64,000 bases of DNA, taken from positions 1 to 64,000 of IMG/VR virus record IMGVR_UViG_3300047586_000066; one strand, given 5' to 3'. Every line of letters starts with the position of its first letter. Position 1 is the first letter of the stretch. Both the position numbers and the translations under genes were made by a program. The notes below the pieces were generated by a model. That model ran no database searches. It was not told the DNA's origin and saw nothing but the letters and a program-made list of their open reading frames with translations. Source of the stretch: a virus. Shown here in pieces: positions 1 through 64,000 of this stretch.

Positions 1-1865
1 GCGTTCGCCGTGGTCGCGTTACTGATCTGGTCCAGACCTCCAGGAAGCATTCCGCCTCCTCCGCCTTGGCCCGCATGCTTCGCTCTCATGGCTTGGATGA
101 GGATGTTCGCGCCTTCCTCCTCAATTCCTTTCTTGATGGATTCGTAGAGGCCGCCCAGGTCCAGAGACTCGAGCATGTTTTTGAGATCCATGTCTCCCAT
201 ACGCCGGAGCTGCATCATAAGAGCTTGCTGCGGCATCCGAGCAGATTTCAGGAGAGATCCCGGAACCATCATAAAGGTGAACTTCTTCCAGTGTTCCTCG
301 GCCGGAACATCTGCGGGAACCATGGTTCCCGGGTTCCAATCGAAGTCTTCCCAGGTGAGTCCGTCGCTACCCATCATCTGTAGCCGGCGCTTCATGGTGT
401 AGAACTGGAATGAGTTCGGAACCCATTGCTGGCCGACCTGCTTCATAAAGTCCTCGATGTATCGGACTTTCAGCCTGACCAGTGTTTGTTGCCCTTCCTT
501 GAGCTGTTCGATCGTGTCGCCGGCCGGGACCACTCCACGGCGAGAGATCCCGGTCATGTCCAGGAAGCCGGACTGGCTGTCCAGTTCTTGCTGGGCATAA
601 AGCATCGTTTGGAAAACGAATCCTGGCAACACGGGTGAGGGAGCATACGAAGGTGCCGCGATGGAAGAGGGACTGTAAAAGATCTTCGCGTTCGGCATGT
701 TCGGATCGAGGTTCTTCTTGACCGCAGCACCGAAAGCATTGTCTGGCGCGAGGAGCTGAGGATTTACGGCCTTCTTCACAGCATCGAGGATGCCGGCCAG
801 GACGTTGTTCATTACATCCTGCAACGGCATCTGATTGCGGAATTCTGAGATACCTGGCCATTGCCACGGGACCCGGTTGAGTCTCAGGCATTGGAAAGGA
901 AACTGTCCGTGATAAAACGGGTTGGGACCATCGAATAAAACTACCGGACCTCCCATGATGACCAAACGTCCTCGAGGATAGAGTTTCTCATTTGGCTTTA
1001 CAATGTACCCATATTCACCGCTCTGATCGCCCGCATTCCCAACCCAAACTGTCTTGTTCGAAGTGTTCCTCTGATTGTCCCGGAGCCAGAACTCCCGATA
1101 GAGAGCCATCGGAATAACCGATTCTTTGATCTGAGTAGAGGACTGTCCGAACAGCCGGCGCATCTGGGGAGACATGATCTGCATGCCCCTGGTCCAGAGG
1201 TTCTGATTCGGAGAGCTGGTGTACTGAGAATATTCCTTGTCGACGGGAACGCGGAAGCCTTTCAGAGGATATTTCTCTTTGAACCAGGTCAAAGGCTTCG
1301 GACACCGGTAGATGACACCCAGGGCTTTTTGAAGAGTATGGGACGGTCGGATGGGGATCAGATCCATAGCCCCAAGCGGAGTGAGCTCCATCTCCCCGTC
1401 ACCATTCTTTAGGTCTGGGTTCCAAACAAGGCGCCCGTACCCGATCGTCAGAGCCGCGTGAATGATGATCATTGCCAGGCTCATGTCGATGTCTTCATTC
1501 ATGAACCAGGCGGAAATCATCTTATTCAGGACCTTTGCGTGGTCGTCGTAAAGTTTGTTGTTCGATTTGATCTCGAAAGATGGTCGGATGTCCGTAAGGT
1601 AGCTGATGAGCTGAACCAGGTTCGTCCAGAGCCGATTGGCTACCGGGGCAGCCTTGTAGCTGGGCCGGCGCTCAACCCATTGTTTGCCCATGAGATAATT
1701 GATTGAGCGATCGATCTGGACTATCTCGTCGTTGCGCTCAAGATCGTCTTTCGATTCCTCGAACACAGCTTCGCACCAACGACCGAGGATTGCATCGTGG
1801 CTCGATTCCTGAATAGGCCATTGCTGGCCCTGTGGATCATAACTGTACCAGCCCGGTAGGTCCAT
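1..1865 (-). CDS. Portal protein, C-terminus cut by window edge
   Basis: Portal of the capsid vertex through which DNA is packaged. The frame is open for about 621 codons from ATG at 1865 (preceded by GGGAGA) to the window edge, so the 3' end is missing. Visible features are an N-terminal segment of the type YLMGKQW...YKAAPVANRLW, a stretch of tryptophan- and proline-rich beta segments, a region with SGFLDMTGISRRGV, and a long helical glutamine/methionine-rich C-terminal part ending in a glycine run. This pattern is typical of large phage portals that act upstream of the capsid genes. The terminase lies about 1.7 kb upstream in the same operon, which supports the call. Several short arginine-rich ORFs in other frames here are shadows. 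The family is inferred from architecture and position, not from a search. Confidence 0.8.
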   Translation of the reverse strand, partial: MDLPGWYSYDPQGQQWPIQESSHDAILGRWCEAVFEESKDDLERNDEIVQIDRSINYLMGKQWVERRPSYKAAPVANRLWTNLVQLISYLTDIRPSFEIKSNNKLYDDHAKVLNKMISAWFMNEDIDMSLAMIIIHAALTIGYGRLVWNPDLKNGDGEMELTPLGAMDLIPIRPSHTLQKALGVIYRCPKPLTWFKEKYPLKGFRVPVDKEYSQYTSSPNQNLWTRGMQIMSPQMRRLFGQSSTQIKESVIPMALYREFWLRDNQRNTSNKTVWVGNAGDQSGEYGYIVKPNEKLYPRGRLVIMGGPVVLFDGPNPFYHGQFPFQCLRLNRVPWQWPGISEFRNQMPLQDVMNNVLAGILDAVKKAVNPQLLAPDNAFGAAVKKNLDPNMPNAKIFYSPSSIAAPSYAPSPVLPGFVFQTMLYAQQELDSQSGFLDMTGISRRGVVPAGDTIEQLKEGQQTLVRLKVRYIEDFMKQVGQQWVPNSFQFYTMKRRLQMMGSDGLTWEDFDWNPGTMVPADVPAEEHWKKFTFMMVPGSLLKSARMPQQALMMQLRRMGDMDLKNMLESLDLGGLYESIKKGIEEEGANILIQAMRAKHAGQGGGGGMLPGGLDQISNATTAN

Positions 1866-1911
1866 AGGTCTCCCAGATTCCAGTCTATCAATGTGCTGTC
1901 AAGCCCCACCC

Positions 1912-2241
1912 TCAGCTACCGAGTTGTTCGTCGGTTCCTAACCAGACAAATTGATCAAGTGGAAAGTGGTTTTTGCAAAACACGCAGAACGTTCCACTGT
2001 AGAATCCAGGATCACGGGCATAGGTCTCTGCGAGAGACAAACCCATGTGGGTGTCTGTCCCGCATGTTTTGTGGGTGTAGGCTTGCCGGACTGGACGCAC
2101 GAAACCTTTGGCTCTTTCTTCTGGAGTCAGAACTACATATCCCTTTTGCTGGCCAGTGGATGGGTTTATTTCACGATGATCTGGAGTGACCGGACTGCCA
2201 TCGGTAAGGACTTGTTTTGTTCGATCAACCGGTTCTACCAT
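1912..2241 (-). CDS. Small conserved phage protein with zinc-type cysteines
   Basis: 109 residues. The middle carries TPEERAKGFVRPVR, then AETYARDPGFYSGTFC and CVFCKNHFP, a paired-cysteine knuckle that probably binds zinc. This combination recurs in phage structural neighbourhoods, but I do not know its role. It overlaps the start of the FmdB-like gene by a few bases and sits between that gene and the portal, so it is co-transcribed with packaging genes. Confidence 0.7.
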   Translation of the reverse strand: MVEPVDRTKQVLTDGSPVTPDHREINPSTGQQKGYVVLTPEERAKGFVRPVRQAYTHKTCGTDTHMGLSLAETYARDPGFYSGTFCVFCKNHFPLDQFVWLGTDEQLGS

Positions 2242-2543
2242 TTAGGAACCTCCATTTTCATCGGGGCGATCTTCGTCGGCGGCGGAGGAGCGTCGGCAAC
2301 TGGGATTACCCCGTTCTCATGACAAAGGGACGAAAGCTCCCTCTTGCTGCTTACCCGGGTGTTTCGTCCATGCCGATCGATGTTCCGGGTGTCGAACCCT
2401 TCGAAGATGCTGACTGCGGCCAAGGAATACAGTCGCTCCGACTCAGATCCGCATTTCGGGCAGGGAACTGTCTGATCCGTGAACTTCGAAAGATGCTCGT
2501 TCACGAATCCGCATTTCGTACACTGATCCTCATAAATTGGCAT
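2235..2543 (-). CDS. FmdB-family zinc ribbon protein
   Basis: 102 residues beginning MPIYEDQCTKCG, with a second CPKCG knuckle about 20 residues later: the FmdB-type zinc ribbon. The start at 2543 was chosen because GGAGGG lies just upstream; a longer version beginning at 2567 has no site. The C-terminal half is a low-complexity, proline-rich tail. FmdB proteins are often called regulatory, but the function is not established. It overlaps the neighbouring genes on both sides. Confidence 0.75.
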   Translation of the reverse strand: MPIYEDQCTKCGFVNEHLSKFTDQTVPCPKCGSESERLYSLAAVSIFEGFDTRNIDRHGRNTRVSSKRELSSLCHENGVIPVADAPPPPTKIAPMKMEVPKW

Positions 2544-3024
2544 GTTTCCCTCCAGCGATGATCTCATCCCATTGCTGGTAGGACAGACCCCTCTTTCCGC
2601 TGTCCATTACCCGATCGATCATCTTGATGAGTCTGCGCCCGTGATACTTCCTTATGCGCTCTTTGACGGCGGGCTTCGTATTCCAAGTAATCACGATTTG
2701 GTCGGGCTGAAGGGTTAAATCAAAACAATCTCCACGGTTGAATATTCCAGACCTTCCCGGGGAAGAGACAACAAGAAATGGACGCGAATTGTCTAAATCA
2801 GTCCACTCTTCTTCCCTGAAGCATGGATAGGCAATCCACTGTCCGAATTCTAAATCATGTCCTTGGGCCTGCTTCCACCCAGTCCATTTGATATGGTATC
2901 CACGATAGAAGGTCTTCGCCTCTGGGTTGACGCCATCAAGGTATTCCTTTTTTGAAGATGACTTGGCCACTCCAAAAACGGGAAGAAGCCCAAACAATCC
3001 TACAAATGATCTTCGAGTAAGCAT
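2530..3024 (-). CDS. Secreted or lipid-exposed protein with a twin-arginine-like signal
   Basis: 164 residues. The N-terminus MLTRRSFVGLFGLL is a short positively charged segment followed by a hydrophobic run, which resembles a Tat signal (RRSFVGL). The start at 3024 follows AGGAGG. The body is rich in tryptophan and charged residues and shows no domain I recognise. A signal peptide on a phage protein beside packaging genes could mean a periplasmic lysis or exclusion role, but this is a guess. Confidence 0.6.
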   Translation of the reverse strand: MLTRRSFVGLFGLLPVFGVAKSSSKKEYLDGVNPEAKTFYRGYHIKWTGWKQAQGHDLEFGQWIAYPCFREEEWTDLDNSRPFLVVSSPGRSGIFNRGDCFDLTLQPDQIVITWNTKPAVKERIRKYHGRRLIKMIDRVMDSGKRGLSYQQWDEIIAGGKHANL

Positions 3025-3032
3025 GGTTCCTC

Positions 3033-3590
3033 CTAGTAGTACCAAAGATTGTCGAGTCCCTCTTCGAATTTGGCCTGCATATACCGTTCGACCGACATCC
3101 CGCCCGAATCCGCGATATCCTTGATCGGCTGGACGTGTCTTTCCGGAATGCTCAGGGAAAGGGAGTGATCGCCGCCCATCTTCCGGATCTGTGAGATCAC
3201 AATCCGGTCTTCGGCTCTCTGGAGCTTCTCCCGGAGATCTTTGATAGTCTCGTTCATGGCGAACAGGTTTCCAAACAGGGTCGAGGAATCTCCGAATGGA
3301 CCGAGGATCGATTCAATCCTCTGTTTGTCGATGTCATCGATATAAACGCGATTATCCGGAGGCGGCTGAACAGCGACCGAAGCAGTCGGCTCTTCAACCT
3401 TGGGCGCCGCAACCCGGCGCTTTTTGTTCATTTCGAGAGACAGGGCCGAGAGTTCATCCCGATCGGCGAATTCGTGGCCATTACCGCATTTGTGAATCAT
3501 GCCGGTAAAATTCAGATCAACTTCAACCCCGCTGTTGTAGCACAGCGGGCACAGGGTACGCGGTTTTGGTTTATTTGCGACGGCAGCCAT
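3033..3590 (-). CDS. Zinc-ribbon protein with a central coiled coil
   Basis: 185 residues from ATG 3590, chosen because GGAGGG precedes it; the longer frame runs into the terminase gene. CPLCYNSG and CGNGHEF form a zinc ribbon near the N-terminus. A proline/valine-rich linker follows, then a heptad-like segment (residues ~120-150) and a C-terminal helix ending NLWYY. It lies directly downstream of the terminase large subunit. The position and the DNA-binding look might suit a terminase accessory protein, but the sequence does not prove it. Confidence 0.65.
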   Translation of the reverse strand: MAAVANKPKPRTLCPLCYNSGVEVDLNFTGMIHKCGNGHEFADRDELSALSLEMNKKRRVAAPKVEEPTASVAVQPPPDNRVYIDDIDKQRIESILGPFGDSSTLFGNLFAMNETIKDLREKLQRAEDRIVISQIRKMGGDHSLSLSIPERHVQPIKDIADSGGMSVERYMQAKFEEGLDNLWYY

Positions 3591-3603
3591 TCTTTTTGCC
3601 CTC

Positions 3604-5499
3604 CTAGAGCATAAAAAAGTCAGAAACTCCTGGATCTGTGGCTTGAGTGTTGTCTTTGTCATAGAGCAAGGAATAATCCGTGTTTTGAAAGTCCTGATCC
3701 TTGGGCGGCTGCTCTTCTTCGAGAGTGCCGTCAATTCGAGGACGGAGTTGCGTAGCACAATAATAGGTGATCATGAGCGCCATCGTGGCGTCATCGTGTG
3801 TCCCGGACCTGGCTTCGTACCGCTCGCTTCCCTCTTCTACTTCCACGAAATCGAACATCTCGTCGATGTCTTTTTCGGATCGGATTACTACAGTCCACTC
3901 GTTGAGCGCCTGCCTAAAGCGCCCGATGAGCTCATTTCTATTTCTGAACGTGGTCAACCAGCCGATAAAGTTGGAGAATGCGTTCTTTGCCTTGTCCTCG
4001 CGCATCCACCGATACCATTTCGGATAGAGTAAAACCTTTACTAGATCGCTTGCAACGCTGGTGATCGTGTTGCATTCCGGCGCGATCTCCGCGGTGTTAT
4101 ACATGTACCCGAGCGCGGCAATGATCCTGGCGAACTTGCCTGGTCCGGTGTAGCCATGCCAACGGGCGACCTGGCGGATGGGATGATTCAGATTCTCCGG
4201 CACAGCCATCACCTGGGCGCATGCGGGGTCTCCGCCCTCGACGCCCATGGACGGGTCGGCACCGATGTAATAGGTCATCGATGCCTTGGGAAATTCCCAG
4301 ACTTCGAGCTCGCCATCCTCAACCCTTATCAACTTGAAAGTCTTGTCGTCTTTATTCAGCTCGATCTGGCCGCGCCAGATTGGTTTTATGCAGAATTCGG
4401 TTATCATCCTTTGAAGGCGCTTCTTGCTGAAAGCTGTGCGGCCGGACGCAATGAAAGCCTCAACCGGTGAAACCGGGTACTCCTGTCGGAACTTTTCCGA
4501 ATCGCCGGAGGTCTTCTCGAAATCTCTCATCATCTTGCGGCGCCAGGCGAGCTGGCCAGTAGTCAGAGTGACTTCGCTTTTTTTCTGGACCTTATTAACC
4601 AGGGCATCTTCTTCCTGGGTTGTTTTGAAGTTCGCCGGCACGGAGATGGTGTAACCTGGTTCCCGGAACCATTCGATAAACACGAACTCCCAGGACATAT
4701 CGCCGTCTTCAGCGGCTTTACACAGACGATTCCAAAGGCCGCCGCGTCCGCGTGCCGTGGATTCCATGATACCGATCGTGCCTCCGATGTTTCCGAGCGA
4801 TCCATAAATCCCTTCCGTGATAGCGTCATCCTGCCGGTATCGGGCGACTTCGGCCAGGTGAACACCAAAGAGAGCTTTTGAATAGGCCGCTCCAGACGGC
4901 TGGTTCGCTGATTCAAAGTAGATCTGGCTCTGCATTCCGGTGCTCTTCAACCGGTCATCAGCCTTGGCGCGGTCGAAGCCGAGCAGACGGCCGCGGGCGT
5001 CGTATCTCTTCTCAGGCTTCATCCACCAGGGCAGATATTCGTGTGCCGTTCGTGCCATATCGAAATTGACCAGAGTCCGGTCCTCTTCATCGGCCATCTC
5101 CAGACAGTGGGCCATTGGATGAAGGAACACCAGCCAGCATATAAGCGCCACGCTGATGGTCGTCAGCCCGAGTTGCCGGGCCTTCAAAACGATGATTCGG
5201 ATGAGTTCGCCAAGATCAAACTGACGCTGAAAAACCTCCAGGAACATCTCCTGGCTGTCCCAGAATGGCCAGATGGGGATCAGTTCCAACTTCTTCGTGC
5301 GGATAAAGTGATAATTTTCAAGGTAGTAGCGCGGCTGTTCCAAGCACTTCTGAATCTCGGTCTCGACAAATTCCAGCTCTGTGGGAGTCAGTAACGCGAA
5401 TGCCTTCTGAATGTCTCCCCCAGCGATTTCATACAGCTTATTGTCCAGGGTTTCTATCGCATCATGCAGTTCAGGCTGTCTACGTCGGAGCTGGTCCAT
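3604..5499 (-). CDS. terL: Terminase large subunit (packaging ATPase-nuclease)
   Basis: 631 residues, normal for TerL. The ATPase has a Walker A-like KARQLGLTT at residues 106-114, with the usual deviation from the GKT form in terminases, followed by a hydrophobic strand and a conserved MADEEDRT region. The C-terminal nuclease shows an acidic strand YIGADPSMG and a terminal HDDATMALM helix, which supply metal-binding aspartates. It drives genome translocation into the prohead and cuts concatemers. It is flanked downstream by a zinc protein and the portal and upstream by a membrane protein. The start at 5499 has only a weak ribosome site and may be coupled to the gene upstream. Confidence 0.93.
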   Translation of the reverse strand: MDQLRRRQPELHDAIETLDNKLYEIAGGDIQKAFALLTPTELEFVETEIQKCLEQPRYYLENYHFIRTKKLELIPIWPFWDSQEMFLEVFQRQFDLGELIRIIVLKARQLGLTTISVALICWLVFLHPMAHCLEMADEEDRTLVNFDMARTAHEYLPWWMKPEKRYDARGRLLGFDRAKADDRLKSTGMQSQIYFESANQPSGAAYSKALFGVHLAEVARYRQDDAITEGIYGSLGNIGGTIGIMESTARGRGGLWNRLCKAAEDGDMSWEFVFIEWFREPGYTISVPANFKTTQEEDALVNKVQKKSEVTLTTGQLAWRRKMMRDFEKTSGDSEKFRQEYPVSPVEAFIASGRTAFSKKRLQRMITEFCIKPIWRGQIELNKDDKTFKLIRVEDGELEVWEFPKASMTYYIGADPSMGVEGGDPACAQVMAVPENLNHPIRQVARWHGYTGPGKFARIIAALGYMYNTAEIAPECNTITSVASDLVKVLLYPKWYRWMREDKAKNAFSNFIGWLTTFRNRNELIGRFRQALNEWTVVIRSEKDIDEMFDFVEVEEGSERYEARSGTHDDATMALMITYYCATQLRPRIDGTLEEEQPPKDQDFQNTDYSLLYDKDNTQATDPGVSDFFML

Positions 5500-5502
5500 G
5501 GC

Positions 5503-5877
5503 CTATACCTTATCGGCTACGGCTTGGCTGACGAACGATCTCAGCTCTTCATCAGTAAGTCCGCCATGACCCTGATCCCTAAGATTCTTGATCTGTTCCT
5601 GGATGAACAGCTCTTCATCGGTATTGGCGATGAATTCGCCATCAGTGGGCTTCATTCGGCTGGATATGAATTCTCTGAGTTGGCTTCCAAGGAGAGAAGA
5701 GGCAGTTTCGGGCGAGCCAGAGGCAGGGGCCGCTACTGAGCGCGAACGCAGCTCATGAAGGATGGCCGAATCGAGTGTTATGGCAAGAGTATAGAAACGG
5801 AAGCCTACGAAGATCAGTAGAGCAAGAGCCGCTAAAAAAAGCGCGAACGCTGCAACAACCGCAGCGAGAGCCCACAT
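5503..5877 (-). CDS. Single-span membrane protein with acidic tail
   Basis: 124 residues. Residues 2-35 are almost entirely hydrophobic and form one long or two short membrane segments, followed by a soluble acidic C-terminal domain with predicted helices. It ends four bases before the terminase start. Position and shape would fit a holin-like or scaffold-anchoring protein, but no specific motif decides it. Confidence 0.65.
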   Translation of the reverse strand: MWALAAVVAAFALFLAALALLIFVGFRFYTLAITLDSAILHELRSRSVAAPASGSPETASSLLGSQLREFISSRMKPTDGEFIANTDEELFIQEQIKNLRDQGHGGLTDEELRSFVSQAVADKV

Positions 5878-5936
5878 ACTAGATCGTCATTTCTTCTACC
5901 TTTCAGTTGACGGCTGATTGACGGTTCCCGGGCGGA

Positions 5937-6215
5937 TTATACTTTGCGGATTTCCTCGAAATCAAGCATTTCGATATATTTGCTATCGTCGCGGCCTAGC
6001 TCTGAGATGATTTTTATTCCCACCAAATGAGACCGGTTGGCTCCGGTTTCGACTTGAACGAGGCATTCGGGGCCCATGAATCCGTTGCCCTCGCCTGGTC
6101 CCATGCGGTCTTTGTCAGACGGATTCAAATCGATATAAATTGGACCATTGGAAACGACTACCTTTTTAACTTCTTTGTTGGTCCACGGATCCACTGTCGT
6201 CATCAGAATCTTCAT
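5937..6215 (-). CDS. Small protein of unknown function
   Basis: 92 residues from ATG 6215, preceded by AAGGAG. The longer frame would run through two tRNA genes and is rejected. The sequence is a compact mixed alpha/beta pattern with no cysteine knuckles, starting MKILMTTVDPWTNKEVKK. It is the last protein gene before the tRNA cluster. Confidence 0.6.
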   Translation of the reverse strand: MKILMTTVDPWTNKEVKKVVVSNGPIYIDLNPSDKDRMGPGEGNGFMGPECLVQVETGANRSHLVGIKIISELGRDDSKYIEMLDFEEIRKV

Positions 6216-6233
6216 GCTTTTCTCCTTGTAAAT

Positions 6234-6310
6234 TGGTGTCCCGTGCGGGATTTGAACCCGCGATCCCCGGAGTGAAATTCCGATATCCTTGGCCACTAGA
6301 CGAACGGGAC
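6234..6310 (-). tRNA. tRNA-Glu (UUC)
   Basis: Complete cloverleaf on the minus strand: acceptor GTCCCGT paired with ACGGGAC, T-loop TTCAAAT, anticodon loop ATTTCAC giving UUC, discriminator A and an encoded CCA. The anticodon stem has one G-U pair. Confidence 0.93.
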
Positions 6311-6314
6311 AGAT

Positions 6315-6388
6315 TGGCAGGGGCGGAGAGGATCGAACTCCCGTGAGCCGGTCCAAAGCCGGCTGCCTGGCCACTTGGCTACGCCCCA
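6315..6388 (-). tRNA. tRNA-Gln (UUG)
   Basis: Cloverleaf with anticodon loop CTTTGGA (UUG), T-loop TTCGATC, discriminator G and encoded CCA. The first acceptor pair is a U-U mismatch, which resembles the weak first pair of many glutamine tRNAs. Confidence 0.88.
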
Positions 6389-6393
6389 ATAAT

Positions 6394-6543
6394 TCATGGT
6401 CTGATACTTTGCTCTCTGCCTCTTACGCGATCCAACATATCCCATCGACAGTTGTGGCACCATGGCAAGATCGGACTTTTATACATCCTCCAATACGTCG
6501 CAGGACCTCCGCATTCGAAACAGAGTTTTCCGATTAAATCCAA
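6394..6543 (-). CDS. Possible very small zinc protein inside the tRNA cluster
   Basis: A frame of 49 residues holds CFECGG and, 16 residues later, CHNC, a plausible zinc knuckle pair. There is no ATG and no clear ribosome site; a TTG at 6543 is the only usable start. It fills the gap between two tRNAs, so it may be a remnant. Low confidence. Confidence 0.25.
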   Translation of the reverse strand: MDLIGKLCFECGGPATYWRMYKSPILPWCHNCRWDMLDRVRGREQSIRP

Positions 6544-6547
6544 AGGT

Positions 6548-6620
6548 TGGGGTGAGGGCGGGACTTGAACCCGATCAACCGGGCCACAACCGATTGCTCT
6601 AACCATTGAGCTACCCCCAC
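6548..6620 (-). tRNA. tRNA-His (GUG)
   Basis: Anticodon loop TTGTGGC gives GUG. The acceptor GTGGGGG pairs with CCCTCAC through one wobble, discriminator C, then CCA. Discriminator C is the histidine identity mark. Confidence 0.88.
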
Positions 6621-6626
6621 TATAAA

Positions 6627-6716
6627 TGCCGGAAGAAGGGTTCGAACCTTCATGCTTGAGTTGTAATAAGCCTGGGATTTTAAGTCCCATGTGTCTGCCA
6701 CTTCCACCATTCCGGC
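6627..6716 (-). tRNA. tRNA-Leu (UAA)
   Basis: Class II tRNA of 90 bases: acceptor GCCGGAA with TTCCGGC, anticodon loop CTTAAAA (UAA), a long variable arm, T-loop TTCGAAC. Unlike its neighbours it has no encoded CCA; discriminator A is followed by TTT. Confidence 0.9.
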
Positions 6717-6723
6717 TTACACA

Positions 6724-6811
6724 TGCCGTGGAGGCATGAACCAGGGTTTCGATCCCTGCGGGGCCGCCCCCTATTAACCAGCGAACTCATGGACTCGTCG
6801 CCCTCCACGGC
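6724..6811 (-). ncRNA. tRNA-like structured RNA, not a standard tRNA
   Basis: Ends pair as a 10-bp helix GCCGTGGAGG/CCTCCACGGC. Inside, CATGAGTT pairs with GGTTCATG, a T-arm-like hairpin CAGGG-ATCGAAA-CCCTG is present, and CGC...GCG could enclose a D-loop-like GGTTA. There is no anticodon arm. A 10-base bulge follows the outer helix on one side only. It resembles a tRNA-like module capped on a stem, as in bacterial Y RNAs, but lacks the internal-loop sequence shared by the array at 9.4-10.5 kb. It could also be a degenerate tRNA. Confidence 0.5.
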
Positions 6812-6817
6812 AATCTT

Positions 6818-6893
6818 TGGCATGCCCGGCAGGATTCGAACCTGCGACCCTCTGTTTAGAAAACAGGTACTCTGTCCTCTGAGTTACGGGCAT
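6818..6893 (-). tRNA. tRNA-Arg (UCU)
   Basis: Acceptor ATGCCCG pairs perfectly with CGGGCAT, anticodon loop TTTCTAA gives UCU, T-loop TTCGAAT, discriminator G, encoded CCA. Confidence 0.92.
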
Positions 6894-6896
6894 GCA

Positions 6897-6973
6897 TGGT
6901 CGGGGAGACTGGATTCGAACCAGCGCATTTCACGGTCCCAGGCCGTGAGCCTTCCCAGCTTGGCCACTCCCCG
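6897..6973 (-). tRNA. tRNA-Pro (UGG)
   Basis: Acceptor CGGGGAG with CTCCCCG, anticodon loop CCTGGGA gives UGG, T-loop TTCGAAT, discriminator A, encoded CCA. Confidence 0.92.
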
Positions 6974-6980
6974 ATTGTCA

Positions 6981-7214
6981 TCATTCCACTTTGATGAAGT
7001 AAATGAAAGGATCTCTGCCGAGAAAAACCAGCTCTCCATCCAAGAACAGAGCTGTTTGTCCCTGATATGAGTCCGTGGCAAGAGAATCTGCTTTGAATTC
7101 CAGATTCGCGACAGACGATCCGACTGACATTTTCACGCTTACAGTTCTGACTTTTTTGAAGTTTGTCACCTTGATGCGGACGTCAGAAGTATTCGACTTT
7201 GAGGTTTTCTTCAT
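6981..7214 (-). CDS. Small beta-rich protein
   Basis: 77 residues, alternating hydrophobic and polar residues throughout, ending LFLDGELVFLGRDPFIYFIKVE. It overlaps the end of the release-factor-like gene by 32 bases and is preceded by GGAGG, so translation is probably coupled. No domain recognised. Confidence 0.6.
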   Translation of the reverse strand: MKKTSKSNTSDVRIKVTNFKKVRTVSVKMSVGSSVANLEFKADSLATDSYQGQTALFLDGELVFLGRDPFIYFIKVE

Positions 7215-7512
7215 TCATTGCCGCCTCCACGCGGCTATCGATATCTTTGAGTTGTCCGAGTCTGCGGGCACACTCCAGCTTATGCCACGCCTGAAACTTT
7301 GACGAAACTATGAGTCTCTCGAATGCAGCTTTCTTGTTTTGAGCTTGGGAGCGGAATTCTCTTCCTTCTGCCATCGCCCCGGAGACCTCATGTGTTATCC
7401 GAACTCCGTTTTGATTGGAGTTCTGATGTTGGCCTCCGGGGCCGCCAGTACAGAAGGTCTGAATCTTGAAGTCCTTCTTTGTGAGACTGAACAGTAGTTT
7501 TTTCCCGTGCAC
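7183..7512 (-). CDS. Release-factor-like peptidyl-tRNA hydrolase domain (GGQ)
   Basis: 109 residues, only the RF-1 catalytic domain. GGPGGQHQNSNQNGVRITH at residues ~23-41 contains the GGQ tripeptide that enters the peptidyl-transferase centre. No codon-recognition domain is present, so it resembles ArfB/PrfH-type rescue factors rather than RF1/RF2. Start is GTG at 7512: AAGGAG sits seven bases upstream, and the start codon lies inside a GTGCAC palindrome. Such a protein could free stalled ribosomes or recycle peptidyl-tRNA in a cell whose translation is being remodelled. The catalytic motif is intact; the substrate is inferred. Confidence 0.85.
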   Translation of the reverse strand: MHGKKLLFSLTKKDFKIQTFCTGGPGGQHQNSNQNGVRITHEVSGAMAEGREFRSQAQNKKAAFERLIVSSKFQAWHKLECARRLGQLKDIDSRVEAAMNEENLKVEYF

Positions 7513-7520
7513 TGGTGCAC
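7507..7520. repeat. GTGCAC-N2-GTGCAC palindrome over a start codon
   Basis: Two ApaLI-type hexamers two bases apart. On the minus strand it sits between AAGGAG and the GTG start of the GGQ gene and includes that start, so folding or protein binding would block initiation. Confidence 0.7.
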
Positions 7521-7523
7521 TCC

Positions 7524-7835
7524 TTACTGTCCGGCTGCCTGCTTCTCCAGCCGGTCAATCTCATCCTTGAGAGCCTGACGTTTCTCTTCTGCGGGCAGAA
7601 GAGATTCCAGCCGAGATTTCTTCTCCCGGATGAGCTTTTGGATTCGATCAGCGTTTCGAGACCGGATCTCACGCCGGATATCGGCGAGTTTGACGTCCAG
7701 GAATTCAGGAGCCTCAACAGCCAGAGTCACAAATTCATTCTGAACAGCTCGTCCGATCGCCGACAGAGCGACAAGATCTTCGATAGCAGTCACGCTATCG
7801 ATGTCGAACTTTCGGATTTCATCGATCAGGTACAT
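7524..7835 (-). CDS. Coiled-coil protein
   Basis: 103 residues from ATG 7835 (AAAGGAGG eight bases upstream). The C-terminal half is highly charged with heptad spacing (RIQKLIREKKSRLESLL...IDRLEKQ). It lies between the Ro60-like gene and the GGQ gene. Function unknown. Confidence 0.65.
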   Translation of the reverse strand: MYLIDEIRKFDIDSVTAIEDLVALSAIGRAVQNEFVTLAVEAPEFLDVKLADIRREIRSRNADRIQKLIREKKSRLESLLPAEEKRQALKDEIDRLEKQAAGQ

Positions 7836-7851
7836 GTTCCTACCTCCTTTC

Positions 7852-14470: not shown

Positions 14471-14704
14471 CTAAACTGCTTGCATCTGCTTTTTCCGCTC
14501 CTCTAGGAAAGCGAAGGTTGCCGGATCATCAGCCTTGAGGCGACGACATTCCTCTTTGCTGTAGGCCCGCCACTGTCCATTGTTCCCATAAGTGAGATAT
14601 CCTCCGCACTTGTAGCAGATGTTCGTATCTCCCTCGACTGGGATCTTTCCGGAAAGGTTCCGGCTAAGATCGACCTCTCGGCCGCATAAAGGGCAATTAT
14701 TCAT
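14471..14704 (-). CDS. Small zinc-ribbon protein
   Basis: 77 residues. CPLCG at the N-terminus and CYKCGG about 25 residues on form a ribbon; the C-terminal half is a charged helix. Function unknown. Confidence 0.65.
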   Translation of the reverse strand: MNNCPLCGREVDLSRNLSGKIPVEGDTNICYKCGGYLTYGNNGQWRAYSKEECRRLKADDPATFAFLEERKKQMQAV

Positions 14705-14712
14705 AATGCTCC

Positions 14713-15327
14713 TTACTGGACCGATGGTTGAGCCGACTCACCGGTTGGAGTCTCCATAGGAAGAACCATCTGGAAGGCTTCACGCATCTTGACCAGATCG
14801 GATCTCCAGGCCCCATGGCGCTCAACGATGGCGCAGAATTCCTCAACATCGTGATCCTTGATGTAGAAGCCCTTGGGATCCCGGGCGCAATGGCACAACT
14901 CATGATCGACCAGGGCAATCTGCTGTTCGATGGTCAGGATGTCCCAGCGGTACTCGTCGATTTCGATGATGAAGTCGAACCCGGTGAGCGTGTAATAGAT
15001 TGCCGGAACGTTTCGCGCCGTGCCTATAGCCTTGCGCTTTCCTATTCTTTGCGGAGCCTGGATTGCAATCCTCCCGTCCTTGTCCCGCGGAGTCAGTTTC
15101 ATCAAATAAGCTATCTTCGCGCTGGCAAGGTGGATATGGTGGACCTTGATGAGATCTTTTGCGATCTCCTCAACTCGTTCGGACACTTCGTATTCGGCAG
15201 CCATGTTTTTTCTCCCTCCCTTGGAGATATGTTTTGTGATGCAATCGAGGCAGAGTCCATTATCTGTAGCCCCGGATTTCTGGCACTTGCTACATTTCTG
15301 ATCCATGTTCACGGTTATGGTAAGCAT
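14713..15327 (-). CDS. Phage metallopeptidase-like protein with an N-terminal zinc finger
   Basis: 204 residues from ATG 15327. KCSKCQKSG...GLCLDC is a zinc finger at residues ~12-30. The C-terminal part carries IALVDHELCHC and, 20 residues later, DHDVEEF: an HExxH-like HELCH with a third acidic or histidine ligand, as in phage putative metallopeptidases. A second strong ribosome site before an internal ATG at about 15204 suggests the peptidase domain might also be made alone. Substrate unknown. Confidence 0.65.
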   Translation of the reverse strand: MLTITVNMDQKCSKCQKSGATDNGLCLDCITKHISKGGRKNMAAEYEVSERVEEIAKDLIKVHHIHLASAKIAYLMKLTPRDKDGRIAIQAPQRIGKRKAIGTARNVPAIYYTLTGFDFIIEIDEYRWDILTIEQQIALVDHELCHCARDPKGFYIKDHDVEEFCAIVERHGAWRSDLVKMREAFQMVLPMETPTGESAQPSVQ

Positions 15328-15332
15328 CGGAT

Positions 15333-15530
15333 CTACCTCTTCGTCCTTCTGAATTTGTCTGCCTCCGGGCACGTTGCGAAGTGCGCGGTACAGTCATCGT
15401 TCAGAGGTATCATTTTTCCGTTTGGGGTCTCCCAGAATTCTATGGGAGCATGACACGATCGGCACTGGGATGCACTCTTAAATTTGTATCCCTGTGCCTC
15501 GAGCTCTTCTTCTGTTTTCGGAAAAGGCAT
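15333..15530 (-). CDS. Small phage zinc protein
   Basis: 65 residues. CRSCHAPIEFWETPNGKMIPLN and a C-terminal ATC provide likely metal ligands. The same TPxGKxxPL pattern is common in small phage proteins of unknown role. Confidence 0.65.
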   Translation of the reverse strand: MPFPKTEEELEAQGYKFKSASQCRSCHAPIEFWETPNGKMIPLNDDCTAHFATCPEADKFRRTKR

Positions 15531-15531
15531 C

Positions 15532-15765
15532 CTATCTCTCCTGTTGATATTTGACTATATGGCATCCAGGCAGTTTGCAGTTAGTCTGTTCGTGGAGTTT
15601 CATCGCAATATCCTTGATGTCCATGCTTCCGGCCCAGCTCACGAAAACGAGCTTCTCGCACTTGAAATAAATGGTCCAGGGACCAGTGTATCCCTTTTTA
15701 GCCCTGCTCTCCGACTTCTTTTTGTACGCCACTTTCCCGATTTTGTCCCTGTGACTTTTGTCCAC
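15532..15765 (-). CDS. Small basic protein
   Basis: 77 residues, very basic N-terminus, then WTIYFKCEKLVFVSWAG. Overlaps the following gene by 68 bases. No family recognised. Confidence 0.5.
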   Translation of the reverse strand: MDKSHRDKIGKVAYKKKSESRAKKGYTGPWTIYFKCEKLVFVSWAGSMDIKDIAMKLHEQTNCKLPGCHIVKYQQER

Positions 15766-16009
15766 TGGTTTCCTCCAGTTTTACCTCTCGAATTATCGTT
15801 GCCTTCCTGATCAGCAATAGTGCCAGCTTATCAGCTTCATCTTCATCAAGAGAGAGAACGTTCACTGGATCGTTGAAGAGCATTACTATCTTCATGGAAT
15901 CCTTATCCACTCCCACAGCGAACCGGATCTTGTCCTCCTCCATCTTCCCGATAGCCTCCGGCACAGGCTTCGCCTCTGAACCCCACAACTTTGCTAACCA
16001 CTTTCTCAT
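15698..16009 (-). CDS. Hypothetical protein
   Basis: 103 residues, acidic centre (LSLDEDEADKLALLLIRKA) and a Q/G-rich tail. It overlaps the last 107 bases of the adenylosuccinate-synthetase-like gene, which is long for this operon and suggests one of the two ends or starts is misplaced. Confidence 0.5.
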   Translation of the reverse strand: MRKWLAKLWGSEAKPVPEAIGKMEEDKIRFAVGVDKDSMKIVMLFNDPVNVLSLDEDEADKLALLLIRKATIIREVKLEETSGQKSQGQNRESGVQKEVGEQG

Positions 16010-17225
16010 TTGATTTCGGCCCCCATGACGTGAACCCTACCTTGAAATTGAGATTGCTCTCGAGTGTGTCTACGACTGACTCCGTTCTCAAAAGCGACGG
16101 GCTGCATCTGTTCAAATAAGCGGGAGTGTTTTCCAATATTGTATATTCGAATCCGCTTCTGGTCACGTAAGCGTCACAGTAGATAACCCCCTCTGACTTC
16201 CCGATCCGATCCATGTGAGTCAGAGCCAGGAAGTCGACCCCGCCGATTGCTTGTAGAGAATATCTCAGCGCGGGAATGTCCAGGTAGCCTTTTCTTACAG
16301 ATCCTTGCCATTGACCGTTTACGTTGTGAAGCTCAGAGTGCTTTATATTACCCGTTTCGGCCACGAATGGCCCGGCGCCGTGCCGGGTGAAGTAGGTCCG
16401 GGTTACGCCGACTCGAAGGACCTGGGCATTCATTCCCGAAAGGAGCTTGGTTGCGTTTCCAAAACTACAGTTGCTCCAGGTGTTGTAAGGCGAACATCCA
16501 TACTTTTCATCCAACAGCATGCCCTGGGCGCCTTCGAACACCATCGCCTCTGGGAGTTCTGAAGCGATAACCTCACGCCAGGTTTTGATCTTCACCTTTG
16601 GCCAGAAGTCTTTGGTATAAAAGCGTAGTTCATCGACCGGATTGATGACCGCCATCTGTTTGTAGATCTCATCCGCTGTATGATCCATGCCCAAAAAAGG
16701 CATACACTTCGCCAGATTCTTTGCCCTGACGATATGCAACCGCTCACGCGCATAGGGACTTAGGATATCGCAAACAAGAAATGATTTTCCCTCTTCGTGA
16801 TCAGACTGGGCCTCTCCAATCCCCATGCCGCAAGATCCATGGCGATCTCCTCCCCGGGCAAGTTCCTTGATCCGATTCGCCATCCATTGCCAGGGAGTGA
16901 TGATGATCGCATTCGGGTCCACGTAGGGGTACGGGATACCCCAAGTGTCTTTTTCCTTTAGAACATCATGCTCGTTTATCATCGCGTAGGGTTCGATGAG
17001 CATGTGCTCGCTGAGGTAAGTCTGGCAGCCAGGAATAAAGCTGCCAGACCCGAATTGCGCGAAACAATGGTGCCGGCCGTCCTCTGTGATCACATTATGG
17101 CCAGCCTGGGGCCCGCCGTTGTAGCGGACCACCAGTTTCGCGCCATAGTGCCGGCAAAGAAAGTCGACCATCGTCCCTTTGCCTTCATCACCAAAAGCCA
17201 GGCCGGCAACCAAGATCGCTTTCAT
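15903..17225 (-). CDS. Adenylosuccinate-synthetase-like enzyme (PurA/PurZ superfamily)
   Basis: 440 residues, family length. The N-terminus GLAFGDEGKGT matches the PurA nucleotide loop and keeps the aspartate that characterised PurZ enzymes replace with serine. VRYNGGPQAGHNV, HGSCGMGIGE and EGAQGMLLD follow in order. The aspartate-binding loop is GQWQGSVRKGYLD rather than the bacterial GRRRRTGWLD, closer to archaeal PurA and PurZ. PurA joins IMP and aspartate; PurZ does the same with dGMP on the way to 2-aminoadenine DNA. Substrate here is undecided. The last 30 residues look like read-through into the next gene, since GPKSNEK would be a natural end. Confidence 0.82.
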   Translation of the reverse strand: MKAILVAGLAFGDEGKGTMVDFLCRHYGAKLVVRYNGGPQAGHNVITEDGRHHCFAQFGSGSFIPGCQTYLSEHMLIEPYAMINEHDVLKEKDTWGIPYPYVDPNAIIITPWQWMANRIKELARGGDRHGSCGMGIGEAQSDHEEGKSFLVCDILSPYARERLHIVRAKNLAKCMPFLGMDHTADEIYKQMAVINPVDELRFYTKDFWPKVKIKTWREVIASELPEAMVFEGAQGMLLDEKYGCSPYNTWSNCSFGNATKLLSGMNAQVLRVGVTRTYFTRHGAGPFVAETGNIKHSELHNVNGQWQGSVRKGYLDIPALRYSLQAIGGVDFLALTHMDRIGKSEGVIYCDAYVTRSGFEYTILENTPAYLNRCSPSLLRTESVVDTLESNLNFKVGFTSWGPKSNEKVVSKVVGFRGEACAGGYREDGGGQDPVRCGSG

Positions 17226-17626
17226 TTCTCACTCCGGTTAGAACGGTTTCTCTCATAATCAGCCCTGCATTTTTTGTGATAACAGGCGATGTTGAGCCCT
17301 TCTCTACTCCTAATTACAAGGGACAACAGAGAATCGTATGATCTACAGTAAGAGCAGATTCGCCATGCAGGATTTCCACACGCTTTTAAGGCTCTCATCC
17401 TCTGATGAAGTAGAGAGTGATAACCCCTATTCTGACAAATAATTAGATTTTTCGGGTCATTATTCATCGGATCTTCATCAAAATGGTGGACCTCTGCCTT
17501 TTCGGGCAGATATCTTCCAAGAGCTCTCTCTGCAATGATTATATGTTCGAGGACATCTCCTTTATGTGCTCTCGGATGGCCATCGACTCTCACTGTTACG
17601 ACTCTCCGTTTTTTCCTTTTTATCAT
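17222..17626 (-). CDS. HNH homing-type endonuclease
   Basis: 134 residues. VHHFDEDPMNNDPKNLIICQNRGYHSLLH is the HNH core (residues ~46-75) and two CxxC/CxxxC pairs follow, as in zinc-stabilised HNH nucleases. It starts next to the stop of the VWA gene and ends over the start of the PurA-like gene, a position typical of a free-standing intergenic homing endonuclease. Confidence 0.85.
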   Translation of the reverse strand: MIKRKKRRVVTVRVDGHPRAHKGDVLEHIIIAERALGRYLPEKAEVHHFDEDPMNNDPKNLIICQNRGYHSLLHQRMRALKACGNPAWRICSYCRSYDSLLSLVIRSREGLNIACYHKKCRADYERNRSNRSEK

Positions 17627-17629
17627 GCT

Positions 17630-18670
17630 CTACAACCTGTCAACTCCACCGGCATTACCGGAAACCGAGGGGAGTCCGTCTGCCGAATAACGGCTGATCT
17701 CACCAGTGGTTTTACTCAAAGCAACCAATGATGAAGATATACCAGCGTCAGCGACACCATCAGATACGATGTCGTCCAAACCAACATATTCTTCACAAAT
17801 GGCTACCGCGGACACGATGCATTCGCAGATCTTCGCCGGGTCTTCCAGCTTGATCACGTTCTGTTGGCTGAGATGACGGACCCACCAGGTTTCGAGTTCC
17901 CGATCGGAATAGTGCGAGGTCATGTTCGGGATTATCATAAAAATGTGATATTTCTGTTTCGCTTCCTCGAGGATGGCCTCAAGACTGATTTCGTCTTGGA
18001 TGGTCTCGCCCAGGACGTCCAGGACCTTCTGTTTTGTAAGTTTCCTGTATGCGTGCTCGTCGCCGATCAGAAAGACGTAGCCTTTCCGGCCGCGCTTCTC
18101 CATGTGATCGTGGACCGTGTGCCGGGCCATGAAATAGAGCGCCAGCTCGTACTCTTCATCATAGGTCCCGCCGCCCATGCCGGTAAGCCACAGGTTCGTC
18201 AGGTTGTCATCGATCTCGATGCCTGACTCGAACTGCCCGATTTGGAATGTTCCACCGCTACCGGCGAAACTACGCATGGCATCGTAATCGTCGACAGCTC
18301 CGATCATGATTGCCGGGTAGCCTTCTCCCAGGTACTTCTTGCCGGACGCCTTGTCATCCAAGAAGCATCCCATTAGCTTCGAAAGCTCCTTCTGGATGAT
18401 CTTAGGAACTTGGTCCATGGATCCCGTGGTGTCACAGATCACGGCCACAGGAACGGACACCGGATGTTTGTCTGAATCTCGGGCCTCACGGATCTTCACG
18501 CCTTTAGGATCGAGTGAGGGATGGACTTTGGCTTCCGCCACTCCAGTTTTGATGTCGTGGCTATATTTGAAAGTTGCATCCTCTTTGCTGATTCCCATGG
18601 CAGAAGCCAGATTTACCCGGCTTATTGTTCGAGATGCGTAATCGACTTTTGAATATGAACTTCCACCCAT
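17630..18670 (-). CDS. von Willebrand A domain protein
   Basis: 346 residues with VWA from ~75 to 290. MIDAS is complete: D80-x-S/T82-x-S84 (CDTTGSM), GGGTYDEEY for the threonine, and a later acidic GDEHAY. The N-terminal 60 residues are soluble and the C-terminus is helical. It lies 12 bases downstream of a J-domain/kinase-fold gene, so the two are probably partners. It is unrelated in its N-terminus to the Ro60-like protein. Confidence 0.82.
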   Translation of the reverse strand: MGGSSYSKVDYASRTISRVNLASAMGISKEDATFKYSHDIKTGVAEAKVHPSLDPKGVKIREARDSDKHPVSVPVAVICDTTGSMDQVPKIIQKELSKLMGCFLDDKASGKKYLGEGYPAIMIGAVDDYDAMRSFAGSGGTFQIGQFESGIEIDDNLTNLWLTGMGGGTYDEEYELALYFMARHTVHDHMEKRGRKGYVFLIGDEHAYRKLTKQKVLDVLGETIQDEISLEAILEEAKQKYHIFMIIPNMTSHYSDRELETWWVRHLSQQNVIKLEDPAKICECIVSAVAICEEYVGLDDIVSDGVADAGISSSLVALSKTTGEISRYSADGLPSVSGNAGGVDRL

Positions 18671-18682
18671 TTGCTTTTCTCC

Positions 18683-19693
18683 TTATTTTGTGATTAGTTT
18701 TAATTCAACGAATTTCGCTGGACCAAATTCCTCTTTGGCAAGAGTGATCCAACGGTCCTGAACTCCCCAGGCGTCATGCGGCCGCGAGGCCGGTTGTCCT
18801 GCCATACACCATCTAATAAGATCCCTGAAACGCTTTGGCACTGAATTCGCAGCGAATTCCAGAGTCTTCATCAGCATGAATATGTCCGTGGCCGGCGACG
18901 GCAACCTCTTCAGCCTGACCTCCGGGGCATATAGATCTTGGTAGTCTTTAACCAGGGCCGGAATCCTGTCTCCGTTTCGGGACTTGCAGGAGTAGCACCA
19001 GTCGATCAGCTTCAATCCGTGGTCGGCCGGGTTGAAAAGAAGATGGTCCGGCAGGACCGCTCCGTGGATATATCCTTCTCGATGGACAAACCCAAGCACG
19101 CTCAGTGCCCGGTTCCCCATCCAAACTATGTGCCGGAAATCCTCTATCGATCCACCGGTTAGAACCATGATTTGCTTTAACGTGAAGTGTTGCTCTTCTC
19201 GGACGAAGACATTCACTCTACGGCCAGAGGCTTTCGTTCTCGCCTGAAGGTTCGGCAGATATTTGTGAAAATTGCCCATGGGTCCCGAGCCGCGTAGCAG
19301 CTTGAGAGCTTCCGCTTCACGGTCCATCAGATCGTTATCGATCGGCTTCCGGACTATTTTAAGCAGGAATGGAAGACCATCCGAATGTTCCGCTTCGTAG
19401 ATATCAGCGATATCCCCTTTTGCGAATGGGACCGTGACCACATACCCGCCGATTACAACCTGGACGGGCGCCGGACCTTTGGTCGCAAGGGAATACAGTT
19501 CATTCAATTTAGCAAAGGCTTTGGTCGCCCGGGCCTTGAAATCGTCCGGAACAACGTCTGGATGGACGATCCGGGCGTATCTTTTGAACATTTTCGCCGG
19601 ATCTTCCGAGGGCTCGATTAAATCCTTGTACTTGACGGCTGCTTCAATCTTTTTTAGATAGGTCTCCAGAGGTTCGTGTTTTGTCCTCTTCAC
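18683..19693 (-). CDS. J-domain fused to a protein-kinase-like fold
   Basis: 336 residues. Residues 1-70 are a J-domain with HPD at 44-46. The rest is kinase-like: lysine K112 in FLLKIV, E in the next helix, and a catalytic-loop region YIHGAVLPDHLLF at 209-220 followed by LKLIDW at 228-232. The usual HRD aspartate is replaced by alanine and DFG by IDW, so it may be a pseudokinase or use D216. Together with the adjacent VWA protein it looks like a two-gene cassette that could act on host chaperone or signalling proteins. Confidence 0.75.
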   Translation of the reverse strand: MKRTKHEPLETYLKKIEAAVKYKDLIEPSEDPAKMFKRYARIVHPDVVPDDFKARATKAFAKLNELYSLATKGPAPVQVVIGGYVVTVPFAKGDIADIYEAEHSDGLPFLLKIVRKPIDNDLMDREAEALKLLRGSGPMGNFHKYLPNLQARTKASGRRVNVFVREEQHFTLKQIMVLTGGSIEDFRHIVWMGNRALSVLGFVHREGYIHGAVLPDHLLFNPADHGLKLIDWCYSCKSRNGDRIPALVKDYQDLYAPEVRLKRLPSPATDIFMLMKTLEFAANSVPKRFRDLIRWCMAGQPASRPHDAWGVQDRWITLAKEEFGPAKFVELKLITK

Positions 19694-19732
19694 GGTTTCT
19701 CCCTTCTCTACCCAGTCTTGTTGAAGCCATAA

Positions 19733-19975
19733 TCACATTTTCCTGCCAAACGGAGGTATCGGCGGAATGGCGCTTACCGGGATGACCTTCGGGGGGCCAT
19801 CTGAAAACATCCAGCTTACCCAATGGCGAGCGTTGACCTGAAGCATTAGCTTCGGATCCCCCATTTCTGGATCATGGCCATAAACGCAGAGATGGCCTTT
19901 TTCGTCAACCTGAAGATCGTCTGCCTCGATCTGAACCTGTCCATTGATTAAAATGATCTGGTACTTTTGTGACAT
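19733..19975 (-). CDS. Small hypothetical protein
   Basis: 80 residues; MSQKYQIILINGQVQIEADDLQVDE looks like a beta sheet, and the tail is proline-rich (IPPIPPFGRK). No family recognised. Confidence 0.55.
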   Translation of the reverse strand: MSQKYQIILINGQVQIEADDLQVDEKGHLCVYGHDPEMGDPKLMLQVNARHWVSWMFSDGPPKVIPVSAIPPIPPFGRKM

Positions 19976-20170
19976 TCAAATCTCCTGATCCGGTTTCTTT
20001 TTTTGGAACCATTTGTAAATTGGTTCTACGACAGAATAGAGCCTGCCGCACCATTTCTCTATTTCTCTTTGACGCTCTTCAACCGTTCGAATCCGCTCAT
20101 CGAACGAGGCAAGCTGAGAGAGGAGACCTTCGATTCTTCGTTCTGTCGTCAGTTTGCTTTCTTCGCTCAT
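19976..20170 (-). CDS. Coiled-coil protein downstream of a CRISPR repeat
   Basis: 64 residues from ATG 20170 (MSEESKLTTERRIEGLLSQL), almost all one amphipathic helix with a tryptophan-rich end. No ribosome site is visible; the space upstream is taken by the solitary repeat. The longer frame that starts inside the repeat at a TTG is rejected. Confidence 0.5.
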   Translation of the reverse strand: MSEESKLTTERRIEGLLSQLASFDERIRTVEERQREIEKWCGRLYSVVEPIYKWFQKKKPDQEI

Positions 20171-20186
20171 GACTTTTGTGCCTGTC

Positions 20187-20217
20187 GTTTCAATCCACGC
20201 CCCGCGCAAGGGGCGAC
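20187..20217 (-). ncRNA. Solitary type I-C CRISPR repeat (RNA anti-CRISPR candidate)
   Basis: 31 bases on the minus strand with the form of a type I-C repeat: stem arms CGCCCC and GGGGCG around TTGCGC, then the 11-base handle TGGATTGAAAC. It lies alone in a 67-base gap between two genes; no second repeat or cas gene is near. Phage solitary repeat units of this kind are known to act as RNA anti-CRISPRs that trap Cas subunits. The 16 bases after the handle run into the next start codon. Confidence 0.78.
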
Positions 20218-20237
20218 ATTTCGAATATTGGTTTACT

Positions 20238-20720
20238 TTACTTCTTTCTGCGACGAATATAGCCTTTCATCTTCTCCAGGATTGACGGTTCCAGACTGTT
20301 CAAAGAATTCCTGATGCCCTGGACGTCCTCGTACACGGCCGGCAGCTTATCGAGCATCGGTTTTACGCGTTGATAAGCCATCAAGATGTTTTGGTACTCA
20401 GCCCGCATCTGCTCGAGGTCCAGCCTCATTTCCTCGACGTCGGACCTATAATTTTCCCCAAGGCTTTCGTTGATCTTCGTCTTCAGAGTCTCGACAAGAG
20501 TCTGCTGGGCGTTCGCTCTCTCATCCAGCCGGAAGATATGCTCCCAAGGGTGCTGAAAGCGGGACATTTCTGTTTCGTGGATGATCGGGTCATCATCGTC
20601 CGCGTTCTTTGCTAGGGCCTTAATCGTGAGGAGCTTTCCTCCGTCGATCATTCTCTTGACCGTTTCAACCCGCATGCCCATGAGATATGCTGCCTGTCTG
20701 ATGCTGAATACTCCGCTCAT
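20238..20720 (-). CDS. HTH (MerR/excisionase-like) protein with a long coiled coil
   Basis: 160 residues. The first ~40 (FSIRQAAYLMGMRVETVKRMIDGGKLLTIKA) form a winged HTH of the MerR/Xis kind. The remainder is a long helix rich in E, R and L with a basic end. Likely DNA-binding; it could also organise a complex. It overlaps its upstream neighbour at ATGA. Confidence 0.65.
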   Translation of the reverse strand: MSGVFSIRQAAYLMGMRVETVKRMIDGGKLLTIKALAKNADDDDPIIHETEMSRFQHPWEHIFRLDERANAQQTLVETLKTKINESLGENYRSDVEEMRLDLEQMRAEYQNILMAYQRVKPMLDKLPAVYEDVQGIRNSLNSLEPSILEKMKGYIRRRKK

Positions 20721-21043
20721 TTGTGAAGTTCCTCCATGATTTTTCCAATTGCCTTCGTCATTTCCTCTTCCCCCAGACCCATTGCCTTGACAATCAGATT
20801 GGCCTTTTCTTGGTCCACCATCTTATTCACGACCGTTGCTATAGCAGTCGCGCCGTTCCCGACTTCTATCGCCATGACCTGCATGATAATGGTGATTCCG
20901 GCCTTCCTGGCAAACGTGTCATAATCCACGAACATCTGCCGAGCCAGCTCCATCCTCTCGACGGCCGCTTGCTTGATCTCAGGAGGAATCGGACGGTTGC
21001 CTTTCAGTTGCGTGAAGTTCTCCGGGCTGATCTTATCGCTCAT
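20717..21043 (-). CDS. Small helical protein
   Basis: 108 residues, helical and methionine-rich (ITIIMQVMAIEVGNGATAIATVVNKMV). Coupled to the HTH gene downstream. Function unknown. Confidence 0.55.
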   Translation of the reverse strand: MSDKISPENFTQLKGNRPIPPEIKQAAVERMELARQMFVDYDTFARKAGITIIMQVMAIEVGNGATAIATVVNKMVDQEKANLIVKAMGLGEEEMTKAIGKIMEELHK

Positions 21044-21257
21044 CTTTTTGATCCTCTACCTTTTCAAGTGCTTGTTCCCACCAGTCCTCAAGGCTAATCT
21101 TGCCATCCCATAATACGTCAACTTCTATTGGGAATGGATACGGATCATTGTCATGGATGCGGACGACCGTTCCAATGCGGTTTTTGTTTTTCCTCCAGGT
21201 TATACTTAGCTGGGCGCCGCGGACGAGCCGGACGCGATCTCCCAGTTTGAAAGTCAT
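21033..21257 (-). CDS. Small SH3-like beta protein
   Basis: 74 residues: FKLGDRVRLVRG...GTVVRIHDNDPYPFPIEVDVLWDG has the spacing of a small beta-barrel of the KOW/SH3 type. Function unknown. Confidence 0.55.
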   Translation of the reverse strand: MTFKLGDRVRLVRGAQLSITWRKNKNRIGTVVRIHDNDPYPFPIEVDVLWDGKISLEDWWEQALEKVEDQKDER

Positions 21258-21463
21258 TGAATCGTCCTAGTCAATAAAAGAGTGTGCGCCGAGCATGATC
21301 TCATGCAGAACGACGGTCCAATCTCGATCCGGTACCCTTCTTCTTCAGAGAATTCGGCCTTCGTCACAGTTTTTCCGACCAGAGAACTGAGAAGGGCTTG
21401 AATTTTTTCCGTCGCAACCTCTTCTGTTTCGCCATCCATCGGGTTTCCGTTCGTCTTTTTCAT
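21254..21463 (-). CDS. Small hypothetical protein
   Basis: 69 residues from ATG 21463 with GGGAGAGAG upstream and a promoter-like element further up. No motif recognised; the C-terminus is cysteine/serine-rich. Confidence 0.5.
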   Translation of the reverse strand: MKKTNGNPMDGETEEVATEKIQALLSSLVGKTVTKAEFSEEEGYRIEIGPSFCMRSCSAHTLLLTRTIQ

Positions 21464-21487
21464 CAGTCTCTCTCCCAGTTTTGTATA

Positions 21488-21516
21488 GTAATATTACCTG
21501 TAGAGTAATTTGTCAA
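21488..21516 (-). promoter_or_regulatory. Leftward sigma-70-type promoter
   Basis: On the minus strand TTGACA (21511-21516) and TATTAC (21488-21493) are 17 bases apart, with AT-rich DNA around. It would drive 21463 and the genes after it. Confidence 0.55.
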
Positions 21517-21716
21517 CCAAATTTCGCTGGGATTATTCCCTTGTCCGGATCATAAGTGTAGAGCTTCGTTGCTATCCTTTGCTCTAACAGGTACGCATCA
21601 TCCAGAATGGATTGAATCATGACGCTGGTCGAGACCCCATAGCGTTCCGGGAACTGCGTGGCGATGTCACACATCTCATTGGCTGCGGCCTGGATCATCT
21701 TCAGAAGTTCAAGCAT
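21513..21716 (-). CDS. Small helical protein
   Basis: 67 residues, one long helix (LLKMIQAAANEMCDIATQF) and a conserved-looking LYTYDPDKGIIP end. The stop codon lies in the -35 region of the promoter just downstream. Confidence 0.55.
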   Translation of the reverse strand: MLELLKMIQAAANEMCDIATQFPERYGVSTSVMIQSILDDAYLLEQRIATKLYTYDPDKGIIPAKFG

Positions 21717-21964
21717 CAGTCAACAATTCCTTTTAGATTTGGTGTTTCAAAATGCCTTTTACAATAGTCCACGTCTGGGCCATGGTGAACCGAACACATG
21801 GAACAGACTGGAGCATCGCAGGTTTTACCGTCCGAGAACTTCCAGTCACACAATAAAGTAGTCGGCCTGCCACAATAGACGCATTTTTTCGACTTCGGTG
21901 TTCGCCCTCGAGTACAAGCGATCACTCCGCCGCCGTCCGGGAACTTTATAGGTATGCAGGGCAT
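21716..21964 (-). CDS. Zinc-finger protein with two or three knuckles
   Basis: 82 residues. CVYCG, CD...C, CSMC and CKRHFE supply seven cysteines and two histidines in the pattern of paired zinc fingers. Function unknown; likely nucleic-acid or protein binding. Confidence 0.65.
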   Translation of the reverse strand: MPCIPIKFPDGGGVIACTRGRTPKSKKCVYCGRPTTLLCDWKFSDGKTCDAPVCSMCSVHHGPDVDYCKRHFETPNLKGIVD

Positions 21965-22170
21965 TATCGGACCCCCGGTTCTTTATAGTCTTTCCTGAGT
22001 TTCATCTTGCGCTGGTGTTCCTTATCGAACATTTCTATGACTTTGGGCTGACACCTTGGACAGAGCCAGCGTCCGACGTTCTCCATCCAGGAAAGTAGGC
22101 CAGGGTTTCCGCACCAATCGCACAAAGCTGGCATGGGATACGGGTCCTTCATGGCATTACCACGAACCAT
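21964..22170 (-). CDS. Small zinc-ribbon protein
   Basis: 68 residues from ATG 22170, preceded by GGAGG. CDWCG and CPRCQ form a ribbon, then a basic helix. The longer frame lacks a ribosome site. Confidence 0.65.
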   Translation of the reverse strand: MVRGNAMKDPYPMPALCDWCGNPGLLSWMENVGRWLCPRCQPKVIEMFDKEHQRKMKLRKDYKEPGVR

Positions 22171-22585
22171 CTGAGCCTCCGCCGCCGAAGTCTCCGCCTC
22201 CGGCCTCAAAGGTCGGCGGGTCGGGTTCCGGCGAAGGACCAGGAGCTACTACCGGGTTAGAATCGGGATCGGAAAACAGTGATCCGGAGATGATCGCTGT
22301 CGCTGCGCCAAGGACCGGAAGGATCGAGTTATCGTCATCGTCTTCTCTCCGGCGCCGGGACTGTGGTTCCTGCGACTCAAACCGACCGGTGCCCAGCGGC
22401 ATTCCCATCGGTATGTAGGAAATGCGCGGCCCGGGCAGAGCGGGATCAAACACTGGTAGCGGTCGGATATTCCCTTCGTGAATCACAATGAGGTTGCAGC
22501 CGCGCCATTCATGGCACTTCCGACGCAGCCGGCCGATCGGCGTGGTTTCGTCAAAGGTCACTGAGCACTCAGTGCACATCAGCAT
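22157..22585 (-). CDS. Zinc-knuckle protein with disordered glycine/proline tail
   Basis: 142 residues. CTECSVTF and CHEWRGCN at the start bind metal. The second half is disordered and ends in a glycine/aspartate run. A DDDD stretch and one hydrophobic span (LPVLGAATAIISGSLF) lie in between. Function unknown. Confidence 0.6.
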   Translation of the reverse strand: MLMCTECSVTFDETTPIGRLRRKCHEWRGCNLIVIHEGNIRPLPVFDPALPGPRISYIPMGMPLGTGRFESQEPQSRRRREDDDDNSILPVLGAATAIISGSLFSDPDSNPVVAPGPSPEPDPPTFEAGGGDFGGGGSDGSW

Positions 22586-22836
22586 CAGTATTTCCCTCCA
22601 TGGGTGATGGCGGAGTTCGCATCCATCCTGGCTTCTCTGATCTTTCGAATTGCCGTGCTGCGATCGGGGCAGGCAGGAACGTTCACAACGATCAGCTTGA
22701 CAGCTTCCGCCAGGGCCCTACGAACAACCAGACCGGCTCCCTGCTTGGACACATCCCAAGCATGGTACTCAAACATATCGTCGATCTGGGCTTCAATTTC
22801 CGGTGTTAGACTTCCTGCTCTGTTAAGGTCTACCAT
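22585..22836 (-). CDS. Acb2/Tad1-hairpin-like cyclic-nucleotide sponge
   Basis: 83 residues. IDDMFEYHAWD at 17-27, a long helix, then CPDRSTAIRKIREARMDANSAI at 55-76. This F-x-Y-H ... C-P-x-x-x-D-R-x-x-A-x-x-x-x-R-E-A-x-M-x-A-N arrangement is the Acb2/Tad1-hairpin pattern of phage proteins that sequester cyclic oligonucleotide or gcADPR signals and so block CBASS or Thoeris. The sequence matches; the ligand is not known. It is located among other accessory genes. Confidence 0.75.
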   Translation of the reverse strand: MVDLNRAGSLTPEIEAQIDDMFEYHAWDVSKQGAGLVVRRALAEAVKLIVVNVPACPDRSTAIRKIREARMDANSAITHGGKY

Positions 22837-22842
22837 ATTACT

Positions 22843-23031
22843 CTACTCCTTTACCCGGCTGACCGGCATTGTGAAAATTAGCAATCCATGGTTGAACCAT
22901 TCAACCATAAGAAAGTCCCTGTACCACTTTGACTCTACATACTTGTCCTCTCGAAGCAGAGGGAATCCGCGCTCGTCGGAGCAAAAACGCCGGTATCCAA
23001 TAAATGGCAGCCAGGTTCCAAAGATCTTCAT
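22843..23031 (-). CDS. Small hypothetical protein
   Basis: 62 residues from ATG 23031, which overlaps the stop of the HD gene (ATGA). Aromatic-rich (WLPFIGYRRF, WFNHGLLIFTMPV). Function unknown. Confidence 0.55.
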   Translation of the reverse strand: MKIFGTWLPFIGYRRFCSDERGFPLLREDKYVESKWYRDFLMVEWFNHGLLIFTMPVSRVKE

Positions 23032-23555
23032 AACAGTTTTTGCTCCGCTTTCGCCACGATCGAGCTGGCTCGTTCCCATAATCCTGGGTCAGCCTTGAAC
23101 TTCAACACTTTCAGAAGAAGCCTCATCTCGGGAATATAGATCTTGGCGAATTTTGGATCCCGCTCCACGATCGATATCGTATTGGAGATGATGTCCGCGC
23201 ATTTGATTGTCTGGGCCCGGGCACTCGCGTTGGCCAGCCAACTCCGATCTTTAGCCTTCCGCTCAGCCCTATTCCCATCTTCGGGACGGGCAATATGGGT
23301 CAGCTCGACGACGAGACTGATAACATCGTGTTCTTCCAGCAACATCGTGAGATCTTCCCGTGTGAGGAGTGCATCTTCGATCGTGTCATGGAGCCAGGCG
23401 GCCGCGATCATTTCCGGATCCCGGATATCGTGCTCCTCGAGAATCGAGACCACTTCTTTACAATGATTCAAACAGGATTCACCGGTATATTTCCGTACCT
23501 GGCCGGAGTGAGCGAGAGCAGCGAAAAGCCTGGCTTTTTCAATTAAATTTTCCAT
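23028..23555 (-). CDS. HD-domain hydrolase of the SpoT/MESH1 type
   Basis: 175 residues, the size of a small alarmone hydrolase. ARLFAALAHSGQVRKYTGE, then NHCKEVV and WLHDTIEDALLT (residues ~54-65) give the HD pair and the ED that define the (p)ppGpp 3'-pyrophosphohydrolase fold. A later AQTIKCADIISN holds a further aspartate. It could remove alarmones made by the host or by toxic small alarmone synthetases. Less likely it acts on other nucleotides. Confidence 0.8.
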   Translation of the reverse strand: MENLIEKARLFAALAHSGQVRKYTGESCLNHCKEVVSILEEHDIRDPEMIAAAWLHDTIEDALLTREDLTMLLEEHDVISLVVELTHIARPEDGNRAERKAKDRSWLANASARAQTIKCADIISNTISIVERDPKFAKIYIPEMRLLLKVLKFKADPGLWERASSIVAKAEQKLL

Positions 23556-23704
23556 TATTCGTCAGCCTCTTCCTTGCAGATAGGACAGTCGCCGGCAAAG
23601 CATCGTTCACAGAGAACGTGACCGCAACCCCTCAGCTCAACGCCATCCTCCGGATCGGAGGTCGCGCAGTTCTCGCACACATCGTCTTCGTAGTCTTTTG
23701 TCAT
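23555..23704 (-). CDS. RING-like zinc mini-protein
   Basis: 49 residues, too short for many gene finders. The cysteines run CxxC, then C-G-H-V-L-C-E-R-C, then C-P-I-C, which is the cross-brace spacing of a RING finger. It ends TAATG over the start of the HD gene. RING domains usually recruit ubiquitin-conjugating enzymes in eukaryotes; here the fold may serve protein binding only. The start is ATG 23704, directly before an acidic stretch. Confidence 0.6.
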   Translation of the reverse strand: MTKDYEDDVCENCATSDPEDGVELRGCGHVLCERCFAGDCPICKEEADE

Positions 23705-23708
23705 GGTC

Positions 23709-23879
23709 TTACCTCAGGATGTGAACCAGTTTACTCGCAGCGCAGCGCCGGCATTGCTTCCAGCAAATGACAATCTCGGACTTTGGCAAACTGCCGATTG
23801 CCACACTCAACAGAATATGCTGCTCGTATTGCCAGTCATGCCGGATCAGGCACTTGAGCCAAATCACGATCCTTTGCAT
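23709..23879 (-). CDS. Small cysteine-containing protein
   Basis: 56 residues from ATG 23879 with AAGGAG upstream, starting inside the gene before it. MQRIVIWLKCLIRHDW, then CWKQCRRC, a possible metal site. It ends five bases before the RING-like gene. Confidence 0.55.
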   Translation of the reverse strand: MQRIVIWLKCLIRHDWQYEQHILLSVAIGSLPKSEIVICWKQCRRCAASKLVHILR

Positions 23880-24057
23880 ATTGCTCCTTCCAGTGGCACT
23901 CGTGGCAATGCATTTTCTTCGGGACTCCGTAAGACGCTTTCCTAACTTCTTCGTGCCCGCACTCCAGCTTCATCACGTTTGAACCCTTTGCATTCCGAGG
24001 ACAGCTTGAATGCCGATAGGTATCGTATCCAACTACCTTCCGCCAAGTCATGCCCAT
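23836..24057 (-). CDS. Small zinc protein
   Basis: 73 residues. CPRN...CGHEE and CHECHW supply ligands for one zinc. Overlaps the next gene. Function unknown. Confidence 0.6.
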   Translation of the reverse strand: MGMTWRKVVGYDTYRHSSCPRNAKGSNVMKLECGHEEVRKASYGVPKKMHCHECHWKEQYAKDRDLAQVPDPA

Positions 24058-24242
24058 TACTTTTTCCTCTTTTTCTTCAGTTCGGACTGGACATTGACAA
24101 AAGCCGTCTCAGCGATTTGAGCCCGGTTTGTCAGCCTATCGCGCTCGTCCATGAGCTCTCTGATCCGCGTGTGACAAGCCCGAAGTTCCAGAGAAAGAAC
24201 TTTGATTTGGAGCCTAAGTTCCAGATTTTCATCGATGCTCAT
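24057..24242 (-). CDS. Coiled-coil mini-protein
   Basis: 61 residues, leucine/arginine heptads from residue 7 to 58, lysine-rich end. Coupled at ATGG with neighbours. Function unknown. Confidence 0.6.
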   Translation of the reverse strand: MSIDENLELRLQIKVLSLELRACHTRIRELMDERDRLTNRAQIAETAFVNVQSELKKKRKK

Positions 24243-24475
24243 GGTTTCTCCGGAGGCTTTCGCATGAGAGGAGGCGAAAAGAAGTTGCCCCTCGTATCGT
24301 AAACGATCGGCCGAATGTGGAGATATTCATACTGGGCGCAGGCCAGCATGCAGGCTTCTCGGAGCTCGGTCGGCGTCCAGGTCCGGCCGTCATCCTGAGC
24401 AATGTATGAATGGATCAGATCGACCAGGCTCTTGAAGACAGGATCCCGCTCGTATCGTTCCTTCGGGCTCATCAT
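24239..24475 (-). CDS. Small conserved phage protein
   Basis: 78 residues from ATG 24475 after GAGG. RYERDPVFKSLVDLIHSYI then WTPTELREACMLACAQYE is a pattern seen in many large phages with no known role. Overlaps the nuclease-like gene upstream. Confidence 0.6.
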   Translation of the reverse strand: MMSPKERYERDPVFKSLVDLIHSYIAQDDGRTWTPTELREACMLACAQYEYLHIRPIVYDTRGNFFSPPLMRKPPEKP

Positions 24476-25197
24476 CTTAGGTTTCCTCTTCTCTCGTATA
24501 CCCACTCATCGCCAAACTCGCAATGGTATGGGAGCCACTCAATGGGAAGGATATATTGTTGTTCGACAGCTCGATTCTCGAAGAATGGGATATCGTGACC
24601 TTTACCGTTTGGTCCCACCCATCGAACTGGATAATAGCCCAAAAACCTGATCAATGGATTACCGCGAACGTGGTAGCAACCCCAAACGAAATCACAGTTT
24701 GAAGTCTTGGAAACTCCAGATTCCCTAAAGATCAACTTCCCATTTGGATATCTGGTTGCCTGTGCCGCAATTTTCTTTCCCCATTTATGGAAATCTACTC
24801 CACCATCTCCCTTTCCGGTTCCCTTTTCATTCTTATGATTGATGACATCCTTTTTGTGATCAAAGCCATAGCATTTGCAAAAGCCATATTCTCCGGTCAT
24901 TCCATAATAATGACGGTCTTCAAATGACAAGGCTTCGGAATTGTAAGAGGTATGTTCAAGGCCGGCTGCATTGTCCAAGTCATCTCGTTCTTTCGCTTTG
25001 TCTACAATCCATGGATAGTCATCCGTGGGCATCGGAAAATCTCTATTCCATGGTCTCGGAATTACTATACGTGAGTCATATTTAATTACGGGATCAGGTC
25101 TTGGGCGAAACTCCTGAAAACACTTCTCGCAAAACTCATCAGTTCCGACGAGGTGAAGGTTTTCAGATGGGGTTTCACAGACAGAACACGGTCTCAT
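24472..25197 (-). CDS. PD-(D/E)XK-like protein with an N-terminal zinc knuckle
   Basis: 241 residues. CSVCET and CEKCF at the N-terminus form a knuckle. In the centre, GDGGVDFHKWGKKIAAQATRY reads as a strand-D-x(n)-(Q)-x-T motif near residues 130-150, followed by NCDFVWGCYHV. This looks like the D...(E/Q)xK-type core of restriction-like nucleases with a glutamine in place of the acidic residue. It could be a nuclease acting on host or rival DNA. The call is based on pattern only. Confidence 0.5.
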   Translation of the reverse strand: MRPCSVCETPSENLHLVGTDEFCEKCFQEFRPRPDPVIKYDSRIVIPRPWNRDFPMPTDDYPWIVDKAKERDDLDNAAGLEHTSYNSEALSFEDRHYYGMTGEYGFCKCYGFDHKKDVINHKNEKGTGKGDGGVDFHKWGKKIAAQATRYPNGKLIFRESGVSKTSNCDFVWGCYHVRGNPLIRFLGYYPVRWVGPNGKGHDIPFFENRAVEQQYILPIEWLPYHCEFGDEWVYERRGNLR

Positions 25198-25445
25198 GGC
25201 TCGAGTTGGTCTCCGAATTTGGCTGTGAATGCCCTGGCCGCGGTAACAAACAACTGCAACGAGGTCTCCGCGATCACTGTCCGGCCGTCCGGAAGGTCGA
25301 ACATGAACGCGATCGACGGTTTTCCGCTCTCCATCCCGCCCTCAAGGGCGCCGACAGTGATCGGTGTTTTCAAATGGATGATCTTTTCCGGATCCAGTTC
25401 TTTGTTCATCCCTTCGGCGTTCATCAGAATTTTCAACACTGGCAT
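25194..25445 (-). CDS. Small hypothetical protein
   Basis: 83 residues of strands around a central PSIAFMFDLPDGRTVIAETSL. Coupled to the nuclease-like gene downstream. Function unknown. Confidence 0.55.
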   Translation of the reverse strand: MPVLKILMNAEGMNKELDPEKIIHLKTPITVGALEGGMESGKPSIAFMFDLPDGRTVIAETSLQLFVTAARAFTAKFGDQLEP

Positions 25446-25447
25446 CG

Positions 25448-25813
25448 CTATTCTCCTTTCGGGAGCTCTTTTCGCTCGACAACCTCATGGTAGTCTTCCG
25501 GCTTCAGGTCGATGACAGGGCCTTCCCCGGCCGGGGGAGTCGACCGCTCTTTCAATATCGCGCCGATATTCGAGTAGGTTCCCCAGATGGAAGCTCCCAT
25601 CATCATCTCCGCATAGAACTGGTCTGCGGTCTCATTGATGATCCGGTCAAACAGCTTTTGGGTTTCTCTGGCCTTCTCATTGATCTCAGAAGCGGTCGTT
25701 CTGTCTCCACGCGGCACCGCGGGATCCATACCGATCTCGTATTTGAAATCAAATTTGGGCGGATCTACGTGAACCATGTTGGCGCCCATGTCAAAGAAGG
25801 TCTTCTTTCCCAT
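25448..25813 (-). CDS. Small hypothetical protein
   Basis: 121 residues from ATG 25813, which overlaps the upstream stop as TGATG. Helical middle (EINEKARETQKLFDRIINETADQFYAEMMM). No family recognised. Confidence 0.55.
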   Translation of the reverse strand: MGKKTFFDMGANMVHVDPPKFDFKYEIGMDPAVPRGDRTTASEINEKARETQKLFDRIINETADQFYAEMMMGASIWGTYSNIGAILKERSTPPAGEGPVIDLKPEDYHEVVERKELPKGE

Positions 25814-26196
25814 CACCATTTCCCCGTGAGCCATTCCCGTGGCATTCCGGCAGGCATATCGGCTGTCAGCCTGGAAGTTTTGTACTGCTCGCTGAGTCTC
25901 CGGCAGAAATCATTCAGATCACGCATGTCCTTGAAATTAGCCTCAACATGCCGGAGCTGCCCGCCGTGGAGCCGGCTGTAGATCAGAATCATGTGTGGCT
26001 CGTTGAAATGGACGTCGACGCCGATGTTTACCAGGTCCTTCGTCAAGGTGTCCATCTCTTCCATTTTGCGCTTCAGATCCCGGACCTCACTTTTTAAGGG
26101 ACTGATTTCTTCACGCAGCCGGAGAATATTTTCCCAGTAGACCGGCAGGCCAAGTTGCTTTTTCAGCCATTCCTTCATTTTGTACGAGAGATTCAT
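25813..26196 (-). CDS. Coiled-coil protein
   Basis: 127 residues from ATG 26196 with GGAGGAG upstream. Long amphipathic helix with ILRLREEISPLKSEVRDLKRKMEEM, then a small globular end. Function unknown. Confidence 0.55.
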   Translation of the reverse strand: MNLSYKMKEWLKKQLGLPVYWENILRLREEISPLKSEVRDLKRKMEEMDTLTKDLVNIGVDVHFNEPHMILIYSRLHGGQLRHVEANFKDMRDLNDFCRRLSEQYKTSRLTADMPAGMPREWLTGKW

Positions 26197-26246
26197 TCCA
26201 CTCCTCCGCCGGGAAGATGCCCGCGCCATCAGCGTTTTATACCCCA

Positions 26247-26762
26247 TCAGTCTTTTCCTCCAATGAGGCGGTTGATCTTGTCGGCGCCGGACCCGCCAAA
26301 CTTCTGCCGGATCTTCAGGAGCTCGCCCAGGAGGAAAATTGTTTTCTCGAAAACCGTTTGAGGTCCCATGACCGCGCCGGCACGATGCGAGCCTATCACA
26401 TCTCTCGCGCCAGGATCCTCATGAGAAAGTGTAACCGAAGCCGTGTCGACCGCAATCTGCGTCTTCTCTCCAAACTGGTCGGGAAAGTTATCCCGGATGT
26501 AGTCTGAGATTTCGGCAAACTGGTCGGCCAGAACGTTCGCGGCATTCCGAGCATCGGCCTCGGACTGCCGAGAACCAATGAGCGCCTGATCCAGCGCATT
26601 CACTTCCTTGACCGATTCTTTGTATCTCTGCTCCCAGTAATCGGACTGCTTACGCCACTTCTCGAAGAACGCCCGGGCCCCGTCGACCTCAACCAACAGT
26701 TTCCGGAATCTAGCTCCCGCTGTCGTACCCATCGCAATATCGATTTCTTCGGCTATGCCCAT
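26247..26762 (-). CDS. Helical protein, possible chaperone-like
   Basis: 171 residues, nearly all helix with charged heptads in the middle and a small C-terminal hydrophobic segment. Named only from its shape; no motif supports a function. Confidence 0.55.
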   Translation of the reverse strand: MGIAEEIDIAMGTTAGARFRKLLVEVDGARAFFEKWRKQSDYWEQRYKESVKEVNALDQALIGSRQSEADARNAANVLADQFAEISDYIRDNFPDQFGEKTQIAVDTASVTLSHEDPGARDVIGSHRAGAVMGPQTVFEKTIFLLGELLKIRQKFGGSGADKINRLIGGKD

Positions 26763-26774
26763 TGTTTTCTCTCC

Positions 26775-27053
26775 TCAACTCCTAAGAGATTTCCCTCGAG
26801 CTCTGACAGAAACTCTATAAGAGTTCTTTCCAAGGACTTCTGCTTTGATCAATGAATCTCCGAACCAGACGCAAAACGACTCTCCCGCTTTCGCGTCATT
26901 CGGGCAAATCCACTTTCCAAGTTCGTCCTGGCAAATCTTTCTGTGTTCTTCCGCCCGAACCACAGACGCCTGAGCGTCAGTGAGCCGGCCAACGCTGCCC
27001 AGCCAGTTTTTAATTATCCGTTCGCCTTCATAGGTGACTTTCCCGTCTCCCAT
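26775..27053 (-). CDS. Small hypothetical protein
   Basis: 92 residues. N-terminal helix and a C-terminal beta segment (CVWFGDSLIKAEVLGKNSYRVSV). Start overlaps the previous stop. Confidence 0.5.
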   Translation of the reverse strand: MGDGKVTYEGERIIKNWLGSVGRLTDAQASVVRAEEHRKICQDELGKWICPNDAKAGESFCVWFGDSLIKAEVLGKNSYRVSVRARGKSLRS

Positions 27054-27247
27054 TACTTTACTCCTCTAGGAAGACGACTTCGCCACTCAAACAGGCCAAC
27101 AGCTATAATTGCCATAATCAGTTCGTAGGCGCTCCAGCGGGAAGTCAGTGCGAACGCGAGCATAACGATAAGAACTATTGCGATCAGTGAATTTACTATA
27201 CAAACTTTCCATGGCATCATGACTTTATCCTGAAACAGAGCAAACAT
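27053..27247 (-). CDS. Small two-span membrane protein
   Basis: 64 residues. Spans at ~14-33 (VCIVNSLIAIVLIVMLAFAL) and ~41-55, basic end. Could be a holin-type or exclusion protein, but nothing specific shows it. Confidence 0.6.
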   Translation of the reverse strand: MFALFQDKVMMPWKVCIVNSLIAIVLIVMLAFALTSRWSAYELIMAIIAVGLFEWRSRLPRGVK

Positions 27248-27252
27248 TTTTT

Positions 27253-27510
27253 TTACTTTTCGACCACTTCGACCACGTATTTCTTCAGGGCCCGGTTCAG
27301 CTTGGCTTTTTCAGTGTTCACGTTGTACTTTGCCTCGGAGACCCGGTGCCGGGCCCGGGCGATCAGCTTTGCGATCGCATCCTCTTTAGTGGGGAATACA
27401 TCCCCGACATTCTTTTCGCCGATGGCATCGATAGCCATAGACCATTTTTCAGGAGACATTTCCTTGATCTTGTCGATATACGGGTCCAGAACAAAGAGCG
27501 AATCATTCAT
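27253..27510 (-). CDS. Small helical protein
   Basis: 85 residues; helical with basic C-terminal half (ARHRVSEAKYNVNTEKAKLNRALKK). Coupled to its upstream neighbour by ATGA. Confidence 0.5.
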   Translation of the reverse strand: MNDSLFVLDPYIDKIKEMSPEKWSMAIDAIGEKNVGDVFPTKEDAIAKLIARARHRVSEAKYNVNTEKAKLNRALKKYVVEVVEK

Positions 27511-27797
27511 TGGGGCCTCTCAATCCCGAAATATGCATACTTCAGATACCGGATCATCGCGGCCATGCTCTTCTCGGTCGCCGGTCCACCCTTCGGCATC
27601 ATCACCGTGTACCAGATCTTCCGGAATCTTGTTTCCTTACGGGTCATCGGCACCCAAGCCATAAATGGATACTTTGCCCGCCAAACCCAAAGCCGAACGG
27701 GAACTGATTTCCAAATTCTGGTCCAGACCTTCACTCGGTAGAGCTCGAATTCCTTACCCTGGATTCTGATCCGACGTTTTAGGAACAACCCGGTCAT
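27507..27797 (-). CDS. Small basic aromatic protein
   Basis: 96 residues, many tryptophan and arginine residues (WTRIWKSVPVRLWVWRAKYPF). It may be membrane- or nucleic-acid-associated. No family recognised. Confidence 0.5.
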   Translation of the reverse strand: MTGLFLKRRIRIQGKEFELYRVKVWTRIWKSVPVRLWVWRAKYPFMAWVPMTRKETRFRKIWYTVMMPKGGPATEKSMAAMIRYLKYAYFGIERPQ

Positions 27798-28204
27798 TTT
27801 TTATCCTCATCCGGTTTATAGGTGATCGAAGGACCCTTCTGCCAATCGGGATCTTCTTCGCCGTCCCACTGGACAGGGAACCAGACAGTGCCGCTCCGTT
27901 TATCGTGCCATGGGTTGCCGATCTGAGTCCCTACCCGGCCGGCGCCTTCCCATCCTTCCTTGATCTGGACCCGAAGGCACTTATCCACGGGAGTGGATAC
28001 CTTCGTATTCTTCTCGATCCAGCATCGGATCTCAGACAGGTTTCTGGCAAACCCATTGATGTATTCGAGAAGTTTTTCAGGTTGTTTCGAACAGTCCACC
28101 AGCTTGACGTCTACAAGCCAGGTATTTATTCCTTTCAGAAAGTCCAGAATTGCTTCCCGGGCCTCGCCATATTCCTTCATAACGGTTTTCGTGAGGAGAC
28201 TCAT
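27794..28204 (-). CDS. Hypothetical protein
   Basis: 136 residues, helical first half and a tryptophan-containing acidic second half (VWFPVQWDGEEDPDW). Coupled to both neighbours. Confidence 0.55.
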   Translation of the reverse strand: MSLLTKTVMKEYGEAREAILDFLKGINTWLVDVKLVDCSKQPEKLLEYINGFARNLSEIRCWIEKNTKVSTPVDKCLRVQIKEGWEGAGRVGTQIGNPWHDKRSGTVWFPVQWDGEEDPDWQKGPSITYKPDEDKK

Positions 28205-28548
28205 TGGGACCTCTTTTTCATGGTGACGAAGTATGTATCTGAATTCTTTACGTCTCGCTCAATCCGCACGATATCAAAATTGGGATACCAGTCGGCGATC
28301 GCTTCCTGGATGGTTCGCCGTGGAAGAGTCGGCGTGTAGACTTCGCCTTCGAACATGAACTTTCCGTTCCATCGGAGAGTGGCCTGGGTACAGTCGGGCG
28401 CGATCTCTGAAGTAGCTCGCTGGAGATTGACAGTAGGCGGCACTCCGGTCTTCGAATCTCCGCTCACGGAGACCGCGGTTTGGTCCACATCTCCGCACGC
28501 ACACGAAAGTAGAGCCGCAAGGCAGATAAGAATCAGTGATAGTTTCAT
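28201..28548 (-). CDS. Predicted lipoprotein
   Basis: 115 residues from ATG 28548, preceded by GGGAG. MKLSLILICLAALLSCACGD is a signal peptide with a lipobox-like LLSCA, so lipidation is likely. The body is short and strand-rich. Phage lipoproteins can block superinfection or serve as outer spanins; its size and position do not decide between these. Confidence 0.65.
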   Translation of the reverse strand: MKLSLILICLAALLSCACGDVDQTAVSVSGDSKTGVPPTVNLQRATSEIAPDCTQATLRWNGKFMFEGEVYTPTLPRRTIQEAIADWYPNFDIVRIERDVKNSDTYFVTMKKRSQ

Positions 28549-28552
28549 CGTT

Positions 28553-28738
28553 TCACTCCCAATCGGCTGGAATGTATTTGACAATTCGATATTTGAAGAC
28601 CTGGAAACCAAAAGCTCTACGCATCGCCAATATCTTTTCTTGAGCCTTCTTTCGCGTCCATAAAATCAAAATCGTTCTTCCCCAGTCTTTTGTCCCGGCT
28701 GGAGCACGTTCGACCACCCAAAGTCGTCGGCATCTCAT
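28553..28738 (-). CDS. Small paralogue 1 of an LWVV family
   Basis: 61 residues: RLWVVERA near the start, a basic helix, then YRIVKYIPADW. Two close relatives lie at 31128 and 33035. All three start by ATGA overlap with the gene before them. Confidence 0.6.
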   Translation of the reverse strand: MRCRRLWVVERAPAGTKDWGRTILILWTRKKAQEKILAMRRAFGFQVFKYRIVKYIPADWE

Positions 28739-29352
28739 TTGTGAGCCTCCGAATTCATCAACCGGTCCAGCTTGTCCATATGTTCATGAAACTCCTCAAT
28801 CCTTTTCAGAACGCTTTCGAGTTCCAGCCGGCGCTGCTCGGAGACTTCCAGAGCAGACTTGTGGAGTTCCTTCTCACGGACGAGTTCTTTACTGTAGGCG
28901 TCCGCCCGTTTCCAGTTCTCCTGGGACTGCTCGGCCCACTGACTAGATTCACGGATATGACGTTCTCTCCAGTAATTGGCGTCGGAGAGTTCCTTGACCA
29001 GCCGGGCGTTGTCCTCGGCCCATTTCTTACGAGCTATCTCGGCATTTTCGAGCTCGGCCTTAGTCTCTTCGAGTTCTTCCTTGACCTCATCGGCCGCGCA
29101 GCGAGCATCATTGATCTTCCTTCCGCAGCTCTCATGGATCATGCGGGCGATCCCGAGTTCTTTTTCTTTTACCAGAAGAAGCTCACGATAGTTGAATGTC
29201 CGACCGAGTTCAGCTAATGTCCGACTGAGTTCAGCTTTGAGACGGAAGATTTCTCCTTGGTCCTCCTGGTATTCCTTCCGGGCGCCGTCGAGGAGGGAGA
29301 TCACCCTTTTGAGAAGCTCTCCGACCTCGATCAACTCTTTCGCGGTATTCAT
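28735..29352 (-). CDS. Long coiled-coil protein
   Basis: 205 residues from ATG 29352. Charged heptads run through nearly the whole chain, with cysteines at ~75 and ~85. It looks like a structural or scaffold element. The upstream gene ends four bases before. Confidence 0.6.
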   Translation of the reverse strand: MNTAKELIEVGELLKRVISLLDGARKEYQEDQGEIFRLKAELSRTLAELGRTFNYRELLLVKEKELGIARMIHESCGRKINDARCAADEVKEELEETKAELENAEIARKKWAEDNARLVKELSDANYWRERHIRESSQWAEQSQENWKRADAYSKELVREKELHKSALEVSEQRRLELESVLKRIEEFHEHMDKLDRLMNSEAHK

Positions 29353-29356
29353 TGGC

Positions 29357-29467
29357 TTACCCCGTAAAAGGCAGTTCGTTGCAGATCCGGTACGCAATCA
29401 CGCCGAAAACTACCAGGGCGGCGCCCAAGACGAGCAGGAGCCAGAACCAAACCGGTTTTGCCTTCAT
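29357..29467 (-). CDS. 36-residue single-span membrane protein
   Basis: Begins MKAKPVWFWLLLVLGAAL, one span, short tail. Its ATG overlaps the stop of the next small membrane gene (ATGA), forming a three-gene chain 29765 to 29357. Confidence 0.6.
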   Translation of the reverse strand: MKAKPVWFWLLLVLGAALVVFGVIAYRICNELPFTG

Positions 29468-29643
29468 TTATTATGCTCACCACAGGAAAAGCAGAGTACG
29501 CCCCACAAGGCAAACAGAAAGTACAGCGCAATCGACATGCTAATTTTCTTGCCGACATCGAGTGGAAGATGCTTTGCCACTGTGCTCAGGATGATCACCC
29601 CAAAAGCTGCTACGACTCCGGTCCAGAATCCCAGACTTTTCAT
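29464..29643 (-). CDS. 59-residue two-span membrane protein
   Basis: Two hydrophobic segments (FWTGVVAAFGVIILSTV and IALYFLFALWGVLCF) with a short loop between. Second in the coupled chain of three. Size and topology resemble small holins, but no motif proves it. Confidence 0.6.
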   Translation of the reverse strand: MKSLGFWTGVVAAFGVIILSTVAKHLPLDVGKKISMSIALYFLFALWGVLCFSCGEHNK

Positions 29644-29765
29644 CGGTCATTCTCCTCTCGGATCTGCTTGCGATATTCTCGTCTCAGCACCAAGGCTGCG
29701 ATCACTATCACAACAGGCCATGCCAAAGTACCGACCATCGCCAGGATAAACTCTTGCCAGGTCAT
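29640..29765 (-). CDS. 41-residue single-span membrane protein
   Basis: MTWQEFILAMVGTLAWPVVI starts one long span, followed by a basic RRREYRK-like end. First in the coupled chain. Confidence 0.58.
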   Translation of the reverse strand: MTWQEFILAMVGTLAWPVVIVIAALVLRREYRKQIREENDR

Positions 29766-29989
29766 TTTTTGTCCTCGGGGATGCGGATGGTTATGACGAT
29801 ATCCTCACGGAGCACCTGCATGGACATGTATCGCTGGATATTCACAGCGTACTGGGCGCAACGTTCGCGGAGCTGTTTCTCGAACTTCAGGACCGCTTCC
29901 TTGATCGACGCCTCGGCCTCGTCGACGAAGGCTTCCTCGACCGCTTTCCGGACGATCTCTTCGAACTTCGGATTCACTTCCATGGTCAT
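29762..29989 (-). CDS. Small helical protein
   Basis: 75 residues: an amphipathic helix (EEIVRKAVEEAFVDEAEASIKEAVLKFEK) and a strand-like end. Overlaps its neighbours by ATGA. Function unknown. Confidence 0.5.
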   Translation of the reverse strand: MTMEVNPKFEEIVRKAVEEAFVDEAEASIKEAVLKFEKQLRERCAQYAVNIQRYMSMQVLREDIVITIRIPEDKK

Positions 29990-30306
29990 TTTGGGGATCT
30001 CCGAGGCGCCTTGGCCGGGGTGGCGAATACGACTCGAAGCTCATGTTTCTTCATTTCCCTATATCGCAACAGGTCCGGGTCATTGAACCCCATGCCGGCA
30101 AAGCCCCGGCCGAGCGTGAATTGCCTCATCTGTATTTCGTGGACCTGGAATCCGCAGAACGAACAATGCATCAACCTGACAAAGACATTTTTGCGAACCT
30201 TGAAATCCATCACTCGCAACACGTCCGGGAAAAAATGTCCCGCTTCGTCGGATGGGACCTGGCCGGGGAAGTACGGCCCAGACTTTTCTTTCTTTTTCGC
30301 GTCCAT
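29986..30306 (-). CDS. Small protein with one zinc knuckle
   Basis: 106 residues. CSFCGF sits in the middle, followed by basic helices and a proline-rich end. Function unknown. Confidence 0.55.
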   Translation of the reverse strand: MDAKKKEKSGPYFPGQVPSDEAGHFFPDVLRVMDFKVRKNVFVRLMHCSFCGFQVHEIQMRQFTLGRGFAGMGFNDPDLLRYREMKKHELRVVFATPAKAPRRSPK

Positions 30307-30323
30307 TTCCTACCTCCCCGGTA

Positions 30324-30551
30324 TCAGTCCGGCATCTTCATCATGCCAGGCTCTTTCTCGGCGTATTCCTCGAACCATTGCAAATCGTCGAGTACTTTCC
30401 TCAACTTCGTGACAGGAACTCCATTGGCGGCAGCTTCGGCAAGCCAAAACCGGATGGTTCTAATTCCCAACTTGTCCCATCCGATAAGGGTGAACACCGG
30501 AACATTGTCCGGTATCTTTGTAAACTTCTCTTTGCAACATTTTGCAGGCAT
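30324..30551 (-). CDS. Small hypothetical protein
   Basis: 75 residues with a CC pair near the start and a compact helical body (IRFWLAEAAANGVPVTKLRKVLDDL). No family recognised. Confidence 0.5.
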   Translation of the reverse strand: MPAKCCKEKFTKIPDNVPVFTLIGWDKLGIRTIRFWLAEAAANGVPVTKLRKVLDDLQWFEEYAEKEPGMMKMPD

Positions 30552-30590
30552 AGCTGCATACCTCCTTGGTGATATACCGGCTGCGTAAGT

Positions 30591-31106
30591 TTACGCTCCG
30601 ATTTTCGAAAAGATCTTTCCAAGCACGGTCATCATGTCGTTCTGGTTCGATATGATGGTGACCTGGTTCGTCAGCATAATCGACTGTTTCCCCGCGGCGG
30701 TCTGCTGAGAAGCCAGCATGAACCGGGTTCCCTGGTCCAACTTGAACCATGCCTGAATATTCGTGATCGCCTGGAGGATCGAGGGTAGGAGGTTCGCAAA
30801 CAGCTCCTTGTCCTTCGCCGTGTCCTGGAATGGAGTGGCCACGATCGAGTATTTCACATTCAAGTCCTCGACCAGTTCCTCGCGCAACAGCTCATCAATA
30901 TCCTTTTCCAGGATCGAGAGCTGGGTATTGACCACCGGAATCGGCACTCCGAGCATGGTCGCCATCCCAAGCAGCGCCATCGTGTAGAAATTCAGCGCCA
31001 ACAGGTCCGGCACGTCGAACTTTGCAGCCTGAATCCCGGGCAGCGCGGCCAACAATTTCGTTCCTTTCTCATTCAACAAAGCATAATCATCGGTTGTTGC
31101 TGGCAT
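30591..31106 (-). CDS. Helical protein of unknown function
   Basis: 171 residues, mostly hydrophobic helices without membrane length, and a conserved-looking TNQVTIISNQNDMMTVLGK segment. It lies between zinc and paralogue genes in the leftward operon. Confidence 0.55.
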   Translation of the reverse strand: MPATTDDYALLNEKGTKLLAALPGIQAAKFDVPDLLALNFYTMALLGMATMLGVPIPVVNTQLSILEKDIDELLREELVEDLNVKYSIVATPFQDTAKDKELFANLLPSILQAITNIQAWFKLDQGTRFMLASQQTAAGKQSIMLTNQVTIISNQNDMMTVLGKIFSKIGA

Positions 31107-31127
31107 AACACTCTCCTTTTGAATTGT

Positions 31128-31319
31128 TTAACGTGAAACTACTGGTTGGTACTGAATCACCCGGTACGGGAGTACCTCATACCCACAATACCGGTCGTTC
31201 GTTTTACATTTCTCAACAAAATTCCGAGCTTCCTGCCGAGTAGTTTTGCAGCCTCGAAATTTCCATCCCTCGGAAATATCGCTCCATGACTCGACCACCC
31301 ACAATCTTGGGAAATTCAT
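31128..31319 (-). CDS. Small paralogue 2 of an LWVV family
   Basis: 63 residues, RLWVVESW then YRVIQYQPV, with the same helix between. Relative of the genes at 28553 and 33035. Start overlaps the preceding stop. Confidence 0.6.
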   Translation of the reverse strand: MNFPRLWVVESWSDISEGWKFRGCKTTRQEARNFVEKCKTNDRYCGYEVLPYRVIQYQPVVSR

Positions 31320-32020
31320 TCGAAAACCTCTTCCTTTTTATTGACAAACACTCTGATCGGTCCATAGCCGAGCACTTTTTCGGCCGCTTTCTCGATTCTC
31401 TCTCTGTTCGCCGTGATTCGTTCCCGGATGGAGTCAAAACCACTGGCCGAGAGACGAAGGGTAAGCGCCTTATTGTCCAAGTAGGCATCAGGGACCGCCA
31501 AGAGAAGACTCTCGAGCATCTCCGAATTAACGTTCGTGGCAATCCGGACAAGCAGGTCTTTCATGTCTGGGCCCTTCGCGGTCGAAGGGGTTTTCTCATT
31601 TTCCTCGAGAGGAGTATCCGTGCATTCCAACATCCCGATGACCGTTTCCAGCTTGGTCACTCTTTTGCGCTGAAATTGGAATACCCTCTCCCACGGTTTG
31701 CGCCGCTCATGCAATTCCCGAATTTGAGCGTCGATCACCGTCAGATCATTCTTACTCCGCTCGAAAACCTGCTTCGCATTAGCCAGATCCGCCTTCAGAA
31801 TCTCGATTGCCCCGCGGTCAATTCCCATAAGAAACCTCCCATTGCATTCACACACGCTCGACAGACCTCCACCACGAGTCGGATCATTCAGCCTGTCATA
31901 CAGAGTCTTTCCCGGAGGACAGTGTAGGCACCCCCCAAGAAAATGCCACCCGCAGTAGCATCGCTTCCGCGGGTCTACTCGCGTTATGTTTTGCATAAAC
32001 CGGTCCTGATCCTCGCTCAT
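31316..32020 (-). CDS. Zinc-knuckle plus coiled-coil protein
   Basis: 234 residues from ATG 32020. RCYCGWHFLGGCLHC then CECNGRF supply four to six cysteines for one or two zincs. A long helix (residues 80-130) and a basic C-terminal domain follow. No function assigned. Confidence 0.55.
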   Translation of the reverse strand: MSEDQDRFMQNITRVDPRKRCYCGWHFLGGCLHCPPGKTLYDRLNDPTRGGGLSSVCECNGRFLMGIDRGAIEILKADLANAKQVFERSKNDLTVIDAQIRELHERRKPWERVFQFQRKRVTKLETVIGMLECTDTPLEENEKTPSTAKGPDMKDLLVRIATNVNSEMLESLLLAVPDAYLDNKALTLRLSASGFDSIRERITANRERIEKAAEKVLGYGPIRVFVNKKEEVFE

Positions 32021-32298
32021 TCGAGCACCACTCCTGTTTTTGTAGCCAGTCCCAGACATGGCGGATTCGGCGCTTTGTCGCAGAATTCGAGCGCCAGGAA
32101 GACATCGATCTCAGCACCCATCTGGATCATCGCCGTGTGCGCGGCCACGACCTTTGGATTGTTGGCATAGGCGCCTTCGGTGATTACTCGTAGGAAAGCC
32201 GGCCTACCGCAATACGGACACTCCCGAGCGTTCTTAGGATCATTCGCTGCGATCGCGTAGAGCCATTTGCAGTTATTTTTGATGCTTTTGACGTCCAT
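32017..32298 (-). CDS. Small zinc protein
   Basis: 93 residues. CPYCGRPAF and LEFCD provide metal ligands; the rest is a compact alpha/beta body. Coupled to the gene downstream. Confidence 0.55.
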   Translation of the reverse strand: MDVKSIKNNCKWLYAIAANDPKNARECPYCGRPAFLRVITEGAYANNPKVVAAHTAMIQMGAEIDVFLALEFCDKAPNPPCLGLATKTGVVLE

Positions 32299-32383
32299 CA
32301 GATCCTCCTTTTATTTCCTTGCTCTTCTTCGGAAGAACTGCCGCAAGAAGTTCCTCGACATACGGCAGCACCCAGCTCCGCAT
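32273..32383 (-). CDS. Possible 36-residue protein
   Basis: Open frame MRSWVLPYVEELLAAVLPKK ending over the start of the next gene. Plausible coupling, but ribosome site and conservation are unclear. Confidence 0.35.
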   Translation of the reverse strand: MRSWVLPYVEELLAAVLPKKSKEIKGGSDGRQKHQK

Positions 32384-32401
32384 CGCAGGTTATTTTCAGG
32401 C

Positions 32402-32809
32402 TCACGCTTCCATCGCCGTCCAAGATTCGATTGCCTTGGTAACTCGATCCATGGCCATCTTTGCGGCCTCTAAGGCTACAACTGGCGAAGTATTCGCGTA
32501 TACATCATTGAGACGTATTTCCAAGCACCATGCATATCCTTGGATAAGAACTTCCTTTCGCCATATCGTGAAATCCGGTCGGTAATCGCCCAACTCGCTC
32601 TCAATTTTAAGAACAAATCTCGCTAGGTTTTCAATGCGTTCGTCTGTACTGTGTTCGAAATATACATGCGGCCACCCTCGTCCATGTCCACAACAGGACG
32701 ATGTTGTAACAAATCCGGCGGCATTTAGCGCGTCACAAAGAGGGATAATCTCATCGTCTAGTTTCTCTTCGTAATTAGGGTCATAACGAACAACATTCCA
32801 ATCAGCCAT
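32402..32809 (-). CDS. Conserved phage protein of unknown function
   Basis: 135 residues. TTSSCCGHGRGWPHVYFEHSTDERIENLARFV is a tight conserved stretch with CC and H that could bind metal. A ribosome site AAAGGGT precedes ATG 32809. Similar small proteins occur in many phages; role unknown. Confidence 0.6.
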   Translation of the reverse strand: MADWNVVRYDPNYEEKLDDEIIPLCDALNAAGFVTTSSCCGHGRGWPHVYFEHSTDERIENLARFVLKIESELGDYRPDFTIWRKEVLIQGYAWCLEIRLNDVYANTSPVVALEAAKMAMDRVTKAIESWTAMEA

Positions 32810-32821
32810 ATTTTTACCCTT

Positions 32822-33045
32822 TCACCCTGCAATCTCCTCGCAGATCCGCTCGGCCAGCTCCGCAGCCAAAGCTGATAGTCTTCCTTCGCGTGCTTCGAGC
32901 TGTACTCCCTGGTCGTGAAACAGGACGAGAAAGCCGGCCCCTGCTTCAACGTCTTCATCAGCCTCCGCGCCGCTTCCTGCCGCCAGCCCCGTTTCGCCAT
33001 AATTACCCCCGAAAAGCCCACGATTCCCGCGACATCACCATTTTG
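32822..33045 (-). pseudogene. Gene-like frame without a usable start
   Basis: A frame ending TGA at 32822, just ahead of the next ribosome site, encodes a convincing C-terminus (FLVLFHDQGVQLEAREGRL), but no ATG, GTG or TTG starts it. A second frame from ATG 33003 gives a good N-terminus (MAKRGWRQEAARRLMKTL) and then turns arginine-rich. A frameshift inside a small gene would reconcile them. A sequence error is equally possible. Confidence 0.3.
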
Positions 33046-33220
33046 CCGGAATGTACTTCTCGATCCGGAATGTGATCGGACTTGTCGGCGCCGGATAAGC
33101 ACCCTTGTACCACTCAACCTGTTCCCGTGCTTCCCGCCTGGATCTGCAAGTGCTTCGGAAATACCATTCAGTGTCCTTCTGAGCCCGCACCAGAATCACC
33201 CACAAATAGGGCATCTTCAT
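33035..33220 (-). CDS. Small paralogue 3 of an LWVV family
   Basis: 61 residues, YLWVILVR then FRIEKYIPAKW. Third of the repeated family at 28553 and 31128. Start overlaps the previous stop (ATGA). Confidence 0.6.
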   Translation of the reverse strand: MKMPYLWVILVRAQKDTEWYFRSTCRSRREAREQVEWYKGAYPAPTSPITFRIEKYIPAKW

Positions 33221-33399
33221 CCCTCAGCCTCTTTCGCTATCGTTGCGTCAATCCGCTGGATGATCTCCGCCCGGAGTGTCGCTATCTGTCGCGCAACCAT
33301 CGCTCCCGCCATCACGACCGCCGCAGCTTGTTCCCCTCCGGTCATCTCCAGAATGCTTCTCCATAAATCCCGATCGTCCTGATCAATCACTTTCCCCAT
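33217..33399 (-). CDS. Small helical protein
   Basis: 60 residues from ATG 33399, which overlaps the stop of the regulator gene as TGATG. Mostly one alanine-rich helix. Confidence 0.5.
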   Translation of the reverse strand: MGKVIDQDDRDLWRSILEMTGGEQAAAVVMAGAMVARQIATLRAEIIQRIDATIAKEAEG

Positions 33400-33959
33400 C
33401 ACTCGTCCTCCCCTCGAAACCCGCTCCGCGCTGCCACTCTCCTCCGGCGCCGGCCACGCTTGATTGCCAAAATTCTATCCGCATCACGAATCAGCCGCTC
33501 GAACGCCTCCCAGTACACTTTCTCAATCTCCTTCGCTCCGCACTCCCACCGGCAGATCGTGTCATTATTTACGCCCAACTCAGCGCCCACTTCTCCTTGC
33601 CGAAGCCCGGCTATCTTCCGCAAATCCCGCAACGCGTTCCCATCCATCATCAACCATCTCCTTTGCAATCGGGTTATCCGTTTCCTGGCCGACTCCCGTG
33701 CGTATTCCTCGTAAACCTCTCTTCCGTCCTGCCAGTAATCCCGATATTCAAGCTCAGGTATGATCTTCCCTGCATGCAACCTTAAATGATCGGTTGCCCA
33801 GACAAAAACCCCATACAAAGGACGCCCGTAATCCGGATGATGGAAGAACTTCCCCTCGATTACCGGAATAACTCCCGCTTTTCTGGCTACTTGGACCAGT
33901 TCTTTCGTCCTTTTCCGGCGTCTGGCATCTTGGGCAGTCCATGTGTCATCTGTGATCAT
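33399..33959 (-). CDS. XRE-type HTH regulator, first gene of the leftward operon
   Basis: 186 residues. The C-terminal half has LRDLRKIAGLRQGEVGAELGVNNDTICRWE, a complete XRE helix-turn-helix at residues ~112-141. The N-terminal half is a separate basic alpha/beta domain. The gene starts 20 bases after a strong -10 and just after an inverted repeat GTTAG-TGT-CTAAC at the likely transcript start, so it may control its own promoter. Confidence 0.72.
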   Translation of the reverse strand: MITDDTWTAQDARRRKRTKELVQVARKAGVIPVIEGKFFHHPDYGRPLYGVFVWATDHLRLHAGKIIPELEYRDYWQDGREVYEEYARESARKRITRLQRRWLMMDGNALRDLRKIAGLRQGEVGAELGVNNDTICRWECGAKEIEKVYWEAFERLIRDADRILAIKRGRRRRRVAARSGFRGEDE

Positions 33960-33963
33960 GAAA

Positions 33964-33976
33964 GTTAGTGTCTAAC
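33964..33976. promoter_or_regulatory. Operator-like inverted repeat at the leftward start
   Basis: GTTAG-TGT-CTAAC, perfect arms of five bases, between the -10 and the ATG of the XRE-type gene. Likely regulator site. Confidence 0.5.
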
Positions 33977-33979
33977 GCG

Positions 33980-34007
33980 ATTCTACACGGTAATATTCGC
34001 GTGTCAA
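33980..34007 (-). promoter_or_regulatory. Main leftward sigma-70 promoter
   Basis: Minus strand TTGACA (34002-34007), 16 bases, TAGAAT (33980-33985). Drives the XRE-type gene and the long operon to its left. Confidence 0.75.
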
Positions 34008-34451
34008 GCGAAAAAAGTAGCACGGAAAAGAAAACTTTTTTATGCATATCAGGGTTAGGTACCGAATCCAAGACCTGGCCATGCCCTCACCCTCGACCTA
34101 CCCCTGCCCCTCGACCTTTCCCTGCCCAGAATTTCGTCCTGTCCCTGGTCTCGGTCCCAGTCCATGGCGTTGCTGATGCCTGATTTGCGCGGATTTGCTC
34201 GTCGCATCTTCTATTACTGCGATTCGAGCTCTGCCGATCACGGTCTATGTCATTAGCACGTCTGGAGTTAGCGTTTTCACCCTCCGGACATGGTAACACT
34301 ATGCTGCATTGTTACCATGTTAGACATAGACGTAAGTGTAGTCCTAGCTATGGATTAGGATGAGGACAATAGCATCATGGCTGCCGACATGCATGCCACA
34401 ATTTGCCCTTTTCCTGGCTTTGGGTGTTAGCACTCGGCATTCTGTTTCGCG
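34008..34451. other. Non-coding control region
   Basis: No convincing gene in about 440 bases. It holds a pyrimidine-rich stretch with repeated CCCCTGCCC/CCCTGCCC words at 34095-34128, an inverted repeat at 34289-34319, and AT-rich DNA near 34320-34350 that resembles a plus-strand promoter remnant. It separates the two divergent halves of the window. Confidence 0.5.
34289..34319. promoter_or_regulatory. Inverted repeat, operator-like
   Basis: CATGGTAACA, an 11-base spacer, TGTTACCATG: two perfect 10-base arms. A GTTACCATG half-site recurs inside the promoter at 38543. Confidence 0.6.
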
Positions 34452-34922
34452 CTATGATTCTGCCTGCATTTGGTTTGTCGCATGCCTTTGGCGTAATTGG
34501 TCGTAATCATGGCGGTTCTTGAGGCGGGCGGCGCGGATGGTGGGGAGGTAGGCGAGGCGGATGGAGCGGTTTTCTTTGGCGATGATGCGGGTGATTTGTT
34601 CATTGGGGACGAAGGTGACGGTCAGGTATTTGGGAGTCTGGGGGATTCCCCACCTGGTTCTCCATGCGGACAGCGGTCTATCGCGCTGATATCCTATTTC
34701 GATACGTCCGAGACCTGTCAATGTGCATATTGCCTTTGTACCTCTGGGAATGTTCCTTGCCATTGCCTCTATCCAGGTTTCGAGAGCGAGGCTGATACCC
34801 TGTATTCCGTGATCGGCTTCTGTCTGAGTCATTCCTCCCACTTCGATCATCAGCTCTGCCAGTTTCCTCTTGTCCATTCTGGCAATGATCGGAGGCTTTT
34901 CCCCTCGATTCCTCGTTGCCAT
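34452..34922 (-). CDS. HU/IHF-like DNA-binding protein
   Basis: 156 residues. From MDKRKLAELMIEVGGMTQTEADHGIQGI, through IPRGTKAICTLTGLGRIEIGYQ, to TVTFVPNEQITRII it follows HU: two helices, a beta saddle and a final helix, at about residues 16-115. N- and C-terminal extensions are basic. It is separated from the XRE-type regulator by the control region and is preceded by a GTGCAC palindrome and a GGGGAAAGAG leader. Probably shapes phage DNA or the control region. Confidence 0.65.
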   Translation of the reverse strand: MATRNRGEKPPIIARMDKRKLAELMIEVGGMTQTEADHGIQGISLALETWIEAMARNIPRGTKAICTLTGLGRIEIGYQRDRPLSAWRTRWGIPQTPKYLTVTFVPNEQITRIIAKENRSIRLAYLPTIRAARLKNRHDYDQLRQRHATNQMQAES

Positions 34923-34939
34923 GGCTCTTTCCCCTATCT

Positions 34940-34953
34940 GTGCACTAGTGCAC
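34940..34953. repeat. GTGCAC-TA-GTGCAC palindrome
   Basis: Perfect 14-base palindrome between the HU-like gene and its leader purine run. Confidence 0.65.
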
Positions 34954-35032
34954 TCGTAAATTATTTTTTGCTTCTATCTGCCTGATTCTGTGTGCCTTGC
35001 GCTCTTAGTACATTGTCGAAAGAAGATAATAC

Positions 35033-35062
35033 TTGACAAGATGTTAACGTTTCGGCGATACT
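35033..35062 (+). promoter_or_regulatory. Rightward sigma-70 promoter
   Basis: TTGACA (35033-35038), 18 bases, GATACT (35057-35062). GTCGAAAGAA lies just upstream, as at the other plus-strand promoter (38543). First promoter of the plus-strand region. Confidence 0.65.
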
Positions 35063-35090
35063 TGTCGATATAAAGTTTAGGAGGACTCCA

Positions 35091-35309
35091 ATGAAATCCC
35101 CAGCAGTCTCAATTAAAACCCACCCACAATATCCGGAAACCCATGTGCTTGTTGAAGTTGAATCCCGTGGGCGCGTATATGCAATCTCTTGGGCGCGTCC
35201 ATGGCCTACTGAGTCCGAAGTTCTTGAGGCTTGGGCAGAAGATCATCAGCGCACTCCCAAGTATCGTGTTTTCAGGCCATTCGATCATACCACAGGGAGA
35301 GAATTATAA
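35091..35309 (+). CDS. Small hypothetical protein
   Basis: 72 residues after TTTAGGAGGAC. Beta-rich start (VLVEVESRGRVYAISWARPW), basic end. First gene of the rightward group; its stop overlaps the next start (TAATG). Confidence 0.6.
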   Translation: MKSPAVSIKTHPQYPETHVLVEVESRGRVYAISWARPWPTESEVLEAWAEDHQRTPKYRVFRPFDHTTGREL

Positions 35310-35605
35310 TGCGTCCTACAACAAAAAGATTCTCCGCCCGTGAAGGTCGTCTCAAGACCAAACTCCGCGCATTGCTCTTGTGCGAAGGGTTTGATTGTGA
35401 CTTCTTCTGGGAACAACAGGGCTATTTCCGTATCCATGGCGTTGAGTGCGATATAGCCTCATGGGGAGTCTATGCTTGGTTTGCTGGCCAACCCGTTTCC
35501 CTCCATTGCTGGGAAACCATGACTGAGTGCGTTAAGTATGGCATTACCGTATCTCCTTACGATAGCGGCGATTACGTAGTCATTTCCAAAAAATCCTTAG
35601 TTTAG
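35309..35605 (+). CDS. Hypothetical protein
   Basis: 98 residues from ATG 35309; the longer frame is rejected because it overlaps the previous gene. Cysteine- and aromatic-rich (LLLCEGFDCDFFWEQQGYF). Function unknown. Confidence 0.6.
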   Translation: MRPTTKRFSAREGRLKTKLRALLLCEGFDCDFFWEQQGYFRIHGVECDIASWGVYAWFAGQPVSLHCWETMTECVKYGITVSPYDSGDYVVISKKSLV

Positions 35606-35616
35606 GAGGTTTACTC

Positions 35617-35931
35617 ATGGCTGTATTGTATCAAAAACCATTGAATCCACAACTCTTTGAACACAAGGTCAGACAAGCACTTAAGGCTTTCCACATGGAC
35701 ATCGAAGCCGGATCCGTGGCTGGTCGTGCTGCTCTCAATACCCTGACCTTACTCGATGATATTCTCCCTGGCAAGCCTGAATTAGGCCCGGATTTCTGGA
35801 ACGCTCTTCCCGATGACACACCCTTGACTCCTAAACTGGATACAGAGAAATGTCTTATGTGTTCCGCTCCCGTTGTTCCGCCTTTGGTTCTCTGCCCTGA
35901 CTGTCTCTCGGAAGTGGACGCCCGTCGCTAG
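35617..35931 (+). CDS. Small protein with a C-terminal zinc ribbon
   Basis: 104 residues with AGGAGG upstream. CLMCSAP and CPDCLSEV form a ribbon at the end; the body is helical. Precedes the first two-hairpin leader. Confidence 0.62.
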   Translation: MAVLYQKPLNPQLFEHKVRQALKAFHMDIEAGSVAGRAALNTLTLLDDILPGKPELGPDFWNALPDDTPLTPKLDTEKCLMCSAPVVPPLVLCPDCLSEVDARR

Positions 35932-35946
35932 TTTCGAGTTCCTGGC

Positions 35947-36001
35947 ACGGCTCCCGGCCGTGTCTGGAATCCGCAATTATGCGGGGAAGAGAGAGACTCG
36001 A
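35947..36001 (+). promoter_or_regulatory. Two-hairpin leader 1
   Basis: Hairpin one has arms CACGGC/GCCGTG; hairpin two is CCGCA-ATTA-TGCGG (35971-35984). Its last bases run straight into GGGGAAGAGAGAGAC, followed by ATG 36002. Confidence 0.65.
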
Positions 36002-36280
36002 ATGATAGACCATACAGAAGGCCCATGGGAAATAATCCCAGAAAAGAAAAACCCTCTCTATTGCTATATTTACGACAAGGCGAGGAAACATCTAGGGCAG
36101 ATCTGCTCTGTTATGGATTCCCCAAAATCCGGCAATGCTCACCTTATCGTCAGTTCGCCTGAACTGCTCGCAGCCTGCGAGGCCGCCTACGCTGAAATTC
36201 TGCCGATTGATGCCGCTTGGGCAGTCACTCTCAGAATTAAACTGAACAAAGCAATCACCAAAGCCAAAGGGAGGAAATAA
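36002..36280 (+). CDS. Conserved small phage protein
   Basis: 92 residues. MIDHTEGPWEIIPEKK, then AHLIVSSPELLAACEAAYAE, a pattern of small phage proteins (HTxGPW...A-x-L-I-x-x-x-P-E-L-L). No known activity. First of the leader-controlled genes. Confidence 0.65.
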   Translation: MIDHTEGPWEIIPEKKNPLYCYIYDKARKHLGQICSVMDSPKSGNAHLIVSSPELLAACEAAYAEILPIDAAWAVTLRIKLNKAITKAKGRK

Positions 36281-36283
36281 CCC

Positions 36284-36793
36284 ATGACAGAACAAAAACA
36301 AAAGCCTTCAATCGGTATCAGGCTCGTAACCTCTGGAGACGGCTATTATTTTCACGTCCACGCATGGCCACAACTCTACAGCTTTATAGCCGAGAAGTGG
36401 GAGTACTTCTCTGAATGGGAACGCAATCCCGATCTTCATAACGTCCTGGCTTCCTGCCAGTGTGACAGGGAGAAGCAAGGCGATAACCCCTCGTATGCCT
36501 GGTCAGTAGAGAATCAAGCCCCTCGCTTCGATCTTCGAGACGCACAGCGAGCCGTCAAGCAGCTTGGACCGATTGACAAGAAAATGAACAAGATAGCCGC
36601 CGAGTTTGGCAGGCCGCAAACGTTTGGGCAATTCGTCCTCCACTTCTCCCGGGCTGTCGGCGCTACACAGCTTGTACGTGCTCCCCGATCTTTTGAGACC
36701 ACTGAGCATTCGGTAGACATTATAAACGTGGCTTTCCATGTCGATGAGCTTATCCGTGAGTTTCACGCGAAGTTTGCAGCAAAGTCTGCATAG
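36284..36793 (+). CDS. Hypothetical protein
   Basis: 169 residues, aromatic-rich N-terminus and a helical C-terminus. Four bases after the previous stop with GGAGG upstream. Function unknown. Confidence 0.6.
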   Translation: MTEQKQKPSIGIRLVTSGDGYYFHVHAWPQLYSFIAEKWEYFSEWERNPDLHNVLASCQCDREKQGDNPSYAWSVENQAPRFDLRDAQRAVKQLGPIDKKMNKIAAEFGRPQTFGQFVLHFSRAVGATQLVRAPRSFETTEHSVDIINVAFHVDELIREFHAKFAAKSA

Positions 36794-36805
36794 GAGGATC
36801 TGTCA

Positions 36806-37006
36806 ATGCACGAAGATAAATATTCGTTGACCACAATCCCTGACGATAGCGCAATCGGAATTGACGTGGTTTATTTTGAATCCTGCCGCCTAGCCAAGAA
36901 GTGGCTTAACGCCCTGACTACGTTCTCCTGCTACCGTGAGCTGAAAGACACGTGGTCTAATCGCGTCATTGCTCGTAAACATTTCGATCAGTCTTTGACA
37001 AGCTAG
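36806..37006 (+). CDS. Small hypothetical protein
   Basis: 66 residues after AGGAGG. Ends just before leader 2. Function unknown. Confidence 0.55.
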   Translation: MHEDKYSLTTIPDDSAIGIDVVYFESCRLAKKWLNALTTFSCYRELKDTWSNRVIARKHFDQSLTS

Positions 37007-37014
37007 GTTCGAGT

Positions 37015-37076
37015 CCTCGGCGCAATCTCCCATTGCGCCGAGGATCCGCACCTATGCGGGGAAAGAGAGAAACTCA
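37015..37076 (+). promoter_or_regulatory. Two-hairpin leader 2
   Basis: Hairpin one has a 12-base stem starting CCTCGGCGCAAT (37015-37043); hairpin two is CCGCA-CCTA-TGCGG (37046-37059). GGGGAAAGAGAGAAAC follows, then ATG 37077. Confidence 0.7.
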
Positions 37077-37676
37077 ATGTCTGAACAGCTCAACGGTGCC
37101 CCACACGAAGGAGGCAGTTCTCCATGGGGAAGGATTCAAGACGTTTGCCCGGAAGCACCTGGCATGTGGTTTGTCTCCACGGCTTCCCATGGCGGGATAA
37201 AGGTTACAAGGGCACTGAACGCACAGATTCCCGAATATATGCGTTGCGAAGGCGGATGGTACGAGGAGGATTGTGACTGGAGCATTCCCGCTCTTGTCTT
37301 CGCTGACACCATTACGTCTGACTCCCTCAAGAAATCCATTGCAGACGGCTCGGCCAGGTCAACTCTTCTCTCGTACAGGCCGGAAGCCTTCGAGAAGTTT
37401 ACCGGCGAAGTGGTTTATCCCGGCATGTCGTATGCTCGAGACCAAGAGATTTTTGAACGCGACAACAAAGACAACTGGGTAGTCATTGCCGCTTACGGTT
37501 CATGGCATGCCCAAGTTCCCAAGGGGTTCGTCGGTGTCACATGTACCCGTGGAGGCTTGCGCGGTTCTGGGTATCCCGTGGCGCACTTCCTAGTTGCCGA
37601 AACCGAATATGAAGCACGCGGGGGGAATTTTGTTGCTAACCCTGAAAAGCATCAGGCTATCCCTCGCTTTTCGTGA
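37077..37676 (+). CDS. DUF7007-like protein
   Basis: 199 residues. SSPWGRIQDVCPEAPGMWFV, STASHGGIKVTRAL and GGWYEEDCDWSIP follow the DUF7007 pattern found beside antirestriction genes on plasmids and phages. Histidines and cysteines in these runs may bind metal. No catalytic role is known. Confidence 0.7.
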   Translation: MSEQLNGAPHEGGSSPWGRIQDVCPEAPGMWFVSTASHGGIKVTRALNAQIPEYMRCEGGWYEEDCDWSIPALVFADTITSDSLKKSIADGSARSTLLSYRPEAFEKFTGEVVYPGMSYARDQEIFERDNKDNWVVIAAYGSWHAQVPKGFVGVTCTRGGLRGSGYPVAHFLVAETEYEARGGNFVANPEKHQAIPRFS

Positions 37677-37684
37677 TTCTCTTC

Positions 37685-37709
37685 CCCGCGTGCACTGAGT
37701 GCACGCGGG
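37685..37709. repeat. Extended GTGCAC palindrome
   Basis: CCCGCGTGCAC-TGA-GTGCACGCGGG, 11-base arms, between two genes; followed at once by GGAGG. A hairpin with no T-run, so not an obvious terminator. Confidence 0.6.
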
Positions 37710-37726
37710 CAGTCTGGAGGCAATTT

Positions 37727-38053
37727 ATGGATAATCTGAATCCGTGGAAACTGTCCCAAGGTGAAATCAATACCCTATTCCTTGCCTTGGATCGGCATTT
37801 GAAGAGTCAGCCGCTCCCACAAGAAAGCGACAAGCCGCGCATCGCAAGCGCCGATGAGTTCATGCTTATGACCATGCAGAGAAGCGGCCGCATTGACTTC
37901 AAACACCGCGACACCCGCAACTATGTCTACCTGGTTCCGGCACCAAAGGATGATGTCCTTGGACGTTTTGGCGTTCTGAATGACGGGTGGAGGCTTGAAG
38001 TTCCTTTTACTTCGGAGCCGTTCAAACGTGGATACTTCGACAAGTTCCAATGA
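37727..38053 (+). CDS. Hypothetical protein
   Basis: 108 residues from ATG 37727 with GGAGG upstream. Mixed alpha/beta. Function unknown. Confidence 0.58.
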   Translation: MDNLNPWKLSQGEINTLFLALDRHLKSQPLPQESDKPRIASADEFMLMTMQRSGRIDFKHRDTRNYVYLVPAPKDDVLGRFGVLNDGWRLEVPFTSEPFKRGYFDKFQ

Positions 38054-38065
38054 TGATCGACCAGT

Positions 38066-38092
38066 GAGCTTGTGCACTCAGTGCACAAGCTC
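38066..38092. repeat. Extended GTGCAC palindrome
   Basis: GAGCTTGTGCAC-TCA-GTGCACAAGCTC, 12-base arms. Flank TGATGATCGACCA recurs before the copy at 43110. Forms hairpin one of leader 3. Confidence 0.65.
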
Positions 38093-38129
38093 AGAGGCCG
38101 CTTATTATGCGGGGAAAGAGAGAAGCCAA
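38093..38129 (+). promoter_or_regulatory. Two-hairpin leader 3, second hairpin
   Basis: CCGC-TTATTAT-GCGG (38098-38112) followed by GGAAAGAGAGAAGCC and ATG 38130. Confidence 0.65.
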
Positions 38130-38528
38130 ATGTCCGACAGTTTTAATCAGGAGGCTTTTAACAGAGTTTGCCGGCAGGCAATACAGGCCAAAGCCTTTTA
38201 CGTTACCCTGATGGAATCCTGCCCATTCTATGGCGGTCCTGAAGAGGGAGGATGGTGGGGGACGGATCAACGCATCGTCGCCTATCAGCATTTCCCAACC
38301 GAAGAACAAGCCGAAGCAGCAAAGGAAGCCGTTGACAAGCTCGCCGAGGAACTTAGCACAGAATCGAGGAAAGCATTCGGCGATCAATGCCTCCGTGATA
38401 TGGAATGGCTGGATGCCCGTGGTTTGGATTCTGACTTCCTGCCGGAAGTTGACGGGGAATCGAATTTCTTTGTCGTCCTGTCTGAGGGATTGCCGGAAGA
38501 ATCATTTGGTCCGCGTCATTACGAGTAG
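38130..38528 (+). CDS. Hypothetical protein
   Basis: 132 residues. Acidic, helical (EEQAEAAKEAVDKLAEELS), one tryptophan-rich turn (EEGGWWGTDQR). Function unknown. Downstream lies a promoter. Confidence 0.58.
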   Translation: MSDSFNQEAFNRVCRQAIQAKAFYVTLMESCPFYGGPEEGGWWGTDQRIVAYQHFPTEEQAEAAKEAVDKLAEELSTESRKAFGDQCLRDMEWLDARGLDSDFLPEVDGESNFFVVLSEGLPEESFGPRHYE

Positions 38529-38542
38529 TCGAAAGAAAGTTA

Positions 38543-38572
38543 TTGACAAACGTTACCATGTGCGTGTATAGT
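38543..38572 (+). promoter_or_regulatory. Rightward sigma-70 promoter
   Basis: TTGACA (38543-38548), 18 bases, TATAGT (38567-38572). The spacer contains GTTACCATG, an arm of the 34289 inverted repeat, so it may be regulated by the same protein. Confidence 0.7.
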
Positions 38573-38612
38573 CCTATCTAACCGATGTTTTACTATAAAA
38601 GGAGAGAAGCCA

Positions 38613-39062
38613 ATGAGACTTTCATACACACGAACGGGTTTAATCACGAACGTTGAAACTGTGATCCACAGACTAGAAACAGCTCGCCAGCTATCCGAGA
38701 AGGCGGAAGCTATCGAAGCAAAGCTCAAAGCGAAATACGAGGAGGAACTCCGGAAGTATGCCTCTGACATCTTGGAAATGCATGTCCACAAAAAGGACAC
38801 TTCGATTAAGATCGAAGTCGCCGCCGAGCATTGGAACGGCAACACCAAGATGCTGCATATCTCCCTGAAGCCTGCCGCTGGGATCCCTGTCAAATTCGCC
38901 GAGGGGTTCAAAGATAAGAACACTCTGCCCAGCGTGGCCAGCATCGACAAGAAAATTCAGGAAGCCAAGGATATCCTTACCACACTGGTGAAGGCGAACG
39001 ACAAGAACGTCATTATCACCACAAACTACGATCTTGAGAAGATGAAACCCTACCTGCAATAA
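38613..39062 (+). CDS. Coiled-coil protein
   Basis: 149 residues after AAAAGGAGAG. Long amphipathic helix (ARQLSEKAEAIEAKLKAKYEEEL), then strands and a helical end. Function unknown. Confidence 0.6.
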   Translation: MRLSYTRTGLITNVETVIHRLETARQLSEKAEAIEAKLKAKYEEELRKYASDILEMHVHKKDTSIKIEVAAEHWNGNTKMLHISLKPAAGIPVKFAEGFKDKNTLPSVASIDKKIQEAKDILTTLVKANDKNVIITTNYDLEKMKPYLQ

Positions 39063-39072
39063 GTGGCGAGTC

Positions 39073-39137
39073 CCCGACACGGATGAGACCCGCGTCGGGA
39101 ATCCGCTATTTACACAGCGGGGAAAGAGAGAAACGAA
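39073..39137 (+). promoter_or_regulatory. Two-hairpin leader 4
   Basis: Hairpin one: CCCGAC/GTCGGG (39073-39099). Hairpin two: CCGCT-ATTTACAC-AGCGG (39103-39120). GGAAAGAGAGAAACG and ATG 39138 follow. Confidence 0.68.
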
Positions 39138-39623
39138 ATGGGAGAATTAACCAGTGGTAGAGAAAAAGCCGCTTATCATCGTGAAGTGGCCGATGCCCAA
39201 GCCGATGTTGAGCAGCACCATACGAAGCTCGAAGCCGCTGCGGCCGTCAATAAACTTCGCCAGTTCATTGGCAAGACTCAGATTCGCTGTCTTAGCGATC
39301 TGTGCCGGGGAGAAGAGCGCCAGTATTTCATCGACAAACTGTGCGCCCTGGCCGAGCTGGTCTCCACAATGCCCAAGACATACGAGCAAGACGGCTTAGG
39401 GAAAGAGGCTATCGCCTATCTGCATTACTTCACTTCGGGCACCGATCACTATATCACCGAGAAGGACATGGAAGCCGAGCAGCATCAGGCTTTCGGCTCG
39501 GCTAACATCGGATACGGTCCTGAGCTGGGATACATTTCAATCGTTGAGCTTCTCTCCTGCGGAGCGGAACTTGATCTGTACTTTGAGCCGAAAACGCTTG
39601 CCACTATCGAAGATAGAAAGTGA
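39138..39623 (+). CDS. Hypothetical protein
   Basis: 161 residues, helical with cysteines at ~50 and ~55. Function unknown. Behind leader 4. Confidence 0.58.
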   Translation: MGELTSGREKAAYHREVADAQADVEQHHTKLEAAAAVNKLRQFIGKTQIRCLSDLCRGEERQYFIDKLCALAELVSTMPKTYEQDGLGKEAIAYLHYFTSGTDHYITEKDMEAEQHQAFGSANIGYGPELGYISIVELLSCGAELDLYFEPKTLATIEDRK

Positions 39624-39633
39624 AGGATTGGCC

Positions 39634-40074
39634 ATGGATGCAGAACAGATTGATAACTGGGGTTCTGAAGCATGGCGACAACCTGAACCTCTGCCAACTG
39701 ACGTGGTTTTATATTCAGAATGCGGACGTAGCTTGAACAATATCGATTTTCGTTCGCATTCCTTTAAGCTGGTCAAGGCTCAGTTCGGCGGATACTTCGC
39801 TTTGGTTCGTCATGGTGGAGGAGACGAGCGTCTCAGCCTTGGATATTCGCATATGGGAATCGAGAGAATGTTTTCACAGCTCGATTCCGATTCGCGCTAT
39901 TTGCTTTTGCATCAGTTTTTCGATATCGCTCACAATGCAAACCGAGCCGCTACTGACAACACAGCGGGTGAGTATCGCAAGGCTTTTGTCGATGGCAGGC
40001 TGAAAAAACGCAAGTTGCCAGCTCAAGGGATATGGAAAATCTGGATTGAACCTAAAACCGAAGGGAGAGCATGA
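39634..40074 (+). CDS. Hypothetical protein
   Basis: 146 residues from ATG 39634, GAAGGA upstream. Aromatic and histidine residues (FALVRHGGGDERL, LLHQFFDIAHNANR). Stop overlaps the next start. Function unknown. Confidence 0.58.
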   Translation: MDAEQIDNWGSEAWRQPEPLPTDVVLYSECGRSLNNIDFRSHSFKLVKAQFGGYFALVRHGGGDERLSLGYSHMGIERMFSQLDSDSRYLLLHQFFDIAHNANRAATDNTAGEYRKAFVDGRLKKRKLPAQGIWKIWIEPKTEGRA

Positions 40075-40421
40075 TGCCAGATATTTCTTTGAAAAAACTG
40101 CGCGAGGATTGCCCACAAGGCTACAATCTCGCAACCCTCGTACCTTTAGACCAGCCTTCTACGGACTTAACCCCGCTTCTCGAAGCTGTCCCAGTTCTGA
40201 AGGAAGCCTCCGGCGCTTTGGGTGTTCTCCGCTCTATGGACATTCCTGGTAAGCGTCAGGGAATCCAAAAGCAGATAGCCTTGGATGGTAAAGAGTACAA
40301 ACTTTGGCATCTTGTCTTTCTGCCTGAGCCGGTGGATAACGTTTACGCTACCCTTCATGTTTACAACTTCTTTCTTCACAGGGTTACAGAATCAGAAGCC
40401 AGACACAGAGAGGAGACCTAA
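40071..40421 (+). CDS. Hypothetical protein
   Basis: 116 residues, two adjacent ATG codons at its start. GGGAGAGC upstream. No motif recognised. Confidence 0.55.
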   Translation: MMPDISLKKLREDCPQGYNLATLVPLDQPSTDLTPLLEAVPVLKEASGALGVLRSMDIPGKRQGIQKQIALDGKEYKLWHLVFLPEPVDNVYATLHVYNFFLHRVTESEARHREET

Positions 40422-40422
40422 A

Positions 40423-40842
40423 ATGGAACTGAACGAAGCCGTTGAACTGGTCCTCAAACTTGCGCGGGAGTCAATCTCTTGGGATCTTATTGAAGTCAGA
40501 AAGGGACAGATTGAAGCCTGCAATTTAATCGAGGACTTTGCTGTGAATCACCTGGGACAAGATGACATTGGCGATCAATGCTGTTTTGTCCGTTCTTCGG
40601 GTACCGGGTGGTTTTGTTGGACGCATAAACACTTATGTCCCGGCCCTCTGCCCTACTGCGATCAAGAGCCCTGGGAAACTCCGCTAGGCCCGCGTGAAAT
40701 GCAAGCCGTCCGGACCTTATGGGATGCTCTCAGCGAGATCCTTGAAGACTCCTCGATTGCAACCTATCTGCCTCCAGAGCTACGGGCTAATGGACTGAAA
40801 GCTATCGAAAAAGCTGTAGACGCTTTCCCAGTGGAGGCATAG
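40423..40842 (+). CDS. Hypothetical protein
   Basis: 139 residues. A cysteine-rich centre (CCFVRSSGTGWFCW) and a helical end. GAGGAG lies upstream of ATG 40423. Function unknown. Confidence 0.58.
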   Translation: MELNEAVELVLKLARESISWDLIEVRKGQIEACNLIEDFAVNHLGQDDIGDQCCFVRSSGTGWFCWTHKHLCPGPLPYCDQEPWETPLGPREMQAVRTLWDALSEILEDSSIATYLPPELRANGLKAIEKAVDAFPVEA

Positions 40843-40844
40843 TC

Positions 40845-41087
40845 ATGAAGATCTACACTGGGAAAGCCACAATCAATAATTCAAGATTCGACCGAACCTA
40901 CCGATTCCGTGTCTTTGCCACAAGCTATCACATGGCGGCAGCGCGAGCCATCAAGGTCGCAAAGAAGGAATTCAGGCTCAGCCAAGGACGAACTAAAATC
41001 GCCTATATGGGCATTCCACATATTGAACAGCTTTCTAATCCCGTGATCCCTGCCGAGTGGGTAGATCAGGCATGGCTCATTGTTTGA
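40845..41087 (+). CDS. Small hypothetical protein
   Basis: 80 residues, alternation of strands and one helix (AAARAIKVAKKEF). Function unknown. Precedes leader 5. Confidence 0.55.
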   Translation: MKIYTGKATINNSRFDRTYRFRVFATSYHMAAARAIKVAKKEFRLSQGRTKIAYMGIPHIEQLSNPVIPAEWVDQAWLIV

Positions 41088-41102
41088 TTCTGGAGGCAAC
41101 GA

Positions 41103-41158
41103 CGCGGGATAGCCCGTGCCATTGCTCCTTGGATCACCCAAGGGGAAAGAGGGGAACC
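41103..41158 (+). promoter_or_regulatory. Two-hairpin leader 5
   Basis: Hairpin one CGCGGG/CCCGTG; hairpin two CCTTGG-ATCAC-CCAAGG, then GGAAAGAGGGGAACC and a TTG start. The second stem differs from leaders 1-4 yet still pairs. Confidence 0.62.
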
Positions 41159-41410
41159 TTGAAAAGATCAATGCGCGTTATCTCAGCCATTCTGTGGCTT
41201 GCTCTCGCCGGGCTTGCCGCTGACAAGGCAGTTCAGGAACGGCCCAAAGTCCAATGTGCCGGTATCACTAAAGCCGGATTACGCTGCAAGCGCATCGTGA
41301 AACCGCCTGCCATATATTGCTGGCAGCATAAGGCACAGGCTTCGAAGAAAGCCGAATGCCATACCGATGCAGAGTGCGAACGCATGTACGGGAAACTTTT
41401 CCACAACTAG
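41159..41410 (+). CDS. Secreted small protein with a C/H cluster
   Basis: 83 residues from TTG 41159, which stands at the same distance from the leader as ATG does in the others; an internal ATG at 41171 is the alternative. MRVISAILWLALAGLAADK is a signal peptide. The mature part has CAGITKAGLRCKR and YCWQH, a DUF5763-like arrangement of three cysteines and a histidine. Probably exported. Role unknown. Confidence 0.62.
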   Translation: MKRSMRVISAILWLALAGLAADKAVQERPKVQCAGITKAGLRCKRIVKPPAIYCWQHKAQASKKAECHTDAECERMYGKLFHN

Positions 41411-41431
41411 ACTCTGGACTTGAAGATGTGG

Positions 41432-41484
41432 GCACAGCCCATGCCTTCGAGCCTTGGGTTACCCAGGGGGAAAGAGAGAAACCG
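41432..41484 (+). promoter_or_regulatory. Two-hairpin leader 6
   Basis: Hairpin one ATGTGGGC/GCCCAT; hairpin two CCTTGGG-TTA-CCCAGGG, then GGAAAGAGAGAAACC and ATG 41485. Confidence 0.62.
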
Positions 41485-41700
41485 ATGGCCAATTATAAAG
41501 TGTGGGTTCAAATCGAAGTACAGCCCGAAATAAAAGATCCTTACAATGTTGACGAGCCCGTTGACATCATCGAAGTTGATACCCTTCCAAAAGCCCGTCG
41601 CATAGTCAATCAGATCATCGACCTTTTCACCGATGAGGAAACCATTGCCCACTGGAAGAGAACCAAAATCTATCCGTTTGAAAGGAGCAAAAATGTCTGA
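41485..41700 (+). CDS. Small acidic protein
   Basis: 71 residues. Conserved-looking VDEPVDIIEVDTLPKARRIVNQII. Stop overlaps the clamp-like gene start. Function unknown. Confidence 0.55.
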   Translation: MANYKVWVQIEVQPEIKDPYNVDEPVDIIEVDTLPKARRIVNQIIDLFTDEETIAHWKRTKIYPFERSKNV

Positions 41701-42580
41701 ATATGTCATTTGGCAGAGGGGTTACTATATCCCTCCTTCTCATCAGCTACCCGCTGGACCGGATGAACCTTTATTGCTCCCTGAGAATTGTGAGACAATC
41801 ATGAACGCTGAAGCGCCGGAAGGATGGCAGAAGATTGACGCGATTGTCGAACGGACTTCTACTGAAGGAGTTCAGGAAGCCCTGGAAGAAGCTGAAGCCG
41901 CGAAGAAACCAAAGCGCCACTGGGTAATGGACTACTTCAGAGGCAATGAGAAGGACGGTTATGTCTGTGTGCCGCCCTGGCTCAATGAACAGAAAGCGCC
42001 AAAGCTCCAGCCTGGTCCGATTGCCCGGATCGACAGGAATTATACCGTGACCGTGAAGCGGCTGACCGATAACATCAAGAACAATCTCAGTCAATACGAG
42101 AAGCATCTCGGCAAGAAGGTCGGCGCTTATGCCTGTGTCGCAACGGACGGACACCGGGCTTTACTGGTCCGCGATGCACTCAAGGATGGCAAACACCGAA
42201 AGAAATGGCCTGTCAACGGTATTCCGAAGCCCACCGATCCCAACTTCGTTATATCTGATCCTGAGATTATAAACGGGCTTCGACGGCTGGGGACTGTCAC
42301 CAAAGGGGAGAAATATCCTTCCTGGGTGACTTTCTCTCTTTCCGCTGAAGAGGGGAGACTCGTTCTCTCCTCTTCAGTTCCCGACATTAAGGGGACGGAG
42401 GTCTACGAATGCCAGAGCACGGCGTCTATCGAGTTCTCCGTGAATACTGAGTTTATGATTGCGGCTTGTGGCTCCTGGCCGCTGATCTGCTATTTCAAAG
42501 ACAATGTGAGCCCGTTGATCTTCATGCCCAAAACCAAAGCCCGAGAATTCATGTACGTGGTTATGCCCGTACAGAAATGA
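41693..42580 (+). CDS. Sliding-clamp-like (DnaN-fold) protein
   Basis: 295 residues from ATG 41693 with AAAGGAG upstream. The last ~60 residues (VNTEFMIAACGSWPLICYFKDNVSPLIFMP...MYVVMPVQ) match the final DnaN domain, in particular the end yvvMPvq. Repeated strand-helix units precede it (residues ~100-240). The N-terminal 90 residues are extra and acidic. It might tether the phage replisome. No DNA polymerase is in this window. Confidence 0.6.
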   Translation: MSEYVIWQRGYYIPPSHQLPAGPDEPLLLPENCETIMNAEAPEGWQKIDAIVERTSTEGVQEALEEAEAAKKPKRHWVMDYFRGNEKDGYVCVPPWLNEQKAPKLQPGPIARIDRNYTVTVKRLTDNIKNNLSQYEKHLGKKVGAYACVATDGHRALLVRDALKDGKHRKKWPVNGIPKPTDPNFVISDPEIINGLRRLGTVTKGEKYPSWVTFSLSAEEGRLVLSSSVPDIKGTEVYECQSTASIEFSVNTEFMIAACGSWPLICYFKDNVSPLIFMPKTKAREFMYVVMPVQK

Positions 42581-42585
42581 GGATT

Positions 42586-42786
42586 ATGGCTCTTACCTTG
42601 GAATCAGCTTTGATCGTGGCTCGCAATATTCGAGACATTGACAAGCCCTATCAGCCGGATAGCCCGCTTCCCTCCTGCCAGGAAGCTCTGGAGATTATCG
42701 AAGATGCTCTTGGCCGCTATGACTTCAACTGGATCACTGGACAGGATGCCCGCGACCTACTCCGAAAGGAGTCTGGCTATGAATAA
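42586..42786 (+). CDS. Small helical protein
   Basis: 66 residues from ATG 42586 after GAGG. Helical, acidic. An upstream ATG at 42577 overlaps the clamp-like stop and is the alternative. Function unknown. Confidence 0.5.
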   Translation: MALTLESALIVARNIRDIDKPYQPDSPLPSCQEALEIIEDALGRYDFNWITGQDARDLLRKESGYE

Positions 42787-43096
42787 AAGTCAATACGTTA
42801 GACCATTTGACAAACTTAACGACATGAAAGAAGACGCGAGGGGATTGCTTGTACGCATCGCCTCACTACACAGTCATTGCAGTCATGCCGAAGAATTTGG
42901 GCTTTATTCCTCCGACCATAGCGCCGTAGCCCATGCCTTTCGTTGTGCGGCAGAGCTTTATGTCGCACTTGAGGATACTGAAGAGAATGCAAGTTTCTAC
43001 CAAGACTTTGATAGATGGGAAAGACGCAGCAAAGAAGAGGCGGCAAAGGCGCTTCGTGATCGTATTCATGACGCCGAGTCAAAATCGAAAGCCTGA
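42779..43096 (+). CDS. Helical protein
   Basis: 105 residues from ATG 42779 after AAAGGAG. Histidine-rich near residues 30-45 (SLHSHCSHAEEF), then helical with a basic end. Function unknown. Confidence 0.55.
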   Translation: MNKSQYVRPFDKLNDMKEDARGLLVRIASLHSHCSHAEEFGLYSSDHSAVAHAFRCAAELYVALEDTEENASFYQDFDRWERRSKEEAAKALRDRIHDAESKSKA

Positions 43097-43109
43097 TGAT
43101 CGACCACTT

Positions 43110-43133
43110 GGCTTGTGCACTAGTGCACAAGCC
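43110..43133. repeat. Extended GTGCAC palindrome
   Basis: GGCTTGTGCAC-TA-GTGCACAAGCC. Same left flank (TGATGATCGACCA) as the copy at 38066; hairpin one of leader 7. Confidence 0.65.
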
Positions 43134-43135
43134 TG

Positions 43136-43172
43136 GAGGCCGCTGCTATCAGCGGGGAAGGAGAGATTCTCT
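43136..43172 (+). promoter_or_regulatory. Two-hairpin leader 7, second hairpin
   Basis: CCGCTG-CTAT-CAGCGG followed by GGAAGGAGAGATTC and ATG 43173. Confidence 0.65.
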
Positions 43173-43562
43173 ATGGATGAAAAGAAAGAGCCGATGCCGG
43201 ACGTGAATCGCAGCCCAATCGGCCAACGGGAATGGCTCGAAGAAGGCAAGCGGCTATTCGGCATGCCTGCAACAAAATGGAAGTTCATGTGTCCTGTCTG
43301 CAAGGGCATTCAGACAATGGACGACTTCATAGTAAGGAACCTCGATCATGACCTAGTGTACCAGGAATGCATCGGAAGACATATTCCCGGCGCTCAGGAT
43401 CGTTTCCTGAAGAGCAAGCGGCAGGTCGGCCCATGTGACTATGCAGCATATGGGCTCATTCATCTTGGTCGAACTGTTAAATACGAGGACAGGAAGGGAA
43501 TAAAAATGCCTTCTATCCAGGCTTTCCCGTTTGCTCTCGATTTGAAGGAGGGATTACTATGA
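43173..43562 (+). CDS. Small protein with a zinc knuckle
   Basis: 129 residues. WKFMCPVCKGIQTMDDF around residue 37 and Q-E-C at ~67 resemble a common small phage family. Behind leader 7. Function unknown. Confidence 0.62.
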   Translation: MDEKKEPMPDVNRSPIGQREWLEEGKRLFGMPATKWKFMCPVCKGIQTMDDFIVRNLDHDLVYQECIGRHIPGAQDRFLKSKRQVGPCDYAAYGLIHLGRTVKYEDRKGIKMPSIQAFPFALDLKEGLL

Positions 43563-43798
43563 GATACATAATTCTAAGCTGGGACAATGAGGAGGAGCAG
43601 ACCTTTTACGATATTGTCCAAGCCGAAACCACAGAAAAAGCCAGAGAACTCGTCAAGAAAGTCCGGGACAATTATGCTGAAATAATTGCCTCATTTGATG
43701 CCGAGGATCTCCGCTCTATGGCAGACCGTATCGCAAGAGCGCCTGAAGACGAAGTTATTTCAGCATCCAACTGGAAGAAATTCAAGGAGGCGTCTTGA
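43559..43798 (+). CDS. Small acidic protein
   Basis: 79 residues; a beta start (YIILSWDNEEEQTFY) and a helical end. Overlaps the previous stop as ATGA. Function unknown. Confidence 0.55.
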   Translation: MRYIILSWDNEEEQTFYDIVQAETTEKARELVKKVRDNYAEIIASFDAEDLRSMADRIARAPEDEVISASNWKKFKEAS

Positions 43799-44061
43799 TG
43801 GCTAGAACGATCCAATCTCTTACCCTTTCCGAGATGGACTGCAAAGGGCGCAACGGTTATTTCAACCACGGCAGGACTGAGATTTGGTCCTCCGGCAATC
43901 CCGTTGATGGAATTACGATTTACGTCCAGGTCTACAGCAAGAAGACAGGCCAAAGTCCTCCGCTTCAGTTCCACGGCCCTGTGGCTGTGATCCTCCAATA
44001 CTTCGCCGAGCTGGCACGAAATTGCATGGAAGTATCCCGAGAAGCAGGAGGCAACCAATGA
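43798..44061 (+). CDS. Small hypothetical protein
   Basis: 87 residues from ATG 43798, GGAGG upstream. Strand-rich (GITIYVQVYSKKTG). Function unknown. Confidence 0.55.
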   Translation: MARTIQSLTLSEMDCKGRNGYFNHGRTEIWSSGNPVDGITIYVQVYSKKTGQSPPLQFHGPVAVILQYFAELARNCMEVSREAGGNQ

Positions 44062-44342
44062 AAGAACCCAAAGAAGTCATTTGCCCAATGTGCGGAGGGA
44101 ATCGGCTGAAGGTCGGGCAGGTCTCCTACAACACTCAGGTCTATAGCCCAGACTGGGAAAAGAACGGCGACGATGAAGAATGGAGCGCGTCAGATTACAG
44201 TCTTGACCAAAACCGTTACATTGTCTCGATCTACTGTCAGGATTGCTCCGAGAATTGCGAGGATACCGATCTGACCGATCTTGCCATTGAGGCTGGCTGG
44301 GAGATCTACGATGAAGATTCTTTTAAGCTGAAAACGAAGTAG
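44058..44342 (+). CDS. Zinc-ribbon protein
   Basis: 94 residues. CPMCGGNRL and CQDCSENC form a ribbon; the rest is acidic. Last gene of the first rightward group. Confidence 0.62.
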   Translation: MKEPKEVICPMCGGNRLKVGQVSYNTQVYSPDWEKNGDDEEWSASDYSLDQNRYIVSIYCQDCSENCEDTDLTDLAIEAGWEIYDEDSFKLKTK

Positions 44343-44343
44343 C

Positions 44344-45018
44344 TTATTCGTCAGGATCGGGGATGCTTTCGTCTTCAGAATCTTCGAAAACGTCTCCTTC
44401 GGTAGGGGCGACTTCGGTCGCCTCTGCCTCAATCGTCTCGCCTTCGGGCTCAATCGTCTCAGGGAGGGCGACTTGTCTGGATTGCATTTTACTCATAACT
44501 CGACGCAAAAGATCTTCGCTGCTATTGACGCCGCTGGGCGGCGTTGCCCCTCCTCCGATGCTGAGACTTCTCTGGTCAACGTGGACGTTGATCCCCCCAG
44601 GTTTTTCCTGCATGCCCGTGGCTTCACGGTATTCCTTCATGACGGAATGCGGGCTCAATCCCACGGCGAGATAATCCTTTGCTTCGAGGCTGAGCGCCGT
44701 GTTCAAGAGTTGGCGGTATTTCTTTCCTTCAGTTCTTTGAATCAAAATCCTGTTTCTATCGTTCTCATGGGAAATCAACGTCCGGGTGGGCAGCAACGAT
44801 TGGATGTGCTGAATATCCATCTCGATCTCTTCGAGAGAGCACTCTATCCCTTGAGCATTGAGGAATTTAACAATCTCCTCCTCTGCAAAACCCGAAATAA
44901 AATGAGTATAAACCGTGGAGGCGCGACCGTGCTGCGCGTAGTCGTCCTTCCCAATCTGTTTTATCTCTGGCGGAGGTCCGCTTTTTGTGACAGCCCACTC
45001 GAATCCTTGTCGTGCCAT
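44344..45018 (-). CDS. Helical DNA-binding protein, possibly terminase small subunit
   Basis: 224 residues, the only leftward gene in this rightward block. The first 120 residues are helical with an HTH-like middle. A conserved-looking YREATGMQEKPGGINVHVDQ is followed by an acidic disordered tail. Terminase small subunits can look like this, but the gene is 39 kb from terL and no motif proves it. Confidence 0.35.
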   Translation of the reverse strand: MARQGFEWAVTKSGPPPEIKQIGKDDYAQHGRASTVYTHFISGFAEEEIVKFLNAQGIECSLEEIEMDIQHIQSLLPTRTLISHENDRNRILIQRTEGKKYRQLLNTALSLEAKDYLAVGLSPHSVMKEYREATGMQEKPGGINVHVDQRSLSIGGGATPPSGVNSSEDLLRRVMSKMQSRQVALPETIEPEGETIEAEATEVAPTEGDVFEDSEDESIPDPDE

Positions 45019-45046
45019 GGAGGCATCTTACAACAAAGGAATCAAA

Positions 45047-45157
45047 ATGTTTATTCCAATTTACAAAATCGTCGCTTTGGGGATTGTATTTGTTTTCTTT
45101 TTGATGGTCGCATTTCTCATGGGGTGCCTAGCTGGATTTCACGGCGATGACGATTAG
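45047..45157 (+). CDS. 36-residue membrane protein
   Basis: MFIPIYKIVALGIVFVFFLM begins one span, with an acidic end GDDD. AAAGGA upstream. Ends just before a GTGCAC palindrome. Confidence 0.55.
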   Translation: MFIPIYKIVALGIVFVFFLMVAFLMGCLAGFHGDDD

Positions 45158-45158
45158 C

Positions 45159-45173
45159 GTGCACTGGGTGCAC
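45159..45173. repeat. GTGCAC-TGG-GTGCAC repeat
   Basis: 15 bases between two genes, followed by AGAAGGAGC and a start codon. Same hexamer pair as elsewhere. Confidence 0.6.
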
Positions 45174-45186
45174 AGAAGGAGCAAGA

Positions 45187-45477
45187 ATGGAAATCCTAAT
45201 TAGAAGGCCCAAGCATCAGAATATCCGCTTTAAGGAATCTGACGATATGGAGATTCACACCAGAAAAAGCAACATCCTTGATGATGGAGATCTTCATTTC
45301 ACAGCCACAACGGGCCAGGGAGAAGTTTATATCCGAATGAGTCATGCAGAATTCATCATTCTTTCTCATCGCTATAGGCAATATCACAAGATGCACACAA
45401 AGACCCCTAAGTATCGTGCTCGAATGAAACGTTTGATGAAGAAACTCGACTGTAAATATGGGAGACTCACAGAATGA
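45187..45477 (+). CDS. Small hypothetical protein
   Basis: 96 residues. MEILIRRPKHQNIRF, strands, then a basic helical C-terminus. GAAGGAG upstream. Function unknown. Confidence 0.58.
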   Translation: MEILIRRPKHQNIRFKESDDMEIHTRKSNILDDGDLHFTATTGQGEVYIRMSHAEFIILSHRYRQYHKMHTKTPKYRARMKRLMKKLDCKYGRLTE

Positions 45478-45770
45478 ATAAAATCTTAGCTTTAACGCGG
45501 GCACAAGAAAACATGGCCGAAGCCCTGGCGATTGCGATGCGGTATGGAGGGATCGACGGCGCTCACCATAAAGATTGGGTTATCGATCAAATGGTTCGCG
45601 CTCTCACAGGATGCGCCAGAGTTGAGGTACGAGATAAGGACATCAATGGGAAAGACTATCTCTTCTTGAAATACAACGAATCGGAGACCTATTTGAAGTT
45701 TGTGGCAGCCGCAAAACAAGGTGTGGACAATCCAGAGACTTATGAATGGAATGTGGGGATAGCGCCATGA
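45474..45770 (+). CDS. Small hypothetical protein
   Basis: 98 residues; MRYGGIDGAHHKDWVIDQMVRALTG is typical of small phage proteins of unknown role. Start and stop overlap its neighbours. Confidence 0.6.
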   Translation: MNKILALTRAQENMAEALAIAMRYGGIDGAHHKDWVIDQMVRALTGCARVEVRDKDINGKDYLFLKYNESETYLKFVAAAKQGVDNPETYEWNVGIAP

Positions 45771-47155
45771 AAACTCAAGTCTTTATTTCTGATCGACTCT
45801 ACATCAAAGCTCCGGACCAGGAAGCCAGGATGAGCCATCCGCTCTTTCAGCGGGTCAAGCAGGAGCTTACCCACCTGAATCCGCAATATGACACGCTTCA
45901 GCGCCTGGGAAAGTGGACAGGCAACACACCGCGTTACACGATCATGTGGACAAACCACGAACAGACCTCCGAGTATTTCCTGGGCGCTCCACGCGGGTAC
46001 CGGGAAAAGCTCACCCTGGCTGCTGAGTCAACTCGAACGGATCTGGAATGGATCGACAAAACCGTTTGTCCTGAACTGACTGAACCGCTTGCCCATCCAA
46101 CTCAGCCGCTCGACGAATTTCAGGATGATGCGCTTGAAGTTCTTCTTGGTTACGACAACGGCTGTATGGAAGCACCGACCGGAGCCGGGAAAACGAATAT
46201 CCTTATGAGTATGATTCCCTTTCTCCAAACGCCTACGCTGATCCTGGTCCACACGAAAGAGCTGCTTATGCAGACGCATCGACGCCTGGGCGAATGGCTT
46301 GGCATTGAGGCTGGGATTCTCGGAGGAGGCAAGTCAAAGCTCAAGGATGTCACAGTTGGAATGATTCAGACCTTAGCCCGCATGGATATCCGGCAGTCCG
46401 GCGTCGGCGCTCGCTTCGGGGCTGTGATCGTCGATGAGTGCCATCATTCTCCGGCAATGACCTGGGCCGAGATTCTGAACCGGATGCAGGCAAAGTATCG
46501 CTATGGCTTCACGGCGACTGCCTGGAGGAAAGACAAGCTCGAATTTGTGATCTGGGACGTGATCGGCGAGATCCGATCCAAGGTCAGCCGGCAGGAAGTC
46601 ATCGACGCTGGGCGAATTGTGTGGCCGACTGTGGAGCAAGTTCACACGGACTATTCCTATCCAATCGGCGATGATTCGTCGAAGTGGATTGCCATGATTT
46701 CCGACCTGATCGCCGATGAGGATAGAAACATACTCATCGAAAAGCAGGTCCGAACCCGAATGTGGGCGAACACGAAAGCTCTGATCCTGACAGATCGGAT
46801 CGATCACGCTAACCATCTTGCAAGCCGCCTGACCGACCTCGATCCCGCGCTGCTGACTGGGGAGCTAACGAAACGGGAGCGCGAGGAAACCATGACCCGC
46901 GTCCGAGCTGGCGCAAAGCTGACGGTCGCCACAATCCATCTCCTGGGTGAAGGCGTAGACGTTCCGGGCTGGGATCTTTTGTTCCTGGTCAGTCCTCTGT
47001 CCAAAGGTCCGAGGGTCATGCAGGCTCTTGGACGAATTGCCCGCGTGGCGCCGGGTAAGGATTCCGCCACATTGATCGACTTCGTTGACAGTGAGATTCC
47101 AATGCTTTACGCCGCGGCGAAAGGTCGCATGAGGCTTTACAGGAGGTCAGACTAA
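45767..47155 (+). CDS. Superfamily 2 helicase, UvsW-like
   Basis: 462 residues from ATG 45767 (GGGGAT upstream). Walker A MEAPTGAGKTN near residue 133, DEAH-type box VDECHH, motif III FTATAWR, and motif VI QALGRIARVAPGKD. Domain order N-accessory, RecA1, RecA2 matches UvsW-type helicases, which unwind branched DNA and help switch from origin- to recombination-dependent replication. The next genes are recombinase and nuclease. Confidence 0.85.
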   Translation: MKTQVFISDRLYIKAPDQEARMSHPLFQRVKQELTHLNPQYDTLQRLGKWTGNTPRYTIMWTNHEQTSEYFLGAPRGYREKLTLAAESTRTDLEWIDKTVCPELTEPLAHPTQPLDEFQDDALEVLLGYDNGCMEAPTGAGKTNILMSMIPFLQTPTLILVHTKELLMQTHRRLGEWLGIEAGILGGGKSKLKDVTVGMIQTLARMDIRQSGVGARFGAVIVDECHHSPAMTWAEILNRMQAKYRYGFTATAWRKDKLEFVIWDVIGEIRSKVSRQEVIDAGRIVWPTVEQVHTDYSYPIGDDSSKWIAMISDLIADEDRNILIEKQVRTRMWANTKALILTDRIDHANHLASRLTDLDPALLTGELTKREREETMTRVRAGAKLTVATIHLLGEGVDVPGWDLLFLVSPLSKGPRVMQALGRIARVAPGKDSATLIDFVDSEIPMLYAAAKGRMRLYRRSD

Positions 47156-47392
47156 ATGGCAAAAGAATATCACAAGAAATGGCCTTATCCGAAAGGTACG
47201 TTGGCAATTCTGAAACCTACCTGGGTGTCGGTTTTCGATAAGATTTTGGTCAAGACCACAACTAAGGCTTCCTTGGCACGGCACGGAGAATGGATAGTTA
47301 AAATACGTCGTGCTGAACCTCCTCGAATAAGTCTGGGAGCTTGGTCCGTTTCTTTTTTGCAGAAAGTTCGAGTAAAGAAAGGAACGATATGA
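47156..47392 (+). CDS. Small basic protein
   Basis: 78 residues, lysine/arginine-rich. Starts next to the helicase stop and overlaps the recombinase start (ATGA). Function unknown. Confidence 0.5.
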   Translation: MAKEYHKKWPYPKGTLAILKPTWVSVFDKILVKTTTKASLARHGEWIVKIRRAEPPRISLGAWSVSFLQKVRVKKGTI

Positions 47393-47976
47393 GCCGTATC
47401 TATTTAACTGAAAAGGAAATTCATTTGGTTCTTGGGCTGGCGAAGGATATTAAGCGGGATTATGCCTTGCTGCATCTCATGGCTTCCACGGGGCTGAGAT
47501 CCTCGGACCTGCTTCGCCTGAAGATCAAGGATATGATCGACCAGGATGGAGACATCATCCGTCTGCTTCGTCTCAAAATGAAGAAAACCGGACTGTATAT
47601 CGAGCATCCCCTCCGCGATGACTGCCGCGAAGCCATCCGCGAATGGCTTGGCAGCCGGGAAGACTCGAACCCCTGGCTATTCTGTTCCCTGAATCCCGGC
47701 TGGGTGAATAAGAACATGCCGCTCAGCCGGGTTCACCATCACAAAATGATGAAGAAGTACCTGGGCGCTATCCGCCATGGGTCCGAGCTGCAAGGAAGCT
47801 CAACGCATACCCTGCGCCGGAGCGTGGCGAAGCTGATCCACAATAAGACTGGCAAGATCGCCGTGGCTCAAAAGTTCCTGGGGCATACGAGTCCCGCGAA
47901 CACGTCCCTTTACATTGATCCGGACGAATTAAAGGAAACCGCAAATAAGATTGTCTTGGAGGAATGCCAGTGGTAG
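47389..47976 (+). CDS. Tyrosine recombinase (compact integrase)
   Basis: 195 residues from ATG 47389, only the catalytic domain. ASTGLRSSDLLRLK holds the first arginine, STHTLRRSV the H-x-x-R, LGHTSPANTSLYID the second histidine and the tyrosine. Motif order is complete. The arm-binding and core-binding domains are missing or very short. It could resolve phage genome multimers or integrate; an attachment site was not seen. Confidence 0.85.
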   Translation: MSRIYLTEKEIHLVLGLAKDIKRDYALLHLMASTGLRSSDLLRLKIKDMIDQDGDIIRLLRLKMKKTGLYIEHPLRDDCREAIREWLGSREDSNPWLFCSLNPGWVNKNMPLSRVHHHKMMKKYLGAIRHGSELQGSSTHTLRRSVAKLIHNKTGKIAVAQKFLGHTSPANTSLYIDPDELKETANKIVLEECQW

Positions 47977-48031
47977 AGTACCGAAAATGTTCAAGGGACC
48001 CAAATCGGCGCATTCAGAGGGCGGAAAAGTA

Positions 48032-48550
48032 ATGGCCAAACGCCAACGCGAAGCTGCTCTACAGCGATACCTTACTGATCCCAAGATTTGCCAATTTTGT
48101 AATCGAACAATTCTTATGCGTTTGGGTCAGAAGACTTCAGAAGTAAAAGTTAAGAAATTCTGCAACCATTCATGTGCGGCTGCATTTTCCAACAAAAGTC
48201 GCAGAAAAACACGATTCTGTAAATGTGGCTCAATCCTTGAAGGGAAAAGAACTCTTTGCCCCGATTGTCTCCCAGCCCGCAAAGAGGCAGCTTTACTGAA
48301 AACAAAAGCAGAAGTAAGGCGTACCACTCTCCATACACATGCCCGGCGACGTTGCCCTGCTAAGTCTTGCGAATCCTGCGGATATTCCAAATTTACAGAA
48401 GTATGTCATATCCGCAAAGTGGAGGATTTTCCAGATGAAGCCACTCTTGAGGAAATCAACAGCCCAGAAAATATGATTCGCCTTTGTCCTAATTGCCATT
48501 GGGAGCTGGATCGTGGTATGCTCGACATCTCACGAATTAGAGCGGGCTAG
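48032..48550 (+). CDS. HNH nuclease with zinc fingers
   Basis: 172 residues from ATG 48032 (GAGGG upstream). CQFC and CNHSC form an N-terminal finger. CESCG...VCHIRKVEDF...SPENMIRLCPNCH is a zinc-bound HNH core (residues ~120-165). Its last three codons lie inside a tRNA gene. Free-standing HNH genes next to tRNAs and recombinases often spread as homing elements. Confidence 0.82.
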   Translation: MAKRQREAALQRYLTDPKICQFCNRTILMRLGQKTSEVKVKKFCNHSCAAAFSNKSRRKTRFCKCGSILEGKRTLCPDCLPARKEAALLKTKAEVRRTTLHTHARRRCPAKSCESCGYSKFTEVCHIRKVEDFPDEATLEEINSPENMIRLCPNCHWELDRGMLDISRIRAG

Positions 48551-48626
48551 AGTATGGGTCACTCGCCGGTCTCATAATCCGGTAGTCGAAAGACATAGGA
48601 CGGTTCGAGTCCGTCGCCCGCTCCCA
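48541..48626 (+). tRNA. tRNA with anticodon CAU and a long variable arm
   Basis: Acceptor AGCGGGC/GCCCGCT (7 bp), D-stem GAGT/ACTC, anticodon loop CTCATAA (CAU), a 16-base variable region with a GTC-GAAA-GAC hairpin, T-arm GACGG-TTCGAGT-CCGTC, discriminator C, encoded CCA. CAU normally means Met or lysidine-modified Ile, but those are class I; the class II arm is unusual. Confidence 0.85.
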
Positions 48627-48642
48627 AATCTTCCCAATTTAC

Positions 48643-48671
48643 TTGACGATTTCATATACCGATGTTAAATT
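48643..48671 (+). promoter_or_regulatory. Rightward promoter
   Basis: TTGACG (48643-48648), 17 bases, TAAATT (48666-48671). Just downstream of the tRNA, ahead of the glycosyltransferase group. Confidence 0.5.
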
Positions 48672-48716
48672 GCTGATGTCCTACCAGTGGCGGCGTGTCC
48701 ACTTGGTTTCTCTCTT

Positions 48717-48759
48717 GGGGCTGCGACTATATCGGAGTTGCAGCCCCATTCCTTTTTTA
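48717..48759 (+). terminator. Rho-independent terminator
   Basis: GGGGCTGC, 15-base loop region, GCAGCCCC, then ATTCC and six T. It stands between the promoter and the next gene, so it may act as an attenuator. Confidence 0.6.
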
Positions 48760-48774
48760 CTATACTCGACGCCG

Positions 48775-48969
48775 ATGCCAAAACCCTGCAATCATACCGA
48801 ACGCTACCGGTGCCAAGCCTGCGGGGAATGCTATCCTTGCTTCCACACGCAGCAATATTTTCACGGGCTCTACTGGTGGAAATGCCGCTTCCAGAATCGC
48901 GTCCACCGGACGGATTATACTGGCAGGATTGTGGAGTGGGTCGGAAACGCTTTCGGAGGAAAGCTATGA
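48775..48969 (+). CDS. Small zinc protein
   Basis: 64 residues from ATG 48775. CNH, CQACGECYPC and CRF give several cysteines in a ribbon-like order. No ribosome site is obvious. Stop overlaps the next start. Confidence 0.5.
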   Translation: MPKPCNHTERYRCQACGECYPCFHTQQYFHGLYWWKCRFQNRVHRTDYTGRIVEWVGNAFGGKL

Positions 48970-49652
48970 ATAAAATCTGCCTGATCGTTTTTACTGATGG
49001 CCGAGATGGTCTCTTGGTTGATACCCTGGCGAGCTTCGACCGCAACATGGAGGGGCTCTTCCACTACCAAATCCTTTCCGATGATTCTGGAGATCCCGCC
49101 TGCGCGGACGTGCTGGACAAGTATTACGGCCACAGATTCCACATTATCGACCATCACCCGAAAAGACTGGGGTTCTGTGCCAGTATCAGAGAGACCTGGA
49201 AGAAGGTCCCAGCCGACAATAACCTAATCTTCCATCTTGAGGATGATTTCCTCCTCCTGCGAAAAGTCCGCCTCGACGATCTTGCCCTGGTCATGCATCA
49301 CAATCCCCAGCTCATGGAAATCACTTTGCTGCGGCAGCCCTTGGGACCGGTTGAAAGAGCGGCCGGGGGAATCTGGCAATGCAACGCAGATAGCTATACC
49401 GAGCGTCACCTGACTTTTCCGGACGGACGCGATCTCACCTGGCTGGAGCATACGCTTGCGCTCTGGAATACGAATCCGAGCTTGTATCGCCAGAGCTTAA
49501 CGCTGCTTTCATTTCCCGGTCCTCCATTCTGTGAGCGCGAATTCGGATTCTTGGGGCAACATCTAGGCTGGCACCTGGCGTTTTGGGGAAATAAAAAGGA
49601 CGATCCGATTCTCCGGCACATTGGAGAGGAAAGGAAAGGGACAGGATACTGA
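48966..49652 (+). CDS. Glycosyltransferase-like protein (GT-A fold)
   Basis: 228 residues from ATG 48966. N-terminal ICLIVFTDGRDGLLVDTLAS is the nucleotide-binding strand-loop, and NLIFHLEDDFLLL near residue 95 holds a DxD-type acidic pair. Family GT2-like. It heads a cluster of sugar- and methyl-transferases that may modify the virion, the DNA or the host surface. Confidence 0.65.
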   Translation: MNKICLIVFTDGRDGLLVDTLASFDRNMEGLFHYQILSDDSGDPACADVLDKYYGHRFHIIDHHPKRLGFCASIRETWKKVPADNNLIFHLEDDFLLLRKVRLDDLALVMHHNPQLMEITLLRQPLGPVERAAGGIWQCNADSYTERHLTFPDGRDLTWLEHTLALWNTNPSLYRQSLTLLSFPGPPFCEREFGFLGQHLGWHLAFWGNKKDDPILRHIGEERKGTGY

Positions 49653-49653
49653 T

Positions 49654-50307
49654 ATGAAACGATCTCAATCACCCGAGCTGTCAATTTACACCCAATCCAT
49701 GGATGGATACCTGGCTCACTATGATCCTTTTGTGGAGCCATGGGTCAACGAGAAAATAAGGATGTTAGAGCTGGGGATCTGGAGAGGAGAATCCCTTCTC
49801 ATGTGGCAAGAATACTTCAAAAACGCCCACATTACCGGAATTGACATTGAACCCGTCCCTGAATTAAATCAGCCACAAATCCGATGTTTTCAGGGCGATC
49901 AGTCCGATCTTAATTTTCTCATGGACGTTGCGGCAGAAAAGACATGGCCTGGTGGTTTCCATTTCATCATCGACGATGCTTCCCATCTCGGCTGGCACAC
50001 AAAGCGATCCTTCTGGTATCTCTTTGACAACTGGCTCCTGCCTGGCGGATTGTATGCCATCGAAGACTGGGGAGTCGGATACTGGTGGAACTGGCCTGAC
50101 GGTCGGCAGCTCGAAGAGAAACTCGATGACAAAGTGATCTTCCCGAGTCATCAATGCGGCGTGGTCGGATTTATAAAGCAGCTTGTTGACGAACAGGGCC
50201 GAGGGGATGTCTGCCGGGGAAGCACAGGCAAATACGCTCCACGGAGTTCGAAGTTCAAGAGCATCACCATTGTTCCTGGCATTGTTTTCATCCGGAAGGC
50301 TCTATGA
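49654..50307 (+). CDS. SAM-dependent methyltransferase
   Basis: 217 residues. MLELGIWRGESLLMWQEYF is motif I, ITGIDIEPVP motif II, FHFIIDDASH a D-x-x-H metal-like motif and LLPGGLYAIEDW motif IV. It resembles CmcI/macrocin-type O-methyltransferases that act on sugars, which fits its glycosyltransferase neighbours. Confidence 0.72.
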   Translation: MKRSQSPELSIYTQSMDGYLAHYDPFVEPWVNEKIRMLELGIWRGESLLMWQEYFKNAHITGIDIEPVPELNQPQIRCFQGDQSDLNFLMDVAAEKTWPGGFHFIIDDASHLGWHTKRSFWYLFDNWLLPGGLYAIEDWGVGYWWNWPDGRQLEEKLDDKVIFPSHQCGVVGFIKQLVDEQGRGDVCRGSTGKYAPRSSKFKSITIVPGIVFIRKAL

Positions 50308-51119
50308 AAGAAGTCTGGGGAGTGACGATGGTTCGTGACGAAGCCGACATCATCGAGCACACGCTTACCCACATGATCAGCGAGGGGGTTGACGGCATCG
50401 TGGTCGCCGACAACCTCTCCACAGACGCTACGCCGGACATACTAAGAGCCGTCCAGCGCAATTCTAACGTCCCTGTGTTGATCGTAGAGGACAAAGTTGT
50501 TGCCTATCGGCAAAGTTTGAAGATGACGGCGCTTGTCGAGCTGGCGGCCGCGCATGGGGCTGAATACATCATTCCCTTTGATGCTGATGAGTTCTGGACA
50601 TGTGTCGGCAGGCTACGGCTTGCCGATTGCATTCGTGACCTCGGGCTGGACGTGATCCGGGTTCCCTACTATGACCACTACTGTACGGCTCTCGATCCCG
50701 TGGAATCGAACCCGTTCAAGCGCATGAAGTGGAGAGAGTCGAAATTCTCCTCTTGGAATGGGATTCGCAACCGTAGAATTGCCTTTCGTTGTTATCGGCA
50801 TGGCTGCGTTCTCGCCCAGGGGAATCATTACTTGATCCTGGAGAACGGCCGGCAGCTCGACGGGGATGAATCCTATCTCTACATGCATCACTTCCCTTAC
50901 CGATCTGTAGAGCAATTTGTAGTCAAAGTGAAGAATGGGATTGAGGCTTACGAAGCAGCAACCGAGCTGCCCGCCAGCTATGGACATGTCTGGCGGGAGC
51001 ACGGAGCGATACTGCGAGCTGAGGGCATCGAAGGAGTCCGGCGCCTCTTCTATTCGAAATGGTTTGTCACTGATCCCAGGTCTCTCGGCCTGGTCCTGAA
51101 TCAAACTCTTCCCCTGTAA
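50304..51119 (+). CDS. Glycosyltransferase family 2-like
   Basis: 271 residues. WGVTMVRDEADIIEHTLTHM, VADNLSTDATPDIL and a DADEFW motif (residues ~91-96) are typical of the GT2-type glycosyltransferases that act on surface sugars. The gene ends over the stop of the next, opposite-strand methyltransferase (51101-51119 overlap). Confidence 0.75.
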   Translation: MKEVWGVTMVRDEADIIEHTLTHMISEGVDGIVVADNLSTDATPDILRAVQRNSNVPVLIVEDKVVAYRQSLKMTALVELAAAHGAEYIIPFDADEFWTCVGRLRLADCIRDLGLDVIRVPYYDHYCTALDPVESNPFKRMKWRESKFSSWNGIRNRRIAFRCYRHGCVLAQGNHYLILENGRQLDGDESYLYMHHFPYRSVEQFVVKVKNGIEAYEAATELPASYGHVWREHGAILRAEGIEGVRRLFYSKWFVTDPRSLGLVLNQTLPL

Positions 51120-51697
51120 CTCGTCCCTCTCATCCGATCCCTTTTGAACCTGATCAAATGAAGGAAAAGCGTGTCGTAGGTGAACGTGAACGAATTCCAC
51201 AGAGGCCAATCAGGACCGAAGATCGCCAGGATGTCATCCTGTGTCAGATCCCACTGATGATAGGGATTGTAGTGAGTGGTTTTCTTCAGGGGGATAGTGA
51301 TTATCGCCTCCAGCGCGGCCGAGCGTTTTGCCAGATCTGCGATGTCCCTGGGATCTTTGAGATGTTCTATCGTCTCCAGAGAGACCAGGCAGTCCACCCG
51401 GTCAGGGGCCCAGTTGGCGATTGTGTCGTGAATGAATTTCAGATTCCCAAGGGACCCAAAAACGGACCTGGCAACCTTGATCGATTCTTCGTGATGGTCG
51501 ATGCCGATGCAGAGTTTCACATCTGGGTTCTTTGCCATCAAGTAGGTCCCATAGCCCATGCCGCAGGCGGCGTCGAGCACGGTTCCCCATACGTGCTGAC
51601 GAATGATGGAGTATCTTTCAAGATGTCGCCGGACCAGAATGTCGTTTTCCAGAACATCCACTTCCAATCTGTTTAGAGCTATTCTTTCGTTGACCAT
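51101..51697 (-). CDS. Class I SAM methyltransferase
   Basis: 198 residues from ATG 51697. TVLDAACGMGYGTYLMA is motif I and CIGIDHHEESI motif II; LVSLETIEHL marks the post-II helix. Its start overlaps the long fused gene upstream. Likely a small-molecule or sugar O-methyltransferase. Confidence 0.8.
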   Translation of the reverse strand: MVNERIALNRLEVDVLENDILVRRHLERYSIIRQHVWGTVLDAACGMGYGTYLMAKNPDVKLCIGIDHHEESIKVARSVFGSLGNLKFIHDTIANWAPDRVDCLVSLETIEHLKDPRDIADLAKRSAALEAIITIPLKKTTHYNPYHQWDLTQDDILAIFGPDWPLWNSFTFTYDTLFLHLIRFKRDRMRGTSYRGRV

Positions 51698-53577
51698 TTC
51701 TCCTCGTATGGATCTCGTTCTAACGGGGTTATTAGTTCCGGGTGCCTCACGAATGACAGGCTGAAATTGTCCCCAGGCACATTGGAGTCTCCGCCGCGTC
51801 CGTGTGCGACAACAACATCCTTCGTGATCCCCAATTTCCATCCTGCTTCTACAGCTCTCCGGCAGAGGTCGGCGTCATCCTTTCCGTACCGGATGAATCT
51901 CTCATCCAAGAGACCGATCTGGTCAAGCATCGCTCTCCGGAGATAAACAAACGGGAAACAGATGTAATCCTCTCCGAGCCCCGAGCAATAGACGAGCCCC
52001 TTAGTCGGCCAGTGATGCTTCCACTGAGCCCGCTGCTTCGGATTCCCGACTCCTCCGTCAATCAGTGGACTGATAATCCCGACGTCTGGATTGTCCTGGG
52101 CCACTCTCCACATGGTTGCGAAGGTATTAAATTGCAGGAGGCGAACATCGTCATTGATCAGAATGACGTCTGCCTTCCCAGCGGCTTCAATCCCAACGTT
52201 ACATTGCCTGGCAAAGATAAATGGCCAATGATCAGGCGTCGAAACAACCTCGAACCCGTATCCGCGTTCATGTCCATCGGCGACCACGATTATCCTGGGC
52301 TTCGCTTTCTCGAATCCCTCGATGCTGTGAATCAGGGGATTGATGATGTCCTCATATTTATTTGGGATGACAACACAGTAGTTCTTCGTTCGCGAAGGCT
52401 CATTTATAGCGGCGTCGCCTGCTCCCCAGGATCTCACGGGCATATAAACCAGTTCTGTCCCTGGGTCGATGACGCAGGGTGGGCCGCTTTTCTTTAATTC
52501 TTCAACAAGCAGGCCATCGGCAGCGTGGTACTGGGTATCTTCGAAGCTCCATAGCCTATCTTTGAAGTAAGGCTTGTGGAAGAACTGATTCGTGTCGGTT
52601 TTATTTAGTCCAGGGTCCGGGTTGAAGAACCGTTTCCCGAGCATCTTCATGGGGAACACTCCCCAATCCGGGAAGTTGTTCAGGAAGATGTTCTCCGCCA
52701 GGACCATCAGCGCCCGGGGGCTGTAGAAATTGTCGTCATCCAGGTAAAGGACATACATTCCCGAGGTCTTGGGGATCGCGTTATGTCGGCAGGTTATCCC
52801 GTAATTCTTATGCGCCTGGTCACAAATGATCACTTTGCGCTGCGGGTGAGCTAAATATGTCGGGATAGCAGCGTTCGGCAGATCCACCATGATAATATGC
52901 TCCCAGTTCGTGTATTTCTGGCGCTCAATACTCCGGCACGCCCGCTCGAGTGACGGCCGCAGGACTGTTGGAGTTATGATCGAGAACTTGAACGGGGGAT
53001 GCGGCCCATTGTATGCGATCGCACTTCGGTAGTGGCCAGGAGGGTAGACCTGGCTGATGGTGATCTTGTCCAAATCTACGCAATGGGTCTTGACTGCCCG
53101 CATGAACACGCCCGGAAAGTCGGGATCTTTCATAATCTCCAGGTTCATGTCCCTAAATATTCTGGAAAAATCTCCGCAAGTGAACCTCCAGTGATCTTCC
53201 GGCTCGGGGTGATACCAGAATCCGTGGGATCTCGTCGTCACAAAGGCGACTCCACCAGGTTTAAGCAGGTTCTTTATGGTTTTAACCGTCTTTCTCCAGT
53301 CGTTTACGTGCTCCAGAACCTCAGCGCACACAATCACGTCAAACCATTCGGGCTCGAATCTGACCTCCAGGTCGTCGATATTCATCTGGATGTCAACGCC
53401 GGGCCCTGACCGCATGTCGATCCCGAAGTAGAGAGCCGGGTTCAATGCCTGGAATATCTCCCGAGCGGAGCCTCGGATTTGATCCGTAATCAGGCTACCC
53501 ATCTCAAGCACCCGTTTGCCCTCGACTTCATCGTGCCGGGCATGCTCCCTCAAAAACCGCATTACTGATTCGTGCAC
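51679..53577 (-). CDS. Methyltransferase-glycosyltransferase-glycosyltransferase fusion
   Basis: 632 residues. Domain one (~1-170): KRVLEMGS, FDVIVCAEVLEHV and LKPGGVAFVT are methyltransferase motifs. Domain two (~195-350): FKFSIITPTVLRPSLERAC and YVLYLDDDNFYS, GT-A with DDD. Domain three (~390-610): NYCVVIPNKYEDIINPL, ADVILINDDVRLL and DERFIRYGKDDADLCRR, a second GT2. The GTG start is seven bases after AAAGGAG, inside a GTGCAC palindrome. Triple fusions of this kind typically build and cap surface or DNA sugars. Target unknown. Confidence 0.8.
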   Translation of the reverse strand: MHESVMRFLREHARHDEVEGKRVLEMGSLITDQIRGSAREIFQALNPALYFGIDMRSGPGVDIQMNIDDLEVRFEPEWFDVIVCAEVLEHVNDWRKTVKTIKNLLKPGGVAFVTTRSHGFWYHPEPEDHWRFTCGDFSRIFRDMNLEIMKDPDFPGVFMRAVKTHCVDLDKITISQVYPPGHYRSAIAYNGPHPPFKFSIITPTVLRPSLERACRSIERQKYTNWEHIIMVDLPNAAIPTYLAHPQRKVIICDQAHKNYGITCRHNAIPKTSGMYVLYLDDDNFYSPRALMVLAENIFLNNFPDWGVFPMKMLGKRFFNPDPGLNKTDTNQFFHKPYFKDRLWSFEDTQYHAADGLLVEELKKSGPPCVIDPGTELVYMPVRSWGAGDAAINEPSRTKNYCVVIPNKYEDIINPLIHSIEGFEKAKPRIIVVADGHERGYGFEVVSTPDHWPFIFARQCNVGIEAAGKADVILINDDVRLLQFNTFATMWRVAQDNPDVGIISPLIDGGVGNPKQRAQWKHHWPTKGLVYCSGLGEDYICFPFVYLRRAMLDQIGLLDERFIRYGKDDADLCRRAVEAGWKLGITKDVVVAHGRGGDSNVPGDNFSLSFVRHPELITPLERDPYEEKWSTKE

Positions 53578-53585
53578 CAGTGCAC
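53572..53585. repeat. GTGCAC-CA-GTGCAC palindrome over a start codon
   Basis: Covers the GTG start of the fusion gene and abuts AAAGGAG, the same arrangement as at 7507. Confidence 0.7.
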
Positions 53586-53658
53586 TCCTTTCTGATTTCT
53601 TCCTTCATAATCTCCCTAGAAGCCCCTAGAATCGTTTTCCCCGTCAGGGGGGTTATCC

Positions 53659-54132
53659 TTAGTCGCCCGCTCCTGTGATCTTGGCTGCTTCCCTGGCTAG
53701 GCAACCGGGAATGCGGCAAACAGGACAGACCCCATCTTCGATTTCGACAATATCCAGATCAAAGCTGTCGTTCTTACCTGGAACACGATAAACATGAAGT
53801 TCCTGGACCTGCCTATCGTTTTTGATCCGGCCTCCGAGCTGTACCCCATCGAGAACAGCTTTGACTGCATCCACGTCGAGTCGGCCGCGCAGCCAGATTT
53901 CCATTTTCACTGGTTCGAGAGTGTCTTCTGCGAGGATCATCTTTGAATAGAATCCGATCACGTTCTCCGCCTGCTTGACCGCTTTCGAAGGAGAGATCCA
54001 ATAAAGCGGCCCTTTGATGTACTTCTTCAAGCCAGCCACGATGTCCCTGACTCCATTCCAGAAAGTGGCATTGAAATGGACCTCGTAGGTGTTCGCCTTG
54101 TTCGGTAGCGCAATAGGGATCGTCGTTCTCAT
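53659..54132 (-). CDS. RusA-like Holliday junction resolvase
   Basis: 157 residues. RGRLDVDAVKAVLDGVQLGGRIKNDRQV (residues ~82-109) supplies the D-x-D...K...LDG...NDRQ core of RusA, which cuts Holliday junctions. A terminal CPVCRIPGC is an added zinc motif. It is the last gene of the replication operon. Confidence 0.8.
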   Translation of the reverse strand: MRTTIPIALPNKANTYEVHFNATFWNGVRDIVAGLKKYIKGPLYWISPSKAVKQAENVIGFYSKMILAEDTLEPVKMEIWLRGRLDVDAVKAVLDGVQLGGRIKNDRQVQELHVYRVPGKNDSFDLDIVEIEDGVCPVCRIPGCLAREAAKITGAGD

Positions 54133-55463
54133 TCTTGCTCCTGATAGAGATTGCTGAAGGTAGAATAGTGTCTCTCAAACGCCATCGAGAATGAACCGGT
54201 CATGCCGTTCCTTTGTTTCCCGATGATTACATCGGCCAGTCCGGCATTCTCTTCTGTTTCTCGGGCGAGTTCCGGCCGATGCAGGAGGATAACCACGTCG
54301 GCGTCCTGTTCAATCTGCCCAGACTGCCGAAGATCCGAGAGTTTGGGAGTCTGGTCTCGGCGCTTCTCTGTGGACCTGGAGAGCTGGGCGGCGGCGATGA
54401 CTGACGCATTTGTGCTTTTTGCCATGTTCTTTAGGGCAACGGATACGGCGCCGATTTTCTCGACATCGTTCGCCCGCTGAAGATGCTTTGGGGGACTGAC
54501 AAGCTGGAGGTAGTCGATTAGGATCACAGGGATCTCGGTCGGAATCCTTCGAGTCCTGGACCTCATGTCCGACACGGTTAATGCTGAGCTGTCATCAATC
54601 CAGATCGGCAACGCGGAGAGGTCTCCGGCAGCACGGCTTAGCCTGTTCCAATCCTCTTTGTTCATGAATCCGGTATTCATGCGTGTGAGATCCACGCGGG
54701 ACATAGCCGACAGCATTCTCATAATCAGTTCCATTTCAGCCATTTCCAGGGAAAAGATAATAATCGGGGTGCCAATCTTCGCCATTTGGATCGCTATCCC
54801 GAGTAGCATGCTTGTTTTCCCATGCCCTGGTCTGCCGGCAATAATTACGAGATTCTTCCGATGAACGCCTGTGGGGATCATCCGATCCAGCTCGGAGAAT
54901 CCCAGCTTGAAGCCTCCAGAGGTTTTATGGTTGGCAATATTTTCTATGGTTCGGAATGCTTCAGAGACAAGATCGGAGATCTCCCGCGGTCCTTCTTTCC
55001 GCTGCATCTTTGACAGCTCGCCGTCGAGCCGGATGAATGCGTCGTCAATGACATCCTTGAACGGCTGTTCATCGTAGCAGCGGGTCATCAGTTCATTTCC
55101 GGCCTGGACTCCGATCCTAAGCGCCGCCTTCTCTCGAACGATGCTGGCGTAATGCTCTATGTTCATAGCCCTTGGAAGTCCGTCAGTTAAGCTGACCAGG
55201 TAAGCAGCTCCTCCGGTGGCTTCAAGCTCATTCGAACTCTGTAGAGCATTCTTCAGGGTTATCAGATCCAAGCCGCTTCCGGAGTCAATCACTTCGACCA
55301 TCTTAGCGAAGATCCTCCTATGGCTGTCGAGGTAAAAATCGGTCGCCTCGATAGTCCCCAGGGCGACATTGATTGCTTTCTCTTCAAGCAGGATGGCTCC
55401 GAGAATCGATCGCTCAGCCTCAAGGTTATTCGGAAGCATCTTTTCCAAGCTGATGTCTGCCAT
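54129..55463 (-). CDS. dnaB: Replicative DNA helicase, DnaB family
   Basis: 444 residues from ATG 55463 with GGGAGG upstream. The N-terminal domain (PNNLEAERSILGAILL) and the RecA core with Walker A AGRPGHGKTSML (~200), Walker B VILIDYLQLV and an arginine-finger region KQRNGMTG are all present. It unwinds DNA at the fork. The gene for its loader overlaps the start. Confidence 0.95.
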   Translation of the reverse strand: MADISLEKMLPNNLEAERSILGAILLEEKAINVALGTIEATDFYLDSHRRIFAKMVEVIDSGSGLDLITLKNALQSSNELEATGGAAYLVSLTDGLPRAMNIEHYASIVREKAALRIGVQAGNELMTRCYDEQPFKDVIDDAFIRLDGELSKMQRKEGPREISDLVSEAFRTIENIANHKTSGGFKLGFSELDRMIPTGVHRKNLVIIAGRPGHGKTSMLLGIAIQMAKIGTPIIIFSLEMAEMELIMRMLSAMSRVDLTRMNTGFMNKEDWNRLSRAAGDLSALPIWIDDSSALTVSDMRSRTRRIPTEIPVILIDYLQLVSPPKHLQRANDVEKIGAVSVALKNMAKSTNASVIAAAQLSRSTEKRRDQTPKLSDLRQSGQIEQDADVVILLHRPELARETEENAGLADVIIGKQRNGMTGSFSMAFERHYSTFSNLYQEQE

Positions 55464-56296
55464 TATTCCTCCCTTTCGAGAATGATCGCGCCCTTGGTAC
55501 ACTCCTGGAATCTCCGCATCGTCGCCGCTCCAAGGATCTCTGATAGTTTTTCTTGGGGTTCATTTGAAGCAAATGACACAGACACCATAGGTATGTTGCG
55601 CCAGCATAGGTCTGACAGCTCGAAGATTTTCCGAATAGAGAAGTCTGTAACTGGCACGATATCCAGCTCATCCAGGAAGACATGGATTTTATTCTTAATT
55701 TTTTCCGCAAAGAAGATTCCGTCCGGGTGATCGTCACCGAACTGGCTCATCCTCATTCCTTCGACGTATTGGGAAGCGGTCCTGAAGATTACCTCGATCC
55801 CGGCGTAGGCGCATTCTTGAGCTTGGGCCCACATGAGGAAGCTCTTTCCGACCCCAGTGGAACCATAAAACGCCCAGCCAGCCGTTGGGTCCTGGTAAAG
55901 AGTCTTGAGGATATTCGTTTGAGCTCGGCCATTTACTCCCCGCTTCATGACTACCTTCGAAGGCAGAATGATTTCAGCTTCGAATGTTTCCACGGGGAAT
56001 ACGCGGTAATGGTAGTCAGGCATCAGGCGTTTGCCTTCAAGATCTTTCCTGATCTGCGGGGGAGCTTGCTCCAGCGTATGCTGAGCTGCTTTCCGGTAAT
56101 GGCACTCGCAGTATGTTAAGGCATACCCGGATTTGAATTCTCTTTCTACCCATTCGCTGTCCCGGCAGATTCCGCATTTATAGCCGGGCTCTTCAGTCAT
56201 TGAGGATAACGCCTCTTCGCTTTTCGTTCTTAAACGGCTCATGACTTCCTTTATCGCTGAGCCGACTTCTCTTGGTTCCTCCATCCTTTCCTCCAT
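55463..56296 (-). CDS. DnaC-like helicase loader
   Basis: 277 residues. Cysteines at ~40 (CGICRDS) and CECHY form a zinc knuckle. AAA+ core: Walker A FYGSTGVGKSF (~145), Walker B VFLDELD, sensor-like SVSFASNEP. This is the DnaC/DnaI type that places DnaB on DNA, in line with its position beside dnaB. Confidence 0.87.
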   Translation of the reverse strand: MEERMEEPREVGSAIKEVMSRLRTKSEEALSSMTEEPGYKCGICRDSEWVEREFKSGYALTYCECHYRKAAQHTLEQAPPQIRKDLEGKRLMPDYHYRVFPVETFEAEIILPSKVVMKRGVNGRAQTNILKTLYQDPTAGWAFYGSTGVGKSFLMWAQAQECAYAGIEVIFRTASQYVEGMRMSQFGDDHPDGIFFAEKIKNKIHVFLDELDIVPVTDFSIRKIFELSDLCWRNIPMVSVSFASNEPQEKLSEILGAATMRRFQECTKGAIILEREE

Positions 56297-57164
56297 CTCT
56301 CAGTGGTTTGCTGTAGACACCCCGAAGCAGCTTATTGATTTTATCCAGGTCCTTCGCAAACCAGAGCGGCGAAAGGTAGGCTCTGAAGTCCGGATGAACC
56401 TGCCGGCATTTCCCTACAAAATCTTTCCAGTATTCTTCTGGGCCCCGGCCGTTCTTTGCATGAAGGTTGAAGTGATCGACCAGGAGCCGTACCTCATGAA
56501 GATCCGGACGGACTTCCATCGGCGCGAGTGGAGCGCACTCAGCATCCCAAATATCCAAGAGGCTTATTGGCGTTAAAAATGTTTGCTTTTCAGCTTGGGG
56601 AGTAAGAGGGGAAACAGAAGATAATTTATTATCTTCTGTTGAAGAGGAAAAGGAAGAGGAAGAGGGGGGATAACCACCCTGGTTAAGCAAATCCTCTATC
56701 TTCTTTGCCCTCTTATTTTGCAGTAACACTGGATTTCCTCCCAAATGCCCGCAGACACGCCTGATTGATGCGAGTTTGGTTTCACGAACCATGCGCCGGC
56801 AGTATAGGATATTTGTTTTGGGGTCCTCACTGGCCAGACCGTAGTCGAGCAGTTTTTGGATGATTGTTTGAGCTTGGTTTAGAGGCACTCCGAGGATGTT
56901 TGCGATACCTTCCAAGGGTATCGCCTTTCCGTTCAACATCAACCTGCCCCTCTGTTCTGATTCGTTCATGGCAATCATCAGTTCCCACCAGGCGCCTTTA
57001 TGAAGTAGGTCTAACGCTTGGTATCCAGCATCCTTTTTTAGGTCTCCCGGGTACACCTGAAATGAGGGCTTGTTTGGGCTATTATATTTTCCTTTACCTA
57101 GCTCTGTCGCCTGGCGCAGTACAGTCCTGATAGGGAGCTTTGTTTTACCCACAAATCCTCCCAA
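56193..57164 (-). CDS. Replication initiation/replisome organiser protein
   Basis: 323 residues. FQVYPGDLKKDAGYQALDLLHKGAWWELM, GIANILGVPLNQAQTIIQKLLDYGLA form a winged helix at residues 35-115 similar to replisome organiser N-domains. The rest is a disordered serine-rich linker and a helical end likely to contact the loader. It overlaps the loader gene by 104 bases, so the loader start may be further in. Confidence 0.7.
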   Translation of the reverse strand: MGGFVGKTKLPIRTVLRQATELGKGKYNSPNKPSFQVYPGDLKKDAGYQALDLLHKGAWWELMIAMNESEQRGRLMLNGKAIPLEGIANILGVPLNQAQTIIQKLLDYGLASEDPKTNILYCRRMVRETKLASIRRVCGHLGGNPVLLQNKRAKKIEDLLNQGGYPPSSSSFSSSTEDNKLSSVSPLTPQAEKQTFLTPISLLDIWDAECAPLAPMEVRPDLHEVRLLVDHFNLHAKNGRGPEEYWKDFVGKCRQVHPDFRAYLSPLWFAKDLDKINKLLRGVYSKPLRDGGKDGGTKRSRLSDKGSHEPFKNEKRRGVILND

Positions 57165-58209
57165 TCATTTCTAAAAGTGAAGTATCAGGGTTAAACCATT
57201 CTCCATCAACGAGTAGGTGCGAAAACAGTTTATGGCAGAATTGCTCTACTTCCTGAGTCCCTTCTATTGATCCCAAGAGTTTGAGCGGCAGGGCATTCGC
57301 AGTTTTAAGTTGCTTTAGCCGGGAGCGGACATCTTCTGACCACCCGATTTTGATGGGCCCATCATTCCCGGCTTGGATAAAATAAATAAATCCCCGACTT
57401 CTCTCTAATTTAGCTCTCTTGGCGTGGTTATTTTTCCATTGTTTTTTACAGTCACCCTCTGTAATCGACTGAACCATTTCAAGTTGAGCGCATAATTCTT
57501 CATGATCCATTGTTCCTGGCCACATTGGCCAAAGAACTTGTTCATCTGTTACGGAGAGCGGCCATGTCAATCCCACGGGACCATCAGACGAAGGATGGCA
57601 CTTTCTACATGGATGGTATTTGTAGCCAGAAATAATTAGCCTGTCAGGCATACCAGCAATCATCAGCTCAATCCCAGTACCACCACATACTGGGCATCCT
57701 TTGGCTGACGGGTCCTGCGTAAGGCTAGAATGGAAACTGGTTTGGATATCTAAAATATGGTTGCGAATTTCTTCATCTTGAGGATTGTCAGTCATTACCG
57801 TTCCTGACGGTTCACCGGAGCGATCAGCGGAAGGAGCCGGTAAAGTCTCTTTGTCGTCCGAGGTCATGACCCCCGGACTATCCGCTGTCGGTTTTTCGCT
57901 TGTTGGAGAATCCGGAGTTTTTATACTCCGGGCAAAGTAGTTTTTCAACACTCCTTTTGCCCAATCCAGACCTATTTCTTTTTTTGCTTTGAGGGCAGCG
58001 TCGAGAACATATACGCAGGCAGCGCAATCCTGACCGGAGGCCGAGAACAGGTCGCTGATAAACTTCTTCTGTTCACTGTGGGATTTGACTTTGAAGATCT
58101 TCAGATGTTTTAAGGCTTTATGGAAGCCGCGGTCTAAATCAGCTTTTCCATATTTTGACGGATCCCCAACGTCCCCGGTGGTGTTTCTCCAGTGCTCGTA
58201 GTCCGACAT
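57145..58209 (-). CDS. Zinc protein fused to a T5orf172-type GIY-YIG domain
   Basis: 354 residues. CPVCGGTG and CRKCH in the middle form a DnaJ-like ribbon. From ~residue 265: GFIYFIQAG...IKIGWSEDVRSRLKQLKTANAL...HKLFSHLLVDGEWF is the T5orf172 version of the GIY-YIG fold. The first 100 residues are helical. It may be a nuclease or a homing type; the fusion is unusual. Confidence 0.68.
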   Translation of the reverse strand: MSDYEHWRNTTGDVGDPSKYGKADLDRGFHKALKHLKIFKVKSHSEQKKFISDLFSASGQDCAACVYVLDAALKAKKEIGLDWAKGVLKNYFARSIKTPDSPTSEKPTADSPGVMTSDDKETLPAPSADRSGEPSGTVMTDNPQDEEIRNHILDIQTSFHSSLTQDPSAKGCPVCGGTGIELMIAGMPDRLIISGYKYHPCRKCHPSSDGPVGLTWPLSVTDEQVLWPMWPGTMDHEELCAQLEMVQSITEGDCKKQWKNNHAKRAKLERSRGFIYFIQAGNDGPIKIGWSEDVRSRLKQLKTANALPLKLLGSIEGTQEVEQFCHKLFSHLLVDGEWFNPDTSLLEMIGRICG

Positions 58210-58478
58210 GAATCCTGCTTCGGCATATTGTCTTTTTTATTATGACAATCCACGCATAAGGGAGCGGCATTGACGAGCTCATCTCCACCCATCTGGCTGC
58301 GTTTTCGCTTGTGGTCTCTGGTCATGGAACGGCGCCGGCCGCAGGCAGCACATCGATATTCATGTGCTTCAAACAGACTTTCCCGCTGTTTATCGTACTC
58401 CTCCCGGCTCAGTTTCACTCTCTTCTTCTTGAAGTTCGGCTCTGGCACCTTCTCTACCTTTCTCAACCCAGGTAGCAA
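58134..58478 (-). CDS. HNH endonuclease
   Basis: 114 residues. CAACGRRRSMTRDHKRKRSQMGG...APLCVDCHNKK has the paired cysteines and the D-H and N residues of an HNH core. It overlaps the genes on both sides, and both overlaps are larger than usual here, so the true start could be internal. Confidence 0.75.
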   Translation of the reverse strand: MLPGLRKVEKVPEPNFKKKRVKLSREEYDKQRESLFEAHEYRCAACGRRRSMTRDHKRKRSQMGGDELVNAAPLCVDCHNKKDNMPKQDSCRTTSTGETPPGTLGIRQNMEKLI

Positions 58479-59193
58479 GCTGGGTGATTAGTCGGTCGTA
58501 GACTTCTGGCTTTTTCCGATCCATTTGATCCAGGAGCCTGCCAATGATACTCATGATGAAAGTATTCCTGTCGTAGATCCTTCCTTTGCCGTCATCACGA
58601 TACCCAGAAAGGAAATCCCTGGCCATGATGCAGACAGCCTCGGTCGTTTTATCTGTCTCCCCTTCCATCATGGCGATCTTCAGCGCCTCATTGAAATCGT
58701 AGATCTGTGAACCGGAGAAGGATAGGGTGACGAATGAAACCTCCTCCTTTGGAGCTGGGTTCGAAACCTCCTGATTGTGAACGACCGCCTTAACCCGTTC
58801 CTTGAAAACTACCGAATCCTCTTCCTGGGCGTGGAGGAAGTAATTGTTTGGGACCGTTCCAAACGACTTCTGAACCTTGCAGAGTTCCCGGCACTTTGCG
58901 AACCCGATCTGTTCCAGGAGCTTATGATCGTAATGGTTTAGGTTCTTGGCAATGCGGATGAGATCGTAGTAAAGGCTGCGGGAATTCTTGAAGGTTGCTT
59001 CGATATACTGGGTCTCGTCCTGATAACCGCGGCGGATCCAGTATGCGTTTTGGTAAGCCTCGAGGAGATGATTCGCCAGTGTCATCATCCTCTGTTCGAC
59101 TTTGTTTTGAAGGTCAGACTTCCAGGCTATGATTGCATCAATTTCTTTCAGGATTTGATCGGCGCGTTCGGGGTTTTCGATTACGATGTCCAT
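58390..59193 (-). CDS. Hypothetical replication-region protein
   Basis: 267 residues, helical N-terminal half (ILKEIDAIIAWKSDLQNKVEQRMM), then a mixed part. Located between the HNH gene and SSB. No motif recognised. Confidence 0.58.
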   Translation of the reverse strand: MDIVIENPERADQILKEIDAIIAWKSDLQNKVEQRMMTLANHLLEAYQNAYWIRRGYQDETQYIEATFKNSRSLYYDLIRIAKNLNHYDHKLLEQIGFAKCRELCKVQKSFGTVPNNYFLHAQEEDSVVFKERVKAVVHNQEVSNPAPKEEVSFVTLSFSGSQIYDFNEALKIAMMEGETDKTTEAVCIMARDFLSGYRDDGKGRIYDRNTFIMSIIGRLLDQMDRKKPEVYDRLITQLATWVEKGREGARAELQEEESETEPGGVR

Positions 59194-59473
59194 TGTCCAG
59201 GGCTTCCCTCGTCAAACGGCTGTAATCGGGAACTGGTAGAGAGTTCCCTTTTACAAAAGTCTCATAAGCCCCAGCGCGTGAAAGATACCCAAAGACCGGA
59301 TCCCCCACCCGGCCCCGACACTTCCATAATATGATATGCAGTCTGGCGATTTCACAATCTATTCCCAGTTTTCTGCATGCCTCTCGAAACGCATCATGTT
59401 TGAAGAGTATCCTTTTTGCGCTGAGCCAGTGTGACCAAGGAGTGTCCTTGGCCAGGTAATCTTTCTCTGCCAT
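59138..59473 (-). CDS. Hypothetical protein downstream of SSB
   Basis: 111 residues from ATG 59473 (MAEKDYLAKDTPWSHWLSAKR). No clear ribosome site; a TTG slightly upstream is an alternative. The longer frame through the SSB gene is rejected. Basic end. Confidence 0.5.
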   Translation of the reverse strand: MAEKDYLAKDTPWSHWLSAKRILFKHDAFREACRKLGIDCEIARLHIILWKCRGRVGDPVFGYLSRAGAYETFVKGNSLPVPDYSRLTREALDNGHRNRKPRTRRSNPERN

Positions 59474-59513
59474 TCGGATGATGTCAATCAAAATCCGAAA
59501 CCTGGCAATTTGA

Positions 59514-59966
59514 TCAGAATGGGATGTCGTCGTCGCTGATTCCTGCGCTTCCGAATCCATCATCATAGGGCTCGGAACGCTCGGTAGGTGCTGGACTTGG
59601 AGCGCGGTTGTCATTCTCTTCCTGCTTCGGGCGCGATGTTCCCGCGGTTCTGAATTTTGATGCGATGATTTCGACGGATGTCTTCTCGGTCCCGTCCCTG
59701 CCGGTATATTTACGAATCGAAAGGGAACCCTTGATATCGACGAACGATCCCTTTTGAAGCAACTTATAACAGAGCTCCGCCAGCTTGTCAAACGCAACCA
59801 CATTCAGCCACAGAGTCTTTTCCTTAAGATCTCCGTCTTTTGTACTATACGATTCGTTTACGGCGATAGAGAAGTTGGTGACTTCCTGACCGCCCTGAGT
59901 GAATTTGTGCTCCGGATCTCGCCCGAGATGACCAGTAAAGTGGCAGTCGTTAAAATCTAAACCCAT
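59514..59966 (-). CDS. ssb: Single-stranded DNA-binding protein
   Basis: 150 residues from ATG 59966 after AAGGAG. MGLDFNDCHFTGHLGRDPEHKF, TNFSIAVNESYS and the OB-fold motifs SFVDIKGSLSIRKY are typical. The acidic tail ends DDDIPF, the universal SSB C-terminus that recruits partners. Confidence 0.95.
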   Translation of the reverse strand: MGLDFNDCHFTGHLGRDPEHKFTQGGQEVTNFSIAVNESYSTKDGDLKEKTLWLNVVAFDKLAELCYKLLQKGSFVDIKGSLSIRKYTGRDGTEKTSVEIIASKFRTAGTSRPKQEENDNRAPSPAPTERSEPYDDGFGSAGISDDDIPF

Positions 59967-59976
59967 TAGAATCTCC

Positions 59977-62175
59977 TTATGAAATAATCTCTGCAATTCC
60001 GTTGTTCAAATTGATTCGTGAATCCGCAAGATCCTGGACTCGGGTTTGATGCGCGATGAAGAACACCTTCAGGAAGTGGCCTATCTCTCTGGCCCGGCGC
60101 AGCATTTGAATATACTTCGGAGCCGCAATGTCATCCAGAGCGCCAGATACTTCGTCGCGCCACAGGCTCTCCCAGGCTATGCCGTTTTTGGATTTGTTAA
60201 AGATTGCGACTGCGAGACCGAGTGCTTCCGAGACAACCACCTTCTCGCCGCCGCTCAACTCAGACACGCTGCCCTCGCGCCCGCGCTCAGTGTCCATAAC
60301 AACGGCGTCGAACTCGTCCTTGTAGCCCGATCCGTCAGCCAAGAGCTTCTGGGTGATCAACTTCAAACTGAACCTGGCGCCGTAGCAGGCGAACAGCAAT
60401 TCATTGGCATAGGCGCTGACCGTGGGACCGGCCGCGTCGATCTCCAGACTTTGAATTCCATTAGGCCCGAACGCAGTTTCGAGTAATGCCCATTGGCGCC
60501 GATCGGTTTCCTTGTTTCGGATCTCTACCAGGAGTCCGGCAAGCTCCTGTTGGGCTTCATCCGCCTGCTTGTAGAGAAGCTCAGCCTGATGGATATTATT
60601 GAATAGGTTTTCCCGCTGAGTCTTAGTGATCACCAGGTCTCTTTGGGCATTGGAAAGATGCATGACAGCGATCTCGCGCTTGCTGTCTGAATCCTTCGCG
60701 GTCGCCCATTCGGATTCAGCGTCGGTTAAGGATGCGGTCGTACCGATGATGCTTTCGTCAATCGCCTTGATCTGGTTTGCCAGCTCAGCGACCAGAGCTT
60801 CCGCGTATGCGACTCGAGCTCCCCGCGCAGCTATCGGCTCTAGACTTTTACTCTGGAACTCTGCCGTCGATATTGTGGACTCGATGGATTGCATTTGAGC
60901 GTCAAGATTAGCGATGAGTCCTTTGTTCGGCGCAATAAGAGCTTTCTGGTCATCTTGGATTCGGAGCATGGCCTGCTTGTGGTTCAGGATGTCCACTTCA
61001 TAGGCTTCCATCTTCTCCTTTTCCTCAACGGCTCTCAGGAGGAACTGGCATTTTGCAAAATCGCCTTCGCCCTTGCAGGGAACCTCTTCCATGAGTGCGG
61101 CAGCTTGCTCAGCGTCAACCTTCAGCTTCTCAGCCGCTTTCATCGCACCCTGTTCTTTAAGCCAGTTCAGCCGCATTTCGGAAACACTCGTATCATATCT
61201 TTCCTTCTGGCTGGCCGCTTCACGCCGCTGCCCTGTCAACTGGCTCAGAAGTTTGCGCTGCTTCTCGATCTCTCCGCGAAGAATTATGATCTGTTCGCTG
61301 GCATGTTTGATCTTCGGGGCTTCCTCCAAGAGTTTCTGATTGAGCATCTTTCTCGTCGCCAGATCTGTCGTTTGTTTTGTGGCGTAATCCAGCTTTTTCC
61401 GTAGCTCATTTAACCGCTTGACGATCTCCTCGACCATAGAGGCTTTTGCTTTCAGGACCCCGACCTCTTCCTTGAGCTTGTCCATGCGGGCCTCCTGTTC
61501 GAAGATGGAAGCCGAGAACTCTTCGTTTTTCTTTCTCATTGCATCGAGGTCCGGAAGAACCTGCTTTGCTACAGCATCAAGCTGCTGTTCCTTGAATCTC
61601 ATTTGTTCGAGAGCATTGTCTGTAGTGAAAACTCCAGCTCCCGCCAGCTTGGAAATCTGTCCGAGCTTCTCCAGGTTAAGCATGCCGAGGAACAGCCGCT
61701 TACGTTCGATCTTCTCCAGGTCCAGGAAGTTTCCCTGCTTGGTCTGAGCCGCAAATGAGCTGGCAAGGACCATAGCCGAATCGCCGAACAGCTTCTCTAT
61801 GACCTTATCGAAATCCTTGTTCTTGCCCGTGATCCCTTTGTATGGCTGAGGCTCCCCATCAAAAGTAAATCCGTACAGGAACGACTCCATCTCCTTTTGA
61901 ACTGCATCGATGTTGAGCAGAGTCCGGTACTGCTCCCCGTGCCAATCGAAATCGAATTCGATTTTTGCATCCTTCCCGTGGCATGAGGCATAGATCCCAG
62001 CCGGCCGCGAGGGGAACGTCCGATAGAGCGATGCAAACACCGACTCGATAAGGGATGTCTTTCCCTGGCCATTGAGTCCGGTGACTGCAATGAGATCACC
62101 GGGAATCTTGTCGAAATCGACTTCAACGTCCTTAAGGACAGTGACGCCCCTAACCTTCAGTTTCTTCGGTATCAT
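59977..62175 (-). CDS. SbcC/Rad50-like ATPase
   Basis: 732 residues. Walker A GLNGQGKTSLIES near 34, long coiled coils (~170-560), signature VSELSGGEKVVVSEALG near 640, and Walker B/D-loop region ESLWRDEVSGALD. Zinc hook: the centre has CKGEGDFAKC rather than CPxC, so the hook is altered. Pairs with the SbcD-like nuclease upstream to process double-strand ends. Confidence 0.88.
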   Translation of the reverse strand: MIPKKLKVRGVTVLKDVEVDFDKIPGDLIAVTGLNGQGKTSLIESVFASLYRTFPSRPAGIYASCHGKDAKIEFDFDWHGEQYRTLLNIDAVQKEMESFLYGFTFDGEPQPYKGITGKNKDFDKVIEKLFGDSAMVLASSFAAQTKQGNFLDLEKIERKRLFLGMLNLEKLGQISKLAGAGVFTTDNALEQMRFKEQQLDAVAKQVLPDLDAMRKKNEEFSASIFEQEARMDKLKEEVGVLKAKASMVEEIVKRLNELRKKLDYATKQTTDLATRKMLNQKLLEEAPKIKHASEQIIILRGEIEKQRKLLSQLTGQRREAASQKERYDTSVSEMRLNWLKEQGAMKAAEKLKVDAEQAAALMEEVPCKGEGDFAKCQFLLRAVEEKEKMEAYEVDILNHKQAMLRIQDDQKALIAPNKGLIANLDAQMQSIESTISTAEFQSKSLEPIAARGARVAYAEALVAELANQIKAIDESIIGTTASLTDAESEWATAKDSDSKREIAVMHLSNAQRDLVITKTQRENLFNNIHQAELLYKQADEAQQELAGLLVEIRNKETDRRQWALLETAFGPNGIQSLEIDAAGPTVSAYANELLFACYGARFSLKLITQKLLADGSGYKDEFDAVVMDTERGREGSVSELSGGEKVVVSEALGLAVAIFNKSKNGIAWESLWRDEVSGALDDIAAPKYIQMLRRAREIGHFLKVFFIAHQTRVQDLADSRINLNNGIAEIIS

Positions 62176-62839
62176 TCGTGCTCTCCATCGGAAGTTCCGG
62201 GTTGCTGTTTTCAGGTATCACTCGCACGATTCGAACGCGATCACCCAGACTCTTAGCTAGGTTTTTGGCCTTCTCCGGCAGCTCATCTTCTTTGTCGGTG
62301 TCGACGACCAACTCAACGCGCTTCGGCCGGAACGATGTGAAGATTCCAGGGACGAATCCTGGCTTAGCTTCCAGGTTTTCAGCCGCGAGAGTATGAATAG
62401 CTTTCTTATGAGCCAAGTAGACAACAGTCAGACCCACTTCGAAGCCGTGAGGTATGGAAGAAATGCGCTTCGAGATCCCCCTTTCCCGAGCTTCTTTCAT
62501 AAAATCCGCGGTTGAGTAGAACTTCTCTCCCACCCATAGAAGCCCCTGCCTGCCTTCCACTGGGTTACAGACATCACAGGTAAGGCAGCTATGTCCCGGG
62601 GCCGCTTGGGTACAAAGCGGCCAGTTCGCCGGAGCCATAATTATGCTGGGCTCAATCCAGGTGAAGCCACGGGAAAACTTAATCCCCTGGCTGCATGTCG
62701 GACAGCATGCCAGCGGGAATGGTAATCGTTCGCACGATTCGAAGATCCCCTCTCCTATAAAGTAGATTCCAACACCATCTGGTCCTGAATGGCGGAAGCC
62801 GCAACCCCGCGCTTTCTCTCTTACAGTTTCGATCTCCAT
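62150..62839 (-). CDS. Conserved phage zinc protein between sbcC and sbcD
   Basis: 229 residues. GCGFRHSGPDGVGIYFIGEGIFESCERLPFPLACCPTC, then CTQAAPGHSCLTC supply multiple cysteines. Similar proteins are common in large phages. Its placement between the two nuclease-complex genes suggests an accessory role in recombination. Confidence 0.65.
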   Translation of the reverse strand: MEIETVREKARGCGFRHSGPDGVGIYFIGEGIFESCERLPFPLACCPTCSQGIKFSRGFTWIEPSIIMAPANWPLCTQAAPGHSCLTCDVCNPVEGRQGLLWVGEKFYSTADFMKEARERGISKRISSIPHGFEVGLTVVYLAHKKAIHTLAAENLEAKPGFVPGIFTSFRPKRVELVVDTDKEDELPEKAKNLAKSLGDRVRIVRVIPENSNPELPMESTNDTEETEG

Positions 62840-63978
62840 TGATCCTCCAGTTGTCTCAGTTTCTCTTTCATCCCAGCCTGGTCTTCTTCACTGGGATAAT
62901 TGTTGGTTGCTTTCCAGTAGGCTTCGAGCTTTTGCTCCAGCGTATCCGCCTTCGCAATATCGGCAGCTCGAACCGCTTCTTTTGGCTGTACCTGCGGCTC
63001 GACTTTCGCCTCGAGGGCCCCCAGCTCCATGAGCACTCGCTCGAGTTCGGCTTTGGCGAACCCTATATCATCTCCCTCATCGACTTTCAGGAGGACTCGG
63101 ACCCGAGCGCCTTTGATCCTGGCTGGCTCGTAGATTCCTGTTTCAATGAATTCTCCTTTTTTCCAGACGTATTCCATCGAGTATCGATCAACGACATCCA
63201 GCTTGATCCATTCGATGGTACCGGCGTCGGTGTCGAGAACGGAGCAATACTTCTCCGGGTGCTCTCCATAATCGAGCGCAGCAGGGGAACCGTTGTAGAA
63301 ATAGGGCCCACATAAATCAGGAAACTGCTGCCTCAGATGAATATGTCCGAAGATGCCAGCGAAGAAGCCAGCTTCCATCAGGTCATACTGCCCGAACTTC
63401 ACGCCCTCACCCTTGAATGGCTGGTGATTCTCCAGCGTAGCGCCGTCGATTACAAGATGGCTGACGAGAATGTGTTTGTCGCTTTCCTCGGCACCTGGTT
63501 TTAGCTTTGCCAAGTAGATCGATTGCAACAAGTAATCCATCGCCAGTTTCGAGACTGCCTTGTCGCCATCTTCCTTTGACATTCCTGGATGAGCGGAAAT
63601 CCATGACGACTTTGTGAACCAAGGCAAAATGTGGAGAACGCAATCAGGCCCGAACAGACCAGGGTAGAAGATATGCGGCGATGAAAATACCTTAATCGGA
63701 TACTTCGATTTGATTTCTCCAAAGATGTCCAGATCGCCGGGCTCATCGTGGTTTCCGTAACAGATGACAACGGGCGCAACCTCCGCCATGTCGTGCACTA
63801 GTGCACGGAGGAGATTGCGCCCTTCGGGTGTTGATTTGCGATCGAACAGATCGCCGGGGAGAGCGATCAGGTTTACTTTCCTGACCGCGAAGTGCTGGAT
63901 GATTTGTCGCACAGAAATAGTTATGTCGGCGTCCAGACCGCAGTCCAGATGCCAATCGCCGGATGAGCCTATTAACAA
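62821..63978 (-). CDS. SbcD/Mre11-like exonuclease
   Basis: 385 residues from TTG 63978 (GGAGACTCCC upstream). GDWHLDCG (residues 7-14), LPGDLFDRKS (~40-49) and CYGNHDEPGD (~73-82) are the first metallophosphoesterase motifs; HLVID and FGHIHL follow. Mn-dependent nuclease that with SbcC opens hairpins and resects ends. Confidence 0.9.
   Translation of the reverse strand: MLIGSSGDWHLDCGLDADITISVRQIIQHFAVRKVNLIALPGDLFDRKSTPEGRNLLRALVHDMAEVAPVVICYGNHDEPGDLDIFGEIKSKYPIKVFSSPHIFYPGLFGPDCVLHILPWFTKSSWISAHPGMSKEDGDKAVSKLAMDYLLQSIYLAKLKPGAEESDKHILVSHLVIDGATLENHQPFKGEGVKFGQYDLMEAGFFAGIFGHIHLRQQFPDLCGPYFYNGSPAALDYGEHPEKYCSVLDTDAGTIEWIKLDVVDRYSMEYVWKKGEFIETGIYEPARIKGARVRVLLKVDEGDDIGFAKAELERVLMELGALEAKVEPQVQPKEAVRAADIAKADTLEQKLEAYWKATNNYPSEEDQAGMKEKLRQLEDQWRSKL
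63793..63806. repeat. GTGCAC-TA-GTGCAC palindrome inside sbcD-like gene
   Basis: Encodes part of RALVHD. The only copy inside a confident gene body; it may be a chance use of the same words. Confidence 0.5.

Positions 63979-64000: not shown

What the first reader, a model, noticed from the sequence alone, without database searches (positions are those of the whole stretch)
20171..20237. Solitary type I-C CRISPR repeat as an RNA anti-CRISPR
A 31-base unit with stem arms CGCCCC/GGGGCG and the handle TGGATTGAAAC fills an otherwise empty gap. No array or cas gene is near. Phage solitary repeats that imitate crRNA handles are known to inhibit CRISPR-Cas (Racr). It differs from common I-C repeats by a one-base shorter stem. 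The downstream gene lacks a ribosome site, so the gap seems to serve the RNA.
Basis: partly seen in the sequence, partly recalled or inferred. Interest (0 to 1): 0.85.

Follow-up and report, generated by a model that had tools for sequence, protein, structure and literature searches.

The report
Phage decoy of a CRISPR repeat
A virus of bacteria carries one lone copy of a bacterial type I-C CRISPR repeat between two of its genes, most likely an RNA decoy that ties up the host's CRISPR proteins; such decoys are already known, and this is one more, with a relative that carries a different one elsewhere.

Summary
Window 20187-20217 (minus strand) reads GTCGCCCCTTGCGCGGGGCGTGGATTGAAAC, a complete type I-C repeat (hairpin plus the 11-nt handle), alone in a 67-bp gap between two co-directional genes of a 102.6-kb phage record. 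No second repeat was found in that record, and no Cas1, Cas5d or Cas7. It is not chance: 0 in 100 shuffles. In IMG/VR the arms plus handle occur in 35 stretches, against 0 with the handle reversed. Of 23 non-redundant solitary copies, 14 are intergenic (2.4 expected). The best reading is a solitary repeat unit acting as an RNA anti-CRISPR (Racr) against a type I-C host. That kind is published and includes a tested I-C case, RacrIC1. New details: a related phage lineage carries a different solitary I-C-like repeat, with the same 11-nt handle but another stem, at another locus; there the window's flanking genes are adjacent, so the 160-aa gene plus repeat looks like an added cassette. Open points: the exact 31-mer is in none of 84,980 genomes; variants one or two edits away are in arrays, one shown beside I-C cas genes. 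Host, transcription and inhibition are unknown. Verdict: new member of a known kind, function inferred.

The parts
20187..20217 (-). solitary type I-C CRISPR repeat (SRU / Racr candidate), GTCGCCCCTTGCGCGGGGCGTGGATTGAAAC
20198..20215 (-). hairpin: 6-bp stem CGCCCC/GGGGCG with loop TTGCGC
20187..20197 (-). 11-nt crRNA 5' handle TGGATTGAAAC; predicted Cas5d cut between 20198 and 20197
   Evidence: sequence; 11-nt handle of type I-C crRNA from PMC5965380
20171..20237 (-). 67-bp intergenic gap that holds the unit
20150..20186 (-). sequence that would be the pseudo-guide after Cas5d cutting (runs into the start of the 64-aa gene)
   Evidence: inference; first 22 bases have no match in viral contigs
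20238..20720 (-). upstream gene, 160 aa, weak N-terminal excisionase-like helix-turn-helix hint, coiled coil; not found in the closest relative at this place
19976..20170 (-). downstream gene, 64 aa; homologue in L151 shares the start and follows the 108-aa homologue directly
20717..21043 (-). 108-aa gene; in L151 its homologue overlaps the 64-aa homologue, marking the site where the 160-aa gene and repeat are extra

Best explanation
It is a solitary repeat unit that works as an RNA anti-CRISPR against the host's type I-C system. The unit is probably transcribed as part of the minus-strand operon (160-aa gene, repeat, 64-aa gene), since no promoter-like site was found next to it (inferred). 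In the cell Cas5d, the type I-C repeat nuclease, would bind the hairpin and cut just after it, between 20198 and 20197 (inferred from known I-C processing). One product keeps the hairpin with Cas5d on it. The other begins with the 11-nt handle and would be taken up by Cas5d and Cas7 as a crRNA whose guide is phage operon sequence. Both products would remove Cas5d and Cas7 from real guides, so less working Cascade forms. Its own locus would not be cut, because the bases next to the pseudo-guide are the repeat itself, as in a real array. Shown here: sequence, structure, solitude, intergenic place, match to I-C repeats. Inferred: transcription, cutting, sequestration, benefit to the phage.
For: Complete I-C repeat architecture (2 nt, hairpin, 11-nt handle) in single copy. 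Not chance. Scanning IMG/VR for arms plus handle gives 35 stretches; the reversed-handle control gives 0. 23 non-redundant solitary copies: 14 intergenic against 2.4 expected (p about 6e-9); of the 14, 12 read in the same direction as both neighbours and 1 opposite to both. A related phage lineage (L151/L155, the two records 99.98% identical) has a different stem with the same handle in another intergenic gap. An array of the two-edit repeat lies beside Cas8c, Cas7/Csd2, Cas4 and Cas1c (L041). Best blastn-short match to an array repeat: 93.8% identity over the full length, 40.1 bits. RacrIC1, a phage I-C repeat downstream of a gene on a bicistronic RNA, was shown to inhibit type I-C (PMC10651486).
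Against: The exact 31-mer is in none of 84,980 genomes, so no host with a matching array is known. No spacer among 1669 from I-C-type arrays matches the phage above chance. No promoter found beside it. No known anti-CRISPR gene among the neighbours. The 67-nt gap as a whole does not fold better than shuffles. No relative keeps this unit at this place, so conservation over time cannot be shown.
Confidence: 0.78

Rival explanations
1. A one-spacer mini-array in function: the phage uses host Cas5d to make a guide from the downstream sequence that targets a rival phage.
For: [quoted passage not shown] PMC11656645). Cutting after the hairpin would give a handle-guide RNA.
Against: Only one repeat, no degenerate second one within 100 bp. 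The first 22 bases of the would-be guide match nothing in 2.9 million viral contigs and the guide has no second site in the phage or its relatives. It is largely the start of the 64-aa gene.
Confidence: 0.05
2. A relic: a repeat captured by recombination with a host CRISPR array, or a site for integration into arrays, with no inhibitory role.
For: [quoted passage not shown] The repeat is nearly identical to host repeats.
Against: No leader, spacer or second repeat at the flanks. Copies in phages are biased to gaps and to the direction of transcription. The relative's different stem keeps hairpin and handle.
Confidence: 0.1
3. A cis-acting control element: host Cas5d or the hairpin itself regulates expression of the 64-aa gene by cutting or masking its mRNA leader.
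For: The unit sits 17 bases from the start codon of a gene with a weak ribosome site.
Against: The start codon and gene are kept in L151 without the repeat, with gene overlap instead, so the repeat is an addition. The relative's repeat lies before a different gene. Handle pairing with flanks is no more than with shuffled flanks.
Confidence: 0.07

Closest known systems
RacrIC1 (Bifidobacterium pseudocatenulatum prophage, PMC10651486)
   Same: Solitary type I-C repeat in a phage, in a gap just downstream of a gene; RacrIC1 was shown to share a bicistronic RNA with that gene and to inhibit a type I-C system.
   Different: RacrIC1 is 11 nt downstream of acrIC5; here the upstream gene is an unknown 160-aa protein with no Acr match, the phage is not a known prophage, and nothing is tested.
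RacrIF1 (Thiocystis violascens prophage, type I-F, PMC10651486)
   Same: Single repeat mimic processed by the host repeat nuclease, forming a faulty Cas complex.
   Different: Type I-F uses Cas6f and the trapped RNA lacks a 5' handle; in type I-C Cas5d is both nuclease and proposed handle binder, so the handle-bearing product may be trapped too.
Viral CRISPR mini-arrays (PMC6858448, PMC11656645)
   Same: CRISPR repeats carried by a virus without cas genes.
   Different: Those include one or two spacers, most of them against related viruses; here one repeat and no target.

Membership tests
Solitary repeat unit / Racr candidate (SRUFinder criteria, PMC10651486) | full match (at least 90% identity and 90% coverage) to a known CRISPR repeat | tested here: met
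   93.8% over all 32 positions to array repeats of L041 and others; one edit from a repeat in L117
Solitary repeat unit / Racr candidate (SRUFinder criteria, PMC10651486) | blastn-short score of at least 41.1 bits against the curated repeat set | tested here: inconclusive
   40.1 bits against array repeats seen three or more times here; the one-edit repeat of L117 was not scored and the authors' repeat set was not available
Solitary repeat unit / Racr candidate (SRUFinder criteria, PMC10651486) | intergenic | tested here: met
   gap 20171-20237 between two called genes
Solitary repeat unit / Racr candidate (SRUFinder criteria, PMC10651486) | no full or partial repeat within 100 bp, flanks under 70% alike | tested here: met
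   flank scores 45% and 48%, equal to shuffles; single handle in the record
Functional type I-C Racr | transcribed as RNA | not testable with these tools
   no transcript data; promoter scan found nothing adjacent; co-directional with both neighbours
Functional type I-C Racr | host carries a type I-C system with a like repeat | tested here: inconclusive
   host unknown; like repeats occur in many phyla and one array lies beside I-C cas genes; exact repeat absent
Functional type I-C Racr | inhibits type I-C interference | not testable with these tools
   needs a plaque assay
Viral mini-array | repeats flanking a spacer with a viral target | tested here: not met
   one repeat, no match for the would-be guide

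The most novel reading that the evidence does not exclude
The 160-aa gene and the repeat form a mobile anti-CRISPR cassette: an unknown anti-CRISPR protein, or its regulator, transcribed together with an RNA decoy and inserted between the 108-aa and 64-aa genes. It would be a second protein-RNA anti-CRISPR operon besides acrIC5-racrIC1, with a new Acr family.
Probability: 0.15. Interest if true: 0.55.

Novelty: new member of a known kind. Interest (0 to 1): 0.32.

Why it matters
It adds a clear type I-C candidate to a recently described class of RNA inhibitors, in a phage group with few known relatives. It shows that related phages carry different repeat mimics at different places, with the handle kept and the stem changed, which fits repeated gain to follow host repeats. 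It also marks an unknown gene next to the repeat as a place to look for an anti-CRISPR protein. The repeat hints that the host has a type I-C system but does not name the host.

Tried and rejected
Host by exact repeat: none in 84,980 genomes. Host by spacers: 1669 spacers from I-C-type arrays, best hits at chance level. Relatives of the 160-aa gene: none. Further relatives through profiles of the vWA and kinase proteins: only the same few records, plus L164, similar to L165. Adjacent sigma-70 promoter: none. Extended structure that hides the handle: handle pairing is about that with shuffled flanks, here and in other viral copies. CRISPR leader remnant: no flank similarity. A second guide target: none. 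Other GATTGAAAC sites in relatives lack the I-C arms and are about as many as chance gives. A first, crude ORF-based intergenic count was discarded because it called false ORFs.

Full report
Observation. The minus strand of window 20187-20217 reads GTCGCCCCTTGCGCGGGGCGTGGATTGAAAC. It folds as two unpaired bases, a six-pair stem CGCCCC/GGGGCG with a six-base loop, and the 11-nt tail UGGAUUGAAAC, the layout of a type I-C repeat. It lies in the 67-bp gap 20171-20237 between a 160-aa and a 64-aa gene, both on the same strand. Up to three mismatches it occurs once in the window and never in 100 shuffles; it holds the only GTGGATTGAAAC in the 102,598-bp virus record. The record has no Cas5d, Cas7 or Cas1 match, and no Rfam family at gathering score covers the site.

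Is it a repeat of real CRISPR systems? The exact 31-mer is absent from 84,980 genomes. Allowing a different loop that begins with T gives 114 stretches, many of them long arrays, in assemblies labelled Nitrospirae, Deltaproteobacteria, Bacteroidales and others. The nearest, with one extra A that closes a seventh pair, is one repeat of a heterogeneous array in a Nitrospirae assembly (L117). Repeats two edits away are common; the L041 array lies beside Cas8c/Csd1, Cas7/Csd2, Cas4 and Cas1c, which fixes that repeat family as type I-C.

Is it part of a population? The pattern of arms plus handle hits 35 stretches of viral contigs; with the handle reversed it hits none. After removal of duplicates, copies in arrays and short contigs, 23 solitary copies remain (the window's included); 14 are in gaps where 2.4 are expected at random positions of the same contigs (p about 6e-9), and 12 of the 14 run in the direction of both neighbours against one that runs opposite to both. 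This agrees with the published survey of solitary repeat units (PMC10651486). Gene calls here come from a simple codon-usage script, so the counts are approximate.

Relatives. The vWA-like gene at 17630-18670 led to a few related virus records. The closest, L151 and L155 (99.98-100% identical to each other over the shared stretches, so one lineage), carry another solitary repeat, GTCGCCTGCGTGGGCGTGGGCGTGGATTGAAAC, at L151 12840-12872, in a gap between a 70-aa and a 76-aa gene away from the window's site. Its stem differs (eight pairs) but the two leading bases and the 11-nt handle are the same. In L151 the homologues of the 108-aa and 64-aa genes overlap, so the 160-aa gene and the repeat are extra in the window phage. 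The other relatives show no such repeat, but all records may be fragments.

Mechanism. Type I-C systems lack Cas6; Cas5d cuts the repeat and leaves an 11-nt 5' handle, and a Cas5d copy stays on the hairpin (PMC5965380). RacrIC1, a phage I-C repeat on a bicistronic RNA with acrIC5, inhibits type I-C by itself (PMC10651486). The same action is the best account here: an operon-borne decoy that takes up Cas5d, and Cas7 through the handle product. Transcription, cutting and inhibition are inferred. No neighbour matches a known anti-CRISPR family in PHROGs, Pfam or NCBIfam.

Rivals. A targeting mini-array lacks a second repeat and a target. A relic of array recombination is not excluded but has no leader or spacer trace. 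A cis-regulator of the 64-aa gene is possible because of its weak ribosome site, yet the relative keeps the gene without the repeat.

Verdict. It is a new member of a known kind. The added points are the different mimic in a related phage and the cassette-like 160-aa gene. Interest 0.32.

Noticed in passing
window 15903-17225 (-): Adenylosuccinate synthetase homologue (Pfam PF00709, PHROG 1211), present in all related phages examined with the GDEGKG motif intact; may be a PurA/PurZ-type enzyme for modified purines in the genome, not settled.
   Followed up: partly
window 17630-19693 (-): A vWA-like protein (PHROG 2971) and a kinase-like protein (PHROG 3043) stay near the adenylosuccinate synthetase in related phages; the first also occurs in Mycobacterium, Rhizobium and Vibrio phages, at about 32% identity in the best hits.
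   Followed up: partly
L151 12840-12872: A second, different solitary I-C-like repeat in a related phage, with a TTGACA box about 30 bases upstream; the scan did not call a full promoter there.
   Followed up: yes
L159 4448-16873 (record 68448-80873): One open frame of 4141 aa on the minus strand, about 12% of the phage record; not searched.
   Followed up: no
window 23028-23555 (-): 175-aa protein resembling the N-terminal part of RelA/SpoT, possibly a phage alarmone hydrolase.
   Followed up: no
window 6234-6973 (-): Cluster of six tRNA genes (Glu, Gln, His, Leu, Arg, Pro) with a seventh (Ser) at 10447.
   Followed up: no
L009 1920-1948: A viral I-C-like repeat of only 29 nt with loop GAAA (GTCGCCCCGAAAGGGGCGTGGATTGAAAC), called inside an ORF; shortest of the set.
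   Followed up: no
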